Source of the DNA: Silvibacterium acidisoli | Lineage (GTDB): Bacteria > Acidobacteriota > Terriglobia > Terriglobales > Acidobacteriaceae | Assembly: GCA_022870745.1 (NCBI GenBank) | Contig: CP085323.1 | Coordinates: 496,001-560,000 of the forward strand | Direction: 5' to 3' | DNA length: 64,000 nt | In this document: in pieces, positions 1 through 64,000 of the stretch | Numbering within the stretch: position 1 is the stretch's first letter | How the letters are laid out: each line of letters opens with the position of its first letter | Notes under the pieces: generated by a model | Told to the model about the DNA's origin: nothing | The model's input: only the letters and a program-made list of their open reading frames with translations | Database searches by the model: none | Program-made: the position numbers and the translations under genes

Positions 1-1190
1 CGCCCTCGCTCTTCGACACGCCCTTTCAGACACGCGCCACCGGCGCATCGCAGGGCAATCCTTTCCCATTCACCTTCCCGGTGCCGGGAAGCCCGGCCAA
101 CAAGTCGCTCAGCTTCGACAAGTTTTATCCGCTTTACTCACCTGGCTACAACGTGAAGAACGCCATCACTTACGCCGAGCACTATCACCTGACCATCCAG
201 CGTGAGCTGAGCAAATCGATGGTGGCGACGATCGGATATGTCGGCACCGAGGCTCATCGGCTTGAAGTAAATCTGCAACCTAACCTTGGCGACGCAGCGT
301 TGTGCCAGAGCCTCAGCCAGCCGCAGGATGTCGCGCCCGGCACGCAGCAGTGCGGCCCTTATTCGGAACCGTCGGTTTACACCCGCGCCGACAACTCCAC
401 CGTCTACGGAACGCTCGTAGGACTTGGCAACCAGCAGCTCGGCGAAACCACCAGCCACGGCAAGGTCACCTTCGACCCGACGCCGATCGTCTCGAACCTC
501 GGCAACTCGAACTACAACGCGCTGCAGCTTACGCTCGAGCGCCGCGCTAACAACTTCTCATTCCTGGCGGCTTACACCTATTCGAAATCCATCGATAACG
601 TCTTCAACAGCCTGAATCCCTTTCACCCCGCGCAGAGCCGGGCGCTCTCGGCCTTCGATATGCGGAACAACTTTGTGATCAGCTACAGCTACAACATTCC
701 CTTCGACCAGGCTTTCGGATCGGTCTCGAAACGGGCTACTACCGGGTGGAGCATCTCCGGCATTACCCGCGCCACCAGCGGCCTGCCCGTGGCTCTTACG
801 GAAAACGACGACGCCGGGCTGACTTACTACCCGGCGCTCGACTTCCCCGTCCAGACGGGAGCGGTGAAGAAGATGGATCCGCACAAGAACGGCGGCTTCT
901 TCTTCAACGGCAATGACTCCTTTCGCCCAGAGAACCTGGGCGAACACAGTGCGACACCGGTGCGCTTCTTCTCCGGCCCAGGCATCGAGACGACCGACCT
1001 CGGCCTGAGCAAATCGATACCGATTCACGACAACGTGTCTCTGATGATCCGCGGCGAGTTCTTTAACATCTTCAACCACACCAACTTCATCAACCCAGTC
1101 GGAAATATCACCAACTCCGGCCAGTTTGGGCAGGTCATCAGCTCCCGCGATCCCCGTATCGGCCAGGTCGCGGCCAAGATCACCTTCTAA
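1..1190 (+). CDS. TonB-dependent receptor, C-terminal part (5' truncated by window)
   Basis: The reading frame is open from the first bases of the window and ends at TAA 1188-1190, so only the last ~395 residues are present. The sequence shows alternating amphipathic beta-strands, the phrase NFSFLAAYTYSKS typical of Oar-like outer-membrane barrels, a late FNIFNHTNF motif, and a C-terminal phenylalanine (KITF) typical of outer-membrane barrel signals. Plug and any carboxypeptidase-regulatory domain would lie upstream of the window. Such receptors are expanded in Acidobacteria and are thought to import glycans, peptides or metal complexes; the substrate cannot be read here. A GTG at 81 is internal and not the true start. 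Confidence 0.85.
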   Translation, partial: PSLFDTPFQTRATGASQGNPFPFTFPVPGSPANKSLSFDKFYPLYSPGYNVKNAITYAEHYHLTIQRELSKSMVATIGYVGTEAHRLEVNLQPNLGDAALCQSLSQPQDVAPGTQQCGPYSEPSVYTRADNSTVYGTLVGLGNQQLGETTSHGKVTFDPTPIVSNLGNSNYNALQLTLERRANNFSFLAAYTYSKSIDNVFNSLNPFHPAQSRALSAFDMRNNFVISYSYNIPFDQAFGSVSKRATTGWSISGITRATSGLPVALTENDDAGLTYYPALDFPVQTGAVKKMDPHKNGGFFFNGNDSFRPENLGEHSATPVRFFSGPGIETTDLGLSKSIPIHDNVSLMIRGEFFNIFNHTNFINPVGNITNSGQFGQVISSRDPRIGQVAAKITF

Positions 1191-1205
1191 AGTTTGGCAT
1201 TCCAC

Positions 1206-1246
1206 GCCCCGGTCAGCGCCCTCGTCGGCTGGCCGGGCTTTTTTTT
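1206..1246 (+). terminator. Rho-independent terminator after TonB receptor
   Basis: GC-rich stem (GCCCCGGTCAGC pairing with GCTGGCCGGGC, with one bulge and a G-T pair) followed by a run of eight T. It lies 15 bases after the receptor stop and separates it from the sugar operon. Confidence 0.85.
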
Positions 1247-1335
1247 GCGTCCAATTGACAGGCCATACGGTTTACAAAGATCATGGCTCACGTGCAAACT
1301 TATATAACAAACTTTAGAAACTCGCAGAGGACGTA

Positions 1336-2502
1336 GTGGCAACCAAAGAAATCGGCATCATCATGCACGGCGTCACGGGACGCATGGGCTACAACCAGCA
1401 CCTCGTCCGGTCGATTGTGGCGATTCGCGAGCAGGGCGGCGTCGCGCTGCCGAATGGCGACCGCCTCATGCCCAACCCCATCCTCGTGGGCCGTAACCTT
1501 GAGAAGGTAACGGAGCTGGCGAAACGTCACAACATCGCCCGTGTCGCAACGGACGTAGCCAGCGCCCTTGCCAATCCCGACGACACCGTTTTCTTCGACG
1601 CCGGTTCCACACAGATGCGCGCCGAGCTGCTGACCCAGGCCATCGAGGCCGGCAAGCACATCTATTGCGAGAAGCCGCTCTCGGAAACGCTTGAAGAATC
1701 GCTCAAGCTCGCCCGCCTCGCGCACGAACGCGGCGTAAAGAGCGGCATCGTGCAGGACAAGCTCTACCTGCCCGGACTGCGCAAGATGAAGATGCTGCGC
1801 GACTCCGGATTCTTCGGCCGCATCCTCTCTGTGCGTGGCGAGTTCGGATATTGGGTTTTCGAAGGCGACTGGCAGACGGCGCAGCGGCCTTCATGGAATT
1901 ACCGCAAGGCTGACGGCGGAGGCATCATTCTCGACATGCTGCCGCACTGGCGCTACGTAATGGACAATCTCTTCGGCGCGGTGAAGTCGGTCAACTGCAT
2001 CGGCACCACGCATATCCCCAGCCGCGTGGATGAGAAAGGCGCGACCTACAAGGCCGATGCCGACGACGCTGCTTACGCGACTTTCGAGCTCGAAGGCGGA
2101 GTGATCGCGCAAATCAATTCGTCATGGGCAGTGCGTGTGAAGCGCGATGATCTTGTCACCTTCCAGGTTGACGGAACGCACGGCTCTGCCGTCGCCGGCC
2201 TCACCCGCTGCTACACGCAGCATCGCGTGAACACGCCTCGCCCTGTGTGGAACCCTGACCAGCCGCAGACGATGAAGTTCGAAGACCAATGGGAAGAAGT
2301 TCCCGACAATCAGGTCTACGAAAACGGTTTCAAGCTGCAGTGGGAGGAGTTTCTGCGCCATGTCGTGGCCGATACTCCATGGAAGTACGATCTGCTCGAA
2401 GGCGCCAAGGGCGTGCAGCTTGCCGAACTCGGCTTGAAGAGCTGGACCGAGCGCCGCTGGCTCGACGTTCCCGAGCTTACGCTCGACGCGAAGGGCGCGT
2501 AA
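1336..2502 (+). CDS. Gfo/Idh/MocA family NAD(P)-dependent oxidoreductase
   Basis: 388 residues from a GTG start preceded by AGAGGA at good spacing. The N-terminal Rossmann fold carries GVTGRMG (residues 12-18), an unusual form of the nucleotide-binding loop, and the family hallmark EKP at 112-114. The C-terminal part is the usual alpha/beta substrate domain. The family oxidises or reduces sugars, inositols and related polyols with NAD(P). It is first in a four-gene operon (its stop overlaps the next start as TAATG) with an aldolase-like protein, a sugar isomerase and an aldehyde dehydrogenase, so it probably catalyses the first oxidation of a sugar. A TTGACA hexamer at 1255-1260 could be its -35 but no convincing -10 is visible. 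Confidence 0.88.
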   Translation: MATKEIGIIMHGVTGRMGYNQHLVRSIVAIREQGGVALPNGDRLMPNPILVGRNLEKVTELAKRHNIARVATDVASALANPDDTVFFDAGSTQMRAELLTQAIEAGKHIYCEKPLSETLEESLKLARLAHERGVKSGIVQDKLYLPGLRKMKMLRDSGFFGRILSVRGEFGYWVFEGDWQTAQRPSWNYRKADGGGIILDMLPHWRYVMDNLFGAVKSVNCIGTTHIPSRVDEKGATYKADADDAAYATFELEGGVIAQINSSWAVRVKRDDLVTFQVDGTHGSAVAGLTRCYTQHRVNTPRPVWNPDQPQTMKFEDQWEEVPDNQVYENGFKLQWEEFLRHVVADTPWKYDLLEGAKGVQLAELGLKSWTERRWLDVPELTLDAKGA

Positions 2503-3671
2503 TGGCGACACTGAAGCTGCCTGTCGAGAACGGTACGCTGGAGGCTTATTCCATCCGGAATGAGCCTCTGCCACTCCCTGACGCAAGAGCGCCCCGCGCC
2601 TTTAACCGCGTGGCTTATTCGGCGGCGCACGTGGTCGCGGATCCGCTGGCCAACGACGATCCATGGCTGGATGCTTCGATTGACTGGGAACGCACTATCG
2701 CCTTCCGCGACTATCTCTGGGATCTGGGCCTTGGCGTGGCTGAGGCCATGGACACCGCGCAGCGTGGAATGGGGCTGAGCTGGACCGGCGCGCAGGAACT
2801 CATCCGCCACTCGCTTGAAGCGGCCAAAGGCCGCCCCGATGCCCTTATTGCCAGCGGAGTCGGCACCGACCACCTCACTCCCAACGCGAACCTCACTGTG
2901 GATGACGTAATCCGCGCCTACGAGGAGCAGATGGAGTTCGTCGAGAAGCTTGGGGGACGGATCATCCTGATGGCCAGCCGTGCGCTCGTCGTCGCGGCGA
3001 AATCGCCCGCTGATTATGAGCGCGTCTACGACCGCATCCTGAGCCAGGCGAAGGAACCGATGATCCTGCACTGGCTGGGCGAAATGTTCGATCCCGCGCT
3101 TGCAGGTTATTGGGGCGACACCGATCACATGGCGGCGATGGATACCTGCGTAAACGTGATCAACAGTCACGCGGGCAAAGTCGATGGCGTAAAGATCTCC
3201 CTGCTCTCCGCGGAGAAAGAAATCGCCATGCGCCGCCGCCTCGCGCCCGGAGTAAAGATGTATACCGGCGACGACTTCAACTACGCCGAGCTGATCGCAG
3301 GTGACGACCAGGGCTATTCGCATGCGCTGCTTGGCATCTTCGATGCGATTGCTCCGGCTGCTTCCGCAGGGCTTGCGCGGCTTGGAGCAGGTGACGAAGA
3401 GGGCTTTCACGAAATCCTCGAGCCCACAGTTCCGCTATCGCGGCACATCTTCAAGGCTCCGACGCGCTTCTACAAAACGGGCGTGGTCTTTCTCGCATAT
3501 CTCAACGGATTGCAGGATCACTTCACGATGATCGGCGGCCAGCAGAGTGCGCGTTCAATCGTTCACCTTGCCGAGCTTTTCCGGCTGGCAGATGAAGCCC
3601 GCGTGCTGCATAATCCCGATCTCGCCGTGGGACGCATGAAGCGTGTGCTTGCCCTATATGGAGTGGTGTAA
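2502..3671 (+). CDS. DUF993 family, dihydrodipicolinate synthase-like aldolase
   Basis: 389 residues. The start ATG at 2502 overlaps the preceding TAA by one base, which decides it over longer upstream readings. The sequence resembles DUF993, a divergent branch of the DHDPS/N-acetylneuraminate lyase TIM-barrel superfamily. VDGVKISLLSAEKE around residue 231 looks like the Schiff-base strand, with Lys231 the candidate catalytic lysine. If so, the enzyme would cleave or form a 2-keto-3-deoxy type acid; the substrate is unknown. Its neighbours (dehydrogenase, isomerase, aldehyde dehydrogenase) fit a pathway in which an aldol cleavage releases an aldehyde. Family call fairly sure, activity inferred. 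Confidence 0.8.
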   Translation: MATLKLPVENGTLEAYSIRNEPLPLPDARAPRAFNRVAYSAAHVVADPLANDDPWLDASIDWERTIAFRDYLWDLGLGVAEAMDTAQRGMGLSWTGAQELIRHSLEAAKGRPDALIASGVGTDHLTPNANLTVDDVIRAYEEQMEFVEKLGGRIILMASRALVVAAKSPADYERVYDRILSQAKEPMILHWLGEMFDPALAGYWGDTDHMAAMDTCVNVINSHAGKVDGVKISLLSAEKEIAMRRRLAPGVKMYTGDDFNYAELIAGDDQGYSHALLGIFDAIAPAASAGLARLGAGDEEGFHEILEPTVPLSRHIFKAPTRFYKTGVVFLAYLNGLQDHFTMIGGQQSARSIVHLAELFRLADEARVLHNPDLAVGRMKRVLALYGVV

Positions 3672-3673
3672 AC

Positions 3674-4516
3674 GTGAGTAGCCGCATGAGTCTGGGCAAT
3701 CTCTCCATCAATCTCGCGACCGTGCGGCAGCAGTTCACCATTCCGCAGGCTGTGGACGCGTGCCTGGCACAAGGCATCACCGGCATCGCGCCATGGCGCG
3801 ACCAGGTGCACGCAACGGGCCTTAAGGAAGCCGCGGCCATCATCCGCTCGAACAACCTGCGAGTGACCGGCCTCTGCCGTGGAGGCATGTTCCCGGCGGC
3901 GGACAAAGCCGGCCTGGCTGCCGCGATCGACGACAACAGGCGCGCCATCGATGAAGCCGTGGAGCTGGGCGCGGACTGCCTGGTGCTGGTGGTGGGTGGA
4001 ATGCCTACCGGCTCGCGCGACCTGCCTGCCGCTCGCCAGCAGGTTGCCGACGGCCTGGCAACCATCCTGCCCTATGCGCGCGTACACCGGATGCCGTTGG
4101 CCATCGAGCCGCTGCATCCGATGTACGCCGCCGACCGCGCCTGCATCAACACGCTCGAGCAGGCGCTCGATATCTGCGATCTGCTGGGCGACGGCATCGG
4201 CGTCGCCATCGATGTGTATCACGTATGGTGGGACCCGAAGCTTTACGAGCAAATTGCGCGCGCCGGCGCCGGCAAGCGCATTCTTGCGCATCACATCTGC
4301 GACTGGCTGGTGCCCACTCGCGACCTGTTGCTCGATCGTGGCATGATGGGCGACGGCGTTATCGACCTGAAAGCTATCCGCGCGGCCATTGAAAAGACCG
4401 GCTATCGCGGACCACAGGAAGTAGAGATCTTCTCACAAGAAAACTGGTGGAAGCGGCCCGGCGAAGAGGTGATCGCTACCTGCGCCGAACGGTATCTCGG
4501 CTGCTGCCTCCCCTAG
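3674..4516 (+). CDS. Sugar phosphate isomerase/epimerase (xylose isomerase-like TIM barrel)
   Basis: 280 residues from GTG 3674, two bases after the previous stop; ATG 3686 (MSLGNLS) is an equally possible start. Likely metal-site residues are visible in order: AIEPLHP (Glu), IDVYHVWWD (Asp/His), LAHHICDW (His) and EVEIFS (Glu), the pattern of AP-endonuclease-2/xylose-isomerase-like barrels that isomerise or epimerise sugars using a divalent metal. Third gene of the sugar operon and tightly coupled to the DUF993 gene. The exact sugar is not deducible. Confidence 0.85.
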   Translation: MSSRMSLGNLSINLATVRQQFTIPQAVDACLAQGITGIAPWRDQVHATGLKEAAAIIRSNNLRVTGLCRGGMFPAADKAGLAAAIDDNRRAIDEAVELGADCLVLVVGGMPTGSRDLPAARQQVADGLATILPYARVHRMPLAIEPLHPMYAADRACINTLEQALDICDLLGDGIGVAIDVYHVWWDPKLYEQIARAGAGKRILAHHICDWLVPTRDLLLDRGMMGDGVIDLKAIRAAIEKTGYRGPQEVEIFSQENWWKRPGEEVIATCAERYLGCCLP

Positions 4517-4532
4517 AAGAAAAGAGGAACTC

Positions 4533-5885
4533 ATGTCGTTCGAATCGATCAATCCAACGACCGGCGAAAAGCTGGCCAGCTACCCCACCCACACAGCCAA
4601 AGAAGTCGAAGCACGCATCCAGACCGTTTTCGAAGGCTGGCAGCGCTGGTCAAAGGTTTCTGTCTCCGAGCGCACCGCGTTTCTTACTCGCCTCGCCGAA
4701 CTGCTTGAACAGCGCGCGGAGGAGTACGGCAAGCTGATCACCACCGAGATGGGCAAGCCGCTCACCGAGGCCATCGGTGAAGTAAAGAAAGCTGCCACCG
4801 GTGCCCGCCACTTCGCCGAGCATGGTCCTGCCTATCTTGAGCCGGAGGCGATTCCCGGCACGCCCGGACATATCGTCTACCAGTCGCTCGGCCCCATCCT
4901 AGCCATCATGCCGTGGAACCTTCCCTTCTGGCAGGTGCTGCGCTTCTTCATTCCCGCAGCCCTGGTGGGCAATACCGTCATCGTGAAGCACGCTGAGAAT
5001 GTACAGGGCTGCGCACAAGCCATCGAGAAGCTCGTGCACGATGCCGGCGGCAAGGATCTCTATGTCAACATCGCCGTCGAGCGCGACGCAGTACCCGGAC
5101 TCATCGCCGACGAACGCATTCGCGCCGTGACTGTGACGGGCAGCGTGCGCGCAGGCCGCTCTGTCGCAGAGCTTGCCGGGCAGCATGGCAAGAAGGTCGT
5201 ACTAGAACTTGGAGGGTCCGATCCCTTCGTCGTGCTCGAAGACGCCGACATCGCCAAGGCCGTGCAGCTTGGCATTACTTCGCGCTACTCGAACAACGCG
5301 CAGAGCTGCATCGCGGCCAAGCGCTTTCTCGTTGCCGAGCCGATCGCAAAGGCTTTCCTTGATGAATTCGTGAAGCAGTCCTCGGCGCTGAAGATCGGCG
5401 ACCCGTTGCAATCCGACACCAAGCTGGGACCGCAGGCACGCAAAGACCTGCTGGACAACTCCGCGCGCCAGGTGAAGGATGCGGTCGCCGCGGGCGGCAA
5501 GGTTCTGCTGGGCGGCGAACCACTCGACAGCGCTGGCTTCTTCTTCCCGCCGACGGTCATCACCGGACTGCCGCATGACGCACCAATCGCACGCGAAGAA
5601 TTCTTCGGCCCGGTCGCGCTCTTCTTCACCTTCAAGACAGAAGAGGAAGCGATCAAATTGGCAAACGACAGCGAGTTCGGTCTCGGTGCGTCAGTCTGGA
5701 GCCAGGATCGCGAGCGCGCTGCTAAAGTCGCCGGACAGATCGAAGCCGGAGCGGTGTTTATCAACGACTTCGTCCGCTCCGATCCGCGCGCTCCGTTTGG
5801 CGGAGTGAAAGGCTCGGGACACGGCCGCGAGCTGGGCGTCCTCGGTGCACGTGAGTTGACGAATGCAAAGTTGATCTGGGGATGA
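4533..5885 (+). CDS. NAD(P)-dependent aldehyde dehydrogenase (succinate-semialdehyde dehydrogenase type)
   Basis: 450 residues, start ATG preceded by AAGAGGAACTC. It shows the aldehyde dehydrogenase set: MPWNLPFW with Asn129, ELGGSDPF with general-base Glu225, and the catalytic Cys259 in NNAQSCIAAK. The short length and C-terminal FGGVKGSGHGRELG resemble GabD/Sad-type short-chain semialdehyde dehydrogenases that oxidise succinate semialdehyde or similar aldehydes to acids. As last gene of the operon it probably oxidises an aldehyde made by the aldolase-like DUF993 protein. Substrate specificity is inferred, not seen. Confidence 0.9.
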   Translation: MSFESINPTTGEKLASYPTHTAKEVEARIQTVFEGWQRWSKVSVSERTAFLTRLAELLEQRAEEYGKLITTEMGKPLTEAIGEVKKAATGARHFAEHGPAYLEPEAIPGTPGHIVYQSLGPILAIMPWNLPFWQVLRFFIPAALVGNTVIVKHAENVQGCAQAIEKLVHDAGGKDLYVNIAVERDAVPGLIADERIRAVTVTGSVRAGRSVAELAGQHGKKVVLELGGSDPFVVLEDADIAKAVQLGITSRYSNNAQSCIAAKRFLVAEPIAKAFLDEFVKQSSALKIGDPLQSDTKLGPQARKDLLDNSARQVKDAVAAGGKVLLGGEPLDSAGFFFPPTVITGLPHDAPIAREEFFGPVALFFTFKTEEEAIKLANDSEFGLGASVWSQDRERAAKVAGQIEAGAVFINDFVRSDPRAPFGGVKGSGHGRELGVLGARELTNAKLIWG

Positions 5886-5962
5886 GCCAAGAGACGGGTT
5901 CGAACGACGGAGAGGCGTGGACGGGGTAGGGTTGGCCTCGAACGATGGGCGATGCTTGAGGC

Positions 5963-6112
5963 GGTAGGGTCGGGCTTTAGCCCGGCTATTAATGCCCGAC
6001 GAAACAATGGGCTTTAGCCCCTGAGGTTTCTGCGATGCGAACAGCAGGAACCTCAGCGGCTAAAGCCGCATTTCACTCTCGCCTGATTGGCAGGCTAAAG
6101 CGCTGCCCTACC
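5963..6112. repeat. Nested inverted-repeat element with GGCTTTAGCC cores
   Basis: Two pairs of inverted arms are nested. The outer arms are 5963-5986 and 6089-6112 (19 of 24 positions match). The inner arms are 6006-6033 and 6044-6072 (about 25 of 28 match) around a ~10-base loop. All four arms contain a CTTTAG/CTAAAG core inside a small palindrome. The element fills most of the 307-base gap between the convergent aldehyde dehydrogenase and VOC genes; nothing else is seen there. It resembles interspersed palindromic elements found in acidobacterial intergenic regions and could also fold as a bidirectional terminator. Confidence 0.75.
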
Positions 6113-6192
6113 AGTTCTTCGCTGCGCCGCATGTCTAGCGCTGCCCTGCCTGTTCCCAGAAAACCCACCGACGGCGTCAGCTCGCGAACCCG

Positions 6193-7173
6193 CTAATACG
6201 CGTGGATCAGTTCCATGCTCACGCCGCCGATGGCGTTCGTGTCCATGTAGTCATACACACCGGAGTCCTTCTTTCCGATATCGCCCCACGCGCCGTGCTG
6301 CCACACCTGGAATCCCTGCTGCTGGTATTTCGCCACCGCTGCGTCGAGATCGTCGACCAGCATGCCGAAGTGCTGCACGCCGCCGTGGTGCAGCTGCCAG
6401 AACTCCTCGTACGCGTTCGGCGGCGTCGGCGGAGGCACCAGCCATTCCAGCGCAAACGGCCCGAAGCGCTCGAAGCCCACGTCGAAGTGAAACAGCAGCT
6501 GCTTGCCGCGATAGGTCATGTCCGGACGCGGCGAGGCGTGCTCGATGTCGAAGCCCGGAAAGCCCAGCTTCTTCCAGTAGTCCGAGGTCGCCGGACCATC
6601 CGGCGTGACGATGCCGAGGTGCGTCACCGTGCCTTTTTCAGGAGCGGGCGCGCCGCCCGGCCAGTACACCAGCCCCAGCGTGTACTTCCCTTCCGGCTCG
6701 GTGCTGAAGTAGGTGAAGGTCACAGGCTTGCCCTCGCGCTCGACCGTCACCTGCTGAATCACATTCACGCCCAGCGACTTCATGCGGGCGATCTCTTTGT
6801 CCATCGCCTCTTTCGATGGCACGGCATGGACGATCGAGAAAATACCGTCGCCGTGCTTCTCCAGAAAATCGTTGAAGGAGTTCTGCTGACCTTCGGCGGG
6901 CTGGATCATATCCACGGTGATGTTGCCGATGTGACCCGTCACCTGCCACGCGTAAATCGTGACGGGCTTGCCGTGGTATTCGCCCTTGAGCTGGATGTTC
7001 GGCATCTTCTGAATGCCCGTCATGCCCAGCTTTTCCCACGCTGGAGCCGTCTTGTCGATGTTCTGCACAACCCAGGTCACGCGATTCACTGTCTGGTAGT
7101 AGTCCGGCAGCTCGGCAGCGAAACAGCTCGCGGTGAAAGCGAGTGCGAGGGCGACATAACGAAACAGCTTCAT
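6193..7173 (-). CDS. Secreted two-domain VOC (glyoxalase/bleomycin-resistance fold) protein
   Basis: 326 residues from ATG 7173, chosen because it follows GGAG by six bases and begins a clear signal peptide (MKLFRYVALALAFTA, cleavage near SCFA-AE). The mature protein has two vicinal-oxygen-chelate repeats: VNRVTWVVQNIDKT and, in the C-terminal half, VTHLGIVTP and VQHFGMLVDDLDAAVAKY. VOC enzymes are usually cytoplasmic metal-dependent isomerases, dioxygenases or resistance proteins, so export is unusual. The substrate is unknown. It is transcribed alone, convergent with the sugar operon. Confidence 0.8.
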   Translation of the reverse strand: MKLFRYVALALAFTASCFAAELPDYYQTVNRVTWVVQNIDKTAPAWEKLGMTGIQKMPNIQLKGEYHGKPVTIYAWQVTGHIGNITVDMIQPAEGQQNSFNDFLEKHGDGIFSIVHAVPSKEAMDKEIARMKSLGVNVIQQVTVEREGKPVTFTYFSTEPEGKYTLGLVYWPGGAPAPEKGTVTHLGIVTPDGPATSDYWKKLGFPGFDIEHASPRPDMTYRGKQLLFHFDVGFERFGPFALEWLVPPPTPPNAYEEFWQLHHGGVQHFGMLVDDLDAAVAKYQQQGFQVWQHGAWGDIGKKDSGVYDYMDTNAIGGVSMELIHAY

Positions 7174-7247
7174 AACGGCTCCATAAGGCAGGCGATCGGA
7201 AACCAGAACATCGTAAACAACCGTTACTAAGCGGGTCAATGCAGCAA

Positions 7248-7277
7248 TAAAAAAGGCGCGGCCATGGCCGCGCCTTT
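7248..7277 (-). terminator. Rho-independent terminator of folD
   Basis: Perfect 26-base palindrome at 7252-7277 (AAAGGCGCGGCCA and its complement). On the minus strand it is followed by a T-rich tract (A-run 7248-7255 on the plus strand), just after the folD stop. Confidence 0.85.
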
Positions 7278-7291
7278 GAACAATGGAAGCG

Positions 7292-8167
7292 CTAGAGAGC
7301 AGCCTTCTCCGCAGCCTCTACCGTCTGAGCGATAAGCGTCGCGATGGTCATGGGACCGACGCCGCCCGGGACTGGGGTGTAGGCAGCGCAGCGGTCGACC
7401 AGCGGGCCGAGTTCGATGTCGCCCACGCCGCCGGGGTGATACCCGGCATCGACCACGACCGCGCCATCGCGGATCCAGTCAGCCTTGATGAACTCCGGCT
7501 TGCCGAGCGCGCCGACCACTACATCGGCCTGCTTCACGAGCTCGGGCAGATTCTTGGTGCGCGAGTGGCAGATGGTGACCGTGGCATTTGCCGCCAGCAG
7601 CATCATTGCCATCGGCTTGCCGAGGATCGGGCTGCGGCCCACAACCACGGCATGCTTGCCTTCGAGCTTGATGTCATAGTGCTTGAGCAGGCGCATGATG
7701 CCCGCGGGCGTCGCCGATCCGTAGGCCGGCTCGTCCATCGCCATGCGGCCAAAGCCGTGGCTGGTTACGCCGTCCACATCTTTTTCAATCGCGATGCGGT
7801 CGAAGCACTCGCGCTCTTCAATCTGCTTGGGAACCGGGTGCTGCAGCAGGATGCCGCGCACGCGAGGATTTGCATTGAGATCGTCGATTGCCGTCAGCAA
7901 CTGCTCGGTCGTCGTCTCCTCGGGCAGATCGACTCGGATGGACTCCATGCCGACGCGGCGGCAGGCGTTGCCCTTCATCTTTACGTAGGTTGCCGACGCC
8001 GGATCGGCTCCGACGAGAATCGTCGCGAGGATCGGAGGTTCCTCCGCGCCGGTTTTCTTCTTCAGTTGTTCCACTCTTGCCTGAAGCTCCGCTTCAAGCT
8101 CTTTCGCGTATGCCTTACCGTCCAGAACCAATCCAGCCATACCTATAGTGTACGGGAACGGCGACAT
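7292..8167 (-). CDS. folD: Bifunctional methylenetetrahydrofolate dehydrogenase/cyclohydrolase
   Basis: 291 residues. FolD interconverts methylene-, methenyl- and formyl-tetrahydrofolate with NADP in one-carbon metabolism. Visible motifs: [11 protein letters not shown] (catalytic YxxxK), [22 protein letters not shown], the Rossmann loop [17 protein letters not shown], and the C-terminal [11 protein letters not shown] signature. ATG 8167 overlaps the phoU stop by one base (TAATG) with a GGCGGAG just before it. The in-frame ATG at 8140 (MAGLVLDG), closer to the usual FolD start, is an alternative. Co-transcribed with phoU. Confidence 0.97.
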
Positions 8168-8835
8168 TACTCCGCCACGGTCAGCTGGTGGCGGACATCC
8201 GCTCCGCGAATCCAGAAAATGACGTCGGTCGCGATGTTGGTTGCATGATCGGCGATACGCTCGAGGTTTCGGGCAATAATGATCGCCTGCAGGGCCTGCT
8301 GGGCGGCCGCGGGCTGATCCTCAATCACCTGCGTGAGCTCTGCCTGGGCCTCGCGATTCAGCGCGTCGATCTCGTCGTCCATGTCCCGGACCAGTTCCGC
8401 TACCATCACATCGCCTTCGAGCAGAGCCTGGATCGAGCTGCGGATCATGTGACCAGCGTGTGCCCCCATCTCGGCAATCTTCGATGGCATGCTGGGAGCC
8501 GGGTCGCTCATCAGGTCAAGGGTTCGCAGCGCGATACTCATCGCCTGGTCGCCGATGCGTTCGAGGTCGCCGTTGATCTTGATGACGGCGAGGATAAACC
8601 GCAGGTCGATCGCCATCGGCTGCTCCTTGGCGAGCAGGTCGTAAGCCATCTCATCCACTTCACGCTGGGCGGCGTTGATGGCGGTCTCATTCTCGCGCAC
8701 GTACTGGCACAGGCCGGGATCGCGCTGCAGGTAGGCATCAACTGCGGAGGCGACAGCCTGCTGCGAAAGCGCGGCCATGGCCAGCAGCTTGTCCTTCAGT
8801 TCGGCCAGTTGCAGATGGAAATGAATGCGCGGCAA
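8167..8835 (-). CDS. phoU: Phosphate signalling protein PhoU
   Basis: 222 residues from TTG 8835 ([14 protein letters not shown]), preferred because GGAGGG sits five bases upstream; TTG 8847 would put that site inside the gene. Two homologous three-helix PhoU repeats are visible, with metal-binding signatures [12 protein letters not shown] in the first and [15 protein letters not shown] in the second. PhoU restrains the PhoR kinase and the Pst phosphate transporter when phosphate is plentiful. No pst or phoBR genes are in this window; the gene is coupled to folD instead. Confidence 0.95.
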
Positions 8836-8993
8836 AGAACCCTCCAAATGGCATTGTGCAACAGGCAGATGAAAGATTGACGAAATTCTCGACGGAGTGT
8901 TGCCGGAAATGGAACAAAGAAGGCAGCTCTCCGCTAAATCAATCCGTCCGGTGCCTGCCGCACCTACCGCTTCGTAGATTCTGGCAACCGCGC

Positions 8994-10142
8994 CTACCGT
9001 TTTCCGGCCAGATCCGGGAGCGGCTGCCGGCGTTCGACCTTACCGCTGGCTGCGCGTTCGTACTGCACAGGCCACGCACCGGGCTTGTGGAGAACCTCCG
9101 CCGCATGGAGCGGCCAGTACGGATTGCGTAGTAATTCCCGGGCCAGCAGAACGACATCTGCCTGTTCCGTTCTCACAATCTGGTCGGCCTGCTCGGGCGA
9201 GGTAATCATACCAACGGCCCCAGTCGGGATGCCCGCTTCACGCCGGATACGCTCTGCGAAGGCGACCTGGTAGCCCGCACCCACTGGAATCTGCTGACGC
9301 GGATCGTTTCCGCCTGACGAACAATCGATAAGGTCAATGCCTTCCTTGCTGACCAGCTTGGCGAAAGCCACGGAGTCATCTACGGTGAGACCGCCGGACG
9401 GCACTTCCGGCGAAGGCTCGACCCAATCCGTCGCCGAGATCCGCACCCATACCGGCAGCTCGGCGGGAAAAGCCTCACGAACCGCGCGAATGACTTCAAG
9501 GGGAAAGCGGGCACGGTTTTCGAGACTGCCTCCGTATTCATCGGTACGCAGGTTCGAAATCGGCGACAGAAACTCATGCATGAGATAACCGTGGGCACAG
9601 TGAACCTCTGCCAGGAGGAAACCGGCAGAGACGGCCCTTTGCGCCGCGGCGACAAAGTCGGCGATCACCTTGTCCATGCCTGCCCGATCGAGTGCTGCCG
9701 GCGTGGCATAGCTTTCCGCAAAGGCATTCGTCGACGGACCCACCGGCTGCCAGCCGCCTTCAGCCACGGGAACCGCCTGCATCGGTGTGTCCCACGGCTT
9801 GGCCATGCTTGCCTTGCGCCCGGCGTGGGCAAGTTGAACTCCAGGGACCGCTCCGTGCTCTTTGACGAAGGATGCGACCCGGGCCAGGGGTGCGATGTGA
9901 GCGTCGGACCAGATACCGAGATCTCCAGGCGTAATGCGCCCTTCAGGGCTGACTGCGGCCGCCTCTGTAAAGACGATCCCCGATCCACCTACGGCGCGGC
10001 TTCCCAGATGCACGAAGAGCCAGTCATTTGCGATGCCATCGTCATAGCTGTACTGGCACATGGGAGAAACAGCGATCCGGTTGGGAAAAGTGACGGAGCG
10101 CTGCGCGAGCGGAGAGAACAGGTGATTCGGGATAGACGCCAT
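8994..10142 (-). CDS. NADH:flavin oxidoreductase, old yellow enzyme family (YqjM-like)
   Basis: 382 residues from ATG 10142 ([14 protein letters not shown]); a longer frame exists but lacks the family N-terminus. An FMN-binding TIM barrel of the thermophilic-like OYE class: SPMCQYS places Cys29 and Tyr31 where YqjM has its redox-tuning Cys and active-site Tyr, VQLAHAGRK is the flavin loop, and [14 protein letters not shown] holds the substrate-binding His pair and Tyr. These enzymes reduce activated C=C bonds of enones, quinones or nitro compounds with NAD(P)H. Divergent from the flavin monooxygenase gene at 10245, with a 102-base shared upstream region. Confidence 0.93.
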
Positions 10143-10244
10143 GGATCTTGGATGTTCGTCGTACTGCCTTGGGTTCGTGAAGAAATGACTCCTCCGCGCA
10201 CGGCATCCTCGCACCGATTCCGGCTCGTCCTACATCTAGTAGAT

Positions 10245-11297
10245 ATGCCCAATCACGAAACAGTCTCCCGCCTTGAGACCACCCCGCTCTCGATTCTCGA
10301 CCTTGCACACATCCGCCGCGGCGGCACCGCTGCCGATGCCTTTCGCGAATCGCTCGACCTGGCGCAGCATGCTGAGCAGTGGGGATACAAGCGTTTCTGG
10401 CTGGCCGAGCACCACAATATCTCCGGAGTGGCGTCTTCGGCGACTGCGGTGCTGATTGCGCATGTCGCCCAGGGAACAAGCTCGATCCGTGTCGGCTCGG
10501 GCGGCATCATGCTGCCGAACCACGCTCCGCTGGTGATCGCCGAGCAGTTCGGGACGCTCGAAACGCTCTTTCCCGGACGCATCGACCTCGGACTGGGACG
10601 CGCCCCCGGCGGTGACTTCGCCGTGATGCGGGCACTCCGCAAAAGCATGCAGGGCGGTGGACATGAAGATTTCCCGGCCATGCTCGAAGAGTTGCGCGGC
10701 TATCTTGCCGAAGCACAGGCCGGCCAACTGGTCACGGCCGTTCCCGGAGTCGGCACCAATATTCCGATCTGGCTTCTCGGCTCAAGCGGCTTCAGCGCCG
10801 CCCTTGCCGCCGAACTAGGCCTGCCCTTTGCCTTTGCCGGACATTTCCAACCGGACAACCTGCTGCCGGCGCTCGATATCTACAGGCGCAGCTTCAAGCC
10901 GTCGGCGATTCTCGACCGTCCTCATGCCATGACAGGCGTGCCGGTGATCGTGGCCGAAACAGATGAGGAAGCCCAGTATCTTGCCAGCACGCCCCAGCAG
11001 ATGTTCCTGAACCTGATTCGCAACCATCCCGGTCCGTTGCCGCCACCCGTCCGCGAGATCCAGTGGAGCGACGCCGAAGAGGATGCAGTCGGCTCGCGCT
11101 TCCGCGCAGCCATCTTCGGAAGCCCGGAAACGGTGCGTGCAAAATTCGAGAACTTCCTCAAGCTTACTCAGGTGGATGAAGCCATCGTTGTGACTCCGCT
11201 CTATGAGCATGCGGCGCGTCTACGCTCTTACGAATTGCTTGCCGGCCTGGCCGGATTGAGCAGGCCGCAGGAAGCCGCGCTTACGGCTCAGTCGTAA
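10245..11297 (+). CDS. LLM-class flavin-dependent oxidoreductase (luciferase-like)
   Basis: 350 residues from ATG 10245 ([23 protein letters not shown]). The open frame extends far upstream but only as a shadow of the divergent OYE gene. Family marks: [25 protein letters not shown] and [23 protein letters not shown], typical of the YhbW/MsnO8-like branch that starts PLSILDL. These use reduced FMN or F420 in oxygenation or dehydrogenation; the substrate is unknown. The 3' end overlaps the convergent membrane-protein gene by 17 bases, with no terminator between them. Confidence 0.9.
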
Positions 11298-12978
11298 CGC
11301 GAATCGCCTGCTCCATCGCCAGCGACTGCGGCGGACCGACAGCATGGTTGGCCGCAAGCACGCGGGTGATGGCGTCATGCTGGGGCGCGTCGCGACGCAC
11401 GAACCAGCATTCCCGGTCTCCCTGCCCATACTGCCAGTGCATACGCTGGCGGTGATATTCCGACCCGTACGACAGCAGCCATAATTCGTAACCGTCGCCA
11501 GTCGCACCGATGGTCAGGTTGCGCGTCATGTGCTTCCAGGTGCGTCCTGCAAAGGCGGCAGGCCAGTCTGGTTGAACGAGACAGCTTTCATCCGGATCGG
11601 GATGAAGGACGACGATCTCCGGGCGAAGATGCGTTACGTCGTCCGGCTGGATGAATCGATGCGCGAACTCGGCTGTATTCAGCCCCCAGGCATCGTAAAC
11701 CGTCCAGCCGGAGTAGTACGGCAAGAACCCTGCTTCGGTCACGAGCATGCTGCCTGGCTGCGGCAGTTTCCCTAACTCGGTGGCAATCTGCTTCACGTTC
11801 GTGAACTGCTCATCGCGAAAAGTTCTCAGTTCACGCGACAGAGGCATGGCAAAGAGCACCAGCCAGGCAACGAACGCAACGCGGAGGGCCTGCACCTTGC
11901 GCGGGCCGAAGCTCTGCCAGTTGAGAGCAAGCAGCAGTGCAGTCGCCAGCGGCAGGTAATAGTAGAAGCGGAAGCCTACATTCTGATCGAGCCGCATGGC
12001 CCAATAGAACATCGTGGGCACCAGCACCAGGCTCACCAGCAGGCGGCGATTCCAGCCCTCACGCCAGCGCACAAACGGCACCAGAACAACGGCTCCGAAA
12101 GCCAGAAAACTAAGGCTTCGCCGCACTGACTGAATCACCACCAGCCCGAGCGTACGCGGCGTAGTTCCCTTTACCAGGAAAGGCAGCGGGAACAGCCCCC
12201 CGAAGTAGTGCCAGCGCCAGAGAAAATACGTAACACCCGGCAGCACAAACCACAGCAGAACAGCAGGCACCGCGCGCCGGTTTTGCAAAATAAGAAACAG
12301 CAGCAGTGGCAAAACGAAGACCACGCCGTCCGGACGCATAAGGCACAGCACCAGTGCAGCCAGGGAGGCCGCGGCCGGGCGCTCGCGAACGGTAAACATC
12401 ACCAGAAGGCTCAACAGCAGCGCATCCGGCAGCACCGCAAACCCAAAGGCTGCAGCAAAGATCTGCGGAAACAAAGCCGCCGCACCGGTAACGGCCAGCA
12501 GGCCACCGGCAGTGGCTCGCACGCCTGCCAGCCGGGCCAGCACAAGCCCCAGCAGCAACAGGCACACGATGTTAGACAGCGCACAGAACCAAAAGGGAGC
12601 AACGCCGATCTTCTGCGCCGCGGCCACCATGATCATCCATGCGAAGTCAGTTGCGCCCTCGGCATGCGGACCGTAGGTGAGAAAAGTAATCGCTCCATGC
12701 TGCGCGAGGTTACGACTGTACTGCAGCAGGATGACCGCATCCTCGGAAGGGAGAAAAAAATGTGGAGTGATCGCAAGGCAGATCAGAGCAATGACTCCGT
12801 ATAGCTGCAACAGCAAAAGCATCGTGCGATCAATGACTTTCAGACCGTTCGCGCGCAACTGATTTTCATCCCCTGCGATCAACTGCTCTCCTGCCTGACT
12901 AAGGTACCGAAAATACAACCCCGGTTTGTGGCCAAACTTCCTCTTCAGGGTATATGGTGATCTGTCGCATTGCGCCAT
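11281..12978 (-). CDS. Polytopic membrane protein, GT-C glycosyltransferase-like
   Basis: Up to 565 residues with about ten hydrophobic segments in the first ~400 and a soluble C-terminal part. [20 protein letters not shown] (Glu79-Asp80 in the first outer loop) resembles the acidic motif of GT-C lipid-linked glycosyltransferases such as the AftB/PMT type, suggesting sugar transfer from a polyprenyl donor outside the inner membrane. The start is uncertain: no Shine-Dalgarno precedes ATG 12978, and ATG 12822 (MLLLLQLYG), just before the first membrane span, may be the real one. The acceptor is unknown. Confidence 0.7.
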
Positions 12979-13020
12979 ATTCGCTGCAAGAGAGCGTCAT
13001 GCGTCAACGGAGTTTTGTAG

Positions 13021-14118
13021 ATGCGTTCCACCCTGTTGCATCCGGAAGTCACCACCGAAAAAAACTTTCTCTCCCCCCAAGGCACAGATTTCATCGAGTT
13101 CTATGCAGGCAACGCACGGCAGGCGGCGTTCTACTACCGCTCGGCATTTGGCATGTGCATTGTTGCGTATTCCGGCCCTGAAACCGGGCAGCTTGATCGC
13201 GTCTCTTATGTGCTTCAGCAGGGCGCGGTCCGCTTCGTCATCACTGGAACGCTTCGCGCCGATGACGAGATCGCACACCATGTTCATCGCCACGGAGACA
13301 GCGTCGCCAATATTGCCTTCACTGTCGAGGACGCCCGCCAGAGCTGGAAGGAAACCATCCGTCGCGGGGCGCGCAGCGTGCATGAGCCGCACGAACTGCG
13401 GGACGAGTTTGGCTCCGTAAAGACCGCATCCATTGCCGCATTCGGCGAAACGATACATACCTTCGTCGAGCGTTCGAACTATGATGGCCCATTCCTGCCC
13501 GGATACCAGGCGCTTGAAGTGGATTCCGAGGATCAGGTCGCACCGCTCACCGCCGTCGATCACATCTCCGCTGACGTGGGGTGGAATGAGAAGAACCGCT
13601 GGGTCGATTTCTACGCCACCAGCATGGGTTTTTCGCCCTACCTGCAGAACACCGTGTTCAGGCCGGCATCGACAACTCCCCGCATCATGGCCGACGGTGC
13701 AGGCAACGTAAAGATCTCCATCAGCGAGCCGGTCGAGGGCCCCTCGCGTTCGCATGTCGAGGAATATCTCGAGTACAACCACGGCGCAGGCGTACAGCAC
13801 ATCGCACTTGCCACCGGAGACATCCTCACGACGGTCAAAGAAATGCGCGGCCGCGGTGTCGAATTCCTCAGGGTCAGTGACGCATATTACGAAACGCTGA
13901 ACCGGCAGCCGGCCGGCATCGAAGAGTCCATCGAGGAGCTGCGACAGAACCACATTCTTGCGGAAGCCGATGAAGAAGGGTATGTGCTGCAGGCCTTCAC
14001 GCGTCCCATAGAAGACAGGCCGACGCTGATCTTCGAAATCATCCAGCGAAAGGGCAGCAGGGGGTTTGGGCGGGAGGACAGTGACGCCCTCTTCCAAGCC
14101 ATTACCAACGAAAAGTAA
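13021..14118 (+). CDS. hppD: 4-hydroxyphenylpyruvate dioxygenase
   Basis: 365 residues, ATG preceded by CGGAG. Converts 4-hydroxyphenylpyruvate to homogentisate in tyrosine degradation using Fe(II) and O2. The protein has two VOC domains; the three iron ligands are recognisable as His181 (AVDHIS), His260 (VQHIAL) and Glu339 (IFEIIQR), followed by the family C-terminus GSRGFG and ALFQAI. Length is normal. No homogentisate dioxygenase or fumarylacetoacetase lies next to it, so the pathway must be completed elsewhere. Confidence 0.95.
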   Translation: MRSTLLHPEVTTEKNFLSPQGTDFIEFYAGNARQAAFYYRSAFGMCIVAYSGPETGQLDRVSYVLQQGAVRFVITGTLRADDEIAHHVHRHGDSVANIAFTVEDARQSWKETIRRGARSVHEPHELRDEFGSVKTASIAAFGETIHTFVERSNYDGPFLPGYQALEVDSEDQVAPLTAVDHISADVGWNEKNRWVDFYATSMGFSPYLQNTVFRPASTTPRIMADGAGNVKISISEPVEGPSRSHVEEYLEYNHGAGVQHIALATGDILTTVKEMRGRGVEFLRVSDAYYETLNRQPAGIEESIEELRQNHILAEADEEGYVLQAFTRPIEDRPTLIFEIIQRKGSRGFGREDSDALFQAITNEK

Positions 14119-14124
14119 CCGAAA

Positions 14125-14307
14125 TTATTCGTCGGAATCGAGCGAAGGGTCTGCATTGATGCGCTTGCGCGCGTAATGCAGACTCGGCGAAGAGGTCATC
14201 AGCCGCTGACGGCGGCGATGGCGGCGGAACATCAGCAGAACACGCCCGAGCAGGACAAGAACCACGCAGGCTACAACGATCGTCGCATACAGTGCAGTGT
14301 GGTTCAT
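14125..14307 (-). CDS. Small single-span membrane protein
   Basis: 60 residues. MNHTALYATIVVACVVLVLLGRVLLMF forms one transmembrane helix, followed by a strongly basic stretch (RRHRRRQR) and an acidic tail (DSDE), which predicts N-out/C-in topology. AAGGGG lies six bases before ATG 14307, supporting translation. It is convergent with hppD (six-base gap) and downstream of another membrane-protein gene. No family recognised. Confidence 0.55.
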   Translation of the reverse strand: MNHTALYATIVVACVVLVLLGRVLLMFRRHRRRQRLMTSSPSLHYARKRINADPSLDSDE

Positions 14308-14383
14308 TCTGGCCCCTTGCTCTTCATTTTAACCGTATTCAAAGGCAAAAATATCACCCGGGCAGGTAACGGAAGTACAACGG

Positions 14384-15097
14384 TCAGTCGGCGACCATCA
14401 GCTCACCCGGCAGAATCGGGCGCGTTCTGGGCAATTGCCCCAGCGCAGCCAGGATCCCCATCATAACCAGCACGCCCGAATAGACGGCCAGCTTCACGAT
14501 GTCGGTCATGTGCGTCCGGGGCAGCGTCTTCCAAAGTACCAGCAGAACGACCTGTCCGGCTGTTACCGCCCAGACCGTTCCGTAGAAATAGCGGCGCTCC
14601 CAGCCCTCGCCCTTCGTGGATCGCCGCACGCGCGGCAGCACTCCGAAGAGGCCGAGCAGGATCACGGTAATGCAGATAGGCGTGTATCCATGCGCATAGA
14701 TCTGCTTCAGGTACCACTTGCCGGTCACGATCGCCACCGCCAGGCCGATCCAGTTCAGGATGGCGAAGTTCAGCAGTGCATTCCAGGCAAAGGTGTAGCA
14801 GACGCGGCGGTAGAGCGGATTCGGACGGTCCTCGGTGAAACGAAGGATGTAAGGTGCAGGCTCGGAGCCCGGCAGCTGCCCGCAGAGGGCGGCGATGCCT
14901 GTCCCGAGGAGCACCACGCCCAGCCAGATGAGGTTGCCTACACTGCCGCCATGCTCGAAGAGCGCGAAGGTCATGGGACCCGGCGCGAGAAAGAAAACCC
15001 AGATCCAGATGGGCCAGTGCGCTGCGCGGTAATAGCGTTTGTTGCGCGTGCGCATTTTGCGCGCGTCGGCGTATTCCACTTTCACGGAGTAGGCCAT
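14384..15097 (-). CDS. Conserved-looking multi-span membrane protein of unknown function
   Basis: 237 residues with about six hydrophobic helices (for example WIWVFFLAPGPMTFALF, LIWLGVVLLGTGIAALCG, ICITVILLGLFGVLP and a C-terminal LVMMGILAALG) separated by basic loops. No family is recognised. It starts five bases after the HAD-phosphatase stop and has no Shine-Dalgarno of its own, so it is probably translated by coupling and co-transcribed with that gene. Confidence 0.65.
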   Translation of the reverse strand: MAYSVKVEYADARKMRTRNKRYYRAAHWPIWIWVFFLAPGPMTFALFEHGGSVGNLIWLGVVLLGTGIAALCGQLPGSEPAPYILRFTEDRPNPLYRRVCYTFAWNALLNFAILNWIGLAVAIVTGKWYLKQIYAHGYTPICITVILLGLFGVLPRVRRSTKGEGWERRYFYGTVWAVTAGQVVLLVLWKTLPRTHMTDIVKLAVYSGVLVMMGILAALGQLPRTRPILPGELMVAD

Positions 15098-15102
15098 GGT
15101 CG

Positions 15103-15774
15103 TTAGTCGGCCATTACGCCGCGTGCAACTGGCTCAAACTCCAGCTCGAGCGTGTCGCCGACAACGGTGAAGGTCACATCTTCGAGCGAATTCACGATCC
15201 AGTCTGCAGCAGCCAGCGCATCGACGGAATGCGAGAAGAGCGTCGCCAGCACCTTGCAACCGGCGGCCTGCCCAGCCTTCGCGCCCGAGCCGGAGTCCTC
15301 GATTACCAGGCACTCTTCAGGACGCAGCCCCAGCAGCTCCGCGCCGCGAATATACGGCTCCGGATGAGGCTTGCCGTTCGTGACCATGTCCGCGGTAATG
15401 ATGTGCTCGGGCCTGGCGATGCCCGCGTGCGCGAGGCGCGCTTCGGTCAGGCGTCGGGTCGCCGAGGTCACAATCGTCCAGAAGCGCTGCGGCAGCAGCT
15501 CGAGCAGGTTTTCAATACCCGCAAGCACCTTCAGATCATCCATGTCGGCGACCTCAAGGTCTTCGATTACCTTGAGTTCGTCCAGGTCGTCCAGGTCAGG
15601 ACGCAGGAACCTCACCGTCTCGATGGCGCGCTTGCCGTGAGCCGTCTTAATGGCCGTGGCGGCGTCGACGCCGCGCATCTCTCCCCACTTCGCCCAGCTG
15701 CGCTCGACCGAACCCAGCGAGCTGATCAGAACCCCATCCATGTCAAAAAGAATGCCGCGGATCGAAACCTTCAT
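15103..15774 (-). CDS. HAD superfamily phosphatase (sugar-phosphatase-like)
   Basis: 223 residues. HAD motifs are complete: DMDGV (nucleophile Asp11, acid/base Asp13), TSATRR (motif II), the lysine in NGKPHPEPY (motif III) and VIEDSGSGAKAG (motif IV). The helical cap between motifs I and II matches beta-phosphoglucomutase/DOG1-type phosphatases that act on small sugar phosphates. A GGAGG sits only one base before ATG 15774, unusually close, yet no better start exists before motif I. First gene of a two-gene operon with the membrane protein at 14384. Confidence 0.88.
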   Translation of the reverse strand: MKVSIRGILFDMDGVLISSLGSVERSWAKWGEMRGVDAATAIKTAHGKRAIETVRFLRPDLDDLDELKVIEDLEVADMDDLKVLAGIENLLELLPQRFWTIVTSATRRLTEARLAHAGIARPEHIITADMVTNGKPHPEPYIRGAELLGLRPEECLVIEDSGSGAKAGQAAGCKVLATLFSHSVDALAAADWIVNSLEDVTFTVVGDTLELEFEPVARGVMAD

Positions 15775-15856
15775 GCCTCCAGATTAGCAGCTACCCACCG
15801 GCCGCCCAGCATTTATGCTGATTCGATATACCTGCTGCCCTGCTCGAGGAGAACGC

Positions 15857-17773
15857 ATGAGTCATCCCCGCCATCTGGCCCGCTGCCTTGCCGCAGCCAC
15901 CCTTGCCCTCACCTTTATCGGCTCCGCAGCCATCGGGCAGGAAGCCGATATCCCCTCCAAATTCACCGCTCCGCGCGAAGGCTATGACTACATCAAGCGC
16001 GTGGAGATGGTGCCCATGCGCGACGGCGTGAAGCTTTACACCGTGATCGTGATCCCGAAGAACGCCACGCACGCGCCGATCCTGCTGACGCGCACGCCCT
16101 ACAACGCCGCCGGACGCGCCGCCCGCAACGAATCTCCGCACATGCTCGATGAGCTGCCGCAGGGCGATGACGTCTTCGTCCAGGCCGGATACATCCGCGT
16201 CTTCCAGGATGTTCGCGGCAAGTACGGCTCTGAAGGGAAGTATTTAATGACGCCACCTCCGCGCGGCCCGCTCAACGCGAGCAACGTCGACGACACCACC
16301 GACGCCTACGACACCATCGACTGGCTGGTGAAGAACATCTCGCAGACCAACGGCAAAGTCGGCATGCTCGGCTCATCGTACGAAGGCTTCACCGTCGTGA
16401 TGGCGCTCATAGATCCGCACCCGGCGCTCAAGGTCGCCGCGCCCGAAAGCCCAATGGTCGATGGCTGGATGGGCGACGACTGGTTCCACTACGGAGCCTT
16501 CCGCCAGCCCAACCTCGACTACTTCATCGGGCAGACTGCAAAGCAGGGTAAGGGCGAGAACATTCCCCGCGAGGGCCTCGACGACTACACCAACTTCCTG
16601 CGCGTCGGCTCTGCCGGAGACTTCGCCCGCCGCGGCGGTCTCGACCAGCTTCCCTTCTGGAAGAAGGTCGAAGCGCATCCTGCTTACGACGAGTTCTGGC
16701 AGGGTCAGGCGCTCGATCACATCATGGCCAAGGTGCCGCTGAAGGTTCCAACCATGTGGCTGCAGGGTCTATGGGACCAGGAAGATATGTGGGGCGCGAT
16801 CCACAGCTACGAGGCCGTCGAACCCAAGGATACCCACAACGACAGGAACTACCTCGTGATGGGTCCATGGCGTCACAGCCAGGTCAACTACGACGGCTAC
16901 TCGCTCGGGCCGCTGCTCTGGGATGGCAACACGACCTATCAGTTTCGCCGCGACGTGCTGCTTCCCTTCTTCAACCAATATCTTCTGGATGGAGCACCCA
17001 AAGCGGACACGCCGCCCGTCTTCATCTACAACACCGGCGAAAATCACTGGGACAAGCTGAAGTCCTGGCCACTGAGCTGCGATGGCAAGTGCGAGCACAA
17101 GCCGAAGCCGCTGTATCTCTCGGCTGACGGAGCGCTCTCCTTCGACGCTCCTGCTGACGGCACAGTCAAGTTCGATGAATATGTCTCGGACCCTGCGAAG
17201 CCTGTTCCCTATCGTCCGCGCCCGGTGATCTCGAGCGACGGCGCAGCCTGGCAGCAGTGGCTGGTCGACGACCAGCGCTTCGTCGACGGACGCCCCGACG
17301 TGCTCACCTACATCAGCGAACCGCTGACCAGGCCGCTGCGGCTGAGCGGACGCCCCGAGGTCAACCTTTATGCGTCTACATCCGGGACCGACAGCGACTG
17401 GGTAGTGAAGCTGATCGACGTCTATCCGGACACTGTGCCGTCGCAGCCGAACATGGGCGGCTATGAGCTGCCCATCTCGCTCGACATCTTCCGCGGCCGC
17501 TACCGCGAGAGCTTTGAGCATCCCGAGGCCATCGCCGCCGGCAAGCCGCTGCTCTATAAGTTCGGCCTGCCCACCGTGAACCACGTCATCAAGCCCGGAC
17601 ACCGCATCATGGTGCAGGTGCAGTCGTCGCTCTTCCCGCTCTACGACCGCAATCCGCAGACGTACGTTCCGAACATCTTCGATGCGAAGCCTGCCGACTA
17701 TCAGAAGGCCACGCAGCGCGTCTGGCATACACCCGGTACGGCGAGCTTCATCAGCCTGCCTGTAGTCCCGTAA
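15857..17773 (+). CDS. Secreted alpha-amino-acid ester hydrolase / CocE-NonD family hydrolase
   Basis: 638 residues from ATG 15857 (GAGGAG five bases upstream); begins with a signal peptide ending near IGQEAD. The alpha/beta-hydrolase fold contains LGSSYEG (nucleophile Ser174), LWDQED (Asp307, Glu309, Asp310) and GPWRH (His340), then a jelly-roll C-terminal domain. Tyr82, Tyr175 and Asp208 are also present. From memory these positions match the triad, oxyanion tyrosines and acidic cluster of characterised alpha-amino-acid ester hydrolases, which hydrolyse or transfer esters and amides with a free alpha-amino group, including beta-lactams. Natural role unknown; probably periplasmic. Confidence 0.9.
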   Translation: MSHPRHLARCLAAATLALTFIGSAAIGQEADIPSKFTAPREGYDYIKRVEMVPMRDGVKLYTVIVIPKNATHAPILLTRTPYNAAGRAARNESPHMLDELPQGDDVFVQAGYIRVFQDVRGKYGSEGKYLMTPPPRGPLNASNVDDTTDAYDTIDWLVKNISQTNGKVGMLGSSYEGFTVVMALIDPHPALKVAAPESPMVDGWMGDDWFHYGAFRQPNLDYFIGQTAKQGKGENIPREGLDDYTNFLRVGSAGDFARRGGLDQLPFWKKVEAHPAYDEFWQGQALDHIMAKVPLKVPTMWLQGLWDQEDMWGAIHSYEAVEPKDTHNDRNYLVMGPWRHSQVNYDGYSLGPLLWDGNTTYQFRRDVLLPFFNQYLLDGAPKADTPPVFIYNTGENHWDKLKSWPLSCDGKCEHKPKPLYLSADGALSFDAPADGTVKFDEYVSDPAKPVPYRPRPVISSDGAAWQQWLVDDQRFVDGRPDVLTYISEPLTRPLRLSGRPEVNLYASTSGTDSDWVVKLIDVYPDTVPSQPNMGGYELPISLDIFRGRYRESFEHPEAIAAGKPLLYKFGLPTVNHVIKPGHRIMVQVQSSLFPLYDRNPQTYVPNIFDAKPADYQKATQRVWHTPGTASFISLPVVP

Positions 17774-17776
17774 TCC

Positions 17777-17809
17777 GAATGGCTGCGGCGGCGGCCGTCG
17801 CAGCCATTC
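17777..17809 (+). terminator. Stem-loop after hydrolase gene (possible terminator)
   Basis: Eleven-base perfect stem (GAATGGCTGCG with CGCAGCCATTC) four bases after the stop. It lacks a T-tract, so termination is a guess. Confidence 0.45.
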
Positions 17810-17896
17810 ACGGAAAATTCACGAGCGAAAGCCCATTCCTTTAAGACTCCTGAACGCTTGCCTCCTTACAATCGCGCGTCAGGAGGAAATACCCAC

Positions 17897-19321
17897 GTGA
17901 AACGTACCCCCAACGCTCTGCTTCCCGCTGCTGCTGTATTTTCCGTACTCTCCCTCGGCCTGATGAATGCACCGGCCGCCCATGCCCAGACGCTTCCCCT
18001 GATCGCCGTTGGCACCCTCGACCAGTCCCGCGCCGGTTCCTTTGCCGATCTCTCCGGCCTCAAGTACACGCTGGAAAATGGTGTGCCCGCGAACAACTTG
18101 GGCGGCTTCGGTTCAGCCATTGCCTACGCGTCGGGAAACACCTTCCTCGCGCTGCCTGATCGCGGCCCCAATGCGGTGTCGTTCAACTCTGCGATCGACG
18201 ATACGGTCAGCTACGTGAACCGCTTCCACACGATCACGATGAACCTTTCGCCGAACAAGAGCGGCAGCGGACTGCCTTACACGCTCACTCCCGAGCTGCG
18301 GGAAACGACGTTGCTCTGGAGCCTGTCGCCGCTCGTCTATGGCAGCGGTGAAGGCCTCGACGTGGGCTCGGGTGCGCCCAAGATCAACAACTACTTCCAG
18401 CATTTCTTTACCGGGCGCTCAGACAACTTCAACCCCAAGCGCAACTCGGGCGATCCCAACGATGCCCGTTTCGATTCGGAAGGCATGCGGCTCTCGAATG
18501 ACGGGCGCAAGGTTTACATCTCCGACGAATACGGCCCATACGTCTACGAGTTCGATCGCGCCACGGGACTGCGCCTGCGCTCCTTCAAGCTGCCGAAGGC
18601 GTTCTACGTGACGAATCTCAGCCCGGTGGGTGACACCGAAATTGCCGACAACGCCATCGGCCGCACCGCCAACAAGGGCATGGAAGGCCTGGCGATCACC
18701 CCCGACGGCCGCACGCTGGTAGGCATCATGCAGAACGCCCTCATCCAGGACGCGAACGAGGGTGGCGATGCGGCAAACCTGCTGCGCCTTGTCACCATCG
18801 ACATCGCTTCCGGACGCGTGACACACCAGTTCGGCTACCTGCTGACCAAGGGCAGCGGAGTCAGCGAAATGGTCGCGCTCAACAATCACGAGTTCCTAGT
18901 CGATGAGCGCGACGGCCACGGCCGCGCCGACGCCAGCAACGCCAAGGTCAAGCAGCTCTTCAAGATCGATCTTGACAAGGCAACCGACATCGGCGAGATG
19001 GACGGAACGACTGCCGCCCAGCACACCGTGGCCAAGACCCTCTTCGTCGATCTCGTGAAGTCGATGGAGGCAGGCGGATTCTCAGCGGCTGAGATTCCGG
19101 CAAAGATCGAAGGCGTAGCCTTCGGAGCGGATCTCAAGGAAGGCAAGTCGACCGTTCACACCCTCTGGATCGCCAACGACAACGACTTCCTCGAAACGGT
19201 TCTGGATGCGAACGGCAACACCATCGCCAACCCGAACCAGTTCTTCGTCTTCACCTTTACTGACGCCGACCTCGGCGGCTCAAAGTTCGTGCCGCAGGAC
19301 TTCGACCGCTCCTGCCGGTAG
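17897..19321 (+). CDS. Secreted esterase-like protein of the phytase-like (PF13449) family
   Basis: 474 residues from GTG 17897, which follows AGGAGG by ten bases and begins a signal peptide (KRTPNALLPAAAVF, cleavage near AHAQ). The body carries beta-propeller-type phrases of the esterase-like activity of phytase family: GGFGSAIAY, LALPDRGPNA, DSEGMRLS, YISDEYGPYVYEFD and NKGMEGLAI. Members are secreted hydrolases of poorly defined substrate. The FVFTF ending of the propeller is intact, so the gene looks complete. It stands alone between hairpins. Confidence 0.82.
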   Translation: MKRTPNALLPAAAVFSVLSLGLMNAPAAHAQTLPLIAVGTLDQSRAGSFADLSGLKYTLENGVPANNLGGFGSAIAYASGNTFLALPDRGPNAVSFNSAIDDTVSYVNRFHTITMNLSPNKSGSGLPYTLTPELRETTLLWSLSPLVYGSGEGLDVGSGAPKINNYFQHFFTGRSDNFNPKRNSGDPNDARFDSEGMRLSNDGRKVYISDEYGPYVYEFDRATGLRLRSFKLPKAFYVTNLSPVGDTEIADNAIGRTANKGMEGLAITPDGRTLVGIMQNALIQDANEGGDAANLLRLVTIDIASGRVTHQFGYLLTKGSGVSEMVALNNHEFLVDERDGHGRADASNAKVKQLFKIDLDKATDIGEMDGTTAAQHTVAKTLFVDLVKSMEAGGFSAAEIPAKIEGVAFGADLKEGKSTVHTLWIANDNDFLETVLDANGNTIANPNQFFVFTFTDADLGGSKFVPQDFDRSCR

Positions 19322-19343
19322 TTCATCCCCTTCACGAAAGACC

Positions 19344-19375
19344 GGGTGCCCCACGTCTCGATTCTGAGACGTGGG
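19344..19375. repeat. Interspersed GGGTGCCCCACGTCTC hairpin repeat, copy 1
   Basis: GGGTGCCCCACGTCTC is followed by a six-base loop and the complementary GAGACGTGGG (ten-base perfect stem, 19350-19375). A near-identical copy is at 42954-42985. It occupies the 315-base gap 19322-19636, in which no convincing gene is visible; a 34-codon TTG frame at 19510 has no support. Confidence 0.8.
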
Positions 19376-19636
19376 CTCCGCTCCGGCCATCGCTTGTATC
19401 CCCATTCCCCCGGGAACTCAAAGCCCACCTCTTCTGTTAGCCTTGGTGCGAAGTTTCCTGGCGCTTATTCCCGCCGTCTAACTTCCACCCCAACGGAGTC
19501 AGGACTGCCTTGAAGAGAACCGTACCCCTGCTTGTCATCTCGTCCCTGCCCGCAATGCCGACAAATCCACAAAAATCCAGCGCAGCACACCGGTCGAACG
19601 GCCGCGTGAAGTAGCGCACCCAAGGAGAACCAAAGA

Positions 19637-20983
19637 ATGTCCACACTCAATCGCAGAACATTCATGAAGTCGGCCAGCGCGCTTGCCGCTGCATCCCTCG
19701 GCGGAGCTCATCTCGACGCCGTCGCACAGGCCGAGAAGCCCGTCGCCGCAAACGACCATATTCAGCTCGCGCTGATCGGCGCAGGCATCCAGGGCCAGGG
19801 CGACACCAGCGTCGCCGTGCAGGTTCCAGGTGTGAAACTCGTCGCCGTGGCTGACTGCTACCAGGGCCGTCTCGACCACGCCAAGGAGCGCTGGGGCGAC
19901 GACCTGTTCACCACGAAACACTACGAGGAGATCCTTGCCCGCAAGGACATTGACGCCGTCCTGATCGCCACGCCCGACCACTGGCACAAGCAGGCGGCCG
20001 TCGACGCCATGAAGGCCGGCAAGGACGTGTACTGCGAAAAGCCGATGATCCACCTCTACTCCGATGGGCCGGAGATCATCGAGACCGCCCGCTCCACCAA
20101 GCGCATCATCCAGATCGGCAGCCAGCGCGTCAGCAATGTGCTCTACGCCAAGGCCAAGGAGCTGATCGCCTCGGGAGCCATCGGCAAGGTCAACTCTGTT
20201 TCGGCCTACTGGGACCGCAACTCCTCGATGGGCGCATGGAACTACACCATTCCCCTCGACGCCGACACCGAGACCTGCGACTGGCCGCGCTTCCTGGGCA
20301 CTGCGCCGAAGATTCCCTTCAACGCCGAGCACTTCTTCCAGTGGCGCAAGTGGAAGGCCTACGGCAGCGGCGTGGCAGGCGATCTCTTCGTCCACCTCTT
20401 CAGCGGCACGCACTTCATCATGGGAGTGAACGGCCCCACCCGCGCCATGGCTACCGGCGGCCTGCGCTTCTGGAAAGATGGCCGTGACGTTCCTGACGTG
20501 ATGTTCGCGCTCTTCGATTACCCCGAGGACTTCAACCTGTCCCTACACGTGAACTTTGTCGACGGCGGCGAGGAAGGCGAAGGGTTCACCTTCAGCGGCG
20601 ACGAAGGCACGCTCCAGATCGCTGGCGATGCTGTGATTGTGAGCCGCGTGCCCCAGTCCAAAGACCCGGGACTCGTCATCGGAACCTACACCAACGCCAT
20701 GCAGGAAAAGCTCATGGCCGAGCACGACAAGAAGTACCCGAAGACGCACGACTTCACGGCCACCGATTCCTATGAGCGGTTCACCGTGCCGCGCGGATAC
20801 AGCGACAGTTACGACCACTTCCGCAACTTCTTCGCTTCGGTGCGCAGCCGCCAGCCCGTTGTCGAGGACGCTGTCTTTGGCTTCCGCGCCGCAGGCGCAG
20901 CACTGCTCGCCAACCGCAGCTACGACAAGGACGCCATCGTCCACTGGGATCCGGAAAAGATGGAGATCAAGGAACGCGCGTAA
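19637..20983 (+). CDS. Tat-exported Gfo/Idh/MocA family oxidoreductase
   Basis: 448 residues, ATG preceded by AAGGAGAACC. The N-terminus NRRTFMKSASALAAASLGG is a twin-arginine signal, so a folded protein with bound cofactor is exported. The Rossmann core follows (ALIGAGIQGQGDTS, ATPDHWHKQAAVDAM, then CEKP). WPRFLG and HLFSGTHFIMG resemble the family of exported acidobacterial/planctomycete Gfo/Idh proteins, some of which act as glycosidase-like NAD-dependent enzymes on periplasmic sugars. The NAD is presumably held tightly. Substrate unknown. Monocistronic, flanked by hairpins. Confidence 0.88.
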   Translation: MSTLNRRTFMKSASALAAASLGGAHLDAVAQAEKPVAANDHIQLALIGAGIQGQGDTSVAVQVPGVKLVAVADCYQGRLDHAKERWGDDLFTTKHYEEILARKDIDAVLIATPDHWHKQAAVDAMKAGKDVYCEKPMIHLYSDGPEIIETARSTKRIIQIGSQRVSNVLYAKAKELIASGAIGKVNSVSAYWDRNSSMGAWNYTIPLDADTETCDWPRFLGTAPKIPFNAEHFFQWRKWKAYGSGVAGDLFVHLFSGTHFIMGVNGPTRAMATGGLRFWKDGRDVPDVMFALFDYPEDFNLSLHVNFVDGGEEGEGFTFSGDEGTLQIAGDAVIVSRVPQSKDPGLVIGTYTNAMQEKLMAEHDKKYPKTHDFTATDSYERFTVPRGYSDSYDHFRNFFASVRSRQPVVEDAVFGFRAAGAALLANRSYDKDAIVHWDPEKMEIKERA

Positions 20984-20993
20984 CACCTGCCGT

Positions 20994-21023
20994 CGCAGCC
21001 GGAACCTCCCCGGTCCGGCTGCG
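20994..21023 (+). terminator. Stem-loop between Gfo/Idh gene and stressosome operon
   Basis: Perfect ten-base stem CGCAGCCGGA/TCCGGCTGCG around a ten-base loop, eleven bases after the stop. No T-run follows, so it is either a factor-dependent terminator or an mRNA end stabiliser. Confidence 0.5.
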
Positions 21024-21112
21024 CCGCATCAGGCACAGATGCAGCCGCTATGTCGCTCATGTGACAGAAGCCGTCTCGAATCAGGGCTTTCGCCGGTCTC
21101 CTTCGGCTTTCC

Positions 21113-21121
21113 TGCTAGAAT
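21113..21121 (+). promoter_or_regulatory. Candidate extended -10 promoter for the stressosome operon
   Basis: TGCTAGAAT matches an extended -10 (TGn plus TATAAT with one mismatch). No good -35 is present 17 bases upstream, as is common for extended -10 promoters. It would start transcription about 50 bases before rsbR. Confidence 0.35.
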
Positions 21122-21176
21122 CTACTGGTTTGCGGCGAATATTTTCGTCTCTTCAAAATTCCGAGGGAAATCGTAC

Positions 21177-22055
21177 ATGAGTCAGTTATTGGAGGCGATC
21201 CGTTCCAACCGCGACGCCGTTCTGAACGAATGGCTAAAGAACATGCGTGAGGGCATCAGCAGGCGTGACCTGATCGATGACGCCGAGGTCTCCGAACAGG
21301 CTACCCGCATGCTCGACGCGATCATCGCGGTCACGGATGAGTCGCGGATCGCAAATCTGGCCGGCTCCGAATGGCAGCCGATCAAGGAAATGCTGGCGGA
21401 TCTCTCGGTTTCCCGCGCCGTGCAGGGATTCACTCCCTCCGAAACGGCGCTCTTCGTGCTTTCCCTGAAACCTGTGCTTTTCCAGCTCATTCGCGAGCGC
21501 TGGGGCAATAAGGCGGGCGAACTGTTTGCCGAGATCACCATCGCCGACAACTTCATCGACCGCCTGGCTCTTCACACTACCGACAGCTACATCGCGGGAC
21601 GCGACCAGGTCATCGGCCGCCAGCAGGAAGAGATGCTCGAGCTGTCGACGCCAGTGGTCACCTTATGGGATGGTATCGTCGCGCTGCCACTGATCGGCAC
21701 CCTCGACAGCGCGCGCACCCAGGTAGTGATGGAGTCGCTGCTCCAGGCCATCGTCCGTACCAACTCGCGCTTCGCGATCATCGATATCACCGGCGTTCCC
21801 ACTGTGGACACCCTGGTGGCGCAGCATCTTCTCAAGACCATCACCGCGGCCAAGCTCATGGGCGCCGAATGCATCCTGAGCGGCATCCGCCCGCAGATTG
21901 CACAGACGATCGTGCACCTGGGCATCAATCTTGAAGAGGTTGTGACCAAGGCCAAGCTGGCCGACGCTTTCCGGCTCGCTCTCGAACGCAGCAACCGCCG
22001 CGTAACGCGCACGAACTCCGCCACGCCTGCCGCGGCACCGGCCCAGGAACGCTGA
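21177..22055 (+). CDS. rsbR: Stressosome scaffold/sensor protein RsbR-like
   Basis: 292 residues from ATG 21177 (GAGGGAAA upstream). Residues ~1-150 form an all-helical N-terminal domain of the RsbRD_N kind (LNEWLKNM...), in place of a haem-globin sensor. Residues ~156-275 are a STAS domain with the RsbR signatures PLIGTLDSAR, DITGVPTVDT and GIRPQIAQTIVHLGI. Ser178 and Thr212 align by motif with the two threonines phosphorylated by RsbT in Bacillus RsbRA. With RsbS it should build the ~1.8 MDa stressosome that holds RsbT until stress. The C-terminal tail is Ala/Pro rich. Stop overlaps the rsbS start (TGATG). Confidence 0.93.
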   Translation: MSQLLEAIRSNRDAVLNEWLKNMREGISRRDLIDDAEVSEQATRMLDAIIAVTDESRIANLAGSEWQPIKEMLADLSVSRAVQGFTPSETALFVLSLKPVLFQLIRERWGNKAGELFAEITIADNFIDRLALHTTDSYIAGRDQVIGRQQEEMLELSTPVVTLWDGIVALPLIGTLDSARTQVVMESLLQAIVRTNSRFAIIDITGVPTVDTLVAQHLLKTITAAKLMGAECILSGIRPQIAQTIVHLGINLEEVVTKAKLADAFRLALERSNRRVTRTNSATPAAAPAQER

Positions 22056-22450
22056 TGGATCGCATTCCCATTCTTCGCATGGGGCCGTTCCTGCTTGTCA
22101 CCATCCAGGTGGACATGCATGACAAGCTGGCCCTGACGCTGCAGGACGACCTGACCAGCCGTATCAGCGATGTCGGTGCACGAGGCGTTCTCATCGACAT
22201 TTCCTCGCTTGAGATCGTCGATTCCTTCATCGGGCGCACACTGGCCAACATTGCCTCCATGTCCCGCGTACTCGACGCCGAAACTGTAGTTGTCGGCATG
22301 CAGCCCGCGGTGGCTATTACGCTCGTAGAGCTGGGAATGTCACTTCCCGGCATCCGCACCGCGCTCAATGTCGAACTCGGCATGGAATATCTGCGGCAAA
22401 ACACAATTGTTGAGGGGTCCGGGGATGGCTGGGACGGTTCTGAAGACTGA
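22055..22450 (+). CDS. rsbS: Stressosome STAS protein RsbS
   Basis: 131 residues, a single STAS domain. IPILRMGPFLLVTIQ opens it and IVDSFIGR holds Ser57, the counterpart of the serine RsbT phosphorylates in Bacillus RsbS. The core of the stressosome; in its unphosphorylated form it binds and silences RsbT. The C-terminus extends some 15 residues past the usual end because the frame runs into rsbT (26-base overlap), so the two are probably translationally coupled. Confidence 0.94.
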   Translation: MDRIPILRMGPFLLVTIQVDMHDKLALTLQDDLTSRISDVGARGVLIDISSLEIVDSFIGRTLANIASMSRVLDAETVVVGMQPAVAITLVELGMSLPGIRTALNVELGMEYLRQNTIVEGSGDGWDGSED

Positions 22451-22835
22451 AGCAGTCCCTGTCAGGTCCGACGCCGATGTTGTCATGGTCCGCCAGCGTG
22501 TGCGCGCCTGGGTCAACGAGATGCAGTTCAGCCTCGTCGACCAGACGAAGATCGTGACGGCAGCCAGCGAGCTTGCGCGTAATACGCTCGAACATGGCAA
22601 GGGCGGCAAGCTCGATATCTCCATGCTGCAGAACGGATACCGTAAAGGTATCCAGCTGGTGTTCAGTGACGATGGACCGGGCATTCCCGATGTCCGGCTC
22701 GCCCTCACCGATGGCTACACCACGGGCTCCGGAATGGGACTGGGACTCAGCGGCAGCAAGCGCCTGATGAACGAGTTCTACATTCAGACCGAAGTCAACC
22801 GCGGAACAACTGTAAGCTGCATCCGATGGAAGTGA
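22425..22835 (+). CDS. rsbT: Serine/threonine kinase RsbT (GHKL fold)
   Basis: 136 residues from ATG 22425, preceded by TGAGGGG inside rsbS; the frame upstream is a shadow. The GHKL ATP-site is complete: N-box SELARNTLEHG (Glu49, Asn53), G1 box DDGPGI (Asp83) and G2 box GSGMGLGLSGSKRLM. RsbT phosphorylates RsbR and RsbS on stress, is released, and then activates a partner, classically the RsbU phosphatase. No rsbU is nearby; candidate partners are the GHKL-PP2C protein and the kinases downstream. Confidence 0.94.
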   Translation: MAGTVLKTEAVPVRSDADVVMVRQRVRAWVNEMQFSLVDQTKIVTAASELARNTLEHGKGGKLDISMLQNGYRKGIQLVFSDDGPGIPDVRLALTDGYTTGSGMGLGLSGSKRLMNEFYIQTEVNRGTTVSCIRWK

Positions 22836-23842
22836 TGCTCCCCCGGAACCACGCTATTCCCATCACCGCGGCAGACGCGACGCAGGTCGGTCAGGCTCGC
22901 CGCCAGGCCGCCTTACTCGGCCAGGCGATCGGTATGGACGAGTTGCGCCTTGGCGAGCTTGGTATTGTCGTCACCGAAGCCGCACGCAATCTTGCCGTAC
23001 ACGCCAAGGCGGGCGAGATTGTCCTGTCTCCATGGGAGTTTGAGCGGTCCACCGGCATCGATATATTCGCGCTTGACCGGGCTGCCGGTATCGCCGACAT
23101 CAACGATGCCATGCGGGACGGCTACTCCACCGCCGGAACCGCAGGCGAGGGCCTGGGCGCCATGCAGCGGCTCGCCTCGACCTTGCAGATCTTCTCGCAA
23201 CCGGGGCATGGCACCGCGCTGTTCGCCCGCCTGCTCCGCGACACGAACGAAGGAGCCCAGCCTGATCCTTATAAGGCTGCCTGCATCTGCGTCCCATATC
23301 CCGGCGAGCACGTCTGCGGTGACGCCTGGAGCGCCGTTCATACGGCCGACCGGAGCGTCTACATCGTGGCCGACGGCCTGGGCCACGGTCCCCTTGCCGC
23401 CGATGCCTCGCAAGAGGCGATCCGGGTGTTTCACGAGGTAGCTGACCGCCAACCGGAGGGCATTCTCGCAGCCATCCATCTCGCGCTCTCCAAGACTCGC
23501 GGCGCCGCCGTGGCTGTCGCAGAGATTTTGCCCAAGGCCCGTGTTCTCAATTTCGCCGGTGCGGGAAATATCGCCGGTGTGATCTACTCCGAAGGAAAGA
23601 CGCGGAGCATGGTTTCGATGAACGGAACCGTGGGCCACACGGTGGCTCGCTTCCAGCAATTCGCGTACGAGTGGGCTCAGAAGTCGACGCTGATCATGCA
23701 TTCCGATGGGATCGCCACCCGCTGGAACCTCGACCAGTATCCGGGAATAGCCATGCGCCACCCCGGAATGACCGCCGCGCTGCTGTACCGCGACTTTGCG
23801 CGAGGACGCGACGATGCAACCGTGCTGGTTTCCCGCCTGTGA
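22826..23842 (+). CDS. rsbX: GHKL-PP2C fusion phosphatase (RsbX-like)
   Basis: 338 residues; ATG 22826 overlaps rsbT by ten bases. Residues ~8-138 are a second GHKL domain with N-box VTEAARNLAVHA (Glu51, Asn55), but its G1 box reads DRAAGI, losing the first glycine. Residues ~143-338 are a PP2C/SpoIIE phosphatase with metal aspartates in CGDAW (166), DGLGHG (183), SDGI (294) and DD (329-330). In Bacillus, RsbX resets the stressosome by dephosphorylating RsbS and RsbR but has no GHKL part. Here an anti-sigma-kinase-like domain is fused to the phosphatase, a form also known in gram-negative stressosome operons. Confidence 0.88.
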   Translation: MEVMLPRNHAIPITAADATQVGQARRQAALLGQAIGMDELRLGELGIVVTEAARNLAVHAKAGEIVLSPWEFERSTGIDIFALDRAAGIADINDAMRDGYSTAGTAGEGLGAMQRLASTLQIFSQPGHGTALFARLLRDTNEGAQPDPYKAACICVPYPGEHVCGDAWSAVHTADRSVYIVADGLGHGPLAADASQEAIRVFHEVADRQPEGILAAIHLALSKTRGAAVAVAEILPKARVLNFAGAGNIAGVIYSEGKTRSMVSMNGTVGHTVARFQQFAYEWAQKSTLIMHSDGIATRWNLDQYPGIAMRHPGMTAALLYRDFARGRDDATVLVSRL

Positions 23843-23850
23843 ACAAAGAA

Positions 23851-25977
23851 ATGACTGACGTGCAGCAATTCCAGATTCTCTCTCTTCGTCTCCGCACTGA
23901 AAAATCGGTTGTGGAAGCACGTCAGCGCGCCCGTGAAATCGCTGCACTGCTGGGCTTTGACAACCAGGAACAGATTCGCCTGGCTACCGCCACCTCCGAG
24001 ATTGCGCGCAATGCCTTCCGTTACGCAACCGGCGGATCTGTCAGCTTCACCCTGCGCGTCTCCGATCGCCAGCTGTTTGTCATATCGATCACCGACGAAG
24101 GCCCCGGCATCGCCCAGCTCGATCTCGTCTTGAACGGGCAGTATGTTTCAACGACTGGCCTGGGCAAGGGCATCAGCGGCACGCGCCGCCTGATGGACCA
24201 CTTTGAGATCTCGACCTCGCCGCAGGGAACGCGGGTTGAAACCGGGAAGACGCTTCCGGCCTCTGCCGCACGGTACAACGCCACCCGCATCCGCCAGCTT
24301 ATCGCCCGGTTGAAGAAAAGTTCCGATGAAGATGCGCTGACCGAGCTGGAACGCCTGAACCAGGACCTGCTAAGAACGCTCTCCGAACTGCGCGAAAAAC
24401 AGGAGATTCTCGATCAGCTCAATCGCGAGCTCGAAGACACCAATCGCGGGGTGGTCGCTCTCTATGCCGAGCTCGACCAGCGCGCAACCGACCTTCGCCG
24501 TATCTCCGACCTCAAGACCAGCTTTCTTTCGAACCTTTCGCACGAATTCCGCACTCCCCTGAACTCGATCGCCTCGCTCTGCCGCCTTCTGCTGGGCCGC
24601 GCGGATGGCGCTCTCACGTCTGAGCAGGAAAAGCAGGTTACATACATCCAGCACTCGGCTGGCGACCTGTCGGAGCTGGTCAACGACCTGCTCGATCTCA
24701 CCAAGGTCGAAGCCGGCAAAACGGACGTGAAACCGCGCAAGTTCGCGGTTGAAGACCTCTTCGGAGCGCTGCGCGGTGTGCTTAAACCGCTGCTCAACGA
24801 CAAGAACGTCGATCTTCTCTTCGAGCCCGGACGCAACCTTCCTCAGCTCTTTACCGACGAGGGCAAGCTGTCACAGATCCTGCGCAACCTGGTCTCAAAT
24901 GCCCTGAAATTCACGCTCAAAGGAAGCGTCACGGTAACGGCAGCCGCCGGGCCGAACAATCACATCGTCTTCCGCGTGCAGGACACCGGTATCGGTATCG
25001 CCCGCGAAGACCTCGAGCGCATCTTTGAGGAATTCGTCCAGATCGAGAACGATGTCCAGGGCCAGGTCAAAGGCACCGGGCTGGGCCTGCCGCTCTCACG
25101 CCGGCTCGCGGAGCTGCTCGGTGGAACCCTCGACGTAGAGAGCATTCCCGGCAAGGGCTCTACCTTTACGGTGAAACTCCCCATCTACTACAACACCGCG
25201 CAGGACAAGGCCGCGCTTCGCGAAGCAAACAGCGAGGCAACCGGCGGCACCATCCTCTTTATCGAGGACAATCGCGAAACCATCTTTATCCATGAGTCGC
25301 TGCTCAAGGACTCGAACTACCGGCTGGTTTTCGCTGTCGATATCGGCGAAGCCCGCGCCACCATCGAACACGCAGCACCCTCTCTCATCGTGCTCGACCG
25401 CCTGCTGCATAACGTAGACTCGCTCTTCTATATCGGCGAGTTACGAGAAAAGGGATTCGCCGGGCCAATCCTTGTCCTTAGCGTCGTGGACGACTCCCAT
25501 GCCGCGCTCCATGCCGGGGCCACCGCTTTTCTCGCAAAGCCGATCGAGCCCTTTACCCTGATCAACACGATCCATGAGCTGGTCAACAAGCAGCTCTCCA
25601 GGCGCATCCTTCTGGTCGACGATGATGAGGTAACGCGTTACCTGCTCGGCGGCGCCCTTTCCAAGATGGGTTTTCGCGTTCTGGAAGCGCGCAATGGCCG
25701 AGACGCCCTGCGCGTTATCCGCACCACGTTTCCGGACGTCATTTTCCTGGATATCGTGATGTCCGGCCTGAACGGCCTGGAAGTTCTCCGTGAAATCAGA
25801 AGTACGCCCGCCACTCAGGCAATCCCTGTGATCATTCACTCATCCAAGGAGCTTGAGGCGGAAGAATTGAAGCAGATTGAAGGCATGAAAGCCCTGGTAT
25901 ACCCCAAGCGCCCGATCGAGGATGGAACCGATGCCAAGCTCAGGCAGATCCTCGACCTCGCCGGGGTTCGGCAGTGA
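23851..25977 (+). CDS. Hybrid sensor histidine kinase with N-terminal RsbT-like domain and two receiver domains
   Basis: 708 residues from ATG 23851 (GTG 23839, overlapping the previous stop, is possible). Domains in order: RsbT/RsbW-like GHKL ~1-135 (N-box SEIARNAFRYA; DEGPGI; GLGKGISG), coiled coil ~150-220, HisKA with HEFRTPLNS (His231), a second GHKL catalytic domain (SNALKFT, DTGIGI, GTGLGL) to ~445, receiver 1 ~465-575 (phospho-acceptor Asp516 in VLDRLL, Lys563) and receiver 2 ~584-708 (DDD 590-592, Asp634 in FLDIVMSG, Lys686). No membrane span. It joins serine-kinase-type and histidine-kinase-type ATPase domains in one cytoplasmic protein, so it could read RsbT/RsbX state directly. Confidence 0.9.
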   Translation: MTDVQQFQILSLRLRTEKSVVEARQRAREIAALLGFDNQEQIRLATATSEIARNAFRYATGGSVSFTLRVSDRQLFVISITDEGPGIAQLDLVLNGQYVSTTGLGKGISGTRRLMDHFEISTSPQGTRVETGKTLPASAARYNATRIRQLIARLKKSSDEDALTELERLNQDLLRTLSELREKQEILDQLNRELEDTNRGVVALYAELDQRATDLRRISDLKTSFLSNLSHEFRTPLNSIASLCRLLLGRADGALTSEQEKQVTYIQHSAGDLSELVNDLLDLTKVEAGKTDVKPRKFAVEDLFGALRGVLKPLLNDKNVDLLFEPGRNLPQLFTDEGKLSQILRNLVSNALKFTLKGSVTVTAAAGPNNHIVFRVQDTGIGIAREDLERIFEEFVQIENDVQGQVKGTGLGLPLSRRLAELLGGTLDVESIPGKGSTFTVKLPIYYNTAQDKAALREANSEATGGTILFIEDNRETIFIHESLLKDSNYRLVFAVDIGEARATIEHAAPSLIVLDRLLHNVDSLFYIGELREKGFAGPILVLSVVDDSHAALHAGATAFLAKPIEPFTLINTIHELVNKQLSRRILLVDDDEVTRYLLGGALSKMGFRVLEARNGRDALRVIRTTFPDVIFLDIVMSGLNGLEVLREIRSTPATQAIPVIIHSSKELEAEELKQIEGMKALVYPKRPIEDGTDAKLRQILDLAGVRQ

Positions 25978-27428
25978 CGTTTGAACCACAGACAATCCTG
26001 TTAGTTGATGACCGGCCGGCCAGTCGATACACGATCGCGCACCCGCTTCTCCGCGCGGGCTACAAGGTGGTAGAGGCTTCGAGCGGCCGCGAGGCGCTGG
26101 AACTTGCCAACAAGCTGCCCGCCGTCATCCTCCTCGATGTACGGCTGCCCGACATCGTTGGATACGAGGTCTGCCGGCGCATCAAGGCGAATCCGCATAC
26201 CTGCCGCATCCCCGTCCTGCAGCTTTCCGCGGCCTTCATGAACAACGAGAGCAAGGTGTACGCGATCGAAAGCGGCGCGGATGCCTACATGACCCAGCCG
26301 GTCGACCCCGGCGTACTGGTGGCGACGGTCAAATCGCTCTCCCGCCTGCACGACGCGGAGAATCAGGCCAGTCTCGCGGCGCGCCAGTGGCAGGCGACCT
26401 TTGACGCTCTCAACGAAGGCATCGCGCTCATAGGTCCCAAAGGCATCATCGATCGCTGTAACCGCGCCATGACGGAGATTCTCGGCCAGTCCTACGGAGA
26501 GATTGAGGGACATCCCTCCTCGCAGCTGATCCGCGAGCGCCTCGGCGTACCGGCGTGGCCGGCTGGTGACTCCCTCACCGGCGAAACCGGTGTGGACGGG
26601 CGTTACTTCCGATACAGCCTCGACCCCATCCTGCTGGATAGCTCTCCTATCGGCAGCATCTTCATCCTCTCTGAGATCACCGACCAGCGGCGAGCAGAGG
26701 CAGCGCTGCTCTCGAGCGAACGGCTGGCGGCAACCGGCCGCATGGCCCATACCATTGCCCACGAGATCAACAATCCGCTCGAGGCGATTACCAATCTGCT
26801 CTACCTGCTGCAGCATCAGACGGACGATCCGGAAAAAACCGCTTCCTACCTCGCAACCGCCCAGAAGGAGCTGGCTCGCGTCTCCCGCATTACCCGCCAG
26901 ATTCTCTCCTTCAACCGCGAGTCTTCGATGCCGGTTCCGGTCAGCCTGTCCGAGACCATCGAGGACGTGCTCGCGCTCAACAACCGCTCCATCGTCGACA
27001 AGGCGCTACGCCTCGAAAAGAAATGGGACGAAACCCTCCATATCGAGGGATTCCCGGCGCAGCTTCGGCAGGTCTTCACGAACATCATTCGCAATTCCAT
27101 TGAGGCCTCGAGGAACGACGGCGCTCTCCACATTCGCATCTCGAAATCGACCCTCACCCGTGACGGCGGCAAAGAGGCTTGCCGTGTCACCATCTGCGAT
27201 GTAGGCAGCGGTATCCGCCCCCAGGACCTGCCGCGCATCTTCGACGCCTTCTTTACGACAAAGGATCTCAAGGGCTCAGGAGTCGGCCTATGGCTCAGCT
27301 CGACGATTATCAATGAACATGGAGGGCGTATCCAGGTCCGCAGCAGCGTCCGTCCAGGCCGCTCCGGCACCTGTATCTCTGTGATTCTGCCCTGCGCCTC
27401 GGTGGCAAAGCAGGCAAAACAGGCCTGA
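25974..27428 (+). CDS. Receiver-PAS-histidine kinase
   Basis: 484 residues; GTG 25974 overlaps the upstream stop by four bases (GTGA). Order: receiver ~6-122 (Asp12/Asp13, phospho-acceptor Asp55 in LLDVRLPD), PAS ~135-235 (ATFDALNEGIALI), HisKA with AHEINNPLEA (His263) and a GHKL domain (IIRNSIEAS, DVGSGI, GSGVGL) to ~475. The receiver has Gln108 where the conserved lysine normally stands (TQPVDP). Probably takes phosphate from, or senses, the hybrid kinase above. No DNA-binding output is encoded in the operon, so the final target lies elsewhere. Confidence 0.9.
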   Translation: MTFEPQTILLVDDRPASRYTIAHPLLRAGYKVVEASSGREALELANKLPAVILLDVRLPDIVGYEVCRRIKANPHTCRIPVLQLSAAFMNNESKVYAIESGADAYMTQPVDPGVLVATVKSLSRLHDAENQASLAARQWQATFDALNEGIALIGPKGIIDRCNRAMTEILGQSYGEIEGHPSSQLIRERLGVPAWPAGDSLTGETGVDGRYFRYSLDPILLDSSPIGSIFILSEITDQRRAEAALLSSERLAATGRMAHTIAHEINNPLEAITNLLYLLQHQTDDPEKTASYLATAQKELARVSRITRQILSFNRESSMPVPVSLSETIEDVLALNNRSIVDKALRLEKKWDETLHIEGFPAQLRQVFTNIIRNSIEASRNDGALHIRISKSTLTRDGGKEACRVTICDVGSGIRPQDLPRIFDAFFTTKDLKGSGVGLWLSSTIINEHGGRIQVRSSVRPGRSGTCISVILPCASVAKQAKQA

Positions 27429-27518
27429 CCGGTTGCGCGCTTCATTCCGCATTGCGAATTCGCGGAACTTGATGCGACGATAATCCATTACCCGAGCAAT
27501 TCTGCCTTCCGAGGAAAC

Positions 27519-30170
27519 ATGGATCTTCGCCGTATCCGCAAAGCTCTGCTCTTCTTGTCTCTTTCCGCCGCCGGATTCGTCACCGCCACTGCACAGATTC
27601 CCACACCCGTCTCCGTGCTTGGCCACAATCCCGGGGATGACTACTACCTGGCCGACTACGACGATGCCATCCGCTACTTCCATGCCCTCGCGGCCAGCTC
27701 CAATCGCATCAAGATGTTCAAGGTTGGCAAGACCACGCGCGGTGAGGAGTTTGAGATCGCCGTCATCTCTTCGCCTGAAAATCTCGCCCGCTTGGACGAA
27801 TACAAGGCCAACTCGCGCAAGCTGGCCGACTCCCGAGGACTGACCGATACGCAGGCTCATGAGCTGGCCCGCAACAGCAAGATCATCGTGCACATCGACG
27901 GCGGACTGCACTCGAATGAAGTCGCCGGCGGACAGCACTCCATCCAGCTTGCCTACAAACTGGTTTCTGCCCAGAACGACCCTGAAATCGATTCCATCCT
28001 GAACAACGTGATCCTTGTGCTTTGGCCAACCATCAATCCCGATGGCCAGAACATGGTCGCGCACTGGTACCGCAAGAACCTCGGCACGCAGTACGAAGTC
28101 AGCCCCATGCCTGAGCTCTTTCAGGAGTACGTGGGCCACGACAACAACCGCGACGGCTACATGCAGAACATGCTCGAGTCGCAGGTGGTCACCCGCGTTG
28201 AGATGGAGTACAGCCCTGCCATCTTCTACTGCCAGCACCAGACCGCGCCCTTCCCTGCCCGCATCTGGATTCCGCCCTTCGCCGACCCCATCTCCTCGAA
28301 CATCAGCCCTTACATGCGCAGCTGGCTGAACGTGATCGGCGTGAATATGTCCGCCGCTCTGCAGGAGCAGCACATGCCCGGCGCGATCTCGCAGACGCGC
28401 TTCGATAACTGGTATCCGGGATTCCTCGATTTCACGCACGTCTTCCGCAACGAGATCTCGTTCTTCACCGAGACTGCGCTCTATCGCTACGCGACTCCAC
28501 GCTTCTACACCGTCGACGAATTTCCGGCAGAGTACCAGGACCTGAAAGCGCTCACGCTCTACACCGACCCCTGGCAGGGCGGATGGTGGCGTCTCGGCGA
28601 TGCTGTGCGCTACATGATTGCCGGATCGATGTCCGTCCTCGATACCGCCTCGAAGTATCACGAACAGCTGCTCTACAACCGCTGGCAGGCAGCACATGAC
28701 AATATCCAGCACTACAGCAGCAACGCACCGTATGCCTATGTGCTGCCCAATCCGCAGGCAGACACGCCCGAGGCTGCGCTGCTGGCGCAGAAGATGCTCG
28801 ACAACGGCATCGAGGTGCACCGCGCCGCGAAGGAGTTCGAAGCAAACGGTGTGAAGTATCCGGCTGGCTCATGGGTCATCCTGATGGATCAACCATTCTC
28901 GGGCCTTGTCCGCGAGCTCTTCGAAGCGCAGCACTATCCGCAGGCCATTCTCGACGGCAATGCCAAGCCGGTCGATCTTCCCTACGACGTCACAGGCTGG
29001 ACGCTGCCTATGCAGATGGGCGTGAAGGTCGATGCTGTTACCGATCCCGTAGAAGACGCCCAGCGCGCCAACCTTGAGCGGGTGAACAGGATCGAAACGC
29101 CGAAGTCCGCGGTCGAGGGCGCCGGCCCGGTCTATGCCCTTAGCCACAAGCCCAACGCCAGCTTCGAGGCAGTCAATGACATCCTCGCAGCAGGCGGAAA
29201 CGTCGGGTTCTCACGCGAAGCAGTAGACACTTCCGAAGGACCGGAGCTTGGCGCCTTCCTCGTCTCCGGCATCGGCCACGCCAGCCTGCTCCCAATCGTC
29301 GAAAAATACGGCCTCGTAGCGACTTCCGTACGTGGCGGCGAATCGCTGCCCATCCACAAGGCTCGCGTCGGACTCTACCGGCCATGGCAGCCCTCGATCG
29401 ACGAAGGCTGGACCCGCTGGATCCTGGAGAAGTATGGATTCGCACCCGAAAGCATCTACAACGCCGGCATGAAGGCAGGCAATCTGCGGGCGCGCTACGA
29501 CACCATCATTCTGCCCGATCTGACAAAGTCGCAGCTGCTGGACGGCTTCAAGCCCGGCATCGTCCCCAGCGAATACGCAGGAGGCATCGACTCCGAAGGC
29601 GTCAGCGCGCTGCGCAATTTCGTACAGCAGGGCGGCAATCTCATCGCCTTCAACCAGACTTCTTCAGCGCTGATCGACCTGCTCGGGCTGCCGGTAAGGA
29701 ATATTCTCGCCGGTCTCAAGAGCGACCAGTTCTTCTGCTCGGGAGCGTTGCTGCAGGTCGATCTGAAAGATCTGCCCTCACGACCGGCTCTTTACGGGCT
29801 GAAGAAAGATCCCATCGTCATGTTCGAGAAGGGACCGGCCTTTGCGCCCGCCCCCGGCTTCGAGGGTGAGATTCTCGCCAGCTATCCGAAAACCAATCCA
29901 CTCGAAAGCGGCGTGCTCATCCATCCGGACAAGATCGAGGGCATGGCTGCAGCCGTTGAGCTCGCTTACGGCAAGGGCCACATCTTTCTCTACGGATTCA
30001 AGCCGCAGTGGCGCGGTCAGTCGCACGGCAGCTACAAGTTCTTCATGAACGAGCTGTACCGCTTCGATGAGCCGGCCATTCAGCGACTGCCAGAGGTGAA
30101 GATCTCGGCCAACCTGCCGAACATCCCCGCCAGCGCCGGGCAGGACGACGATGACGACGGCCGCCGTTAG
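27519..30170 (+). CDS. Secreted M14-family zinc carboxypeptidase-like peptidase
   Basis: 883 residues, ATG preceded by CGAGGAAAC; signal peptide LFLSLSAAGFVTATAQ. The catalytic domain shows HSNE (zinc ligands His131 and Glu134), INPDGQNM, DNNRDGY and the later YCQHQ (third ligand) with FRNEISFFTET supplying the catalytic Glu region. A long C-terminal part (~450-880) with glutamine-amidotransferase-like phrases (SGIGHASLLPIVEKYG, FVQQGGNLIAFNQTS) follows, as in large acidobacterial/Bacteroidetes M14 proteins. Expected to trim peptides outside the inner membrane. The end is acidic (DDDDDG). The stop overlaps the convergent gene by four bases. Confidence 0.9.
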   Translation: MDLRRIRKALLFLSLSAAGFVTATAQIPTPVSVLGHNPGDDYYLADYDDAIRYFHALAASSNRIKMFKVGKTTRGEEFEIAVISSPENLARLDEYKANSRKLADSRGLTDTQAHELARNSKIIVHIDGGLHSNEVAGGQHSIQLAYKLVSAQNDPEIDSILNNVILVLWPTINPDGQNMVAHWYRKNLGTQYEVSPMPELFQEYVGHDNNRDGYMQNMLESQVVTRVEMEYSPAIFYCQHQTAPFPARIWIPPFADPISSNISPYMRSWLNVIGVNMSAALQEQHMPGAISQTRFDNWYPGFLDFTHVFRNEISFFTETALYRYATPRFYTVDEFPAEYQDLKALTLYTDPWQGGWWRLGDAVRYMIAGSMSVLDTASKYHEQLLYNRWQAAHDNIQHYSSNAPYAYVLPNPQADTPEAALLAQKMLDNGIEVHRAAKEFEANGVKYPAGSWVILMDQPFSGLVRELFEAQHYPQAILDGNAKPVDLPYDVTGWTLPMQMGVKVDAVTDPVEDAQRANLERVNRIETPKSAVEGAGPVYALSHKPNASFEAVNDILAAGGNVGFSREAVDTSEGPELGAFLVSGIGHASLLPIVEKYGLVATSVRGGESLPIHKARVGLYRPWQPSIDEGWTRWILEKYGFAPESIYNAGMKAGNLRARYDTIILPDLTKSQLLDGFKPGIVPSEYAGGIDSEGVSALRNFVQQGGNLIAFNQTSSALIDLLGLPVRNILAGLKSDQFFCSGALLQVDLKDLPSRPALYGLKKDPIVMFEKGPAFAPAPGFEGEILASYPKTNPLESGVLIHPDKIEGMAAAVELAYGKGHIFLYGFKPQWRGQSHGSYKFFMNELYRFDEPAIQRLPEVKISANLPNIPASAGQDDDDDGRR

Positions 30171-31231
30171 GGCTCTTTGAAACCAGCCCCTGCCGGGATC
30201 ACCTGCGCCGTGCCTGTTGCGGACTGCGCAGGTCCTTCAGGCTTCGTCGCCGCCTGCTCGTCACCCTCCCCAAAGTGAACAACAGAGGACGGATCGAAAA
30301 CGGCAGCATGCAGATCGGGATGGAAACGTCCGTCGCCCAGATAGGTCGCCACCAGCACCCCGGCAACCACCGGATGCAGCGCGGCGATCGGCAGCACATA
30401 CTTCTTCGACCTCACAACCGACTCCACCACACCGTCTACAGACTTGCTGCGCGGAATGCTTCCCGGCACCTGCGGAATCACGAACGCCTTTGATTCCAGC
30501 TCCGGATGCCGCTTGCCGTACTTCGTCAGCGAACGGGCGACCTGTTTCGGAGTAACCAGGCCGATGTCCGCGATAAAGTTCCGGTGGACGGAATGCGGAT
30601 AGTAGTAATTCAGCACGTCCTCTGAAAAGTTGGCGCAGTTCTCAAAGAGCAGGTTGAAGTGGCTTTTGTTTTCACGGCCATTGAAGTCTGCAATCAGCGC
30701 TTCATCCTGCAGCGTCGTCGTCTGCTCGGCAAAGCCATAAATACGCCGGTCATAGCTTGCTCCTATGAGCTGAATCCACTCGCCGCCGGGTATCTCCTTT
30801 TTGGGGTCGTCAGGAGCCAGCGCCATCAGGTGCTCCCTCCGGTACGCATCACGCAGCTTGCGTTCCAGCTTCAGGTCCGCCGTCGCAGGAATCTCTTCCG
30901 GCGACTCCACCGCGTAAAGATAAGGAATCAGGGGAATCGCCAGCCAGTCGTAACCCGCGATCCGGTGATAGCGGCTGAGCACGACTCCGTATTCACCAGC
31001 CCTGCAGAGGCGCAGCTCGGTTGGGGTATCGGCGCAAACGCCGCTTAGATAGACCGATGCGTGTCCGGTGGGATTGACGGCGCCAAAAGTGCCGAAGGGT
31101 TCCGCCAGCAGGAGAGCCGCTTCACTGGCATGCGCCCGCCTGGTCCCGCAAAGCAACGCACTGCAAATAAAAACGGATAAAGCCCAAAAGGATGTGCTGC
31201 GTTTTCTAATAGTTTTGTTCTTTCGCGGCAA
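30167..31231 (-). CDS. Secreted protein with a candidate permuted papain-like (NlpC/P60-type) fold
   Basis: 354 residues from TTG 31231; no Shine-Dalgarno is seen, but the frame gives a basic start (RKNKTIRKR) and a signal sequence (WALSVFICSALLCG, AHAS). Two conserved-looking blocks stand out: GHASVYLSG (residues ~57-65) and FNLLFENCANFSEDVLNYYYP (~190-210). A His in the first block and Cys in the second is the order of circularly permuted NlpC/P60 and Lnb/DUF4105-like enzymes, which act on peptidoglycan peptides or lipoproteins. This assignment is an inference. The C-terminal ~60 residues look disordered. Confidence 0.6.
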   Translation of the reverse strand: MPRKNKTIRKRSTSFWALSVFICSALLCGTRRAHASEAALLLAEPFGTFGAVNPTGHASVYLSGVCADTPTELRLCRAGEYGVVLSRYHRIAGYDWLAIPLIPYLYAVESPEEIPATADLKLERKLRDAYRREHLMALAPDDPKKEIPGGEWIQLIGASYDRRIYGFAEQTTTLQDEALIADFNGRENKSHFNLLFENCANFSEDVLNYYYPHSVHRNFIADIGLVTPKQVARSLTKYGKRHPELESKAFVIPQVPGSIPRSKSVDGVVESVVRSKKYVLPIAALHPVVAGVLVATYLGDGRFHPDLHAAVFDPSSVVHFGEGDEQAATKPEGPAQSATGTAQVIPAGAGFKEP

Positions 31232-31402
31232 TTACTGGCGTTTTAGCCAGGGTAACGATTCCTTTAAAACGAAAATGGCACACAGGATTTAACCCGGATA
31301 TTTCATAAAAGACGTCCTCCGCACCCGAAAACGCTGCTTATAGGCCAAAAATGACCACAATTATTTCGCCAGTGTTGGCGGGTTTGCTAGGCTTCTTGGG
31401 AT

Positions 31403-32107
31403 ATGGCGACCGCTCATTCAAGACAAACGCTGTTGATCGATGCCGACGACACGCTCTGGGAAAACAATATCTATTTCGAGCGTGCCATTGCCGATTTCAT
31501 TTCCTACCTGAACCACCACAGGTATACCCCGGAAGAAGTTCGCATCCGGTTGAACGAAGTGGAGCACGCCAACACCCAGGCTCACGGTTACGGAGTCGCT
31601 AGCTTCTCCCGGGCCTTGATCACGACCTTCGAGCAGCTCTCCATCGAGCCAATCACTCCGGACAAGCACGAACGCATCGTGGGATTCGCCCGTCAGATTG
31701 CCGAACAGCAGATTGAGCTTATCGACGGAGTTGCGGAAACCCTCCCGCATCTCGCCTCACGTCATCAGCTGATCCTCACCACGAAGGGCAATCCGGACGA
31801 GCAGGCGTTGAAGCTCACCGAATCCGGCCTCGCGCAGCACTTCAAGCATGTGGAAATCCTGCGGGAAAAGAACGTAGACGCCTATCGAGAACTGCAGGCT
31901 CGCCACCAGCTGAATGCACAGAAAACGTGGATGATCGGCAACAGCCCACGCTCCGATATCAACCCCGCGCTCGCCGCCGGGCTGCACGCCATCTTCATCC
32001 ACCACCCCAGCACCTGGGTACTGGAGCACGAAACCATCAGCGCCGCGCCCCATGGCCAGACCCTTTTGCAGCTTGAGAATTTCGCCGAACTGGCTGCCCA
32101 TTTCTAG
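31403..32107 (+). CDS. HAD superfamily hydrolase
   Basis: 234 residues. HAD motifs: LLIDADDTLW (Asp nucleophile and Asp+2), ILTTKGN (Thr, motif II), a lysine in REKNVDAY (motif III) and MIGNSPRSDINPALAAG (motif IV). The DADDTLW opening and SPRSDI ending match the YjjG/GPH-like branch of small-molecule phosphatases. The 171-base region upstream is AT-rich and may hold promoters for this gene and for the divergent secreted-protein gene. The call is sure at family level only. Confidence 0.85.
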   Translation: MATAHSRQTLLIDADDTLWENNIYFERAIADFISYLNHHRYTPEEVRIRLNEVEHANTQAHGYGVASFSRALITTFEQLSIEPITPDKHERIVGFARQIAEQQIELIDGVAETLPHLASRHQLILTTKGNPDEQALKLTESGLAQHFKHVEILREKNVDAYRELQARHQLNAQKTWMIGNSPRSDINPALAAGLHAIFIHHPSTWVLEHETISAAPHGQTLLQLENFAELAAHF

Positions 32108-32141
32108 GCCGGCCGCGGCCGCGCGCAGGTAGGAAATTTCC

Positions 32142-32150
32142 TGCTATACT
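32142..32150 (+). promoter_or_regulatory. Candidate extended -10 promoter for tRNA-Leu
   Basis: TGCTATACT matches an extended -10, 26 bases before the tRNA 5' end. No clear -35 is visible. A GGAAATTTCC palindrome lies just upstream. Confidence 0.45.
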
Positions 32151-32176
32151 CTTCGAAGGACAAAGGTTCACCGACT

Positions 32177-32260
32177 GCGGAAGTGGTGAAATGGCAGACA
32201 CACCATCTTGAGGGGGTGGCGCCGAGAGGCATGGGGGTTCAAGTCCCCCCTTCCGCACCA
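32177..32260 (+). tRNA. tRNA-Leu (anticodon GAG)
   Basis: 84-base class II tRNA with encoded CCA. Acceptor GCGGAAG (32177-32183) pairs with CTTCCGC (32250-32256), then A and CCA. The anticodon stem CCATC/GGTGG closes the loop TTGAGGG, putting GAG at 32210-32212. A long variable arm (GCCGAGAGGC) and the T-arm GGGGGTTCAAGTCCCCC are present. It reads CUC and CUU leucine codons. secG follows 47 bases downstream, possibly on the same transcript. Confidence 0.97.
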
Positions 32261-32307
32261 ACCGTCCATCCAATTTCAATGAGGGATTCCCTCAGAAAAG
32301 CGCTTCG

Positions 32308-32601
32308 ATGATTTACCTTTTCATTGCTGTTCACGTGATCGTTTGTCTCTTCCTGATCGGCGTCATCCTGCTGCAGCAGGGTAAGAGTGCCGACCTGGCG
32401 GGTGCCTTTGGCGGCCAGGGCTCACAGACAGCCTTCGGTCCCCGTTCGGCAGCCAACCTGCTCACCCGCATGACCACCTGGGCAGCAGTTATCTTCATGT
32501 TCACTTCTATCGGCCTCACCATCCTGATGCAGAGGGCTTCAACCCATCAGCACTCGGTTCTCTCCGGCAGCTCCACGCAGAGCACCCCGGCCAAGAAGTA
32601 G
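32308..32601 (+). CDS. secG: Preprotein translocase subunit SecG
   Basis: 97 residues with two membrane spans (YLFIAVHVIVCLFLIGVILL and TTWAAVIFMFTSIGLTILM) around the SecG signature LQQGKSADLAGAFGG and the phrase FGPRSAANLLTRMT. SecG assists SecYE in protein export. Downstream of tRNA-Leu and closed by a strong terminator. Confidence 0.95.
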   Translation: MIYLFIAVHVIVCLFLIGVILLQQGKSADLAGAFGGQGSQTAFGPRSAANLLTRMTTWAAVIFMFTSIGLTILMQRASTHQHSVLSGSSTQSTPAKK

Positions 32602-32622
32602 TATTTGCATATCAGTAAAGTC

Positions 32623-32651
32623 AAAAAGCAGCCTTTCGAGGCTGCTTTTTT
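32623..32651 (+). terminator. Rho-independent terminator of secG
   Basis: AAAAGCAGCC, loop TTTCGA, then GGCTGCTTTTTT: a clean stem with flanking A- and T-runs, so it can work in both directions. Confidence 0.93.
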
Positions 32652-32735
32652 CATGCGGTATGATGGCTACCGCTTGGAAGCATCATAATCCTCATTCCTG
32701 CCGGCCATGCCGAGCTTTCATGGAGATACCCAGAC

Positions 32736-33326
32736 ATGCTGAAGGCTGAAAACGTTTCCACCCCCGAAGACGCACTGGCAACCCTGCTGGAAGGCAACAA
32801 GAGGTATGCCAACAACGACCTCACCAGCCTCGAAGCGGATCTGCAGGTGCTTAAAAGCCGCACCGTCGACAAGCAGGAGCCCTTTGCCGCCGTCCTCTCC
32901 TGCGCTGACTCCCGCGTGCCGGTGGAACTGCTCTTCGACCAGAGCATCGGCCACATCTTCGTCACCCGCGTCGCCGGCAACATGATCACGCCCGAGATCA
33001 TCGGCAGCCTTGAATACGGCGCTGCCGTCCTTGGAACCAAGGTGATTCTCGTCATGGGCCACGGCGGCTGCGGCGCGGTTACAGCGACCATGCAGGCGCA
33101 GGATGTTCCCGGACAGATCAGCTCTCTCTTCCGCCACATTCAGCCCGCTGTCGACAAGCACCCGAACGACCTCGAAGCCGCCATCAAGGCCAATGCAGTC
33201 ATGCAGGCCGCGCTGCTCAGCAAATCTTCGACGGTGATCTCCGGCCTGATCAAGAAGGGCAAGCTGAAGGTCGTTGCCGGATATTACGACCTGGCCAGCG
33301 GCACGGTCGCCCTGCTCGAATTCTGA
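32736..33326 (+). CDS. Beta-class carbonic anhydrase
   Basis: 196 residues; GGAGA nine bases before ATG. Interconverts CO2 and bicarbonate. Zinc ligands are Cys56, His109 and Cys112, in SCADSR (with the Asp58-Arg60 dyad) and MGHGGCGAV. Length is normal for bacterial beta enzymes and there is no signal peptide, so it is cytoplasmic. Probably supplies bicarbonate for carboxylases, including fatty-acid synthesis; the desaturase gene is next but has its own 172-base leader. Confidence 0.95.
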   Translation: MLKAENVSTPEDALATLLEGNKRYANNDLTSLEADLQVLKSRTVDKQEPFAAVLSCADSRVPVELLFDQSIGHIFVTRVAGNMITPEIIGSLEYGAAVLGTKVILVMGHGGCGAVTATMQAQDVPGQISSLFRHIQPAVDKHPNDLEAAIKANAVMQAALLSKSSTVISGLIKKGKLKVVAGYYDLASGTVALLEF

Positions 33327-33339
33327 AACCATTCATGGC

Positions 33340-33372
33340 GGCGGAAGCATTAAAAAATCCCCTGCTTTCGCC
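33340..33372 (+). terminator. Imperfect stem-loop after carbonic anhydrase
   Basis: GGCGGAAGCA pairs with TGCTTTCGCC (nine of ten) around an A-rich loop; no T-tract. Weak terminator candidate. Confidence 0.35.
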
Positions 33373-33498
33373 ACCCCATCAAACAGTTTCCTGGTAAATC
33401 CTTCATTCCAAGACCATTACAAAAGTCTTACACCCGCGCGGCCGGTGATGCTGTTACGTTCATGGAAACACCACCCCACGACGGAGTAGTCCCCGCAG

Positions 33499-34437
33499 AT
33501 GCCTACAGAGTTAATCGACGAATCCACACTTACCAGCGTTCCGGCCCCGAAGGCATCTCGCAAGATTCATCCCGAGACCAAGCTTCCCGCTCTTGGCCGC
33601 GCGGCACAGTCCGGCAAAATCAGCGTGCTTACCACCGTCGTCATGGTGATCTTCCACATCGGAGCGATTGCCGCCCTTTTCATGTTCAGCTGGAAGGCGC
33701 TCATCTGCTCGGTGATCCTCTGGGTCTATGCCTCGAACATCGGCATCGGCATGTGCTACCACCGCCTGCTTACCCATCGCGGCTATAAGGTTCCCAAGTG
33801 GCTGGAGTACTTCATGACCATTGGCGCGACCCTGTCGCTCGAGGGCGGACCGATCTTCTGGGTAGCCACACACCGCGTACATCACCAGCTCTCTGACCAC
33901 GAAGGCGATCCGCACACTCCGACCGAGGGTGCATGGTGGGCGCACATGGGTTGGATCGTCCAGGGTGTTTCCATGCACGCCGAGACGGCAATTCTCTCGC
34001 GCTACGCTCCGGATCTCTCCCGCGACAAGTTTCACGTCTGGCTTAGCAAGTGGCACTGGGTTCCGATGGTCGTCGTCGGCTTCGGCCTGCTTGCCATCGG
34101 TGGATGGTCCTGCGTGATGTGGGGCATCTTCCTCCGCGTAACCCTCGGGCTGCATGCCACCTGGCTGGTGAACTCGGCCACGCACATGTGGGGATCGCGC
34201 CGCTTCGAGACCCGCGACCACTCCCGCAACAGCTGGTGGGTTGCGCTGCTTACCGGTGGCGAAGGCTGGCACAACAACCACCACGCTCACCCGGTTTCGG
34301 CGCGCCACGGCCTCAAGTGGTACGAGATCGATCCGAACTACTACGGCATCTGGCTCCTCAAGAACCTCGGCCTTGCCAAGGATGTAAAGCTCGCGCAATA
34401 CGACCCGGCCAATCCGAAGCCCGCTGGCGTCGCCTAA
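33499..34437 (+). CDS. Acyl-CoA / fatty-acid desaturase (delta-9 type)
   Basis: 312 residues. The three histidine boxes of membrane di-iron desaturases are complete: HRLLTHR, HRVHH and HNNHH, with GDPHTPTEGAWWAHMGW between them. Four hydrophobic segments are present (two near residues 45-85, two near 190-230). Inserts a cis double bond into saturated acyl chains and so tunes membrane fluidity. A strong terminator follows 30 bases after the stop. Confidence 0.94.
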   Translation: MPTELIDESTLTSVPAPKASRKIHPETKLPALGRAAQSGKISVLTTVVMVIFHIGAIAALFMFSWKALICSVILWVYASNIGIGMCYHRLLTHRGYKVPKWLEYFMTIGATLSLEGGPIFWVATHRVHHQLSDHEGDPHTPTEGAWWAHMGWIVQGVSMHAETAILSRYAPDLSRDKFHVWLSKWHWVPMVVVGFGLLAIGGWSCVMWGIFLRVTLGLHATWLVNSATHMWGSRRFETRDHSRNSWWVALLTGGEGWHNNHHAHPVSARHGLKWYEIDPNYYGIWLLKNLGLAKDVKLAQYDPANPKPAGVA

Positions 34438-34467
34438 GCTCCGCCGTTCCCCCAACTCAGCGGAAAG

Positions 34468-34505
34468 ATGCCCGCCCCCGTTAAACTTTACGGGGCGGGC
34501 ATTTT
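34468..34505 (+). terminator. Rho-independent terminator of the desaturase gene
   Basis: ATGCCCGCCCC... pairs with ...GGGGCGGGCAT (one bulged C) and is followed by TTTT. It ends 19 bases before the histidine-kinase ATG. Confidence 0.85.
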
Positions 34506-34524
34506 CATTGCGGCCATTGGAAGC

Positions 34525-35463
34525 ATGAGAATCTCAGGTAGAAGACGCAACGTAGTGCTGTTCATCGTGCTCGGCTCGATCATGGTCGGGGTCGCGATCG
34601 CGCTCAACGTCACCTGGATCATCCTCAACTGGCGCAGCCTCGTACCGCTGCTCATCGGGATTCCCTTCTTCATCCTGCTCATCGCGGGCGTTACGCTGAA
34701 CACCATCTTCCTGGTGCGCGAAGTTCGCCGCAACGAGCGCCACGATGCCTTCCTCAACGCCGTCACGCACGAGCTGAAGACCCCGATTGCCTCGATTCGC
34801 CTTTATCTCGAAACCCTGCAAAGACGCGAACTCTCCGAAGAAAAACGGCGCGAGTTCTACGACATCATGTTTCAGGACAGCGAGTGGCTGCTGGCCACCG
34901 TCGAACAGGTGCTTAAGGCCGGAGAACTCGGCCAGCGCACCCAGGACCAGATGCGCCAGCCCGTGGACATGCGCGTGCTCGTCCGTGAGGGCATTGAGCG
35001 TACTCGAGCCCGGCATCACCTGGAGCCGGATGCCATCACCCTCGTAGAAGAAGAGCCCGTGGCCCTGCCGCTGATCGTCGATGGAAATGTCGAGGAGCTC
35101 AAGAGCATCGTCCTGAACCTGCTCGGCAACTCGGTAAAGTACTCGCCGGATGGTGTGAACGTGCAGGTGCGCCTCGGCACCCGCAACGATGCGTGGATCG
35201 TGCTGGCTGTGACCGACAACGGCATAGGCATTCCTCCGGCTCAGCTCAAGCGCATCTTCAAGCGCTTCTACCGCGTGCCCGCGCGTAACGTGCTCACGAC
35301 GAAAGGCACCGGACTCGGGCTCTTCATCGTCCGCACCATCGCCCGTCAGCATGGCGGAGATGCTTTCGCAGAAAGCCCCGGGGAAGGCCGCGGCGCCACC
35401 ATCAGCGTGCAACTGCCTCGCATGCTGCACACTGTCGAAGTCCAGAAACTGGAGGCCCATTGA
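34525..35463 (+). CDS. Membrane sensor histidine kinase
   Basis: 312 residues from ATG 34525 (MRISGRRRN); an in-frame ATG at 34468 would place a terminator hairpin inside the gene and is less likely. Two membrane helices (LFIVLGSIMVGVAIALNV and LVPLLIGIPFFILLIAGV) enclose only a very short loop, so there is no periplasmic sensor domain. Then HisKA (VTHELKTPIASI), N-box LLGNSVKYS, G1 DNGIGI and G2 GTGLGL. Pairs with the OmpR-type regulator whose start overlaps its stop by four bases. Signal unknown, possibly membrane state. Confidence 0.9.
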   Translation: MRISGRRRNVVLFIVLGSIMVGVAIALNVTWIILNWRSLVPLLIGIPFFILLIAGVTLNTIFLVREVRRNERHDAFLNAVTHELKTPIASIRLYLETLQRRELSEEKRREFYDIMFQDSEWLLATVEQVLKAGELGQRTQDQMRQPVDMRVLVREGIERTRARHHLEPDAITLVEEEPVALPLIVDGNVEELKSIVLNLLGNSVKYSPDGVNVQVRLGTRNDAWIVLAVTDNGIGIPPAQLKRIFKRFYRVPARNVLTTKGTGLGLFIVRTIARQHGGDAFAESPGEGRGATISVQLPRMLHTVEVQKLEAH

Positions 35464-36209
35464 GTTCCGCTGCCCGCATCCTCATCGTCGAAGACGAATC
35501 GCACCTCGCCCAGGGACTGCTTTTCAACCTCCAGGCCGAAGGTTATGAAGCATCGATCGCGAGCGACGGCGAATCGGCGCTGGCCCGGCTCGCCGCGCAA
35601 AACTTCGACGCCGTGCTGCTGGACGTGATGCTGCCCGGTAAATCCGGCTTCGAGGTGACTGCGGCCCTGCGCGCCGCGCAAAACTTCGTTCCCGTGCTCA
35701 TCCTCACCGCCCGCGGACGCCCGGAAGATGTGCTCGAAGGCTTTGCCTCGGGCGCAGACGACTACCTGGCCAAGCCCTTTGATTTGTCCATCCTGCTGGC
35801 CCGTCTCAACGGCCTGCTTCGCCGCATGAAGTGGCAGAAGCCGGCCGAGCCGCCTGCGCCGGAAGATGCTTCAGTCTTCGAATTCGACGGACGCCGCATC
35901 GACTTCGAGGCCCTGGAGCTGCAGGTCTCCGGCCGCGTCATCCGCCTTACCCTCATGGAAGTGGACCTGCTTCGTTACCTGGTGCGCAACCAGGGGCGCA
36001 TCATCTCCCGTAAGGAGCTGCTAGACCAGGTGTGGCACGTCCACGAAGACACCGACACCCGAGCCATCGACAACTTCATCGTGCGCCTGCGCCGCTACAT
36101 GGAAGACGAGCCCTCGGAACCGCGCTACCTCGAAACCGTGCGCGGTGTTGGCTATCGCTTCCAGGTTCCGCACCAGCAAACCGCGCCGGTGCGTCCTTTT
36201 GCTCAATAA
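35460..36209 (+). CDS. OmpR/PhoB-family response regulator
   Basis: 249 residues from TTG 35460 overlapping the kinase stop (TTGA), with GGAGG four bases before. Receiver ~6-118: acidic pair in VEDES, phospho-acceptor Asp in LLDVMLPG, Thr in LTARG, Lys in LAKPFD. C-terminal winged helix ~140-235: LTLMEVDLLRYLVRNQGRIISRKELL, RAIDNFIVRLRRYME and the closing YLETVRGVGYRF. Cognate partner of the kinase above; it may control the copper genes that follow 35 bases later, but no binding sites were identified. Confidence 0.93.
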   Translation: MSSAARILIVEDESHLAQGLLFNLQAEGYEASIASDGESALARLAAQNFDAVLLDVMLPGKSGFEVTAALRAAQNFVPVLILTARGRPEDVLEGFASGADDYLAKPFDLSILLARLNGLLRRMKWQKPAEPPAPEDASVFEFDGRRIDFEALELQVSGRVIRLTLMEVDLLRYLVRNQGRIISRKELLDQVWHVHEDTDTRAIDNFIVRLRRYMEDEPSEPRYLETVRGVGYRFQVPHQQTAPVRPFAQ

Positions 36210-36244
36210 AGCATCTGTTTATTAGGGAGCAATCGGCCAGAATC

Positions 36245-36445
36245 ATGAGTGAAATCACCCTTTCCATAGACGGAATGCATTGCGGAGCCTGTGTGCGGCG
36301 CGTCACCCAGACGCTCGACCGCGTCCCCGGAACCACTGTTGAAGAAGTCCGCCTCGGCGCAGCCCGCGTCCAGGCCGAAGCATCCGAGCCGCTCGTCGCA
36401 GCACTGGCCAAGGCCGGATACGCTGCTCGCGCGGAGAATCAGTGA
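36245..36445 (+). CDS. copZ: Heavy-metal-associated domain protein (copper chaperone, CopZ-like)
   Basis: 66 residues from ATG 36245. A single HMA ferredoxin-like fold with [11 protein letters not shown] (the CxxC that binds Cu(I)) near residue 12 and a C-terminal LAKAGYAA. Expected to deliver copper(I) to the P-type ATPase encoded immediately downstream, whose start overlaps its stop by four bases. Metal assignment is inferred from the neighbour. Confidence 0.88.
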
Positions 36446-38637
36446 AAGAACTCGGCCCGCAGTACATCACTCTCGACGTCGAGGGGATGTCCTGCGCCGC
36501 GTGCCAGGTTCACGTAGAGCGGGCCCTGAAGGAAACCGCGGGCGTGACCAACGCCACCGTCAACCTGATGAGCCACAAGGCCCGCGTGCTCTACCAGCCA
36601 ACAGTGGCCAGCCTCGAATCGCTCGTCGAAGCGGTGCGCGAGGCCGGATACGACGCCTCCCTGCCGACGCCTGAAGCGGCTGCCGCAACTCCGCAAGAGA
36701 ATCCCGAACGCGACCTGCGCCTGCGTGCCTTTGCGGCCATCGCCGGCGGTGCACTGGTCATGCTGCTTTCCATGCACATGATTCCTGTCGGCAACCTGCC
36801 GGAGATTCAGCAGCGGCTGCTGATGCTCGCCATCACCCTTGCCGGCATGATCTGGGCCGGACGCGCCATCTACCAGCGCGCGTGGCAGGCTACCATTCAC
36901 CGCGCCACCAACATGAATACGCTGGTGGCACTCGGTACCGGCGCAGCGTTCGTTTACTCGGTCGCGGCCACGTTCCTTCCCGGTTTCTTTACCCAGCATG
37001 GCCTCTCGCCGGACGTTTACTACGACTCCGTCCTGCTGATTCTAGGCTTTCTCCTGATGGGCAACTGGCTCGATGCCCGCGCCAAGCGCCGCACCCTCGA
37101 TGCCCTGCACGAATTTGCGAAGCTCCAGCCGCAGACGGCACGAGTTCTGCGCGACGGGCTAGAGGCGGAAGTTCCCACGGCTACGCTGCTTCCCGGCGAA
37201 ACCATTGTCGTGCGCCCCGGTGAGCGCATCCCGGTCGACGGCATCGTGCTTTCCGGCACCACCAGCGTCGATGAGTCCATGATCACTGGCGAATCTGTTC
37301 CGGTTCCCCGCTCGGTCAACGACCGCATCATTGGCGGGTCTTTGAATTACGAAGGCGCGATCGAGTATCAAGCGACCTCCATCGGTCAACAAAGCGTGCT
37401 CGGCCAGATGCTCCGCCTGATGGAAGAGGCGCAGGGCTCGAAGGCGCCGATCCAGCAGCTTGCCGACAGGGTGAGCGCCATCTTCGTCCCCGTCGTGCTG
37501 GCACTCGCCGCCATAACCTTCGCCATCTGGGCCATCGCCGCGCACAACCCCAGCCAGGCCTTCGCCGTTGCGGTCGCCGTGCTGGTCATCGCCTGTCCCT
37601 GTGCCATGGGCCTGGCTGTTCCGGCTGCGCTTACCGTCGCCATCGGCCGCGCCGCCCAGCTCGGCATCCTCTTCAAGGGCGGAGAGAGCGTCGAGCGGCT
37701 CGCCCGCGTCGACAGCATCGTCCTCGACAAGACCGGAACACTCACCGAAGGAAAGCCTGCCATCACCGGCCTGCACGCCGAGAGCGTCAGCGAAGCTGAA
37801 CTGCTCACCCTGGCTGCCGCCGTCGAGCAGCGCTCCGAGCACCCGCTGGCCCATGCCGTTCTCCATGCCGCTCGCGATCTTGAAATTCCCGCCGCGGAAG
37901 AGATTCGCGCCATACCCGGTAAAGGCATCACTGGCCGCGTCGGCAATCAGCAGATCGCGGCCGGCAATGCTGCCCTGATACAGGATCTCGGCATCACTCC
38001 GCCAGCCACCGCGCAGTCAGCTGCAACCCTGCTGCACATCGCCATCGACAAACGCTACGCGGGCTGGCTCGCTGCTGAAGACCAGCTTCGCCCCGGAGCA
38101 GCTGCTGCCATCGCCCGCCTCAAAGCTCTGGGCCTCGAAGTCGCCATGCTCACCGGTGACACTCTCGCCGCCGCGCAATCCGCTGCGCAAGCTGCCGGAA
38201 TCACAAACATACACGCCGGTCTCCTGCCTGAAGAAAAGCTCTCAGTCATCCGCAAAATGCAGGCCGAAGGCCGAAAGGTCGCCATGGCCGGAGACGGGAT
38301 CAATGACGCCGCCGCGCTCGCCCAGGCCGACGCCGGACTGGCCATGGGCACCGGCACCGATCTGGCCCGCGAGGCCGGCGACGCCATCCTGCTGCGCGGC
38401 GAGCCCGAGCAGATGGTCACCGCGATCCTGCTCGCCCGGCACACGTTGCGCGTGATGCGTCAGAATCTGGGCTGGGCCGTTGGCTACAACCTGCTCGGCA
38501 TTCCGCTGGCTGCCGGCGCGTTGTACCCGCTCACCGGCTGGCTGCTGAGCCCGGCGATTGCGGCAGCGGCCATGGCTCTCAGCTCCGTAAGCGTACTTGC
38601 CAACAGCCTGCGCCTCAAGCGCTACACCCCGCGATAA
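36442..38637 (+). CDS. copA: Copper-exporting P1B-type ATPase
   Basis: 731 residues from GTG 36442. One N-terminal HMA domain with GMSCAAC (Cys18, Cys21), then eight membrane helices. Family residues: CPC in [14 protein letters not shown] (helix 6), phosphorylation site [19 protein letters not shown] (HP loop), TGDT and [10 protein letters not shown], and the helix 7/8 motif [18 protein letters not shown] with YN points to Cu(I) export to the periplasm driven by ATP. Forms an operon with the chaperone gene and perhaps the two-component pair. Confidence 0.95.
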
Positions 38638-38657
38638 ACTAGGAGCGGGAACGATAC

Positions 38658-40979
38658 GTGCGCATTCTTACCCGGTACATACTCAAAGAAGTCCTCTCGC
38701 ACGCCTTCCTTGGCGGCGCGCTGTTTACGTTTGTGCTCTTCATGCCGCAGCTCCCGCAGTTGCTGGAGATGATGGTCCGCAACAGCTCCTCCGCAGGTAC
38801 TGTCGCAGAGATCTTCCTGCTGACCCTGCCCAACATGTTCACGGTCACGATTCCGATGGCCGTTCTGGTCGGAATCCTGCTCGGCCTGAGCCGCCTCGCC
38901 GCCGATAGCGAAATCACCGCCATGCGCGCTTCCGGCATCGGCGTCTGGAGATTCGTCGGCGTAGTCGCCATCGTCTCGGTCAGTGCCTGGGGTTTCAGCC
39001 TCTTCAATACGCTCTATATTTCCCCGGCAGCCTACGCAAAGGCGCTCAATCTACAGTCGGCACTGGTCAACGGACAGGCCTCCTACGAGGTACAGCCGCG
39101 CGTCTTCTACGAAGACTTCAAGAACTACGTTCTCTATGTGCAGAACGTCGTCTCGCGCTCGGGCGCAGCCAGCTGGCAGCACATCTTCCTGGCCGATCTC
39201 TCTGACCCGAATGCGCCCAAGATCACCACCGGCTCCACAGCCACGGTTGTCAGCGAGAAAGACCAGACCGCCATCATGCGCATGCACGATGGCGCGGAGC
39301 ATGAATACGGCGCAAGCGATCCGGACCACTACACAGTCTCAACCTTCGCCACTACGGATTTGCCGCTGGCGCTCTCCTCGCCCGAAGACGTGCACATCGG
39401 CCACAGCGATGCCCCGATTCTGGCAACAGCAACCCATGATCTGGTAGCGAAAACGAAGACGAAAGACGGCCAGCTCTACCTGATCGAGCTGCACAAGCGC
39501 TTCGCCTATCCTGCTGCCTGCCTCGTGCTGATGCTGGTGGGCGTGCCGCTTGGCATTACCTCTAAACGAGGGGGCAAGAGCGCGGGCTTCGTCATCTCGA
39601 TTCTTCTCGTCTTTACGTACTACCTCCTGTCATCTACCGGCACCGCCCTCGCACGCCAGCACAAGCTGCCCGCAGGTTTGGGTGTCTGGATGGCCAACAT
39701 ACTTTTTTCCGGATGCGGCTTCGTCCTGCTACGGCAGATGTCACAGGGTGGCGCGGCGCTGGCGGCTATCACTTCCATCGGCAACCTCTTCAAGACAGCC
39801 AAAAAACAGGAAGAACCCTCCGGCCAGCACCACGAAGAACGCCACCCCCGCGCTCGTCACACGCGTGGACGTTTTCCGCTCATCCTCGACGAGTACGTTC
39901 TCAAGGAATTTCTCTCCACCTTCACGATGGTGCTCGTCACCTTCGTGATGCTGATGCTTTTCTTCACCTTCTTTGAGCTGCTGGGCGACATCATCCGCAA
40001 CCGCACGCCTTTAGTGACGGTCGGCGCCTATCTCGCGAACCTGGCCCCCAGCATGATCTACACCATCACGCCGCTCAGCGTGCTCATCGCCGTGCTGGTC
40101 GTCTTCGGCGTGCTCAACCGCTCGAGCGAGCTGACCGCGATGAAGGCCAGCGGTATCAGCCTCTACCGCATCGTGCTGCCGGTCATGTTCATCGCCATGA
40201 TCCTGTCCGCTTCGCTGTTTACCTTCGATGAGCTTTACCTGCCCCAGGCCAATCGCCGGCAGGAAGCACTGCGCAACGTCATCAAGGGACGCCCGGCGCA
40301 GACCGTTCAACATCCCGGCCAGCGCTGGATCTTCGGCCTCGATGCCCCCGGCAAGCCGCCGCATATCTTCTACTACCAGTACTTCGACGCCGACCGCGAC
40401 ACCTTCGGCAACATCACCATCTACGAGTTCAACCCGGACAATTTTTCGATCTCCAAGCGCATCTTCGCCTCGAGCGTTCACTGGGAACCGGAGTTGAACA
40501 AGTGGGTCTTCGAGCACGGCTGGCAGCGCTCCTTTGACGGTGCTGAGATCAGCGATTACAAACCCTTCGACGTCTCCACCTTCCCGGAGATCCAGGAGCA
40601 GCCGCAGTACTTCAAGAAGGATGAACGTCTCTACTCGGAGATGAGCTTCCACGAGCTCTCGCACTACATCCACGACCTGCGCCAGAGCGGATTCGATACC
40701 ATGCGCCTGCGTGTGCAGCTGAACCGCAAGCTCGCCTATCCGCTGATCACTCTGGTGATGGCGATCCTCGCGGTGCCCTTTGCCCTTACCGCCGGCAAGC
40801 GGGGATCGCTCGCCGGCGTCTCCATCGCCATCGGCGTAGCCATCGCTTACTTCGTGATTTCAGGCATGTTCGAGGCCATGGGCAACGTCAATATGTTGCC
40901 TGCATTCCTGGCCGCATGGTCACCCGATGTCATCTTCGCGCTGGCCGGCGGCTACCTGCTTCTCCGTTCGTCAACATAG
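38658..40979 (+). CDS. lptFG: LptF-LptG fusion: double LPS-export permease
   Basis: 773 residues from GTG 38658 (AGGAGCGGGA upstream). Two complete YjgP/YjgQ permeases lie in tandem: residues ~1-365 (ILTRYILKEVLSHAFLGG, IPMAVLVGILLGLSRLAADSE, LHKRFAYPAACLVLMLVGVPLG) and ~402-773 (LDEYVLKEFLSTF, PLSVLIAVLVVFGVLNRSSE, LNRKLAYPLITLVMAILAVPF), each with a central periplasmic beta-jellyroll. A basic, charged linker (~370-400) joins them. Normally LptF and LptG are separate ~350-residue proteins that, with LptB2, extract LPS from the inner membrane. lptB and lptC are not adjacent. Confidence 0.92.
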   Translation: MRILTRYILKEVLSHAFLGGALFTFVLFMPQLPQLLEMMVRNSSSAGTVAEIFLLTLPNMFTVTIPMAVLVGILLGLSRLAADSEITAMRASGIGVWRFVGVVAIVSVSAWGFSLFNTLYISPAAYAKALNLQSALVNGQASYEVQPRVFYEDFKNYVLYVQNVVSRSGAASWQHIFLADLSDPNAPKITTGSTATVVSEKDQTAIMRMHDGAEHEYGASDPDHYTVSTFATTDLPLALSSPEDVHIGHSDAPILATATHDLVAKTKTKDGQLYLIELHKRFAYPAACLVLMLVGVPLGITSKRGGKSAGFVISILLVFTYYLLSSTGTALARQHKLPAGLGVWMANILFSGCGFVLLRQMSQGGAALAAITSIGNLFKTAKKQEEPSGQHHEERHPRARHTRGRFPLILDEYVLKEFLSTFTMVLVTFVMLMLFFTFFELLGDIIRNRTPLVTVGAYLANLAPSMIYTITPLSVLIAVLVVFGVLNRSSELTAMKASGISLYRIVLPVMFIAMILSASLFTFDELYLPQANRRQEALRNVIKGRPAQTVQHPGQRWIFGLDAPGKPPHIFYYQYFDADRDTFGNITIYEFNPDNFSISKRIFASSVHWEPELNKWVFEHGWQRSFDGAEISDYKPFDVSTFPEIQEQPQYFKKDERLYSEMSFHELSHYIHDLRQSGFDTMRLRVQLNRKLAYPLITLVMAILAVPFALTAGKRGSLAGVSIAIGVAIAYFVISGMFEAMGNVNMLPAFLAAWSPDVIFALAGGYLLLRSST

Positions 40980-41018
40980 ACCGGGCACTCAGCCCGAAAG
41001 GTTAAACTGAAAGGGACG

Positions 41019-42785
41019 ATGTTCGAGAAACTGAAACCGCTCTTCCCTTACATGCGCCGCTACACGCGCACCTACGTCTGGGGAGGAATCGCAGCGATCC
41101 TCAGCTCCGCCGTGTGGGTCTTCTTTCCGCACGTCATCGGACTCGCGGTCGACGATCTCAACCACGGCGTCACCAACCGAAAGATCTTCCTCTACGCAGG
41201 ACTGCTGATCGGCATTTCCCTCGCCAAGGGTGTCTTTCTCTTCCTCACCCGCTGGATCCTCATCGGCATCTCGCGCGATATCGAGTTCGATATGCGCAAC
41301 GATCTCTTCCTGCAGCTCGAAAAACAGCCCGCGGAGTACTACCAGCAGCGCCGCACCGGCGACATCATGGCGCGCATGACGAATGACCTCAATGCCGTGC
41401 GCATGCTGCTCGGTCCGGGCATCATGTATAGCCTCAACACGCTGCTCTTCTCGGTCTTCGCACTCTACTTCCTGTTGCGCATCAGTCCGCTGCTCACGCT
41501 GGCCGCGCTGGTGCCGCTGCCGCTCGCCAGCATCTTCGTCCAGGTGCTAGGCCGCAAGATTCACGAGCGCTTCGAACGCATCCAGGCCATGTTTTCTGAC
41601 ATTTCAGCCTTCGCGCAGGAGAACTTCTCCGCCGCCCGCCTCATCCGCGCCTTTGCGCAGGAGCAGGCCCAGGTCAACGCCTTCGAGACGGCCAACAAGG
41701 AATACATCCGCCGCGGCCTGCTGCTCGTGCAGCTGATGGGCATGCTCTGGCCGACGCTTGAGTTTATCCTCGGCTTGGCCATGGTGATCGTCCTGCTGCT
41801 CGGCGGACGCCTCGTCATCGCGCACAAAATCACCGTCGGAAATTTCACCGCCTTCAGCACCTACCTGGTCATGCTTACCTGGCCGATCATCGCGCTGGGC
41901 TGGGTCGTCAACCTCTTCGAGCGTGGAACTGCTTCGGTCGTGCGCATCCACGAACTGCTGGCCGAAGAGCCGACCATTGATGACCGCGATGCTGCAGCGT
42001 CGCTCATCGGAGACGACATCAGGGGCGAGATCGAGTTCCGCCACCTTACCTTCCACTACGATCATCCCGATGGAACGCCCGCGCCGGCCGTACTACGCGA
42101 TATCTCGCTGACCATTCCAGCCGGATCGAGCCTGGCGCTGGTAGGGCCGACCGGCGCCGGCAAGACAACGCTCGTGAACCTTATCCCACGCGTCTATGAC
42201 GCACCCGCGGGCTCAGTGCTGATCGACGGCCGCCCGGTGCGCGAGTATCCGCTGGACACCCTGCGCGAGAGCATCGGCTTCGTCCCGCAGGAGACCTTTC
42301 TCTTCAGCGAAAGCATCCGCGAAAACATTCTCTTCGGCGCACCCGACGCGAGCCACGAGCAGATGCTCGGAGCGGCGCAGTCGGCTTACATCCGCAACGA
42401 ATTCGAGGCCTTCCCTCACGGCTTTGAAACCGTCGTGGGAGAGCGCGGCCTGACGCTATCAGGCGGTCAGAAGCAGCGCACCGCACTGGCCCGCGCCCTG
42501 GTGCGCGAACCGAAGATCCTCATCCTCGACGATTCCCTCGCCAGCGTAGACACCTACACCGAAGAGCGAATCCTCGAAGAGCTGCGCAACCGCATGCAGG
42601 GCCGCACGACCATCCTCATCTCCCATCGCGTCTCGACCGTGCGCAACGCCGATCGCATCGCCGTGCTGGTCGATGGAAAGATCGCCGAGCTGGGAACGCA
42701 CGATGAGCTTCTGGAAAAGGCCGGTTATTACGCCAGCCTCCATGAGAAACAGCAGCTCGAGGAAGAACTGGCCGGAGCAAGGTAA
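41019..42785 (+). CDS. ABC exporter, fused permease-ATPase (MsbA-like)
   Basis: 588 residues. N-terminal six-helix transmembrane domain (~1-320), then an ATPase with Walker A GPTGAGKTT, Q-loop FVPQETFLFSE, signature LSGGQKQR, Walker B ILILDDSLASVD and H-switch ISHRVST. It acts as a dimer to flip lipids or drugs out of the cytoplasmic leaflet. Directly downstream of the LptF-LptG fusion (39-base gap), so a lipid A-core flippase role is plausible; the SaV/BmrA-like multidrug exporters are the alternative. Confidence 0.92.
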   Translation: MFEKLKPLFPYMRRYTRTYVWGGIAAILSSAVWVFFPHVIGLAVDDLNHGVTNRKIFLYAGLLIGISLAKGVFLFLTRWILIGISRDIEFDMRNDLFLQLEKQPAEYYQQRRTGDIMARMTNDLNAVRMLLGPGIMYSLNTLLFSVFALYFLLRISPLLTLAALVPLPLASIFVQVLGRKIHERFERIQAMFSDISAFAQENFSAARLIRAFAQEQAQVNAFETANKEYIRRGLLLVQLMGMLWPTLEFILGLAMVIVLLLGGRLVIAHKITVGNFTAFSTYLVMLTWPIIALGWVVNLFERGTASVVRIHELLAEEPTIDDRDAAASLIGDDIRGEIEFRHLTFHYDHPDGTPAPAVLRDISLTIPAGSSLALVGPTGAGKTTLVNLIPRVYDAPAGSVLIDGRPVREYPLDTLRESIGFVPQETFLFSESIRENILFGAPDASHEQMLGAAQSAYIRNEFEAFPHGFETVVGERGLTLSGGQKQRTALARALVREPKILILDDSLASVDTYTEERILEELRNRMQGRTTILISHRVSTVRNADRIAVLVDGKIAELGTHDELLEKAGYYASLHEKQQLEEELAGAR

Positions 42786-42833
42786 GCAGGGCTCAGAGCA
42801 CAGGTCTCAGTAATTACAACCACAAGAAGCATT

Positions 42834-42985
42834 GTCATTCCGAGAAGCAAAGCGACGAGGAACCTGCTTTTCTTCCCGAATCACGACCGCGGGTGCCCCA
42901 TCCCTGACAGCTTTATCGTCATGGGTGGGCGTCCCCCTCAAGCCGTCCGGATCGGGTGCCCCACGTCTCGACTCGGAGACGTGGG
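42834..42985. repeat. Mosaic of three interspersed repeat motifs
   Basis: The 207-base gap between the ABC exporter and fliS holds, in order, a GTCATTCCGAG-type motif (42834-42873), a GGGTGCCCCATCCC hairpin (42891-42931, imperfect stem) and a GGGTGCCCCACGTCTC hairpin (42954-42985) with a ten-base perfect stem and a TTTT tail. The last is nearly identical to the copy at 19344-19375. Such motifs recur between genes in acidobacterial chromosomes. The last hairpin may end transcription of the exporter. Confidence 0.75.
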
Positions 42986-42992
42986 ATTTTCG

Positions 42993-43454
42993 TTAGGCCG
43001 TCCAGCTCGAGGACACCGGTTCCTGCATAACCGGGACCGTCATCGAGGGACGCAGCGACATCGACTGCTTTGCCTGCTCCTCGACCAGGAGCCGAAGCAC
43101 CGCGGGGTCCTTCGAAGCGATGCTCCATGCCTCCCGCACATCGCGGATGCAGGCGATCGCCTCCTTCAGACGCGCCGCGGAGGAGAGACGCGAGCCTTCA
43201 ATGCATAGCGCGAAAATAGCCGCGTAGAACTCCGAAAGCGCCTTGGCTGACGAACCTCCGATGTCCATCCTCAGCCGCGACTGGAGATGCATCAGAATAT
43301 CCAGGGTGCGCTTCAGAGCAACCCTGCGCTCGTGAACATCGTTGGCCTCGATCGCATCGATGGCACGGTAGAGAAAACGAACCATGCCATCGTAAAGGGC
43401 GACGATCAGCTCTACCGGGTTCATTCCGGCGATTGCCTGCTGCTGGTAATTCAT
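42993..43454 (-). CDS. fliS: Flagellar export chaperone FliS
   Basis: 153 residues. The FliS four-helix bundle is recognisable from NYQQQAIAGMNPVELIVALYDGMVRFLYRAIDAI and the central KRTLDILMHLQSRLRMDIGG. FliS binds the disordered C-terminus of flagellin in the cytoplasm and keeps it export-ready. It sits eleven bases after fliD, the usual fliD-fliS order. The C-terminal ~20 residues are Ser/Pro/Val rich and longer than in standard FliS. Confidence 0.93.
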   Translation of the reverse strand: MNYQQQAIAGMNPVELIVALYDGMVRFLYRAIDAIEANDVHERRVALKRTLDILMHLQSRLRMDIGGSSAKALSEFYAAIFALCIEGSRLSSAARLKEAIACIRDVREAWSIASKDPAVLRLLVEEQAKQSMSLRPSMTVPVMQEPVSSSWTA

Positions 43455-43465
43455 GGACCCTCGGT

Positions 43466-44878
43466 TTATCCCTGTGAGTTTTCGTTGTAGCCGGTGATGG
43501 CACTGTAAAGCTCGTCGACGGATTGGAGCTCCTGAGGGATCGCTTCCAAGGTCTGATTCGCTTCATTCAGCTCCGTTGTCAACTGCGCCTGCTCCGTGCT
43601 GATCTGGGTGTTTTCGTTACTGATATTGGTATTGAGCTGCGACTCCACGCTGGAGTTCTGCTGGAGAGCCAGATAAATTTCTCCGCTGGGAGCAGTGTCG
43701 CCAAGGTCGTTCAACGCCGCGGTCAGGTTGTCTCCAAAGGATGTAAAACCACTGCCCGGCTGAAAGAGATTCACCACATCCTGGTAGTTATCATTGAGCG
43801 CGCTGCTCAGCGTATCCGTATCAAGGCTGAGCGTGCCGTCGATGGTCGCTGAAATCCCGAGCTGGCTGAGCGAAGTGAAGGTGCCGCTGGACTGGATGAA
43901 GCTGAGAGCCCCCTCAAGCTGCTCCTGGATAGATGCCAGTGTCGGGTTGCCATCGAGAGGCTCAGGATTTCCCGAAGCATCGTTTCCTTCCTGCGCATTC
44001 ACATCGCTCACGACCACGTTGTATGCGCTCACGAAAGCTTCTATCGCAGATCCCACATCGGTATCGTCGTTGGTGATCTCGATCTGCACCGGTGTCGCGG
44101 TGACTGCCCCCGACTCATCGGTACTGGTCGGCGAGGTACTGAGCAGTTGCAGGGTCACGCCACTGATCGCGTTCGTGACAGTGTTCGATCCACTGGTGAT
44201 GGCGAGTCCATCGACGGTAAGCTGAGCATCCTTTCCCGTCTGCGATTCCGTGAAGTTGATCTGGCTGCCGCTGGTGGTATCGGTGATGCTGCTGCCGGCC
44301 AGAGAGATCTCACCAGCCGACCCGCTCGTGCTGCTGACCAGCGTCAGGACGGAACCGGAAGAGGTATTCACCACGCTGGCCGTCACTCCGTAGTCCCCGC
44401 TGTTGATCGCGTTCGCTACACCGGAAAGCGTCTGGCCATTCGCTCCAAGCTGGATGGTCTGCGCAGTGCCTCCATCGATGCTGATCGACAGGCTTCCCGT
44501 CAACAAGTCACCGCTGGCCATCGCATCGCTGTGGTAGGAAGAGGTCGAGGCAAGGCTTTGGACCGTGACCGTGTGACTTCCAGTCGCCGCGCCCGTGGTG
44601 GCGCCGGTAATTTCGACAACAGAATTGTCCGAACTCGAGCCTTCTTTAGCCGTAAAGATCCCGTCCGCGTCGGTCAGGTTCTGGAGAGCGGTCGTTAGCG
44701 TACTGAGATCGCTGCCGATCGAAGTGAGCGCCGTATCCTGCGATTGCAGCGAGGTCAGCTGGTTCTGCCAGGGAGTTTCAATCGCCTGCAGGTTCGCCAC
44801 AATCTGGCTGACGGTGCTGCTCACATCAAAGCCCTGGCCGCTCGTCGGTGATCCGAATGAAATGCCTACCGTACCCAT
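43466..44878 (-). CDS. fliD: Flagellar filament cap protein FliD (HAP2)
   Basis: 470 residues, AAGGA before ATG 44878. N-terminus GQGFDVSSTVSQIVANLQAIETPWQNQL and C-terminal coiled coil (VESQLNTNISNENTQISTEQAQL) match FliD; the middle contains hook-associated beta-domain repeats rich in Ser, Thr and Gly. FliD forms the filament-tip cap under which flagellin subunits fold. Composition of the central region resembles that of the adjacent flagellin. Located between flagellin and fliS, all on the minus strand. Confidence 0.93.
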   Translation of the reverse strand: MGTVGISFGSPTSGQGFDVSSTVSQIVANLQAIETPWQNQLTSLQSQDTALTSIGSDLSTLTTALQNLTDADGIFTAKEGSSSDNSVVEITGATTGAATGSHTVTVQSLASTSSYHSDAMASGDLLTGSLSISIDGGTAQTIQLGANGQTLSGVANAINSGDYGVTASVVNTSSGSVLTLVSSTSGSAGEISLAGSSITDTTSGSQINFTESQTGKDAQLTVDGLAITSGSNTVTNAISGVTLQLLSTSPTSTDESGAVTATPVQIEITNDDTDVGSAIEAFVSAYNVVVSDVNAQEGNDASGNPEPLDGNPTLASIQEQLEGALSFIQSSGTFTSLSQLGISATIDGTLSLDTDTLSSALNDNYQDVVNLFQPGSGFTSFGDNLTAALNDLGDTAPSGEIYLALQQNSSVESQLNTNISNENTQISTEQAQLTTELNEANQTLEAIPQELQSVDELYSAITGYNENSQG

Positions 44879-44990
44879 GTTTTCCTTATCGACCCTTTCG
44901 TGATGCGACTTGAGACGATGTCATCCCTGCAAGCAGGAATCCGTAAAAGGAATGCGCGGATAAGAACGCCCTAAGGAACAACATCGCAAA

Positions 44991-45020
44991 GAAAACGGCG
45001 GGAGGCCGAAGCCTCCCGCC
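44991..45020 (-). terminator. Rho-independent terminator of the flagellin gene
   Basis: Perfect ten-base stem GGCGGGAGGC/GCCTCCCGCC with a TTCG tetraloop on the minus strand, followed by GTTTTC. It isolates the flagellin transcript from fliD. Confidence 0.93.
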
Positions 45021-45045
45021 ACAGGATTACGCTGATGCAACAGAG

Positions 45046-47814
45046 CTACTGCAGCAGCTTGGTGACCAGCTGCTCGGTGCTGTTGGCCTGCGCCAGGGCG
45101 CTGATGCCGGTCTGCTCGAGGATCTCGTACTTCGAAAGGTTCGAGGTCGCCGAGGCATAGTCCGTGGACATTACATCGTTTTCCGCGGAGGTGGTGTTGG
45201 TCGACTGCGTGGTCTGCACGTTTTCGACGGCGGTGAGGGTGTTGATTTCCGCACCCTCTGCGCCGCGGCTGGAGGCGACCTGCGAGATCGCGTTCGTGAT
45301 GGCGTCGAGCGCGATCTTTGCCTGGGCCGTGCTGTCGAGCGAGGTTCCGGCGTAGGTTGCATTGGCAACCGTGCTCGGATCCTTGCTGCCCAGCTGGATG
45401 GTTCCCGCGCCGGTATCGCTGGCGGCGAAAGCACCCGAAGCCGTAGCCTTCGCTCCGAAGTCGTAGGTTCCCGAGCCGCTGGTCTGACCTACGACCGCGG
45501 GAGCAGTAGCACCGCCGCCGACCAGGGCGACGGGCGCAGTCACCGTGTCGGAAACAGGGCTGACATTAACACCCTTCGCTCCCACACTCGGATCGGCCGT
45601 GCCCGCGTCGAATGTCGCACCGCCGGTGGTGGCGGTGAAAACATAGTCGTTGGCAGCAACTGCATTGCCGAGGGTATCGGTTCCCGGTGCCGTAGCCTTC
45701 GCCACCGCACCTGCAGCTGCCGTAGCAGTTGCGCCGGTTCCGGTGACAGCAACCGCCTTGGTGTCGGAGAGAGCACCCGCGGTGGTCGTCGTATCGCCCA
45801 TCTTGGTCAGATCCAGGGTGATAGCGGTGCCAGCGGCGTTCGTCGTGGAGAGAACATTGTCTCCCGCAGCGATGGCAATGCCGTTGGAATCCGTCCCTGT
45901 CCCTGTCGCCGCCGCCACAGTACCCGATGTGTAAACCTGAGCACCAGCAGGAGCCGGATCGGTCGTACCCATGTTGTAGGTTTCCGTGCCGCTGGTGAAC
46001 ACGTAATCGCTGGTCGTGATGCTGTTGCCGAAGCTATCCGTTCCGGCCGCCGTTGCCAGGGCAACGCTGCCAGAAGCTGCCTGGTTGCCGGTTACCGCAA
46101 CTGCGTTGGTGTCGGAGAGAGCACCGGCAGCCGTGGTCGTATCGCCCATCGCGGTCAGATCGAGAGTGATGGCCTTGCCATTGGCATCGGTCGCCGCGAG
46201 CAGGTTGTCGCCCGCTGCGATGGTGTTGCCGTTGGCATCCTTCGTGCCCACCTGGTCGTCCGCCGCTGCGGCGACCGTTCCCTGGGTGTAGATCGAGCTG
46301 CCGCCGGGCGCCGTTGTGCCCAGGTTATAGCTTCCGCCGCCAGCTGCTGCGGTGAAGACATAATCACTGGTCGTTACGGCGTTGCCGTAGCTGTCGGTAC
46401 CAGCGGCAGCTGCCTGTGCCACCGAACCAGCAGCTGCTGCATTGCCGGTGACGGCAACTGCGCTGTTGGCCGAGAGTGAACCCACGGCCGTCGTCGTATC
46501 GCCCATCGCCGTCAGGTCGAGAGTGACGGCATTGCCGTTGGAGTCGACCGTCGAAAGAACGTTATCGCCGGTGGCGATAGCGTTGCCGTTGCTGTCGGTT
46601 CCGGTTGCCGTCGCAGCGGCTACTTTACCCGTGGTGTAAACCGCGGTGCTGGACGTGGTGAAGACGTTGTCGCCAGACACAACCGTCGTGCCGTACTGGT
46701 CGACGCTGCCGGTTGCCGGCGTGCCCGTCGTTTGCGCGATGGAGCCCGCAACCGCCTTGTTGCCGGTGATCGCGACCGCATTCGTGTTCGAGAGCGAACC
46801 GGTGGTCGTGGTGTCGCCCATCGCCGTCAGGTCAAGCATGATGGCGTTGCCGTTGGAGTCGGTCGTGGCAAGAACATTATCGCCGGTCGCAATCGTGTTG
46901 CCGGAGGCGTCCTTCGTGCCTACCTGCGCATCGCTCGCCGCCGCGACTGTTCCCTTGGTATAAACCGTCGTGCCGTTGCTGGTGGCGGCGAAGACGTAGT
47001 TGCCCGCACCCACGGTGGCGCCATACTGGTCGGTGCCGGTCGCGGAGTTCGCGGTCGTCTGGAGGATCTGACCCGCAACCGCCTTGTTTCCGCTGATCGA
47101 AACCGCGTTTGAGTTCGAGAGCGCTCCCAGGCCTGTGGTCGTATCGCCCATTGCCGTCAGGTCGATGCTCACGGCATTGCCGCTTGAATCGGTCGAGGTG
47201 AGAACGTTGTCATTGGCAGCGATCGCGTTGCCGTAGCTGTCAGTCTTGCCTACCTGGCCGGCCGTGGCAGCCGCCACCGTACCCGAGGTATAAACCGCGG
47301 AGCCGAGGTTCAGCGAGTCGGAGCTTGTGCTGCCCAGCGCCGTGGTGGCGTAGGACTGGTTGACCGTGCCGTCGGAGGTATAGACGTTCGCGGCGTCGCT
47401 GAATACATTGATGCCGTTGTATTCGGTGTTGCCGTTGATGGTCGAGATTTCGGTCATGATGCTCGAATACTCGGACTGCGTCGCCGCTTCCTGCGAAGCG
47501 TTCAGCGTGCCGTTCGAGGCTTCAGTGGCCAGGGTCACGGCGCGGTTGAGCAGGCTGGTGACCTGCGACAGGGCGCCATCGGCGACCGACAGGAAGTCGA
47601 CACCTTCAGAAGCATTCGAGGCAGACTGCGAAAGCGCCGTCGAGGAGGCTTCGAGGCCATTCGCCAGCGACAGGCCAGCGGCATCGTCTGCGCCGGAGTT
47701 GATGCGCGAACCCGACGAAAGCTGCGTCAGCGTATTCTGCAGGCTCTCCTGTGTCTGGTTCAGGTTGTTTTCCGCGTACAGGGCGGAGATGTTATTCAGG
47801 ACACCCAAAGACAT
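45046..47814 (-). CDS. fliC: Flagellin, unusually large, with five tandem repeats in the variable domain
   Basis: 922 residues from ATG 47814 (AAGGAG nine bases upstream); upstream in-frame codons are leader. D0/D1 ends are canonical: N-terminal ALYAENNLNQTQESLQNTL and SSGSRINSGADDAAGLSLA (residues ~10-60), C-terminal QVASSRGAEGAEINTL and the closing QANSTEQLVTKLLQ. Between them, residues ~174-748 consist of five degenerate copies of a 107-119 residue unit centred on DLT(A/K)MGDTTT, with no lysine-rich or catalytic motif. Ordinary flagellins are ~270-550 residues. The insert should form surface domains on the filament. Confidence 0.93.
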   Translation of the reverse strand: MSLGVLNNISALYAENNLNQTQESLQNTLTQLSSGSRINSGADDAAGLSLANGLEASSTALSQSASNASEGVDFLSVADGALSQVTSLLNRAVTLATEASNGTLNASQEAATQSEYSSIMTEISTINGNTEYNGINVFSDAANVYTSDGTVNQSYATTALGSTSSDSLNLGSAVYTSGTVAAATAGQVGKTDSYGNAIAANDNVLTSTDSSGNAVSIDLTAMGDTTTGLGALSNSNAVSISGNKAVAGQILQTTANSATGTDQYGATVGAGNYVFAATSNGTTVYTKGTVAAASDAQVGTKDASGNTIATGDNVLATTDSNGNAIMLDLTAMGDTTTTGSLSNTNAVAITGNKAVAGSIAQTTGTPATGSVDQYGTTVVSGDNVFTTSSTAVYTTGKVAAATATGTDSNGNAIATGDNVLSTVDSNGNAVTLDLTAMGDTTTAVGSLSANSAVAVTGNAAAAGSVAQAAAAGTDSYGNAVTTSDYVFTAAAGGGSYNLGTTAPGGSSIYTQGTVAAAADDQVGTKDANGNTIAAGDNLLAATDANGKAITLDLTAMGDTTTAAGALSDTNAVAVTGNQAASGSVALATAAGTDSFGNSITTSDYVFTSGTETYNMGTTDPAPAGAQVYTSGTVAAATGTGTDSNGIAIAAGDNVLSTTNAAGTAITLDLTKMGDTTTTAGALSDTKAVAVTGTGATATAAAGAVAKATAPGTDTLGNAVAANDYVFTATTGGATFDAGTADPSVGAKGVNVSPVSDTVTAPVALVGGGATAPAVVGQTSGSGTYDFGAKATASGAFAASDTGAGTIQLGSKDPSTVANATYAGTSLDSTAQAKIALDAITNAISQVASSRGAEGAEINTLTAVENVQTTQSTNTTSAENDVMSTDYASATSNLSKYEILEQTGISALAQANSTEQLVTKLLQ
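45570..47295 (-). repeat. Five tandem repeats in the flagellin gene (~320-360 bp each)
   Basis: The DLT(A/K)MGDTTT core is encoded near 47150, 46825, 46510, 46150 and 45800, giving spacings of about 327, 321, 358 and 350 bases. Each unit runs from VYT(S/K/T)GTVAAA through GNxIAxGDNVL, the core and NAVxxTGNxA to a TDxYGNxV..NYVF block. Copies have diverged in both DNA and protein, so the array is not a recent duplication. Confidence 0.85.
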
Positions 47815-47948
47815 GTGATTTGCTCCTTCGTGTTGCGGCGTTACGCGATCCGCGGTCGGTCGATGGGTTCCTGCTTGGGCGCTGTACCGGACCGGAGCGC
47901 GATGCCACCGGCCGGGTCGCCTGGGGAAGGAACCGTCGGACAATGCAT

Positions 47949-47975
47949 TCATCGGCGCTGCCGGAAGGGGCTTTA
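47949..47975 (-). promoter_or_regulatory. Sigma-28 (FliA) promoter of the flagellin gene
   Basis: On the minus strand TAAA, exactly 15 bases, then GCCGATGA, against the FliA consensus TAAA-N15-GCCGATAA (one mismatch). It predicts a ~130-base 5' leader before the flagellin ATG. The 328-base gap 47815-48142 otherwise shows no gene. Confidence 0.75.
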
Positions 47976-47991
47976 TCGGGGCGAAGGGGTT

Positions 47992-48007
47992 TGGCATGTG
48001 GCGTGCG
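47992..48007 (+). promoter_or_regulatory. Possible sigma-54 promoter toward flbD-motAB
   Basis: TGGCATG-N4-GTGCG keeps the GG and GC dinucleotides 12 bases apart as in TGGCACG-N4-TTGCW, but two of the other positions differ. It points at flbD with a leader of about 125 bases. Weak evidence. Confidence 0.2.
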
Positions 48008-48142
48008 TGGGTGCGGAATCCCCTTGCAGGATCGCCGCGCCATGCCGGCACATTCCCATAATGGTCCGGCATGGAAAAACGACGTCCGCGCCGCGATCAT
48101 CTTTTTTACGCCCCTGCCGATACACCGCTATAGGAAAAACTC

Positions 48143-48352
48143 ATGATCCAGCTCACACGGTTTAACGGCAGTGTCCTGGCGGTCAACGATGACCTGATCC
48201 AGTATGTGGAATCCAACCCGGATACCACGCTTACGCTTCTGGGCGGAGAAAAGCTCGTGGTGCGCGAAAGCCTCGGCGAAGTCATGGACGGCATTGCCGA
48301 GGTGCATGCGCGGGAGCTGGCCGCGGCGCTGCAGAAAAGCTTCGAGGAGTAA
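48143..48352 (+). CDS. flbD: FlbD/SwrD family flagellar protein
   Basis: 69 residues: IQLTRFNGSVLAVNDDLIQYVESNPDTTLTLLGGEKLVVRES matches the short FlbD (SwrD) family, found upstream of motAB in many flagellated bacteria and linked to stator function or torque. It begins the divergent flbD-motA-motB operon; motA follows after five bases. Confidence 0.9.
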   Translation: MIQLTRFNGSVLAVNDDLIQYVESNPDTTLTLLGGEKLVVRESLGEVMDGIAEVHARELAAALQKSFEE

Positions 48353-48357
48353 CCCGG

Positions 48358-49155
48358 ATGAATCTCGATATCAGCAGCCTGATCGGAATTTTGATTGCCG
48401 CAGCCGGCGTCATCGCCGGGCTTCTGCTCGAGGGCGGCCATTTTGGCCAGGTTCTGCAACCGACCGCTGCCCTGATCGTCTTTGGAGGCACGGCGGGGGC
48501 GGTGATGCTTCAATTCCCCCTGAGCACCGTTCTTGCGGCCGTACGCTCGCTCTCCCGCCTCTTCGTTCCGGAGCCGCTCGACGGGGAAATGGTTGTGAAG
48601 CAGATCCTGGCCTATGCGAACAAGGCGCGCCGCAGCGGAATCGTCTCGCTCGACCCCGACCTCGGCTCGATCCGCGATCCGTTTTTCCGGCAGACTCTCA
48701 TGCTGGCCGTTGACGGCACCGAGCCGTCGGAACTGCGCCGGATCATGGAGTTCGCTATCGACAACCAGGCCGAGCTGGACGAAAAAATCCCCGAGGTCTT
48801 TGAGTCCGCCGGTGGATTCTCTCCAACCATCGGCATCATCGGCGCCATCCTCGGATTGATCCAGGTAATGCAGCACCTCGACCATATCGACGAGGTAGGG
48901 CGCGGCATTGCTGTGGCCTTCGTCGCTACCATCTATGGCGTTGCCGCCGCCAACCTCCTCTTTCTGCCTGCGGCAGGCAAGCTGCGGCTCAGGCTGCGCG
49001 ATGAGCAGCAGATGAAGGAGATGAAGCTTGAAGGAGTCATCTCCATTCTCGAAGGCATGCACCCACGCATGGTTGAAATCAAGCTGCGCAGTTTTCTCAA
49101 TGCGAAACAGGATCTTGCGAAGAGCCCGATCGACATTACGGAAGGGGTTGCATGA
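48358..49155 (+). CDS. motA: Flagellar motor stator protein MotA
   Basis: 265 residues, four membrane helices. MotA/PomA marks are clear: LIGILIAAAGVIAGLLLEGG, the helix 3-4 block SPTIGIIGAILGLIQVMQHL, and the cytoplasmic charged loop. The C-terminal QMKEMKLEGVISILEGMHPRMVEIKL is typical. With MotB it forms the ion channel that drives rotation; the ion (H+ or Na+) cannot be decided from the sequence by eye. Overlaps motB by four bases (ATGA). Confidence 0.95.
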   Translation: MNLDISSLIGILIAAAGVIAGLLLEGGHFGQVLQPTAALIVFGGTAGAVMLQFPLSTVLAAVRSLSRLFVPEPLDGEMVVKQILAYANKARRSGIVSLDPDLGSIRDPFFRQTLMLAVDGTEPSELRRIMEFAIDNQAELDEKIPEVFESAGGFSPTIGIIGAILGLIQVMQHLDHIDEVGRGIAVAFVATIYGVAAANLLFLPAAGKLRLRLRDEQQMKEMKLEGVISILEGMHPRMVEIKLRSFLNAKQDLAKSPIDITEGVA

Positions 49156-49934
49156 GACGCCGGCCTCCCAAAAGGCGCCATAACCATGAGCGCTGGCTCG
49201 TCTCCTACGCCGACTTCATCACGCTGATGTTTGCTTTCTTTGTCGTGCTCTATGCCAGCTCGCAGGCGGACAAGCACAAGCAGGCCCAGTTTGCGCAGGC
49301 TATCGATCAGGCATTCAAGTCGCTCAGCGTCTTCGAGACAACAGGCTCGAATTCGCAGGCGAGAATAACGAAGTCGCCAGACGAGACCGCCCCCGTCAAC
49401 ATCGTGCTCGGCGACGAGCTTTCCCAGCCTCCGCCCGAGGCCGTTCGCCACGACTTCAACCGCATGCAGACGCAGCTGAACAACCGGCTCTCGAACCAGA
49501 TCGCGCAGCATGTCGTTGCCCTGCGCATCGGGCGCGACGGCCTGGTCATCTCTCTGCGCGAAGCGGGCTTTTTCGATAGCGGCTCGGCCGCTCCCCATCC
49601 CGGCGCCATGAGCAGTATCGACGCCATTGTCGACGTGCTGCGTCCTACCCCGTACGACCTCCGCATCGAGGGTCATACAGACAATGTGCCCATCCACACC
49701 GAGCAGTATTCCTCGAACTGGGAGCTCTCCGCAGCACGCGCCACAGTGATGGCACGCCTCTTCATCGAGCGGGAACGCTTCGCTCCGCAGCGTCTCTCCG
49801 CGGCCGGCTACGGCGAGTTCCACCCCGTCGCCGCCAACACCTCCGCAGAGGGCCGCGGCCAGAACCGGCGTGTCGACATCATTGTGCTGCCACACACTTC
49901 AGCCACAAGCCCGGAGATGTCTATACCCAGGTAG
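49152..49934 (+). CDS. motB: Flagellar motor stator protein MotB (OmpA-like domain)
   Basis: 260 residues. Basic N-terminus, one membrane helix LVSYADFITLMFAFFVVLYA containing the ion-binding Asp21, a plug/linker, then an OmpA-like peptidoglycan-binding domain with RIEGHTDNVPI, SNWELSAARA and RGQNRRVDI. Anchors the MotA5B2 stator to the cell wall. Last gene of the flbD-motAB operon. Confidence 0.95.
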   Translation: MRRRPPKRRHNHERWLVSYADFITLMFAFFVVLYASSQADKHKQAQFAQAIDQAFKSLSVFETTGSNSQARITKSPDETAPVNIVLGDELSQPPPEAVRHDFNRMQTQLNNRLSNQIAQHVVALRIGRDGLVISLREAGFFDSGSAAPHPGAMSSIDAIVDVLRPTPYDLRIEGHTDNVPIHTEQYSSNWELSAARATVMARLFIERERFAPQRLSAAGYGEFHPVAANTSAEGRGQNRRVDIIVLPHTSATSPEMSIPR

Positions 49935-49968
49935 AGCAGCGGCTGCAACCCGTCTATCATGAAAGCAG

Positions 49969-50334
49969 ATGGACACACAGCACACGGGCGAAGCAGAAAC
50001 CCTCTATCACCAGGCCGTGGACCGCATGGCGGATGGAGATATCGAAGGGGCTATTGAAGGCTTTCGCCACAGCCTGGCCTCCGATCCCGCCTTTGCTGAC
50101 GCCTCCCACGGACTCATTCACGCCCTCAAGCACGCGAAGCGTTACGACGAAGCCGTCGAAGTCGCCCAGTCACTCATCGCCGCAGACCCGGACGACGTGC
50201 TCGCGCACACCAGCCTCTCCATCCTTTATCAGCACCAGGGACGCATCCCCGAGGCGGAAGCCGAATCCACAAAGGCCAAGGTGCTCGGCTGGAAACTCGA
50301 GCTGCGTGCCGCCCGTGACAGCGAGAGTAAGTGA
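49969..50334 (+). CDS. Tetratricopeptide-repeat protein
   Basis: 121 residues with three TPR units: LYHQAVDRMADGDIEGAIEGFRHSLASDP, a second around HGLIHALKHAKRYDEAVEVAQSLIAADP and a third around HTSLSILYQHQGRIPEAEAESTKAK. No signal peptide. TPRs mediate protein-protein contacts; the partner is unknown. It overlaps the start of the downstream DNA glycosylase gene by one base (TGATG) and lies 34 bases after motB, so it may be transcribed with either neighbour. Confidence 0.85.
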   Translation: MDTQHTGEAETLYHQAVDRMADGDIEGAIEGFRHSLASDPAFADASHGLIHALKHAKRYDEAVEVAQSLIAADPDDVLAHTSLSILYQHQGRIPEAEAESTKAKVLGWKLELRAARDSESK

Positions 50335-51020
50335 TGACGCCGGCGGCGCGGCTGCGACGGCTCTATCATCGCCTGCTTGCCGCCTACGGTCCGCAACAGT
50401 GGTGGCCTGCACAAACACCTTTCGAAGTCGTTATAGGCGCCTACCTCACGCAGAACACTTCGTGGCTCGGAGTAGAGCGCTCCATTCAAAACCTCGTTAA
50501 GAATAATCTTCTGACCGCCGAGGCCATCCGTGCTGTTCCCATCGAAACCCTGCGCGAACACATCCGGCCTTCCGGCTACATGATCCGCAAGGCTGCGGCT
50601 CTCAAAGCTTTTGTCGCATTCCTCGATGAGCACTACTCCGGCTCTATTGAAAAACTCGCGGCGGATTCTCCGGAGGTAGCACGCGAACGGCTGCTGGCGT
50701 TGCCCGGAGTTGGCCCCGAAACCGCCGATGCCATTCTGCTGTACGCACTGCATCAGCCCGCCTTTGTCGTCGATGAATACCTGCGCCGCATCGTCACCCG
50801 TCATGGCCTCGTCCACGACAAAGCGAAGTATTCTGAGATTCAGCGGTTAGCGGTCTCATCCTTTCGCCGTGACAAGGCTGCCGAGCGCCCTGGGCACTAC
50901 AACGAGTTCCATGCGCTGATCGTGAACGCCGGCAAGCTCCACTGCGGCCCCAAACCGCGTTGCGAAAGCTGCCCGCTCGCCTTCGATCTCGAAAGGCCCG
51001 TAAACATCACTCGCGCGTAA
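50334..51020 (+). CDS. HhH-GPD DNA glycosylase, EndoIII-related (COG2231/MagIII-like)
   Basis: 228 residues from ATG 50334 (GTG 50331 is also possible). The helix-hairpin-helix LPGVGPETADAILLYAL and catalytic Asp in FVVDEYLRRI mark the family. Where EndoIII has the lyase Lys after the hairpin this protein has Glu (GPETAD), as in monofunctional glycosylases such as MagIII, which remove alkylated purines. The C-terminal iron-sulphur motif is incomplete: HCGPKPRCESCPLAFDL has three cysteines, the fourth being absent. First of four DNA-repair genes on this strand. Confidence 0.87.
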   Translation: MTPAARLRRLYHRLLAAYGPQQWWPAQTPFEVVIGAYLTQNTSWLGVERSIQNLVKNNLLTAEAIRAVPIETLREHIRPSGYMIRKAAALKAFVAFLDEHYSGSIEKLAADSPEVARERLLALPGVGPETADAILLYALHQPAFVVDEYLRRIVTRHGLVHDKAKYSEIQRLAVSSFRRDKAAERPGHYNEFHALIVNAGKLHCGPKPRCESCPLAFDLERPVNITRA

Positions 51021-51130
51021 CCCGCTTCCTTGCGGAACAAAAGCAGCTACCGCACCGCCTCATCTTTTTCGTTAGAATTCGATGCCTGATATCTGCGGAA
51101 ACTTCCCCTGGCGAAAGGTATCAAACAGTC

Positions 51131-51535
51131 ATGAAGAGAACTGCCCATTCAATGGCTGACACCCATTCCGACCGGAGAAGAAAGCTTGACCGCCAGATTC
51201 TCGCCGATGGAATCAAGCCCAACGACGCGCGGGACGAAGCCTTTCGGCGCGCGATTCTCTCGATCCCCGCAGGCAAAGTAAGCACCTATGGTCATGTTGC
51301 AGCGGCTGCAGGTTATCCGCTCTACCACCGAGCCGTAGCTCGCCTGTTGCGGCACGAGCCCGTTGACAATATTCCCTGGCACCGCGTCGTGGGTGCCGGT
51401 GGAGAGATCAAGCTAAAGCAGGAAGCCGAGCGGGAGCAGCGCCGGAGACTCCGCATGGAAGGCGTAACCTTTTCAGGCAAGCGCATCGACATGGAAAAAC
51501 ACGAGCATCATTTTCATCTGCGGGATTGGCTGTAG
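51131..51535 (+). CDS. atl: Alkyltransferase-like protein (ATL, MGMT family without the acceptor cysteine)
   Basis: 134 residues from ATG 51131 (ATG 51152 is possible; neither has a strong ribosome site). The DNA-binding domain of O6-alkylguanine transferases is clear: AILSIPAGKVSTYGHVA, the HRAVARLLR block and IPWHRVV. The acceptor PCHR cysteine is Trp83 here, the defining feature of ATL proteins, which bind O6-alkylguanine without repairing it and hand it to nucleotide-excision repair. Lies next to glycosylase and Ada-type genes. Confidence 0.9.
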   Translation: MKRTAHSMADTHSDRRRKLDRQILADGIKPNDARDEAFRRAILSIPAGKVSTYGHVAAAAGYPLYHRAVARLLRHEPVDNIPWHRVVGAGGEIKLKQEAEREQRRRLRMEGVTFSGKRIDMEKHEHHFHLRDWL

Positions 51536-51618
51536 ATCTGCGCTCGTGAAATCCGGCTTTAAATGGACACGTCCGAAAACCGCGAGTTTTTGGCCCCGCG
51601 CCGTGGCAGACTATTTCC

Positions 51619-53091
51619 ATGGCCATGCCCTCCAACGCGATTGCTTACAAGGCTCTCGAGAGTCATGACGCTCGCTTTGACGGCCTGATCTACGTCGCTG
51701 TCAAATCCACCGGAATTTACTGCCGTCCGGTCTGCCCGGCGCGCACACCGAAGTTCGAAAACTGCACCTTCTACAGCTCGGCCGCCGCCGCGCAGGACGC
51801 CGGCTATCGTCCCTGCCTGCGCTGCAGACCGGAGACAGCTCCTCAACTTGCAGCATGGAAAGGGACTTCGAATACTGTTTCGCGGGCAATGGCCATGATC
51901 GCCGAGGGAGCCCTCGATGGCGACGACCAGACCGTTGACAGGCTGGCCATACGGGTCGGTGTAGGCGAGAGGCAGCTAAGGAGACTGTTCCTTGAACACC
52001 TCGGCACTTCTCCCCTGTCCGTTGCGCAGACGCGGCGAGTGCTCTTCGCCAAGCAGTTGATTCACGATACGAAGCTGCCCATGACCGAAGTTGCGCTCGC
52101 CTCCGGATTTAACAGCCTGCGTCGCTTCAACGAGGTCTTTCAGAAGCTCTATCATCGTCCTCCCACCACGCTGCGACGCCAGGCTGGCCGCGATCTCGCC
52201 GCGTCCGAAGGCGAAGTGACGCTGCAGATACGCTATCGTCCTCCCTATGACTGGGAATCGATGCTGGCCTTCTTCGCTGCACGTGCCATACCGGGTGTGG
52301 AGCTGGTCGAGCGTGATGCATACCATCGCACCGTCGAACTCGATGGACAGGTCGGCACGATCCGCATCCGGCACCTGCCGCGTAAGAACAGCCTCGGCGT
52401 CTCCATTCGCTTTCCGGCTGTACAGGCGTTGCCTGCGATCGTGAACCGGGTACGCAACATGTTCGATGTGGATGCGAACATCGATGTAATCAACGAACAT
52501 CTTTCGCGCGATCGCGCCATGTCCAGGCTCGTCGCTCGCCGGGCCGGCCTGCGCGTGCCGGGAAGCTGGGACCGCTTTGAACTCGCGGTGAGAGCCGTAC
52601 TGGGCCAGCAGATCAGCGTCGCCGCAGCGCGCATCCTCGCAGGCAAACTTGCGCTTGCATACGGCACAGAGATGAAGGCAACCAACAAAATGCACGAAGC
52701 GCTGACACATGTCTTTCCCTCGGCGCGCGCCATCGCAACTGCGCCAGCGTTTTCGATGAATATGCCTGCATCGCGTGTGAAGACGTTGCAGGCTATCGCC
52801 TCGGCAGTAAATGCAGATGCTTCACTGCTCACTTCGAGCGGCGATTTGAACGAGGCAGTCAGTCGCCTGCGCGCCACTTACGGAATAGGCGAATGGACAG
52901 CACAATACATCGCATTGCGAGCTATGCGCGAAACCGATGCCTTCCCTGCTGCCGACATCGGCATCCTTCGCGGCGCGCGCAAGGCCTTCAACGAACCGCT
53001 AACGTCGAAGCAACTTTTGCAGCGGTCTGATCAATGGAGTCCCTGGCGAGCCTACGCTGCACAACATCTATGGGCAGCCGATCTCGATTGA
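51619..53091 (+). CDS. Ada-AlkA fusion: alkylation-responsive regulator and 3-methyladenine DNA glycosylase
   Basis: 490 residues. Order: Ada N-terminal zinc domain with Cys35, Cys39, Cys66 and Cys69 (GIYCRPVCPAR, PCLRCRPE), where Cys35 would accept methyl groups from phosphotriesters; AraC-type helix-turn-helix ~85-190 (LAIRVGVGERQLRRLF, VALASGFNSLRRFNEVF); AlkA N-domain ~200-285; HhH-GPD domain with VLGQQISVAAA and YGIGEWTAQYIALR and catalytic Asp446 (FPAADIGIL). It would sense methylation damage, activate genes and remove 3-methyladenine. The adjacent ogt is its likely target. Confidence 0.95.
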   Translation: MAMPSNAIAYKALESHDARFDGLIYVAVKSTGIYCRPVCPARTPKFENCTFYSSAAAAQDAGYRPCLRCRPETAPQLAAWKGTSNTVSRAMAMIAEGALDGDDQTVDRLAIRVGVGERQLRRLFLEHLGTSPLSVAQTRRVLFAKQLIHDTKLPMTEVALASGFNSLRRFNEVFQKLYHRPPTTLRRQAGRDLAASEGEVTLQIRYRPPYDWESMLAFFAARAIPGVELVERDAYHRTVELDGQVGTIRIRHLPRKNSLGVSIRFPAVQALPAIVNRVRNMFDVDANIDVINEHLSRDRAMSRLVARRAGLRVPGSWDRFELAVRAVLGQQISVAAARILAGKLALAYGTEMKATNKMHEALTHVFPSARAIATAPAFSMNMPASRVKTLQAIASAVNADASLLTSSGDLNEAVSRLRATYGIGEWTAQYIALRAMRETDAFPAADIGILRGARKAFNEPLTSKQLLQRSDQWSPWRAYAAQHLWAADLD

Positions 53092-53119
53092 AATAAGCAA
53101 CACACGAAAGGATGACAGC

Positions 53120-53611
53120 ATGCTCGTACATAAGTACGTGGATTCTCCAGTAGGAAAGCTGAGGCTCGTAGCAAGCGATAAAGGGCTGGTCGCCGTATTA
53201 TGGGAAAACGACTCGCCCAAACGGGTTCGCCTCGAAGATTCGCAGGAAGATCCTGGGCACAGAATCCTTGCCAAAGCTGAAAAGCAACTCCAGGAGTATT
53301 TCGCAGGCACGCGCGAAGAATTCTCAATCCCTTTAGACATGCGCGGCACAGCATTCCAGAAAAACGTCTGGGAGGCTTTGCTGGGTATTCCATTTGGCGA
53401 AACACGCAGTTACGGTCAACTGGCCTCGCAGCTTGGAAGCCCTACGGCCAGCCGGGCGGTTGGAGCAGCAAATGGACGCAATCCCGTTTCAATCATCGTT
53501 CCTTGTCATCGCGTGATCGGCTCAACCGGCAAGTTGACTGGATTCGCTGGCGGCCTCGACACCAAGGAAACACTGCTCACTCTCGAGAGCCGTCAGCCCC
53601 TATTGAAGTAG
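53120..53611 (+). CDS. ogt: O6-methylguanine-DNA methyltransferase
   Basis: 163 residues, start 28 bases after the Ada-AlkA stop. N-terminal ribonuclease-like fold (VDSPVGKLRLVASDKGLVAV) and C-terminal DNA-binding domain FQKNVWEALLGIPFGETRSYGQLA; PCHRVIG supplies the suicidal acceptor Cys129. Transfers the methyl group from O6-methylguanine to itself. Complements the Ada-AlkA fusion, which lacks this activity. Confidence 0.96.
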   Translation: MLVHKYVDSPVGKLRLVASDKGLVAVLWENDSPKRVRLEDSQEDPGHRILAKAEKQLQEYFAGTREEFSIPLDMRGTAFQKNVWEALLGIPFGETRSYGQLASQLGSPTASRAVGAANGRNPVSIIVPCHRVIGSTGKLTGFAGGLDTKETLLTLESRQPLLK

Positions 53612-53620
53612 ATGGCGCGT

Positions 53621-54238
53621 TCAGAGCAGCGCAAGAAGATTACGCAAAGCCTGGCCCCGATGGCTGAGACGCAGACGCGTATCCGGATCGATCTCGGCCA
53701 TCGTCTTCTTCTCCTGCGGCAGATAAAACAAGGGATCGTAACCGAAACCCGCGGTTCCTCTAGGAGTGGAAACAATCTCCCCTTCAACCGCTCCATCGGC
53801 GGAGTGAACAAGCCGGCCATCGACAGCCGCAACCAGCGCACAGTGGTAGCGCGCCGCAAACGGTGCCGGACCAACGGTTTTCAATCTCTCCAGCAGGTAG
53901 CAGTTGTTCCGTTCATCCGTGGGCAGGTGCGCAGCGAAAGCGGCATCATCGGCAAAGCGCGCCGAGCGCACGCCTGGATCTCCTCCCAGTGCATCGACCT
54001 CGAGACCTGAGTCATCTGCCAGGACGATCTCCCCCGGCGCGAAGCTGCTGTAGTACTCGGCCTTTGTCCTCGCATTACCCATGAATGAAGGTTCGTCTTC
54101 AGGCGGGGCCGTAATCTCGCGAAGTCCGGGAAGCGGTTCGAGACGCACATCGGCGTTGATGGATTGCGCGGCCCACGCGAAGTCGCGCAGCTTGCCCGGA
54201 TTGGAAGTTGCGATGTAGAGAAGCTTGTTCGTTGCCAT
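53621..54238 (-). CDS. rdgB: Non-canonical purine NTP pyrophosphatase (RdgB/HAM1)
   Basis: 205 residues. ATSNPGKLRDF opens the family fold; SFMGNARTKAEYYS, VLADDSGLEVDALGGDPGVRSARFA and GFGYDPLFY are the substrate and metal sites, with LSHRGQALR at the end. Hydrolyses dITP, ITP and XTP to monophosphates so deaminated bases stay out of DNA. Convergent with ogt (nine-base gap) and downstream of the TonB receptor gene on the same strand. Confidence 0.96.
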   Translation of the reverse strand: MATNKLLYIATSNPGKLRDFAWAAQSINADVRLEPLPGLREITAPPEDEPSFMGNARTKAEYYSSFAPGEIVLADDSGLEVDALGGDPGVRSARFADDAAFAAHLPTDERNNCYLLERLKTVGPAPFAARYHCALVAAVDGRLVHSADGAVEGEIVSTPRGTAGFGYDPLFYLPQEKKTMAEIDPDTRLRLSHRGQALRNLLALL

Positions 54239-54288
54239 CTACATCCGACTCTAACGCAACGCCGCGCGATGTCGCGAACAGCAGCACA

Positions 54289-57200
54289 TCAGAAGACCAC
54301 TTTGACGCCCGCCTGCAGAACGCGCGGCCCACCCACGCCGTTCACATTGCCTACGCCCGAACCCAGTGTGCCGGTGATCCTGCCCAGGTTCGAACCGAGT
54401 GTAGAGTTGGGCAATCCAAATGCCGGAGTATTAGTCAGGTTGAACGCATCGCCGCGTACCTCAAGAGGAATCTCGTGCCAGATGGGAAAGCTTTTGAAGA
54501 GCGAAAGGCTGTCGTAGAAATACCCCGGTCCACGAAACTGGTTGCGCTGCGTATCGCCCACGACGCAAGGAGCCTGGTTTGTCGCGGAATAAGCCGTGCA
54601 TGTAGCCGGAGCAGAGAACGCCGAAGGATTGAACCACCGCACATTGCCCGCGCCGCTCACCTTATGCGTCACGGAATAAGAGCCTGTTTCGTTCACGGTC
54701 TGGGTTGTTCCCGGTGTTGCACTTGTCGTCGAGATGGTGAACGGCAAGCCCGAGAGTGCCGAAAGAATCACCGAGGTCTTCCATCCGCCGAGGACATACT
54801 GCGAAAAACCGGAACCGAAATAACGATGACCGCGCCCCGCAGGCAGTTCATAGGTCAGAGTCTGCTCGAAGTTACGCGTGCGATCAAAATCGACGACGGA
54901 GTAATTCCGTCGCATCGGCCCGGCCCAGAACAACACATTCCCGTCCTGCGCACCTGTTACATAGCCCTGCGCCTTGCCCCATGTAAAGGCGGACATAAAG
55001 GCTAGTCCATTCGTAAACCGCCGCGTCAACTGCACCTGGAGCGACTCATAGTTAGTGGACGTGCCCATGAAGTATTGCGTAACGGCAGCCGTCTTACCGA
55101 ATGCGACATTCAGCGGATCGTAGGCAGCGCTCTGCCCATACACGCGAGGCTGGTTGATGTTCTGTGCTACGTCGATGCGGGTTCCATGGTTGGCCACATA
55201 CGCAATCTGCAGCGAGGTATTCGCACCCAGCGCCTGCTGCAACGCTACGTTCCACGAGGAGACATAGGCATTCTTGAAGTCGAGGGGGATGTAGAGGTTC
55301 GCAAGCCCGATGGTGCCGTTCGCAGCCGTCTCAAACAACGTTCCGTTGCTGCTGAACTGCGCTGTCGGAGTGGCCGGAATGCCGGTCACAAAGTTCACCA
55401 CTCCACCAGCGGGATTCAGAGCCGGTCCATAGGTCGGCGTAAAGGTGTAATACGTACTGGTCTTGATCGGATAGTTATACGCGTACGAGTTATCGACGAA
55501 CGGCACATAGCTGATGCCGTAACCGGCGCGCACCACCGTGTTCTGGCTCGCGCGATACGAGAGACCGACGCGTGGCGCAAAGTTGCGATAGTTTGTCTGC
55601 ATGCCAAGGTCCGACGGATTGCCATCGACACCGGCCATGACAAGATTGTTCGCCGCGGGATCGTAATTCACGTATCCGCCCGCCTTGCGCGGCGTGGCCG
55701 GCGGATACAGCTCCCACCTCAACCCGAGATCCATGGTCAGCTTCGGCGTAACCTGCCACTTATCCGCGACAAAGAAAAACAGCCAGTTCTGGCGATAGGC
55801 CGGGAAAGTACTGTTCGTGTCCTGACCCACCTGGTAAGGAACATCGAACAGGATGCTGGCGATATCGTTCGCCTGCCCCGTCACCGAGCCGTTGAACGCT
55901 GTCGCTCCTGGCGCCGAAGTCTGATTCTCGCTGAAGTAAAACTGGCCCGCCGCGGCATTGTTGTTGCCCTGCAGAAGATCGTCGCGCACGCGGCGAATAT
56001 CCGCGCCTGCCTTGATCGTGTGATTGCCGAGGATCTTCGTCCAGTTATTCGCGACATCGATGTTCGATTCTCCGCGAAGCCACGGCAACGATGGAGAATA
56101 CCCGATCAGGGGGGACGAGAAGTTAGTGCTGTTGTTATTCACAACAATTGCGATCTGACCGCTGGTTGTCGGCGTGTTGTTCGTACCGTTAGGACCATTG
56201 CCGGGAATGCCGAGCGTGCGGGCATCGTTCGAGCCGTAGTCATTCTGCGTCGCGGAGTTGCGCAGGTGCGCGACGCCCACACGAACCTCGGTTAACAACG
56301 TCGGGGAGAACGTATGGTCATAGTTCCCACCCGCACTGTACGCGGTTGCGGTACCGGTCGCTTCAAAACCGCCGCCGGCAGGGCCGCCCAGGAACGAGCC
56401 GAAAGACGGCGCCTGGTAGGTATCGATCAACTGGTGGCTGAATCGCCCGCTCAAGTGGTCTTTGGGACTGATGTTGTAGTCCGACTTGATGTCGTAGCTC
56501 CAGGTGTCTTTATGAAACGGCGAGTTCTGCGAGAAGTTGTTCGTGGTCGCGCCAGCAGCGTAGCGAGCCGAAGCAAGGTTCTGCGAGGGGTCGCGTGCAA
56601 TGGCATCGAGGCTTTGCAGAACCTTAAGCGAGATCGGACTGATTCCCGCATTTGTCAACGGGATCTGGTTATTCGCAAAGGCCACGCGACCCGCGCCGCA
56701 ACTGCTGCTCGTCGCTCCGCTGCACGCGGCTGCGTTGCCCGTGTTCGGATCGTATATCTGGCCAGAATAGGCGCTCAGATCTAGTGCATTATTCACCACG
56801 TTGTAGAAAGGAATAGTCGCATTGCTTGTCGTCTCTTCATGGTCTGAAGTACGCAGCAGATCACCGAAGAAAAACAGCTTGTTGCGCAGGATCGGGCCGC
56901 CGATTGAACCACCGGTGTAGTTGTACACCAGCCTTCCGTTGGGTCCGGTGGCGAAATAGTTGCGGGCATTCACGCCGTTGTTTTCCATCTGCTGAAAGAC
57001 TGAGCCGTGGAATTGGTTGGTGCCTGACTTCAGCGTGACATTCACAACCGTGCCTACAGCGCGTCCAAACTCCGCCTCGAAGTTGTTGGTCGTGATGTCC
57101 ACGTTCTGAATGGCCGCTGCCGGGGGCACCAGGATGATATGAATGCCGGTGCGCTGATCGTCGTCGATACCCTCGATCTGGTAAAGATTCACATACGAGG

Positions 57201-57771
57201 ACTGCCCATTGGCATTCGTCGAAAGATCGTTGTTGGCATTGAAGAACTGTGAGTTGTTGAACGTAACCGGAGCCATGCCGGGAACGACATTCAGCAGCGA
57301 TTGAAAGCTGTTTCCACTCGACAGCGGTAGATTGCTGATCTGGTGCGCTTCGAGCGTCGCGGATATGTCAGCACGATCGGTCTGGAGCTGCGGCGGAGCA
57401 GTTGTAACCGTGACAGTTTCATTTACGCTGCCCGTCGTCATCTGCACATCAACGCGCGTGGTGACGTTTGTCGCGACGTTGATATTCTGCCGCGCCTCCG
57501 TCTTGAAACCCTGCGCCACAACGGTCATGGTGTATTCGCCGGAGGGCAGCGTCGGCTGCGTGAAGTTACCGCTCTCATTGGTTGCCGTGCTGTAGGTTGC
57601 ATCCTGGCCCACGCGGAGAATCTTCACTTGGGCGTTTGCGATTGCCGCACCGGATGGATCGGTCACCGTTCCGACAATGGTTCCGCTGACAGCCTGCGCC
57701 GCGAGTCTTGGGACAATAATCAGGCACAACAACACCAGCAGAACGCTGGCGTTCCGGATAACGACGCGCAT
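54289..57771 (-). CDS. TonB-dependent receptor, Oar-like, with carboxypeptidase-regulatory domain
   Basis: 1160 residues, AGGAGG six bases before ATG 57771. Signal peptide (VLLVLLCLIIVPRLAAQ), then a CarboxypepD_reg domain ~33-115 (GTVTDPSGAAIANAQVKI, NESGNFTQPTLPSGEYTM), plug ~140-250 (YQIEGIDDDQ) and a large beta-barrel to the terminal VKVVF. Full length for the Oar-like family abundant in Acidobacteria; probably takes up large glycan or peptide-like substrates. No classical TonB box is obvious. A TTGACA at 57905-57910 (minus strand) is a possible -35. Confidence 0.93.
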   Translation of the reverse strand: MRVVIRNASVLLVLLCLIIVPRLAAQAVSGTIVGTVTDPSGAAIANAQVKILRVGQDATYSTATNESGNFTQPTLPSGEYTMTVVAQGFKTEARQNINVATNVTTRVDVQMTTGSVNETVTVTTAPPQLQTDRADISATLEAHQISNLPLSSGNSFQSLLNVVPGMAPVTFNNSQFFNANNDLSTNANGQSSYVNLYQIEGIDDDQRTGIHIILVPPAAAIQNVDITTNNFEAEFGRAVGTVVNVTLKSGTNQFHGSVFQQMENNGVNARNYFATGPNGRLVYNYTGGSIGGPILRNKLFFFGDLLRTSDHEETTSNATIPFYNVVNNALDLSAYSGQIYDPNTGNAAACSGATSSSCGAGRVAFANNQIPLTNAGISPISLKVLQSLDAIARDPSQNLASARYAAGATTNNFSQNSPFHKDTWSYDIKSDYNISPKDHLSGRFSHQLIDTYQAPSFGSFLGGPAGGGFEATGTATAYSAGGNYDHTFSPTLLTEVRVGVAHLRNSATQNDYGSNDARTLGIPGNGPNGTNNTPTTSGQIAIVVNNNSTNFSSPLIGYSPSLPWLRGESNIDVANNWTKILGNHTIKAGADIRRVRDDLLQGNNNAAAGQFYFSENQTSAPGATAFNGSVTGQANDIASILFDVPYQVGQDTNSTFPAYRQNWLFFFVADKWQVTPKLTMDLGLRWELYPPATPRKAGGYVNYDPAANNLVMAGVDGNPSDLGMQTNYRNFAPRVGLSYRASQNTVVRAGYGISYVPFVDNSYAYNYPIKTSTYYTFTPTYGPALNPAGGVVNFVTGIPATPTAQFSSNGTLFETAANGTIGLANLYIPLDFKNAYVSSWNVALQQALGANTSLQIAYVANHGTRIDVAQNINQPRVYGQSAAYDPLNVAFGKTAAVTQYFMGTSTNYESLQVQLTRRFTNGLAFMSAFTWGKAQGYVTGAQDGNVLFWAGPMRRNYSVVDFDRTRNFEQTLTYELPAGRGHRYFGSGFSQYVLGGWKTSVILSALSGLPFTISTTSATPGTTQTVNETGSYSVTHKVSGAGNVRWFNPSAFSAPATCTAYSATNQAPCVVGDTQRNQFRGPGYFYDSLSLFKSFPIWHEIPLEVRGDAFNLTNTPAFGLPNSTLGSNLGRITGTLGSGVGNVNGVGGPRVLQAGVKVVF

Positions 57772-58143
57772 GTAAGCCTCCTACAACACCGAAATCAAAG
57801 ATTTCGTTTGCGGCTGCAACAAAATGCGCCTTGTTCTACTAACAACCGGCGGCGAATCTCGCAGTTACAACCCGGCGAGGACGTTACCAAAGCAATTTAT
57901 TAAGTGTCAAGCCGCCCGAATGAGCGGTAAGGCATAACTCGCAGCGCTGCTAATGGCGCTTGCAGCTCAGTCTGACCTTAAGCATGCTCGAAACGTTGCG
58001 CTTCTCTCAGCCCCGTTGAACCTACCTGTTGCGAGATTCAGAGGGAGGGTAATTCTTCGTTTAGCCGTGTACACGAACAGGTAGTTCGGATAGAGTGTAG
58101 GTGCAAAAAAGGCCCGCTTTCCATCACCTGAACTCTCGAAAGC
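57772..58143. other. Intergenic region between divergent TonB receptor and unknown secreted protein
   Basis: 372 bases with no credible gene. The receptor's ribosome site lies at the left end. A minus-strand TTGACA (57905-57910) lacks a good -10. AT content is a little higher around 57890-57905. No strong hairpin or repeat was found. Confidence 0.5.
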
Positions 58144-59739
58144 ATGAGGTCTATCCCTGCCATGTTTCGCATTTCCTCTTGCGGGTACTGCGTCGTTGCA
58201 ATCGGCGTTGGACTATTGCTGCCATCGCTACAGTACGCACAGATAGGAAAGCCAGCGCGCTCTTCTCCGTTCACGGAAATCAAATGGGATGTATATACGT
58301 TCAACTTCCTGCCTGGAAATCAGATGGCACAGGTGCTTGACTCGGATGGTCATGTGATCGGAACGATCCTCGCCATGAACGGAACGCTGACCATGATTCC
58401 TACCATAACTGGCGACGCAGCAGACAAGCTGAAGCAGTCGTTTCAGGCATGGAAGAATCAAGGGGGTGAAAAAGCGCTGTACGATCAGTCCGCTTCTAAA
58501 AATCAAACTTCCGCCAAGGCCGGAATATCAAACTCCTCACCTGCCAAACCAGCAGCTGTTGTTACATCGGATTCTCAGCCAGCAGCCGAACCACAACCGG
58601 GTGGGCAATCCGGTCGCGGCATTCTGCATGTGGACGACCTCGATCGACTGGAGAACGCCACACTCCGTTTCGATCTGAATGCCATGCGCTCTGCTCCGGC
58701 CCTGCTCGAACAAAAGCCTGTCATGCAATACTTCATTGCGGTCAACAACTGTCGTGATTCGGCTGTACAGCGCTCTCTGCAAGACGAACTGGATTATCCG
58801 GAGTTAGCGCGGTTCTACAGCGCGAAAGCGCCAGAGATTCTTTCCGGCTTGCCCGATACGGCAGGATTGCTGATGTTCCGCGGCAACACGAGGGGCGAGC
58901 TGATCTGGGGACGCGCTGCGGGCGGATACGACCCGACTCTAAAAACTTTGGTCTTGGGAGAGTACGACGTAAGCCGGAAGGCCTTCCCTATTCTCGTGAG
59001 TGACAAGAGTAAGACGCTCGAGATCTCCGGCACTCAGAGAGCCGACGTCAATCGTATATCGCTGGAAACGTCGTGTCCGGTCGCTTACAGCGCGTTAATG
59101 CGCTTGGGAGCGAATGCGTCTTTACCTGCATCCTATACGGTCACCGTGCAGCCAATGAGCTTTGGCGAATTACCCATGAGCGAAGCCGACGCGCGCAGAT
59201 ATATTGACAGCGTTAACGCTGCCCAGCGCGACATTGTCCTGGCCGTGGATGTTCACCTCAAGCAGAATCCTCAGGAAACAAACGCCAAGGTATTCGCCTA
59301 CGATGGAACGATCGCGCGAGTCATCGTTTTGAACAAAGCCTCGTTTCAACAGATCGGCACCCTTTACGACGATCACACATTGGCGCCGGTTCGCACCAAA
59401 GAGATTCCATCCGCGATCACGACCATGAAGTCCACCCGTGAGTTCAACGAGGAACTCATCACCGCCGTTTACGTTTCGCTGGCTGCCAGTTCCTGCGGAT
59501 GGCCCATCTCAGCGGATCAGAAGGCAAATCTTGACCGTTACATTTCCGACGTGAACACATACGGCAAATTTAACGACCGGTCTTCACTTAACGGAGTGGC
59601 AGCGAATATCCGCAACTCTATCAATGACCCTTCCAGGCATTTTTGTGAGAACCCTTCAGAACGCCAGGACTTTAACCGCCGGGTCGCTACGGTATGGCCC
59701 AACGGGCCCATGGCCGCACCCCCGCCACAAACCCCATAA
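58144..59739 (+). CDS. Secreted protein of unknown function
   Basis: 531 residues. Signal sequence FRISSCGYCVVAIGVGLLLPSLQYA, then a short conserved-looking N-terminal domain (~35-110), a low-complexity Ser/Ala/Pro/Gln linker (~115-160) and a larger C-terminal domain (~165-520) beginning DDLDRLENATLRFDLNAM, with six Cys in the mature protein and a proline-rich tail. No family recognised. The AT-richer codon use and isolated position, next to a TonB receptor, leave open a recent arrival. Start ATG 58144 has no good ribosome site; ATG 58162 is a nearby alternative. Confidence 0.7.
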   Translation: MRSIPAMFRISSCGYCVVAIGVGLLLPSLQYAQIGKPARSSPFTEIKWDVYTFNFLPGNQMAQVLDSDGHVIGTILAMNGTLTMIPTITGDAADKLKQSFQAWKNQGGEKALYDQSASKNQTSAKAGISNSSPAKPAAVVTSDSQPAAEPQPGGQSGRGILHVDDLDRLENATLRFDLNAMRSAPALLEQKPVMQYFIAVNNCRDSAVQRSLQDELDYPELARFYSAKAPEILSGLPDTAGLLMFRGNTRGELIWGRAAGGYDPTLKTLVLGEYDVSRKAFPILVSDKSKTLEISGTQRADVNRISLETSCPVAYSALMRLGANASLPASYTVTVQPMSFGELPMSEADARRYIDSVNAAQRDIVLAVDVHLKQNPQETNAKVFAYDGTIARVIVLNKASFQQIGTLYDDHTLAPVRTKEIPSAITTMKSTREFNEELITAVYVSLAASSCGWPISADQKANLDRYISDVNTYGKFNDRSSLNGVAANIRNSINDPSRHFCENPSERQDFNRRVATVWPNGPMAAPPPQTP

Positions 59740-59950
59740 TGGGACAGGTTGTAGAACCGCCTTCATCTCCATTCCTTGACGCTCCTACCCTCAAAAACCA
59801 ATAATGGTTGTTGACTCTTCCACTGGTTCAACCGCCACCATGCAGCCTTGGCGATCCCCGGCTGCTCTTGACAATCACCTGCGCGGTAAACGGGAGCGCC
59901 CGAGTGCGAGTTCGGCAACAGATTCATTTTCAGAAGGTTAGGGAGACGCG

Positions 59951-60640
59951 ATGAGCACCACTGCGGTCGGCCTGCGCGAAAACCGCGCGCCAGGCTTCTG
60001 GCAATCCACCAACGGTAAGAAAGTCGTCATGGCGGTCACCGGAGCCGTCATGTTCGCCTTCATCATCGGTCACCTCGCCGGCAATCTCCAGGTCTTCGAA
60101 GGCCCCGCCAAGCTCAACGCCTACGGCAACCTGCTCCACAGCCTCGGCGAACTCCTGTGGCCGGTCCGCATCATCCTGTTACTCTGCATCGGGCTTCACA
60201 TCACCGCGACTGTGCAGCTCGCGCTGCGCAACAAGGCGGCCCGCCCTGTTGAGTACGCAGCCAAGAAGTCCATCAACTCCACCTATGCTTCACGGACGAT
60301 GTACTGGAGCGGCCCGATCATCCTGGCCTTCGTCATCTTCCACCTGCTTCACCTGACCGCCGGATACATTCATCCCGGCGCAGCCTATATAGAGGGTGAC
60401 GTCTACCACAACGTCGTCTCCGGCTTCCAGGTCTGGTGGGTCTCGGTATGGTACATCTTCGCCGTTTCGCTGCTCGGCCTGCACCTGCGTCACGGCTTCT
60501 GGAGCATGTTCCAGTCGATCGGGCTGAACCACCCCCGCCACACGCCCATGCTCAAAAAGCTGGCCCTGGTTCTCGCGCTTCTCATCACTCTCGGATACAT
60601 CTCCATTCCGCTCAGCGTACTTGCGGGGTTCGTGAAATAA
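59951..60640 (+). CDS. sdhC: Succinate dehydrogenase cytochrome b558 subunit
   Basis: 229 residues, GGGAG five bases before ATG. Five hydrophobic helices with His residues in GHLAGN, GLHITAT, FHLLHLTAG and LHLRHGFWS, the arrangement of the di-haem b558 family (B-type complex II) in which one polypeptide forms the whole membrane anchor. Passes electrons between the flavoprotein/iron-sulphur arm and menaquinone. A TTGACA at 59868-59873 may be the -35 of the operon. The sdhA start directly follows its stop. Confidence 0.94.
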   Translation: MSTTAVGLRENRAPGFWQSTNGKKVVMAVTGAVMFAFIIGHLAGNLQVFEGPAKLNAYGNLLHSLGELLWPVRIILLLCIGLHITATVQLALRNKAARPVEYAAKKSINSTYASRTMYWSGPIILAFVIFHLLHLTAGYIHPGAAYIEGDVYHNVVSGFQVWWVSVWYIFAVSLLGLHLRHGFWSMFQSIGLNHPRHTPMLKKLALVLALLITLGYISIPLSVLAGFVK

Positions 60641-62554
<1,914 letters not shown>

Positions 62555-62616
62555 GTTTTCTTTAAGGTTCAGAAACAGAAATCTGTTCCATAAAGACGAC
62601 TGACTGAGAAATCGAT

Positions 62617-63411
62617 ATGAAACTTAGACTGAAGATCTGGCGGCAGAAGAATCGGAACGACAAGGGCAGCTTCGTCAGCTACTCCATGGACGACGTGAAC
62701 CCCGAAATGTCCATGCTCGAGTGCCTCGACGTGCTCAACGAAACCCTGATCGAGCGCGGCGAAGAGCCGGTCACCTTCGAGCACGACTGCCGCGAAGGCA
62801 TCTGCGGCTCCTGCGGGTTCATGATCAACGGCATCCCGCATGGCCCACAGCGAGCGACCACGGTCTGCCAGCTCACCATGCGCCATTTCAAGGACGGCGA
62901 AGAGCTGGTTATCGAGCCCTGGCGCGCCGGCGCCTTCCCTATGATCAAGGACCTCATGGTCGATCGCCGCGCCCTCGACCGCATCATCGAGTCTGGCGGA
63001 TACATCTCCGTCTCGACCGGCAATGCACCCGATGGCAACGACATCCTCATCGGTAAGGACACTTCCGACCGCGCCATGGATGCCGCCGCCTGCATCGGCT
63101 GCGGAGCCTGCGTCGCCGCCTGCCCCAACGCCTCGGCCGCGCTCTTCACCGGAGCCAAGATCACGCACCTCGGCGTACTGCCCCAGGGCAAGATTGAAGC
63201 CGAGCGCCGCGCTCTCGGCATGGTCGGCCAGATGAACACCGAGGACTTCGGCAGCTGCACCAACATCGGCGAATGCACCGCCGCATGCCCGAAGGAGATT
63301 CCGCTCGAAGTCATTGCACGCATGAACCAGGACTACTGGCGCGCCAGCGCCAAGCGGCGCGACGACAGCGTGAAGCCGGTCACCCCGGTTACCCGTTGGA
63401 ACGCGAAGTAA
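62617..63411 (+). CDS. sdhB: Succinate dehydrogenase iron-sulphur subunit
   Basis: 264 residues. [2Fe-2S] cysteines in [13 protein letters not shown] and TVCQL; the [4Fe-4S] and [3Fe-4S] sites in [13 protein letters not shown] and [15 protein letters not shown]. Wires electrons from SdhA to the membrane haem subunit. The gene order sdhC-sdhA-sdhB and the cysteine spacing are of the b558-type complex. A stem-loop follows the stop directly. Confidence 0.97.
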
Positions 63412-63413
63412 AT

Positions 63414-63460
63414 ACTGCGGCGCTGTCGAACGAAAGTCGTATTCGGCAGCGCCGCAGTTT
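63414..63460 (+). terminator. Stem-loop terminator of sdhCAB
   Basis: Twelve-base perfect stem ACTGCGGCGCTG/CAGCGCCGCAGT, extended by CGAA/TTCG, with TTT after it. Just two bases past the sdhB stop. Confidence 0.75.
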
Positions 63461-63477
63461 CCGCCTATCATTTAGTT

Positions 63478-64000
63478 ATGTCCGATAAGAGCCAGTCCGT
63501 TTCGCACCGTATCCTCAACTGGCTGCCCGCTGCCATCGCCATCCTGGTCATTCGGATGGAATCGACCGCGGTCATGTCGGGCGCGAATACCAGCTACTGG
63601 CTCTATCCCTACTGGGTGAAGCTTTTCGGGCCAATCACGCCCGAGCACTGGGAGACCGTACATCACCTCATCCGCAAGTGTGGACACCTCACCGGCTACG
63701 GGCTGACCAGCCTCTGCTTCTTTCACGGCTGGCGGACAACGCTCAAGATAAAAGTTAAGGGTCTCCAGGCGCTCGAAGATGCCTGCAAGGCGATGTGGCG
63801 CAACGCTTCCCTGCTGGCGCTTCTCTGCACCCTGATCGTCGCCTCAGCCGACGAAATTCACCAGAGCTTTCTGCCCGGCCGCACAGCCACTCCGGTCGAC
63901 GTCTGCATCGATATGACCGGCGCCATCATCGCCCAGCTGATTGTGCAGCAGATCATGCGCCGCACCAGGCTTCGCAACCGGATACTGGTCCCGGCTGCGT
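63478..64000 (+). CDS. VanZ-like membrane protein (3' end cut by window)
   Basis: The frame is open from ATG 63478 to the last base, at least 174 residues. Hydrophobic segments near residues 15-25, 75-90 and 105-125, and the VanZ signatures KCGHLTGYGLTSL and SADEIHQSFLPGRTATPVDVCID, with a last helix AIIAQLIVQQI. VanZ-family proteins are small polytopic membrane proteins; VanZ itself gives low-level teicoplanin resistance, but most chromosomal members have no known function. Separated from sdhB by a terminator hairpin. Confidence 0.85.
   Translation, partial: MSDKSQSVSHRILNWLPAAIAILVIRMESTAVMSGANTSYWLYPYWVKLFGPITPEHWETVHHLIRKCGHLTGYGLTSLCFFHGWRTTLKIKVKGLQALEDACKAMWRNASLLALLCTLIVASADEIHQSFLPGRTATPVDVCIDMTGAIIAQLIVQQIMRRTRLRNRILVPAA

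Follow-up and report, generated by a model that had tools for sequence, protein, structure and literature searches.

In stressosomes, the STAS core is the substrate of the switch kinase RsbT; SpoIIAB and RsbW are stand-alone proteins that hold sigma factors. Stressosome modules beside HisKA/REC phosphorelays have already been described (available part of PMC9237108), and the 2005 and 2017 reviews are cited for two-component outputs (PMC10014275, likewise in its available part); the location of RsbRST(X) beside two-component genes is thus published. With respect to signal exit, it is reported in the accessible text of PMC12143880 that a coiled-coil linker of RsbU becomes ordered through RsbT, and linkers of this kind are argued there to take PP2C, histidine kinase (HK) and GGDEF outputs. 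For Vibrio vulnificus, the available part of PMC9237108 reports no positive interaction between RsbT and D1. Here we describe a stressosome operon of Silvibacterium acidisoli (CP085323.1) located in the window, i.e. the whole 64,000-nucleotide stretch that was analysed and to which all positions refer.

A six-gene stressosome operon with two histidine kinases

Six tightly packed genes on one strand, R, S, T, X, K1 and K2, occupy positions 21177-27428:

21177..22055, + strand: rsbR; RsbRD_N 21192-21491 (Pfam 2.6e-26), STAS 21669-21962 (5.6e-15)
22055..22450, + strand: rsbS, 1-nt overlap with rsbR; STAS (Pfam)
22425..22835, + strand: rsbT (ATG 22425), 26-nt overlap with rsbS; GHKL switch kinase, HATPase_c (Pfam 1.1e-13), also HATPase_c_2
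22826..23842, + strand: X, 10-nt overlap with rsbT; RsbT-like GHKL head 22826-23245, PP2C about 23261-23839
23851..25977, + strand: K1, 8-nt gap after X, or 4-nt overlap from the alternative start GTG 23839; HATPase_c_2, HisKA, HATPase_c and two receivers (Pfam)
23851..24285, + strand: K1 head, RsbT-like GHKL; HATPase_c_2 (Pfam 1e-13)
24286..24468, + strand: K1 helical linker, from a predicted helix (model residues 162-209) and conservation
24469..25977, + strand: K1 output; HisKA 24514-24717, HATPase_c 24856-25185
about 25243-25599 and about 25600-25974, + strand: K1 receivers 1 and 2
25974..27428, + strand: K2, 4-nt overlap with K1, its GTG start overlapping the K1 stop; receiver 25995-26330, weak PAS 26385-26519
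26736-26918 and 27054-27395, + strand: HisKA and HATPase_c of the K2 C-terminal part

The initial annotation had proposed overlapping genes for RsbR, RsbS, RsbT, a GHKL-PP2C phosphatase and two histidine kinases, all six of which were confirmed by open reading frames and Pfam. Its further statement that RsbU, RsbV, RsbW, a sigma factor and a DNA-binding regulator are absent agrees with Pfam, which detected none of them among the six genes; the linked RsbU (RsbU_N), RsbV, RsbW and SigB of a SigB partner-switching operon are missing, and no effector of the operon has an RsbU_N head. The operon is flanked by a Gfo/Idh oxidoreductase gene upstream and an M14 peptidase gene downstream (Pfam), and a scan for promoters and terminators, with two promoter-like sites (1.3 expected) and one terminator-like site (4.8 expected), was uninformative.

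Genome-wide, RsbU_N had no match, and the SigBFG model had none over its family cut-off and 11 under it. One RsbV/RsbW-like pair and a further small STAS protein are encoded elsewhere in the genome, and the SpoIIE model gave seven genome matches besides X, some of them at contig ends.

The RsbR-RsbS-RsbT core

RsbR (sensor and STAS), RsbS (STAS) and RsbT (GHKL) are adjacent, as in RsbRST stressosomes. By sequence search, RsbR matched the solved RsbR chain PDB 9o3o (9.5e-33). S178 and T212 of RsbR align to residues 175 and 209 of solved RsbR chains, and residue 175 is A, T or E in three otherwise alike PDB chains, which we read as engineered phosphosite variants. RsbS matched 6qcm (5e-31), 2vy9 (4e-25) and a further chain in which the S56 place is Ala, and its S57 (VDS) aligns to S56 of solved RsbS chains. 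Phosphorylatable residues are present at the known places, i.e. S178 and T212 in RsbR and S57 in RsbS, which we take to be the phosphorylated ones. Across 42 close-relative loci (L045-L086), which are related to each other and not independent, the alignment displayed Ser at the first RsbR site, Thr at the second and the VDS motif of RsbS in 42/42 each.

RsbT matched SpoIIAB (6e-9, PDB sequence search), and R23, S48, E49, R52, N53, D82 and D96 were noted from conservation. D96, kept by RsbT in 76/78 loci, presumably occupies the place of D92 in B. subtilis RsbT. According to the available part of PMC12143880, D92 is predicted to form a salt bridge to the RsbU linker.

RsbT-like heads on the phosphatase and the kinase

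X combines HATPase_c_2 (Pfam 1.7e-7) with SpoIIE, i.e. PP2C (5.7e-12). The PP2C domain is closest to RsbX, with 3w40 (1.3e-9) and 3zt9 (2.5e-8) as the only two PDB matches at E 0.001. RsbX is a single-domain protein; X has an N-terminal HATPase_c_2 head and is therefore named no more than RsbX-like.

The K1 head is 30.6% identical to RsbT (41/134 aligned columns). Because a sequence search of the PDB with the K1 head and coil gave no solved chain at E 0.001, a fold comparison was needed. The AlphaFold model of the head (mean pLDDT 85.5) matched SpoIIAB 1til best (Foldseek 5e-9) and also the RsbV/RsbW entry 6m37 (6.7e-7). R24, which corresponds to SpoIIAB R20 via the RsbT PDB alignment, E50 and N54 were present in 100% of 77 K1 heads. 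R28, S49 and R53 were invariant (100%) both in K1 heads and in RsbT, whereas X heads differ there. The G1/G2 residues D82, G84, G86, G103, G105 and G107 were conserved in 98-100% of the 77 heads; the GxGxG stretch is absent from the K1 head of L086, which lies outside this set, and head catalysis is therefore not universal.

The intact N-box (E50/N54) and G1/G2 residues would also suit a reverse flow, in which the K1 head would act as an additional switch kinase on RsbR and RsbS, the kinase thereby modulating the stressosome instead of serving as its output. We consider this improbable, given the L086 head and an exchange of the K1 output for GGDEF (see below) that is easier to read with the head as an input.

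K1 might instead be activated in trans as RsbU is, RsbT freed from the stressosome binding the K1 head (a GHKL heterodimer being one possibility) or its linker and activating K1, with no docking of the head on the core. RsbT keeps D96 despite a genome in which RsbU_N finds no match, which hints that RsbT may still bind some partner in trans and counts against the docking model set out below. The K1 head carries G at the D96 place in 75/77 and is thus not simply another RsbT. RsbU, for its part, is activated by RsbT through the ordering of the RsbU linker (PMC12143880, available part). The complete conservation in K1 heads of the arginine equivalent to SpoIIAB R20, and of other RsbT residues, fits binding to a STAS protein and argues against activation in trans, which we regard as rather unlikely.

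The long helix predicted behind the head suggests that the K1 linker may be a coiled coil; it ends in a conserved NxELEDTNRGVVALYAELD stretch. In the output part, a phospho-histidine motif was found in 39/39 non-GGDEF copies of K1 (34 SHE, 5 THE).

Conservation of the headed arrangement

The 210-residue K1 head and coil served as query, and the best 80 named loci of at least 578 were examined. R, S, T, headed X and K1 followed each other in this order on one strand in 76 of these best 80 (of at least 578), and the 76 loci were spread over six phyla; three of the four exceptions were cut by contig ends. Among the 42 related, hence non-independent, close-relative loci, K1 followed R-S-T-X in 42/42 and K2 was present in 38/42; L069 has K1 without K2. 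The initial annotation had considered stressosome, phosphatase and both kinases to form one unit, and it is in its gene content that this unit proved conserved; the outcome that it had named as speaking against it, kinases not conserved beside rsbRST, was not what we found. In L179, X, K1 and K2 are present with no R, S or T within 7 kb upstream. Long open reading frames in L116, L128 and L170 were considered as X-K1 fusions, which we rejected: Pfam detected no PP2C in the N-terminal extensions, X was present as a separate frame in its usual position, and the long frames are frame extensions.

Headed X was paired with headed K1 in 42/42 loci having the gene order of the window. Headless X occurred in nine loci in this order, all (9/9) without a headed K1 in the DNA examined, and an RsbU_N protein adjoins X in 8/9 of them; a single RsbU_N query gave no match among the open reading frames of L045-L086. 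The strictness of this pairing, together with a linkage that extends over six phyla in 76 of the 80 top-ranking named loci (of at least 578), argues against K1 and K2 being an ordinary two-component pair that shares the operon, with the K1 head serving another STAS protein. Candidates for such a partner do exist in the RsbV/RsbW-like pair and the small STAS protein elsewhere in the genome; we nevertheless judge this highly improbable.

In 3/42 close-relative loci (L055, L056, L060), K1 head and coil are joined to GGDEF and K2 is absent. The GGDEF match (Pfam 8e-44) was obtained on L139, apparently the same contig as L056.

The phosphorelay and its output

K1 and K2 contain the HisKA, HATPase and receiver domains of two-component proteins; the receiver aspartates of the window were identified by eye. 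The PAS match of K2 (21.5 bits) falls under the Pfam cut-off of 21.8. No linked output response regulator was found: with a custom receiver model, the sole receiver in the window beyond K1 and K2 was at 35460-36209, in a receiver and Trans_reg_C regulator about 8 kb downstream and directly behind its own kinase gene. With this kinase gene and with a fatty acid desaturase and a metal-transport ATPase beside it, the regulator was rejected as an unlikely output of the operon. Within 800 bp upstream of R, a receiver-bearing open reading frame is present on the same strand in 12/42 relatives and on the opposite strand in 4.

The initial annotation had proposed a serine/threonine switch feeding a phosphorelay. 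The conserved kinase linkage supports this in part; the proposal had overlooked that K1 has an RsbT-like head, a feature that points to a more specific connection.

A proposed model of docked clients

At a probability of roughly 50%, we favour the reading that X and K1 are clients of the stressosome encoded by the operon, with RsbT-like heads that dock on the STAS core and form the input side, towards the stressosome, of exchangeable effectors, feeding a K1-K2 phosphorelay. RsbR and RsbS would form the STAS core, to be phosphorylated by RsbT, and the heads of X and K1 would dock on this same core, bringing X to its substrate and holding K1 off. Upon stress, phosphorylation of RsbR and RsbS would free the K1 head, the coiled-coil linker would become ordered and the histidine kinase dimer would be switched on. 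Phosphate may then pass from the K1 receivers to the K2 receiver and on to a response regulator presumably encoded elsewhere.

We prefer this docking model because of the R-S-T-X-K1 order in 76 of the 80 top-ranking named loci (of at least 578), the two wirings (headed X with headed K1, or headless X with an RsbU_N neighbour), the replacement of the K1 output by GGDEF in 3/42 loci, the proximity of the K1 head fold to SpoIIAB and RsbW, both partners of STAS proteins, the 100% conservation of R24, E50, N54, R28, S49 and R53 as active-site or presumed docking positions, and the phospho-histidine motif in 39/39 non-GGDEF copies. The ordering of the RsbU coiled-coil linker by RsbT, and the acceptance of several outputs by such linkers (PMC12143880, available part), are further reasons. 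L086 (head without GxGxG), L069 (without K2) and L179 (without R, S and T) count against it.

More tentatively, and at somewhat less than even odds, the headed loci may constitute a separate stressosome class in Acidobacteriota, Cyanobacteriota, Pseudomonadota and others, in which covalent RsbT-like heads dock X and a kinase on the STAS core and the switch operates in cis on an exchangeable output, either histidine kinase-receiver or diguanylate cyclase. Because the gene order is kept in several phyla, the headed arrangement is probably a distinct way of linking a stress sensor to outputs.

Comparison with known systems

The rsbRSTX plus two-component type (Vibrio vulnificus D1-D2, Ruegeria and others; available parts of PMC9237108 and PMC10014275) has in common with this operon RsbR, RsbS, RsbT, an RsbX-like phosphatase, HK/receiver proteins behind it and the lack of SigB. 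Its sensor is globin-coupled, whereas RsbR here has RsbRD_N. The operon could be an ordinary published stressosome with two-component output whose head is nothing special: the available part of PMC9237108 lists eleven architectures downstream, HisKA/REC phosphorelays among them, and headed kinases are possibly included. In that same text, some clusters are linked through RsbU_N and most have no such link detected, RsbU_N being undetected in most downstream proteins including those of V. vulnificus, and it presents RsbX as single-domain. Here the candidate link is an RsbT-like head, and X is headed as well as K1, which makes this reading very unlikely. The available parts of the sources covered by our literature search mention no stressosome kinase or phosphatase with an RsbT-like head; an earlier account may stand in the 2005 or 2017 RsbRST reviews.

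For signal exit outside SigB bacteria, the RsbT-like head conserved in the linked kinase is a concrete candidate. The GGDEF exchange amounts to a natural experiment. Both wirings occur inside one bacterial order and can be compared directly.

The B. subtilis operon rsbRSTUVW-sigB-rsbX has RsbR, RsbS, RsbT and an RsbX-type phosphatase in common with this locus, which has histidine kinases instead of RsbU, RsbV, RsbW and SigB. Among solved folds, the SpoIIAB/RsbW anti-sigma kinases come nearest to the K1 head; the GHKL domain is stand-alone there and the head of a hybrid kinase here. RsbU_N-headed histidine kinases and diguanylate cyclases (available part of PMC12143880; Moorella MtG; the 8/9 headless-X loci) likewise are N-terminally headed HK or GGDEF effectors in a stressosome operon. 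Their head binds RsbT, whereas here, in a genome without RsbU_N match, the head is itself RsbT-like, so that partner switching, which elsewhere runs in trans from RsbT to RsbU_N, would in a separate class take place in cis.

A stressosome operon with RsbT-like heads on its phosphatase and one of its kinases

The operon at 21177-27428 comprises six genes arranged head to tail on the + strand. Two of its products, the PP2C phosphatase (X) and the first of two histidine kinases (K1), begin with an RsbT-like GHKL domain, here called the head. Four of the five gene junctions are overlaps of 1 to 26 nt; K1 starts at ATG 23851, 8 nt past X, with an alternative GTG at 23839 that overlaps X by 4 nt. 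The oxidoreductase and M14 peptidase genes flanking the operon look unrelated to it. The domains assigned by Pfam are as follows.

RsbR, + strand: RsbRD_N and STAS
RsbS, + strand: STAS
RsbT, + strand: GHKL
X, + strand: GHKL head and PP2C
K1, + strand: GHKL head, HisKA, HATPase and two receivers
K2 (second histidine kinase), + strand: receiver, weak PAS, HisKA and HATPase

Comparison with solved structures matched RsbR and RsbS to solved stressosome proteins, RsbT to SpoIIAB and the PP2C domain of X to RsbX. The presumed phosphorylation places are present (RsbS S57; RsbR S178 and T212), and alignment to solved RsbR chains places S178 at residue 175 and T212 at residue 209. Residue 175 varies (A, T, E) among otherwise alike solved chains, which we read as engineered variants.

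The genome is a single contig of 5.36 Mb. A profile search found the STAS domain six times: in the operon's RsbR and RsbS, in a sulfate-transporter-like protein, at the end of one larger protein, and in two small proteins of the STAS type. RsbU_N had zero matches genome-wide in a search whose control detected RsbU_N in B. subtilis, and all 11 genome matches of the SigBFG model fell below the model cut-off. An RsbV/RsbW-like pair lies side by side far from the operon (genome G000, C1:5083284-5084023), and no sigma gene was noticed near it in the stretch read (L001, L190). Given that the SpoIIE model matched eight times, X included, the genome has further PP2C phosphatases. Window-wide, a custom receiver model found, outside K1 and K2, a single receiver at 35460-36209 (receiver and Trans_reg_C by Pfam), with a histidine kinase gene ahead of it. 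This kinase-then-regulator pair (34468-36209) adjoins fatty acid desaturase and heavy-metal ATPase genes. The sole tRNA found in the window is a tRNA-Leu (gag) at 32177-32260.

Conservation within the order and across phyla

Among 200 genomes of the order, 55 (including that of the window) contain an RsbS relative, and 55 stretches were fetched around the matches of the 54 others (one genome gave two). In the 42 loci with RsbS of at least 72% identity over most of its length (L045-L086), RsbR, RsbS, RsbT, X and K1 are always present, the two RsbR phosphosite places align as Ser and Thr without exception, and K2 is present in 38; it is absent from L055, L056, L060 and L069. The first three are GGDEF loci, in which a diguanylate cyclase domain bearing a GGEEF motif comes after head and helical linker (coil). 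Pfam scored GGDEF at 8e-44 on L139, which judging by length and coordinates is the contig of L056; L159, judging by length the contig of L060, is from Terriglobus albidus. Since L139 nests within the headed-kinase group of our tree, next to the window's kin, the GGDEF form looks derived.

Outside these 42, L090 gave a partial RsbS match (75%, lone gene). The RsbS-like ORF (L090:8580-9209, - strand) adjoins a large transporter gene resembling RND efflux, has no RsbR, RsbT or X around it in the 12 kb fetched, and is perhaps a remnant. At L059:9338-11314 (judging by length, on the contig of L169), a tandem RsbR pair with diverged N-terminal domains precedes RsbS. At L059, L073, L148 and L158 a receiver stands in K2's place, with a HisKA_3-type kinase either fused to it or encoded behind it.

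Named genomes were searched with K1 head and coil (210 residues), using one peptide pattern and then tblastn. The best 80 of at least 578 relatives comprise 38 Cyanobacteriota, 30 Acidobacteriota, 6 Pseudomonadota, 3 Rokuibacteriota and a single record from each of Myxococcota, Binatota and Nitrospirota. Because many of the 80 are metagenome assemblies, phyla represented only once are weak. RsbR, RsbS, RsbT, X and K1 follow one another on one strand in 76 of these 80, counted by gene order rather than strict adjacency (a few, e.g. L120, L151 and L176, have a gap or extra ORF inside). Of the exceptions, L158, L163 and L168 end at a contig edge and L179 is without RsbR, RsbS and RsbT; as L168 is the Nitrospirota record, the ordered loci represent six phyla. 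A receiver-bearing ORF lies behind K1 in 72 of the 80 by a rule-based count, to which L129, L153 and L170 add a K2 (75/80); the remaining five comprise two GGDEF loci and three that run into a contig end. This set and the 42 loci of the order overlap in genomes, so their counts are not additive. A search across the phylum at E 1e-25 found matches in 32 of 297 genomes. Eleven of these, the window's own among them, have a long K1-type match (>230 bits), and in all 11 an RsbT-type match begins about 1.4 kb ahead of it on the same strand.

Headed and headless phosphatases

An X gene is present in 51 of the fetched loci; of these, 42 combine headed X with headed K1 and nine have headless X without K1, the absence applying to the stretches fetched, some on short contigs (L087, L089); mixed combinations were found in none (0/51). 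Several of the nine share one genus, so the loci are not independent; L090, L092, L098 and L099, being without X, were left out. In eight of the nine headless-X loci an RsbU_N protein adjoins X (the L089 copy is interrupted by the contig end), and a LuxR-type regulator is nearby in six. L091 has the regulator, with no RsbU_N protein detected. Pfam assigned RsbU_N, HisKA_3 and HATPase, and receiver and GerE, at L095.

Properties of the RsbT-like head

An AlphaFold model of K1 residues 1-210 had a mean pLDDT of 85.5. Against solved structures it scored best with SpoIIAB (5e-9), then with an RsbV/RsbW entry (6.7e-7); a histidine kinase first appeared at 1e-4. In an 87-row tree, a strongly supported branch separates the RsbT sequences from all other rows, and another does so for the X heads. 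The K1 heads require two changes and are set apart in this way in 37% of the bootstrap trees; a single origin is still conceivable.

SpoIIAB R20 contacts its STAS and sigma partners. The equivalent arginine is present in 100% of RsbT, X heads and K1 heads (77-78 sequences each), and the N-box E and N in 98-100%. R27/R28, S48/S49 and R52/R53 are invariant in both RsbT and K1 heads, while X heads differ. At the position of RsbT D96, which if the numbering holds is the residue with a published salt-bridge prediction, D occurs in 76 of 78 RsbT (N in two) and in every X head (78 of 78), while nearly all K1 heads (75 of 77) have G. The conservation of D96 in RsbT is the strongest evidence in favour of an alternative in which free RsbT, released from the stressosome, binds the head or linker of K1 and activates it; the salt bridge, to the RsbU linker, is predicted in PMC12143880.

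At L086:6827-7468 (- strand) the ATP lid of the K1 head has no GxGxG stretch; in one headed kinase at least, therefore, the head may serve solely to dock.

Proposed signalling and known stressosome systems

We favour a model in which the heads of X and K1 would dock on the RsbR:RsbS STAS core. Stress would release or reorder the heads, K1 would be activated via its coiled coil, and phosphate would travel from K1 to K2 and on to an unlinked regulator. In 12 of the 42 close relatives a receiver-bearing ORF with the orientation of rsbR lies no more than 800 bp upstream of it, and in four more such an ORF lies there on the opposite strand, a raw count from a receiver model whose 242 training sequences include two of the ORFs counted (L067, L068). 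These ORFs are candidate last steps of the phosphorelay. Receiver-domain ORFs of 125-155 aa, likewise candidate end points, are found immediately upstream of rsbR and on its strand at L062, L063, L064, L065, L067, L068 and L070. Pfam placed one of five such ORFs above its cut-off (L067) and three below, with no match for L063.

In the parts of the literature searched, no description of an RsbT-like head on X or on K1 turned up; reviews beyond it could contain one. Vibrio stressosomes are the subject of PMC10014275 and PMC4976288, and an RsbT-coiled-coil mechanism with the idea of exchangeable effectors is put forward in PMC12143880. According to PMC9237108, RsbU_N is present in some stressosome clients and undetected in most, and rsbRSTX modules with phosphorelay, c-di-GMP or PP2C outputs have already been reported.
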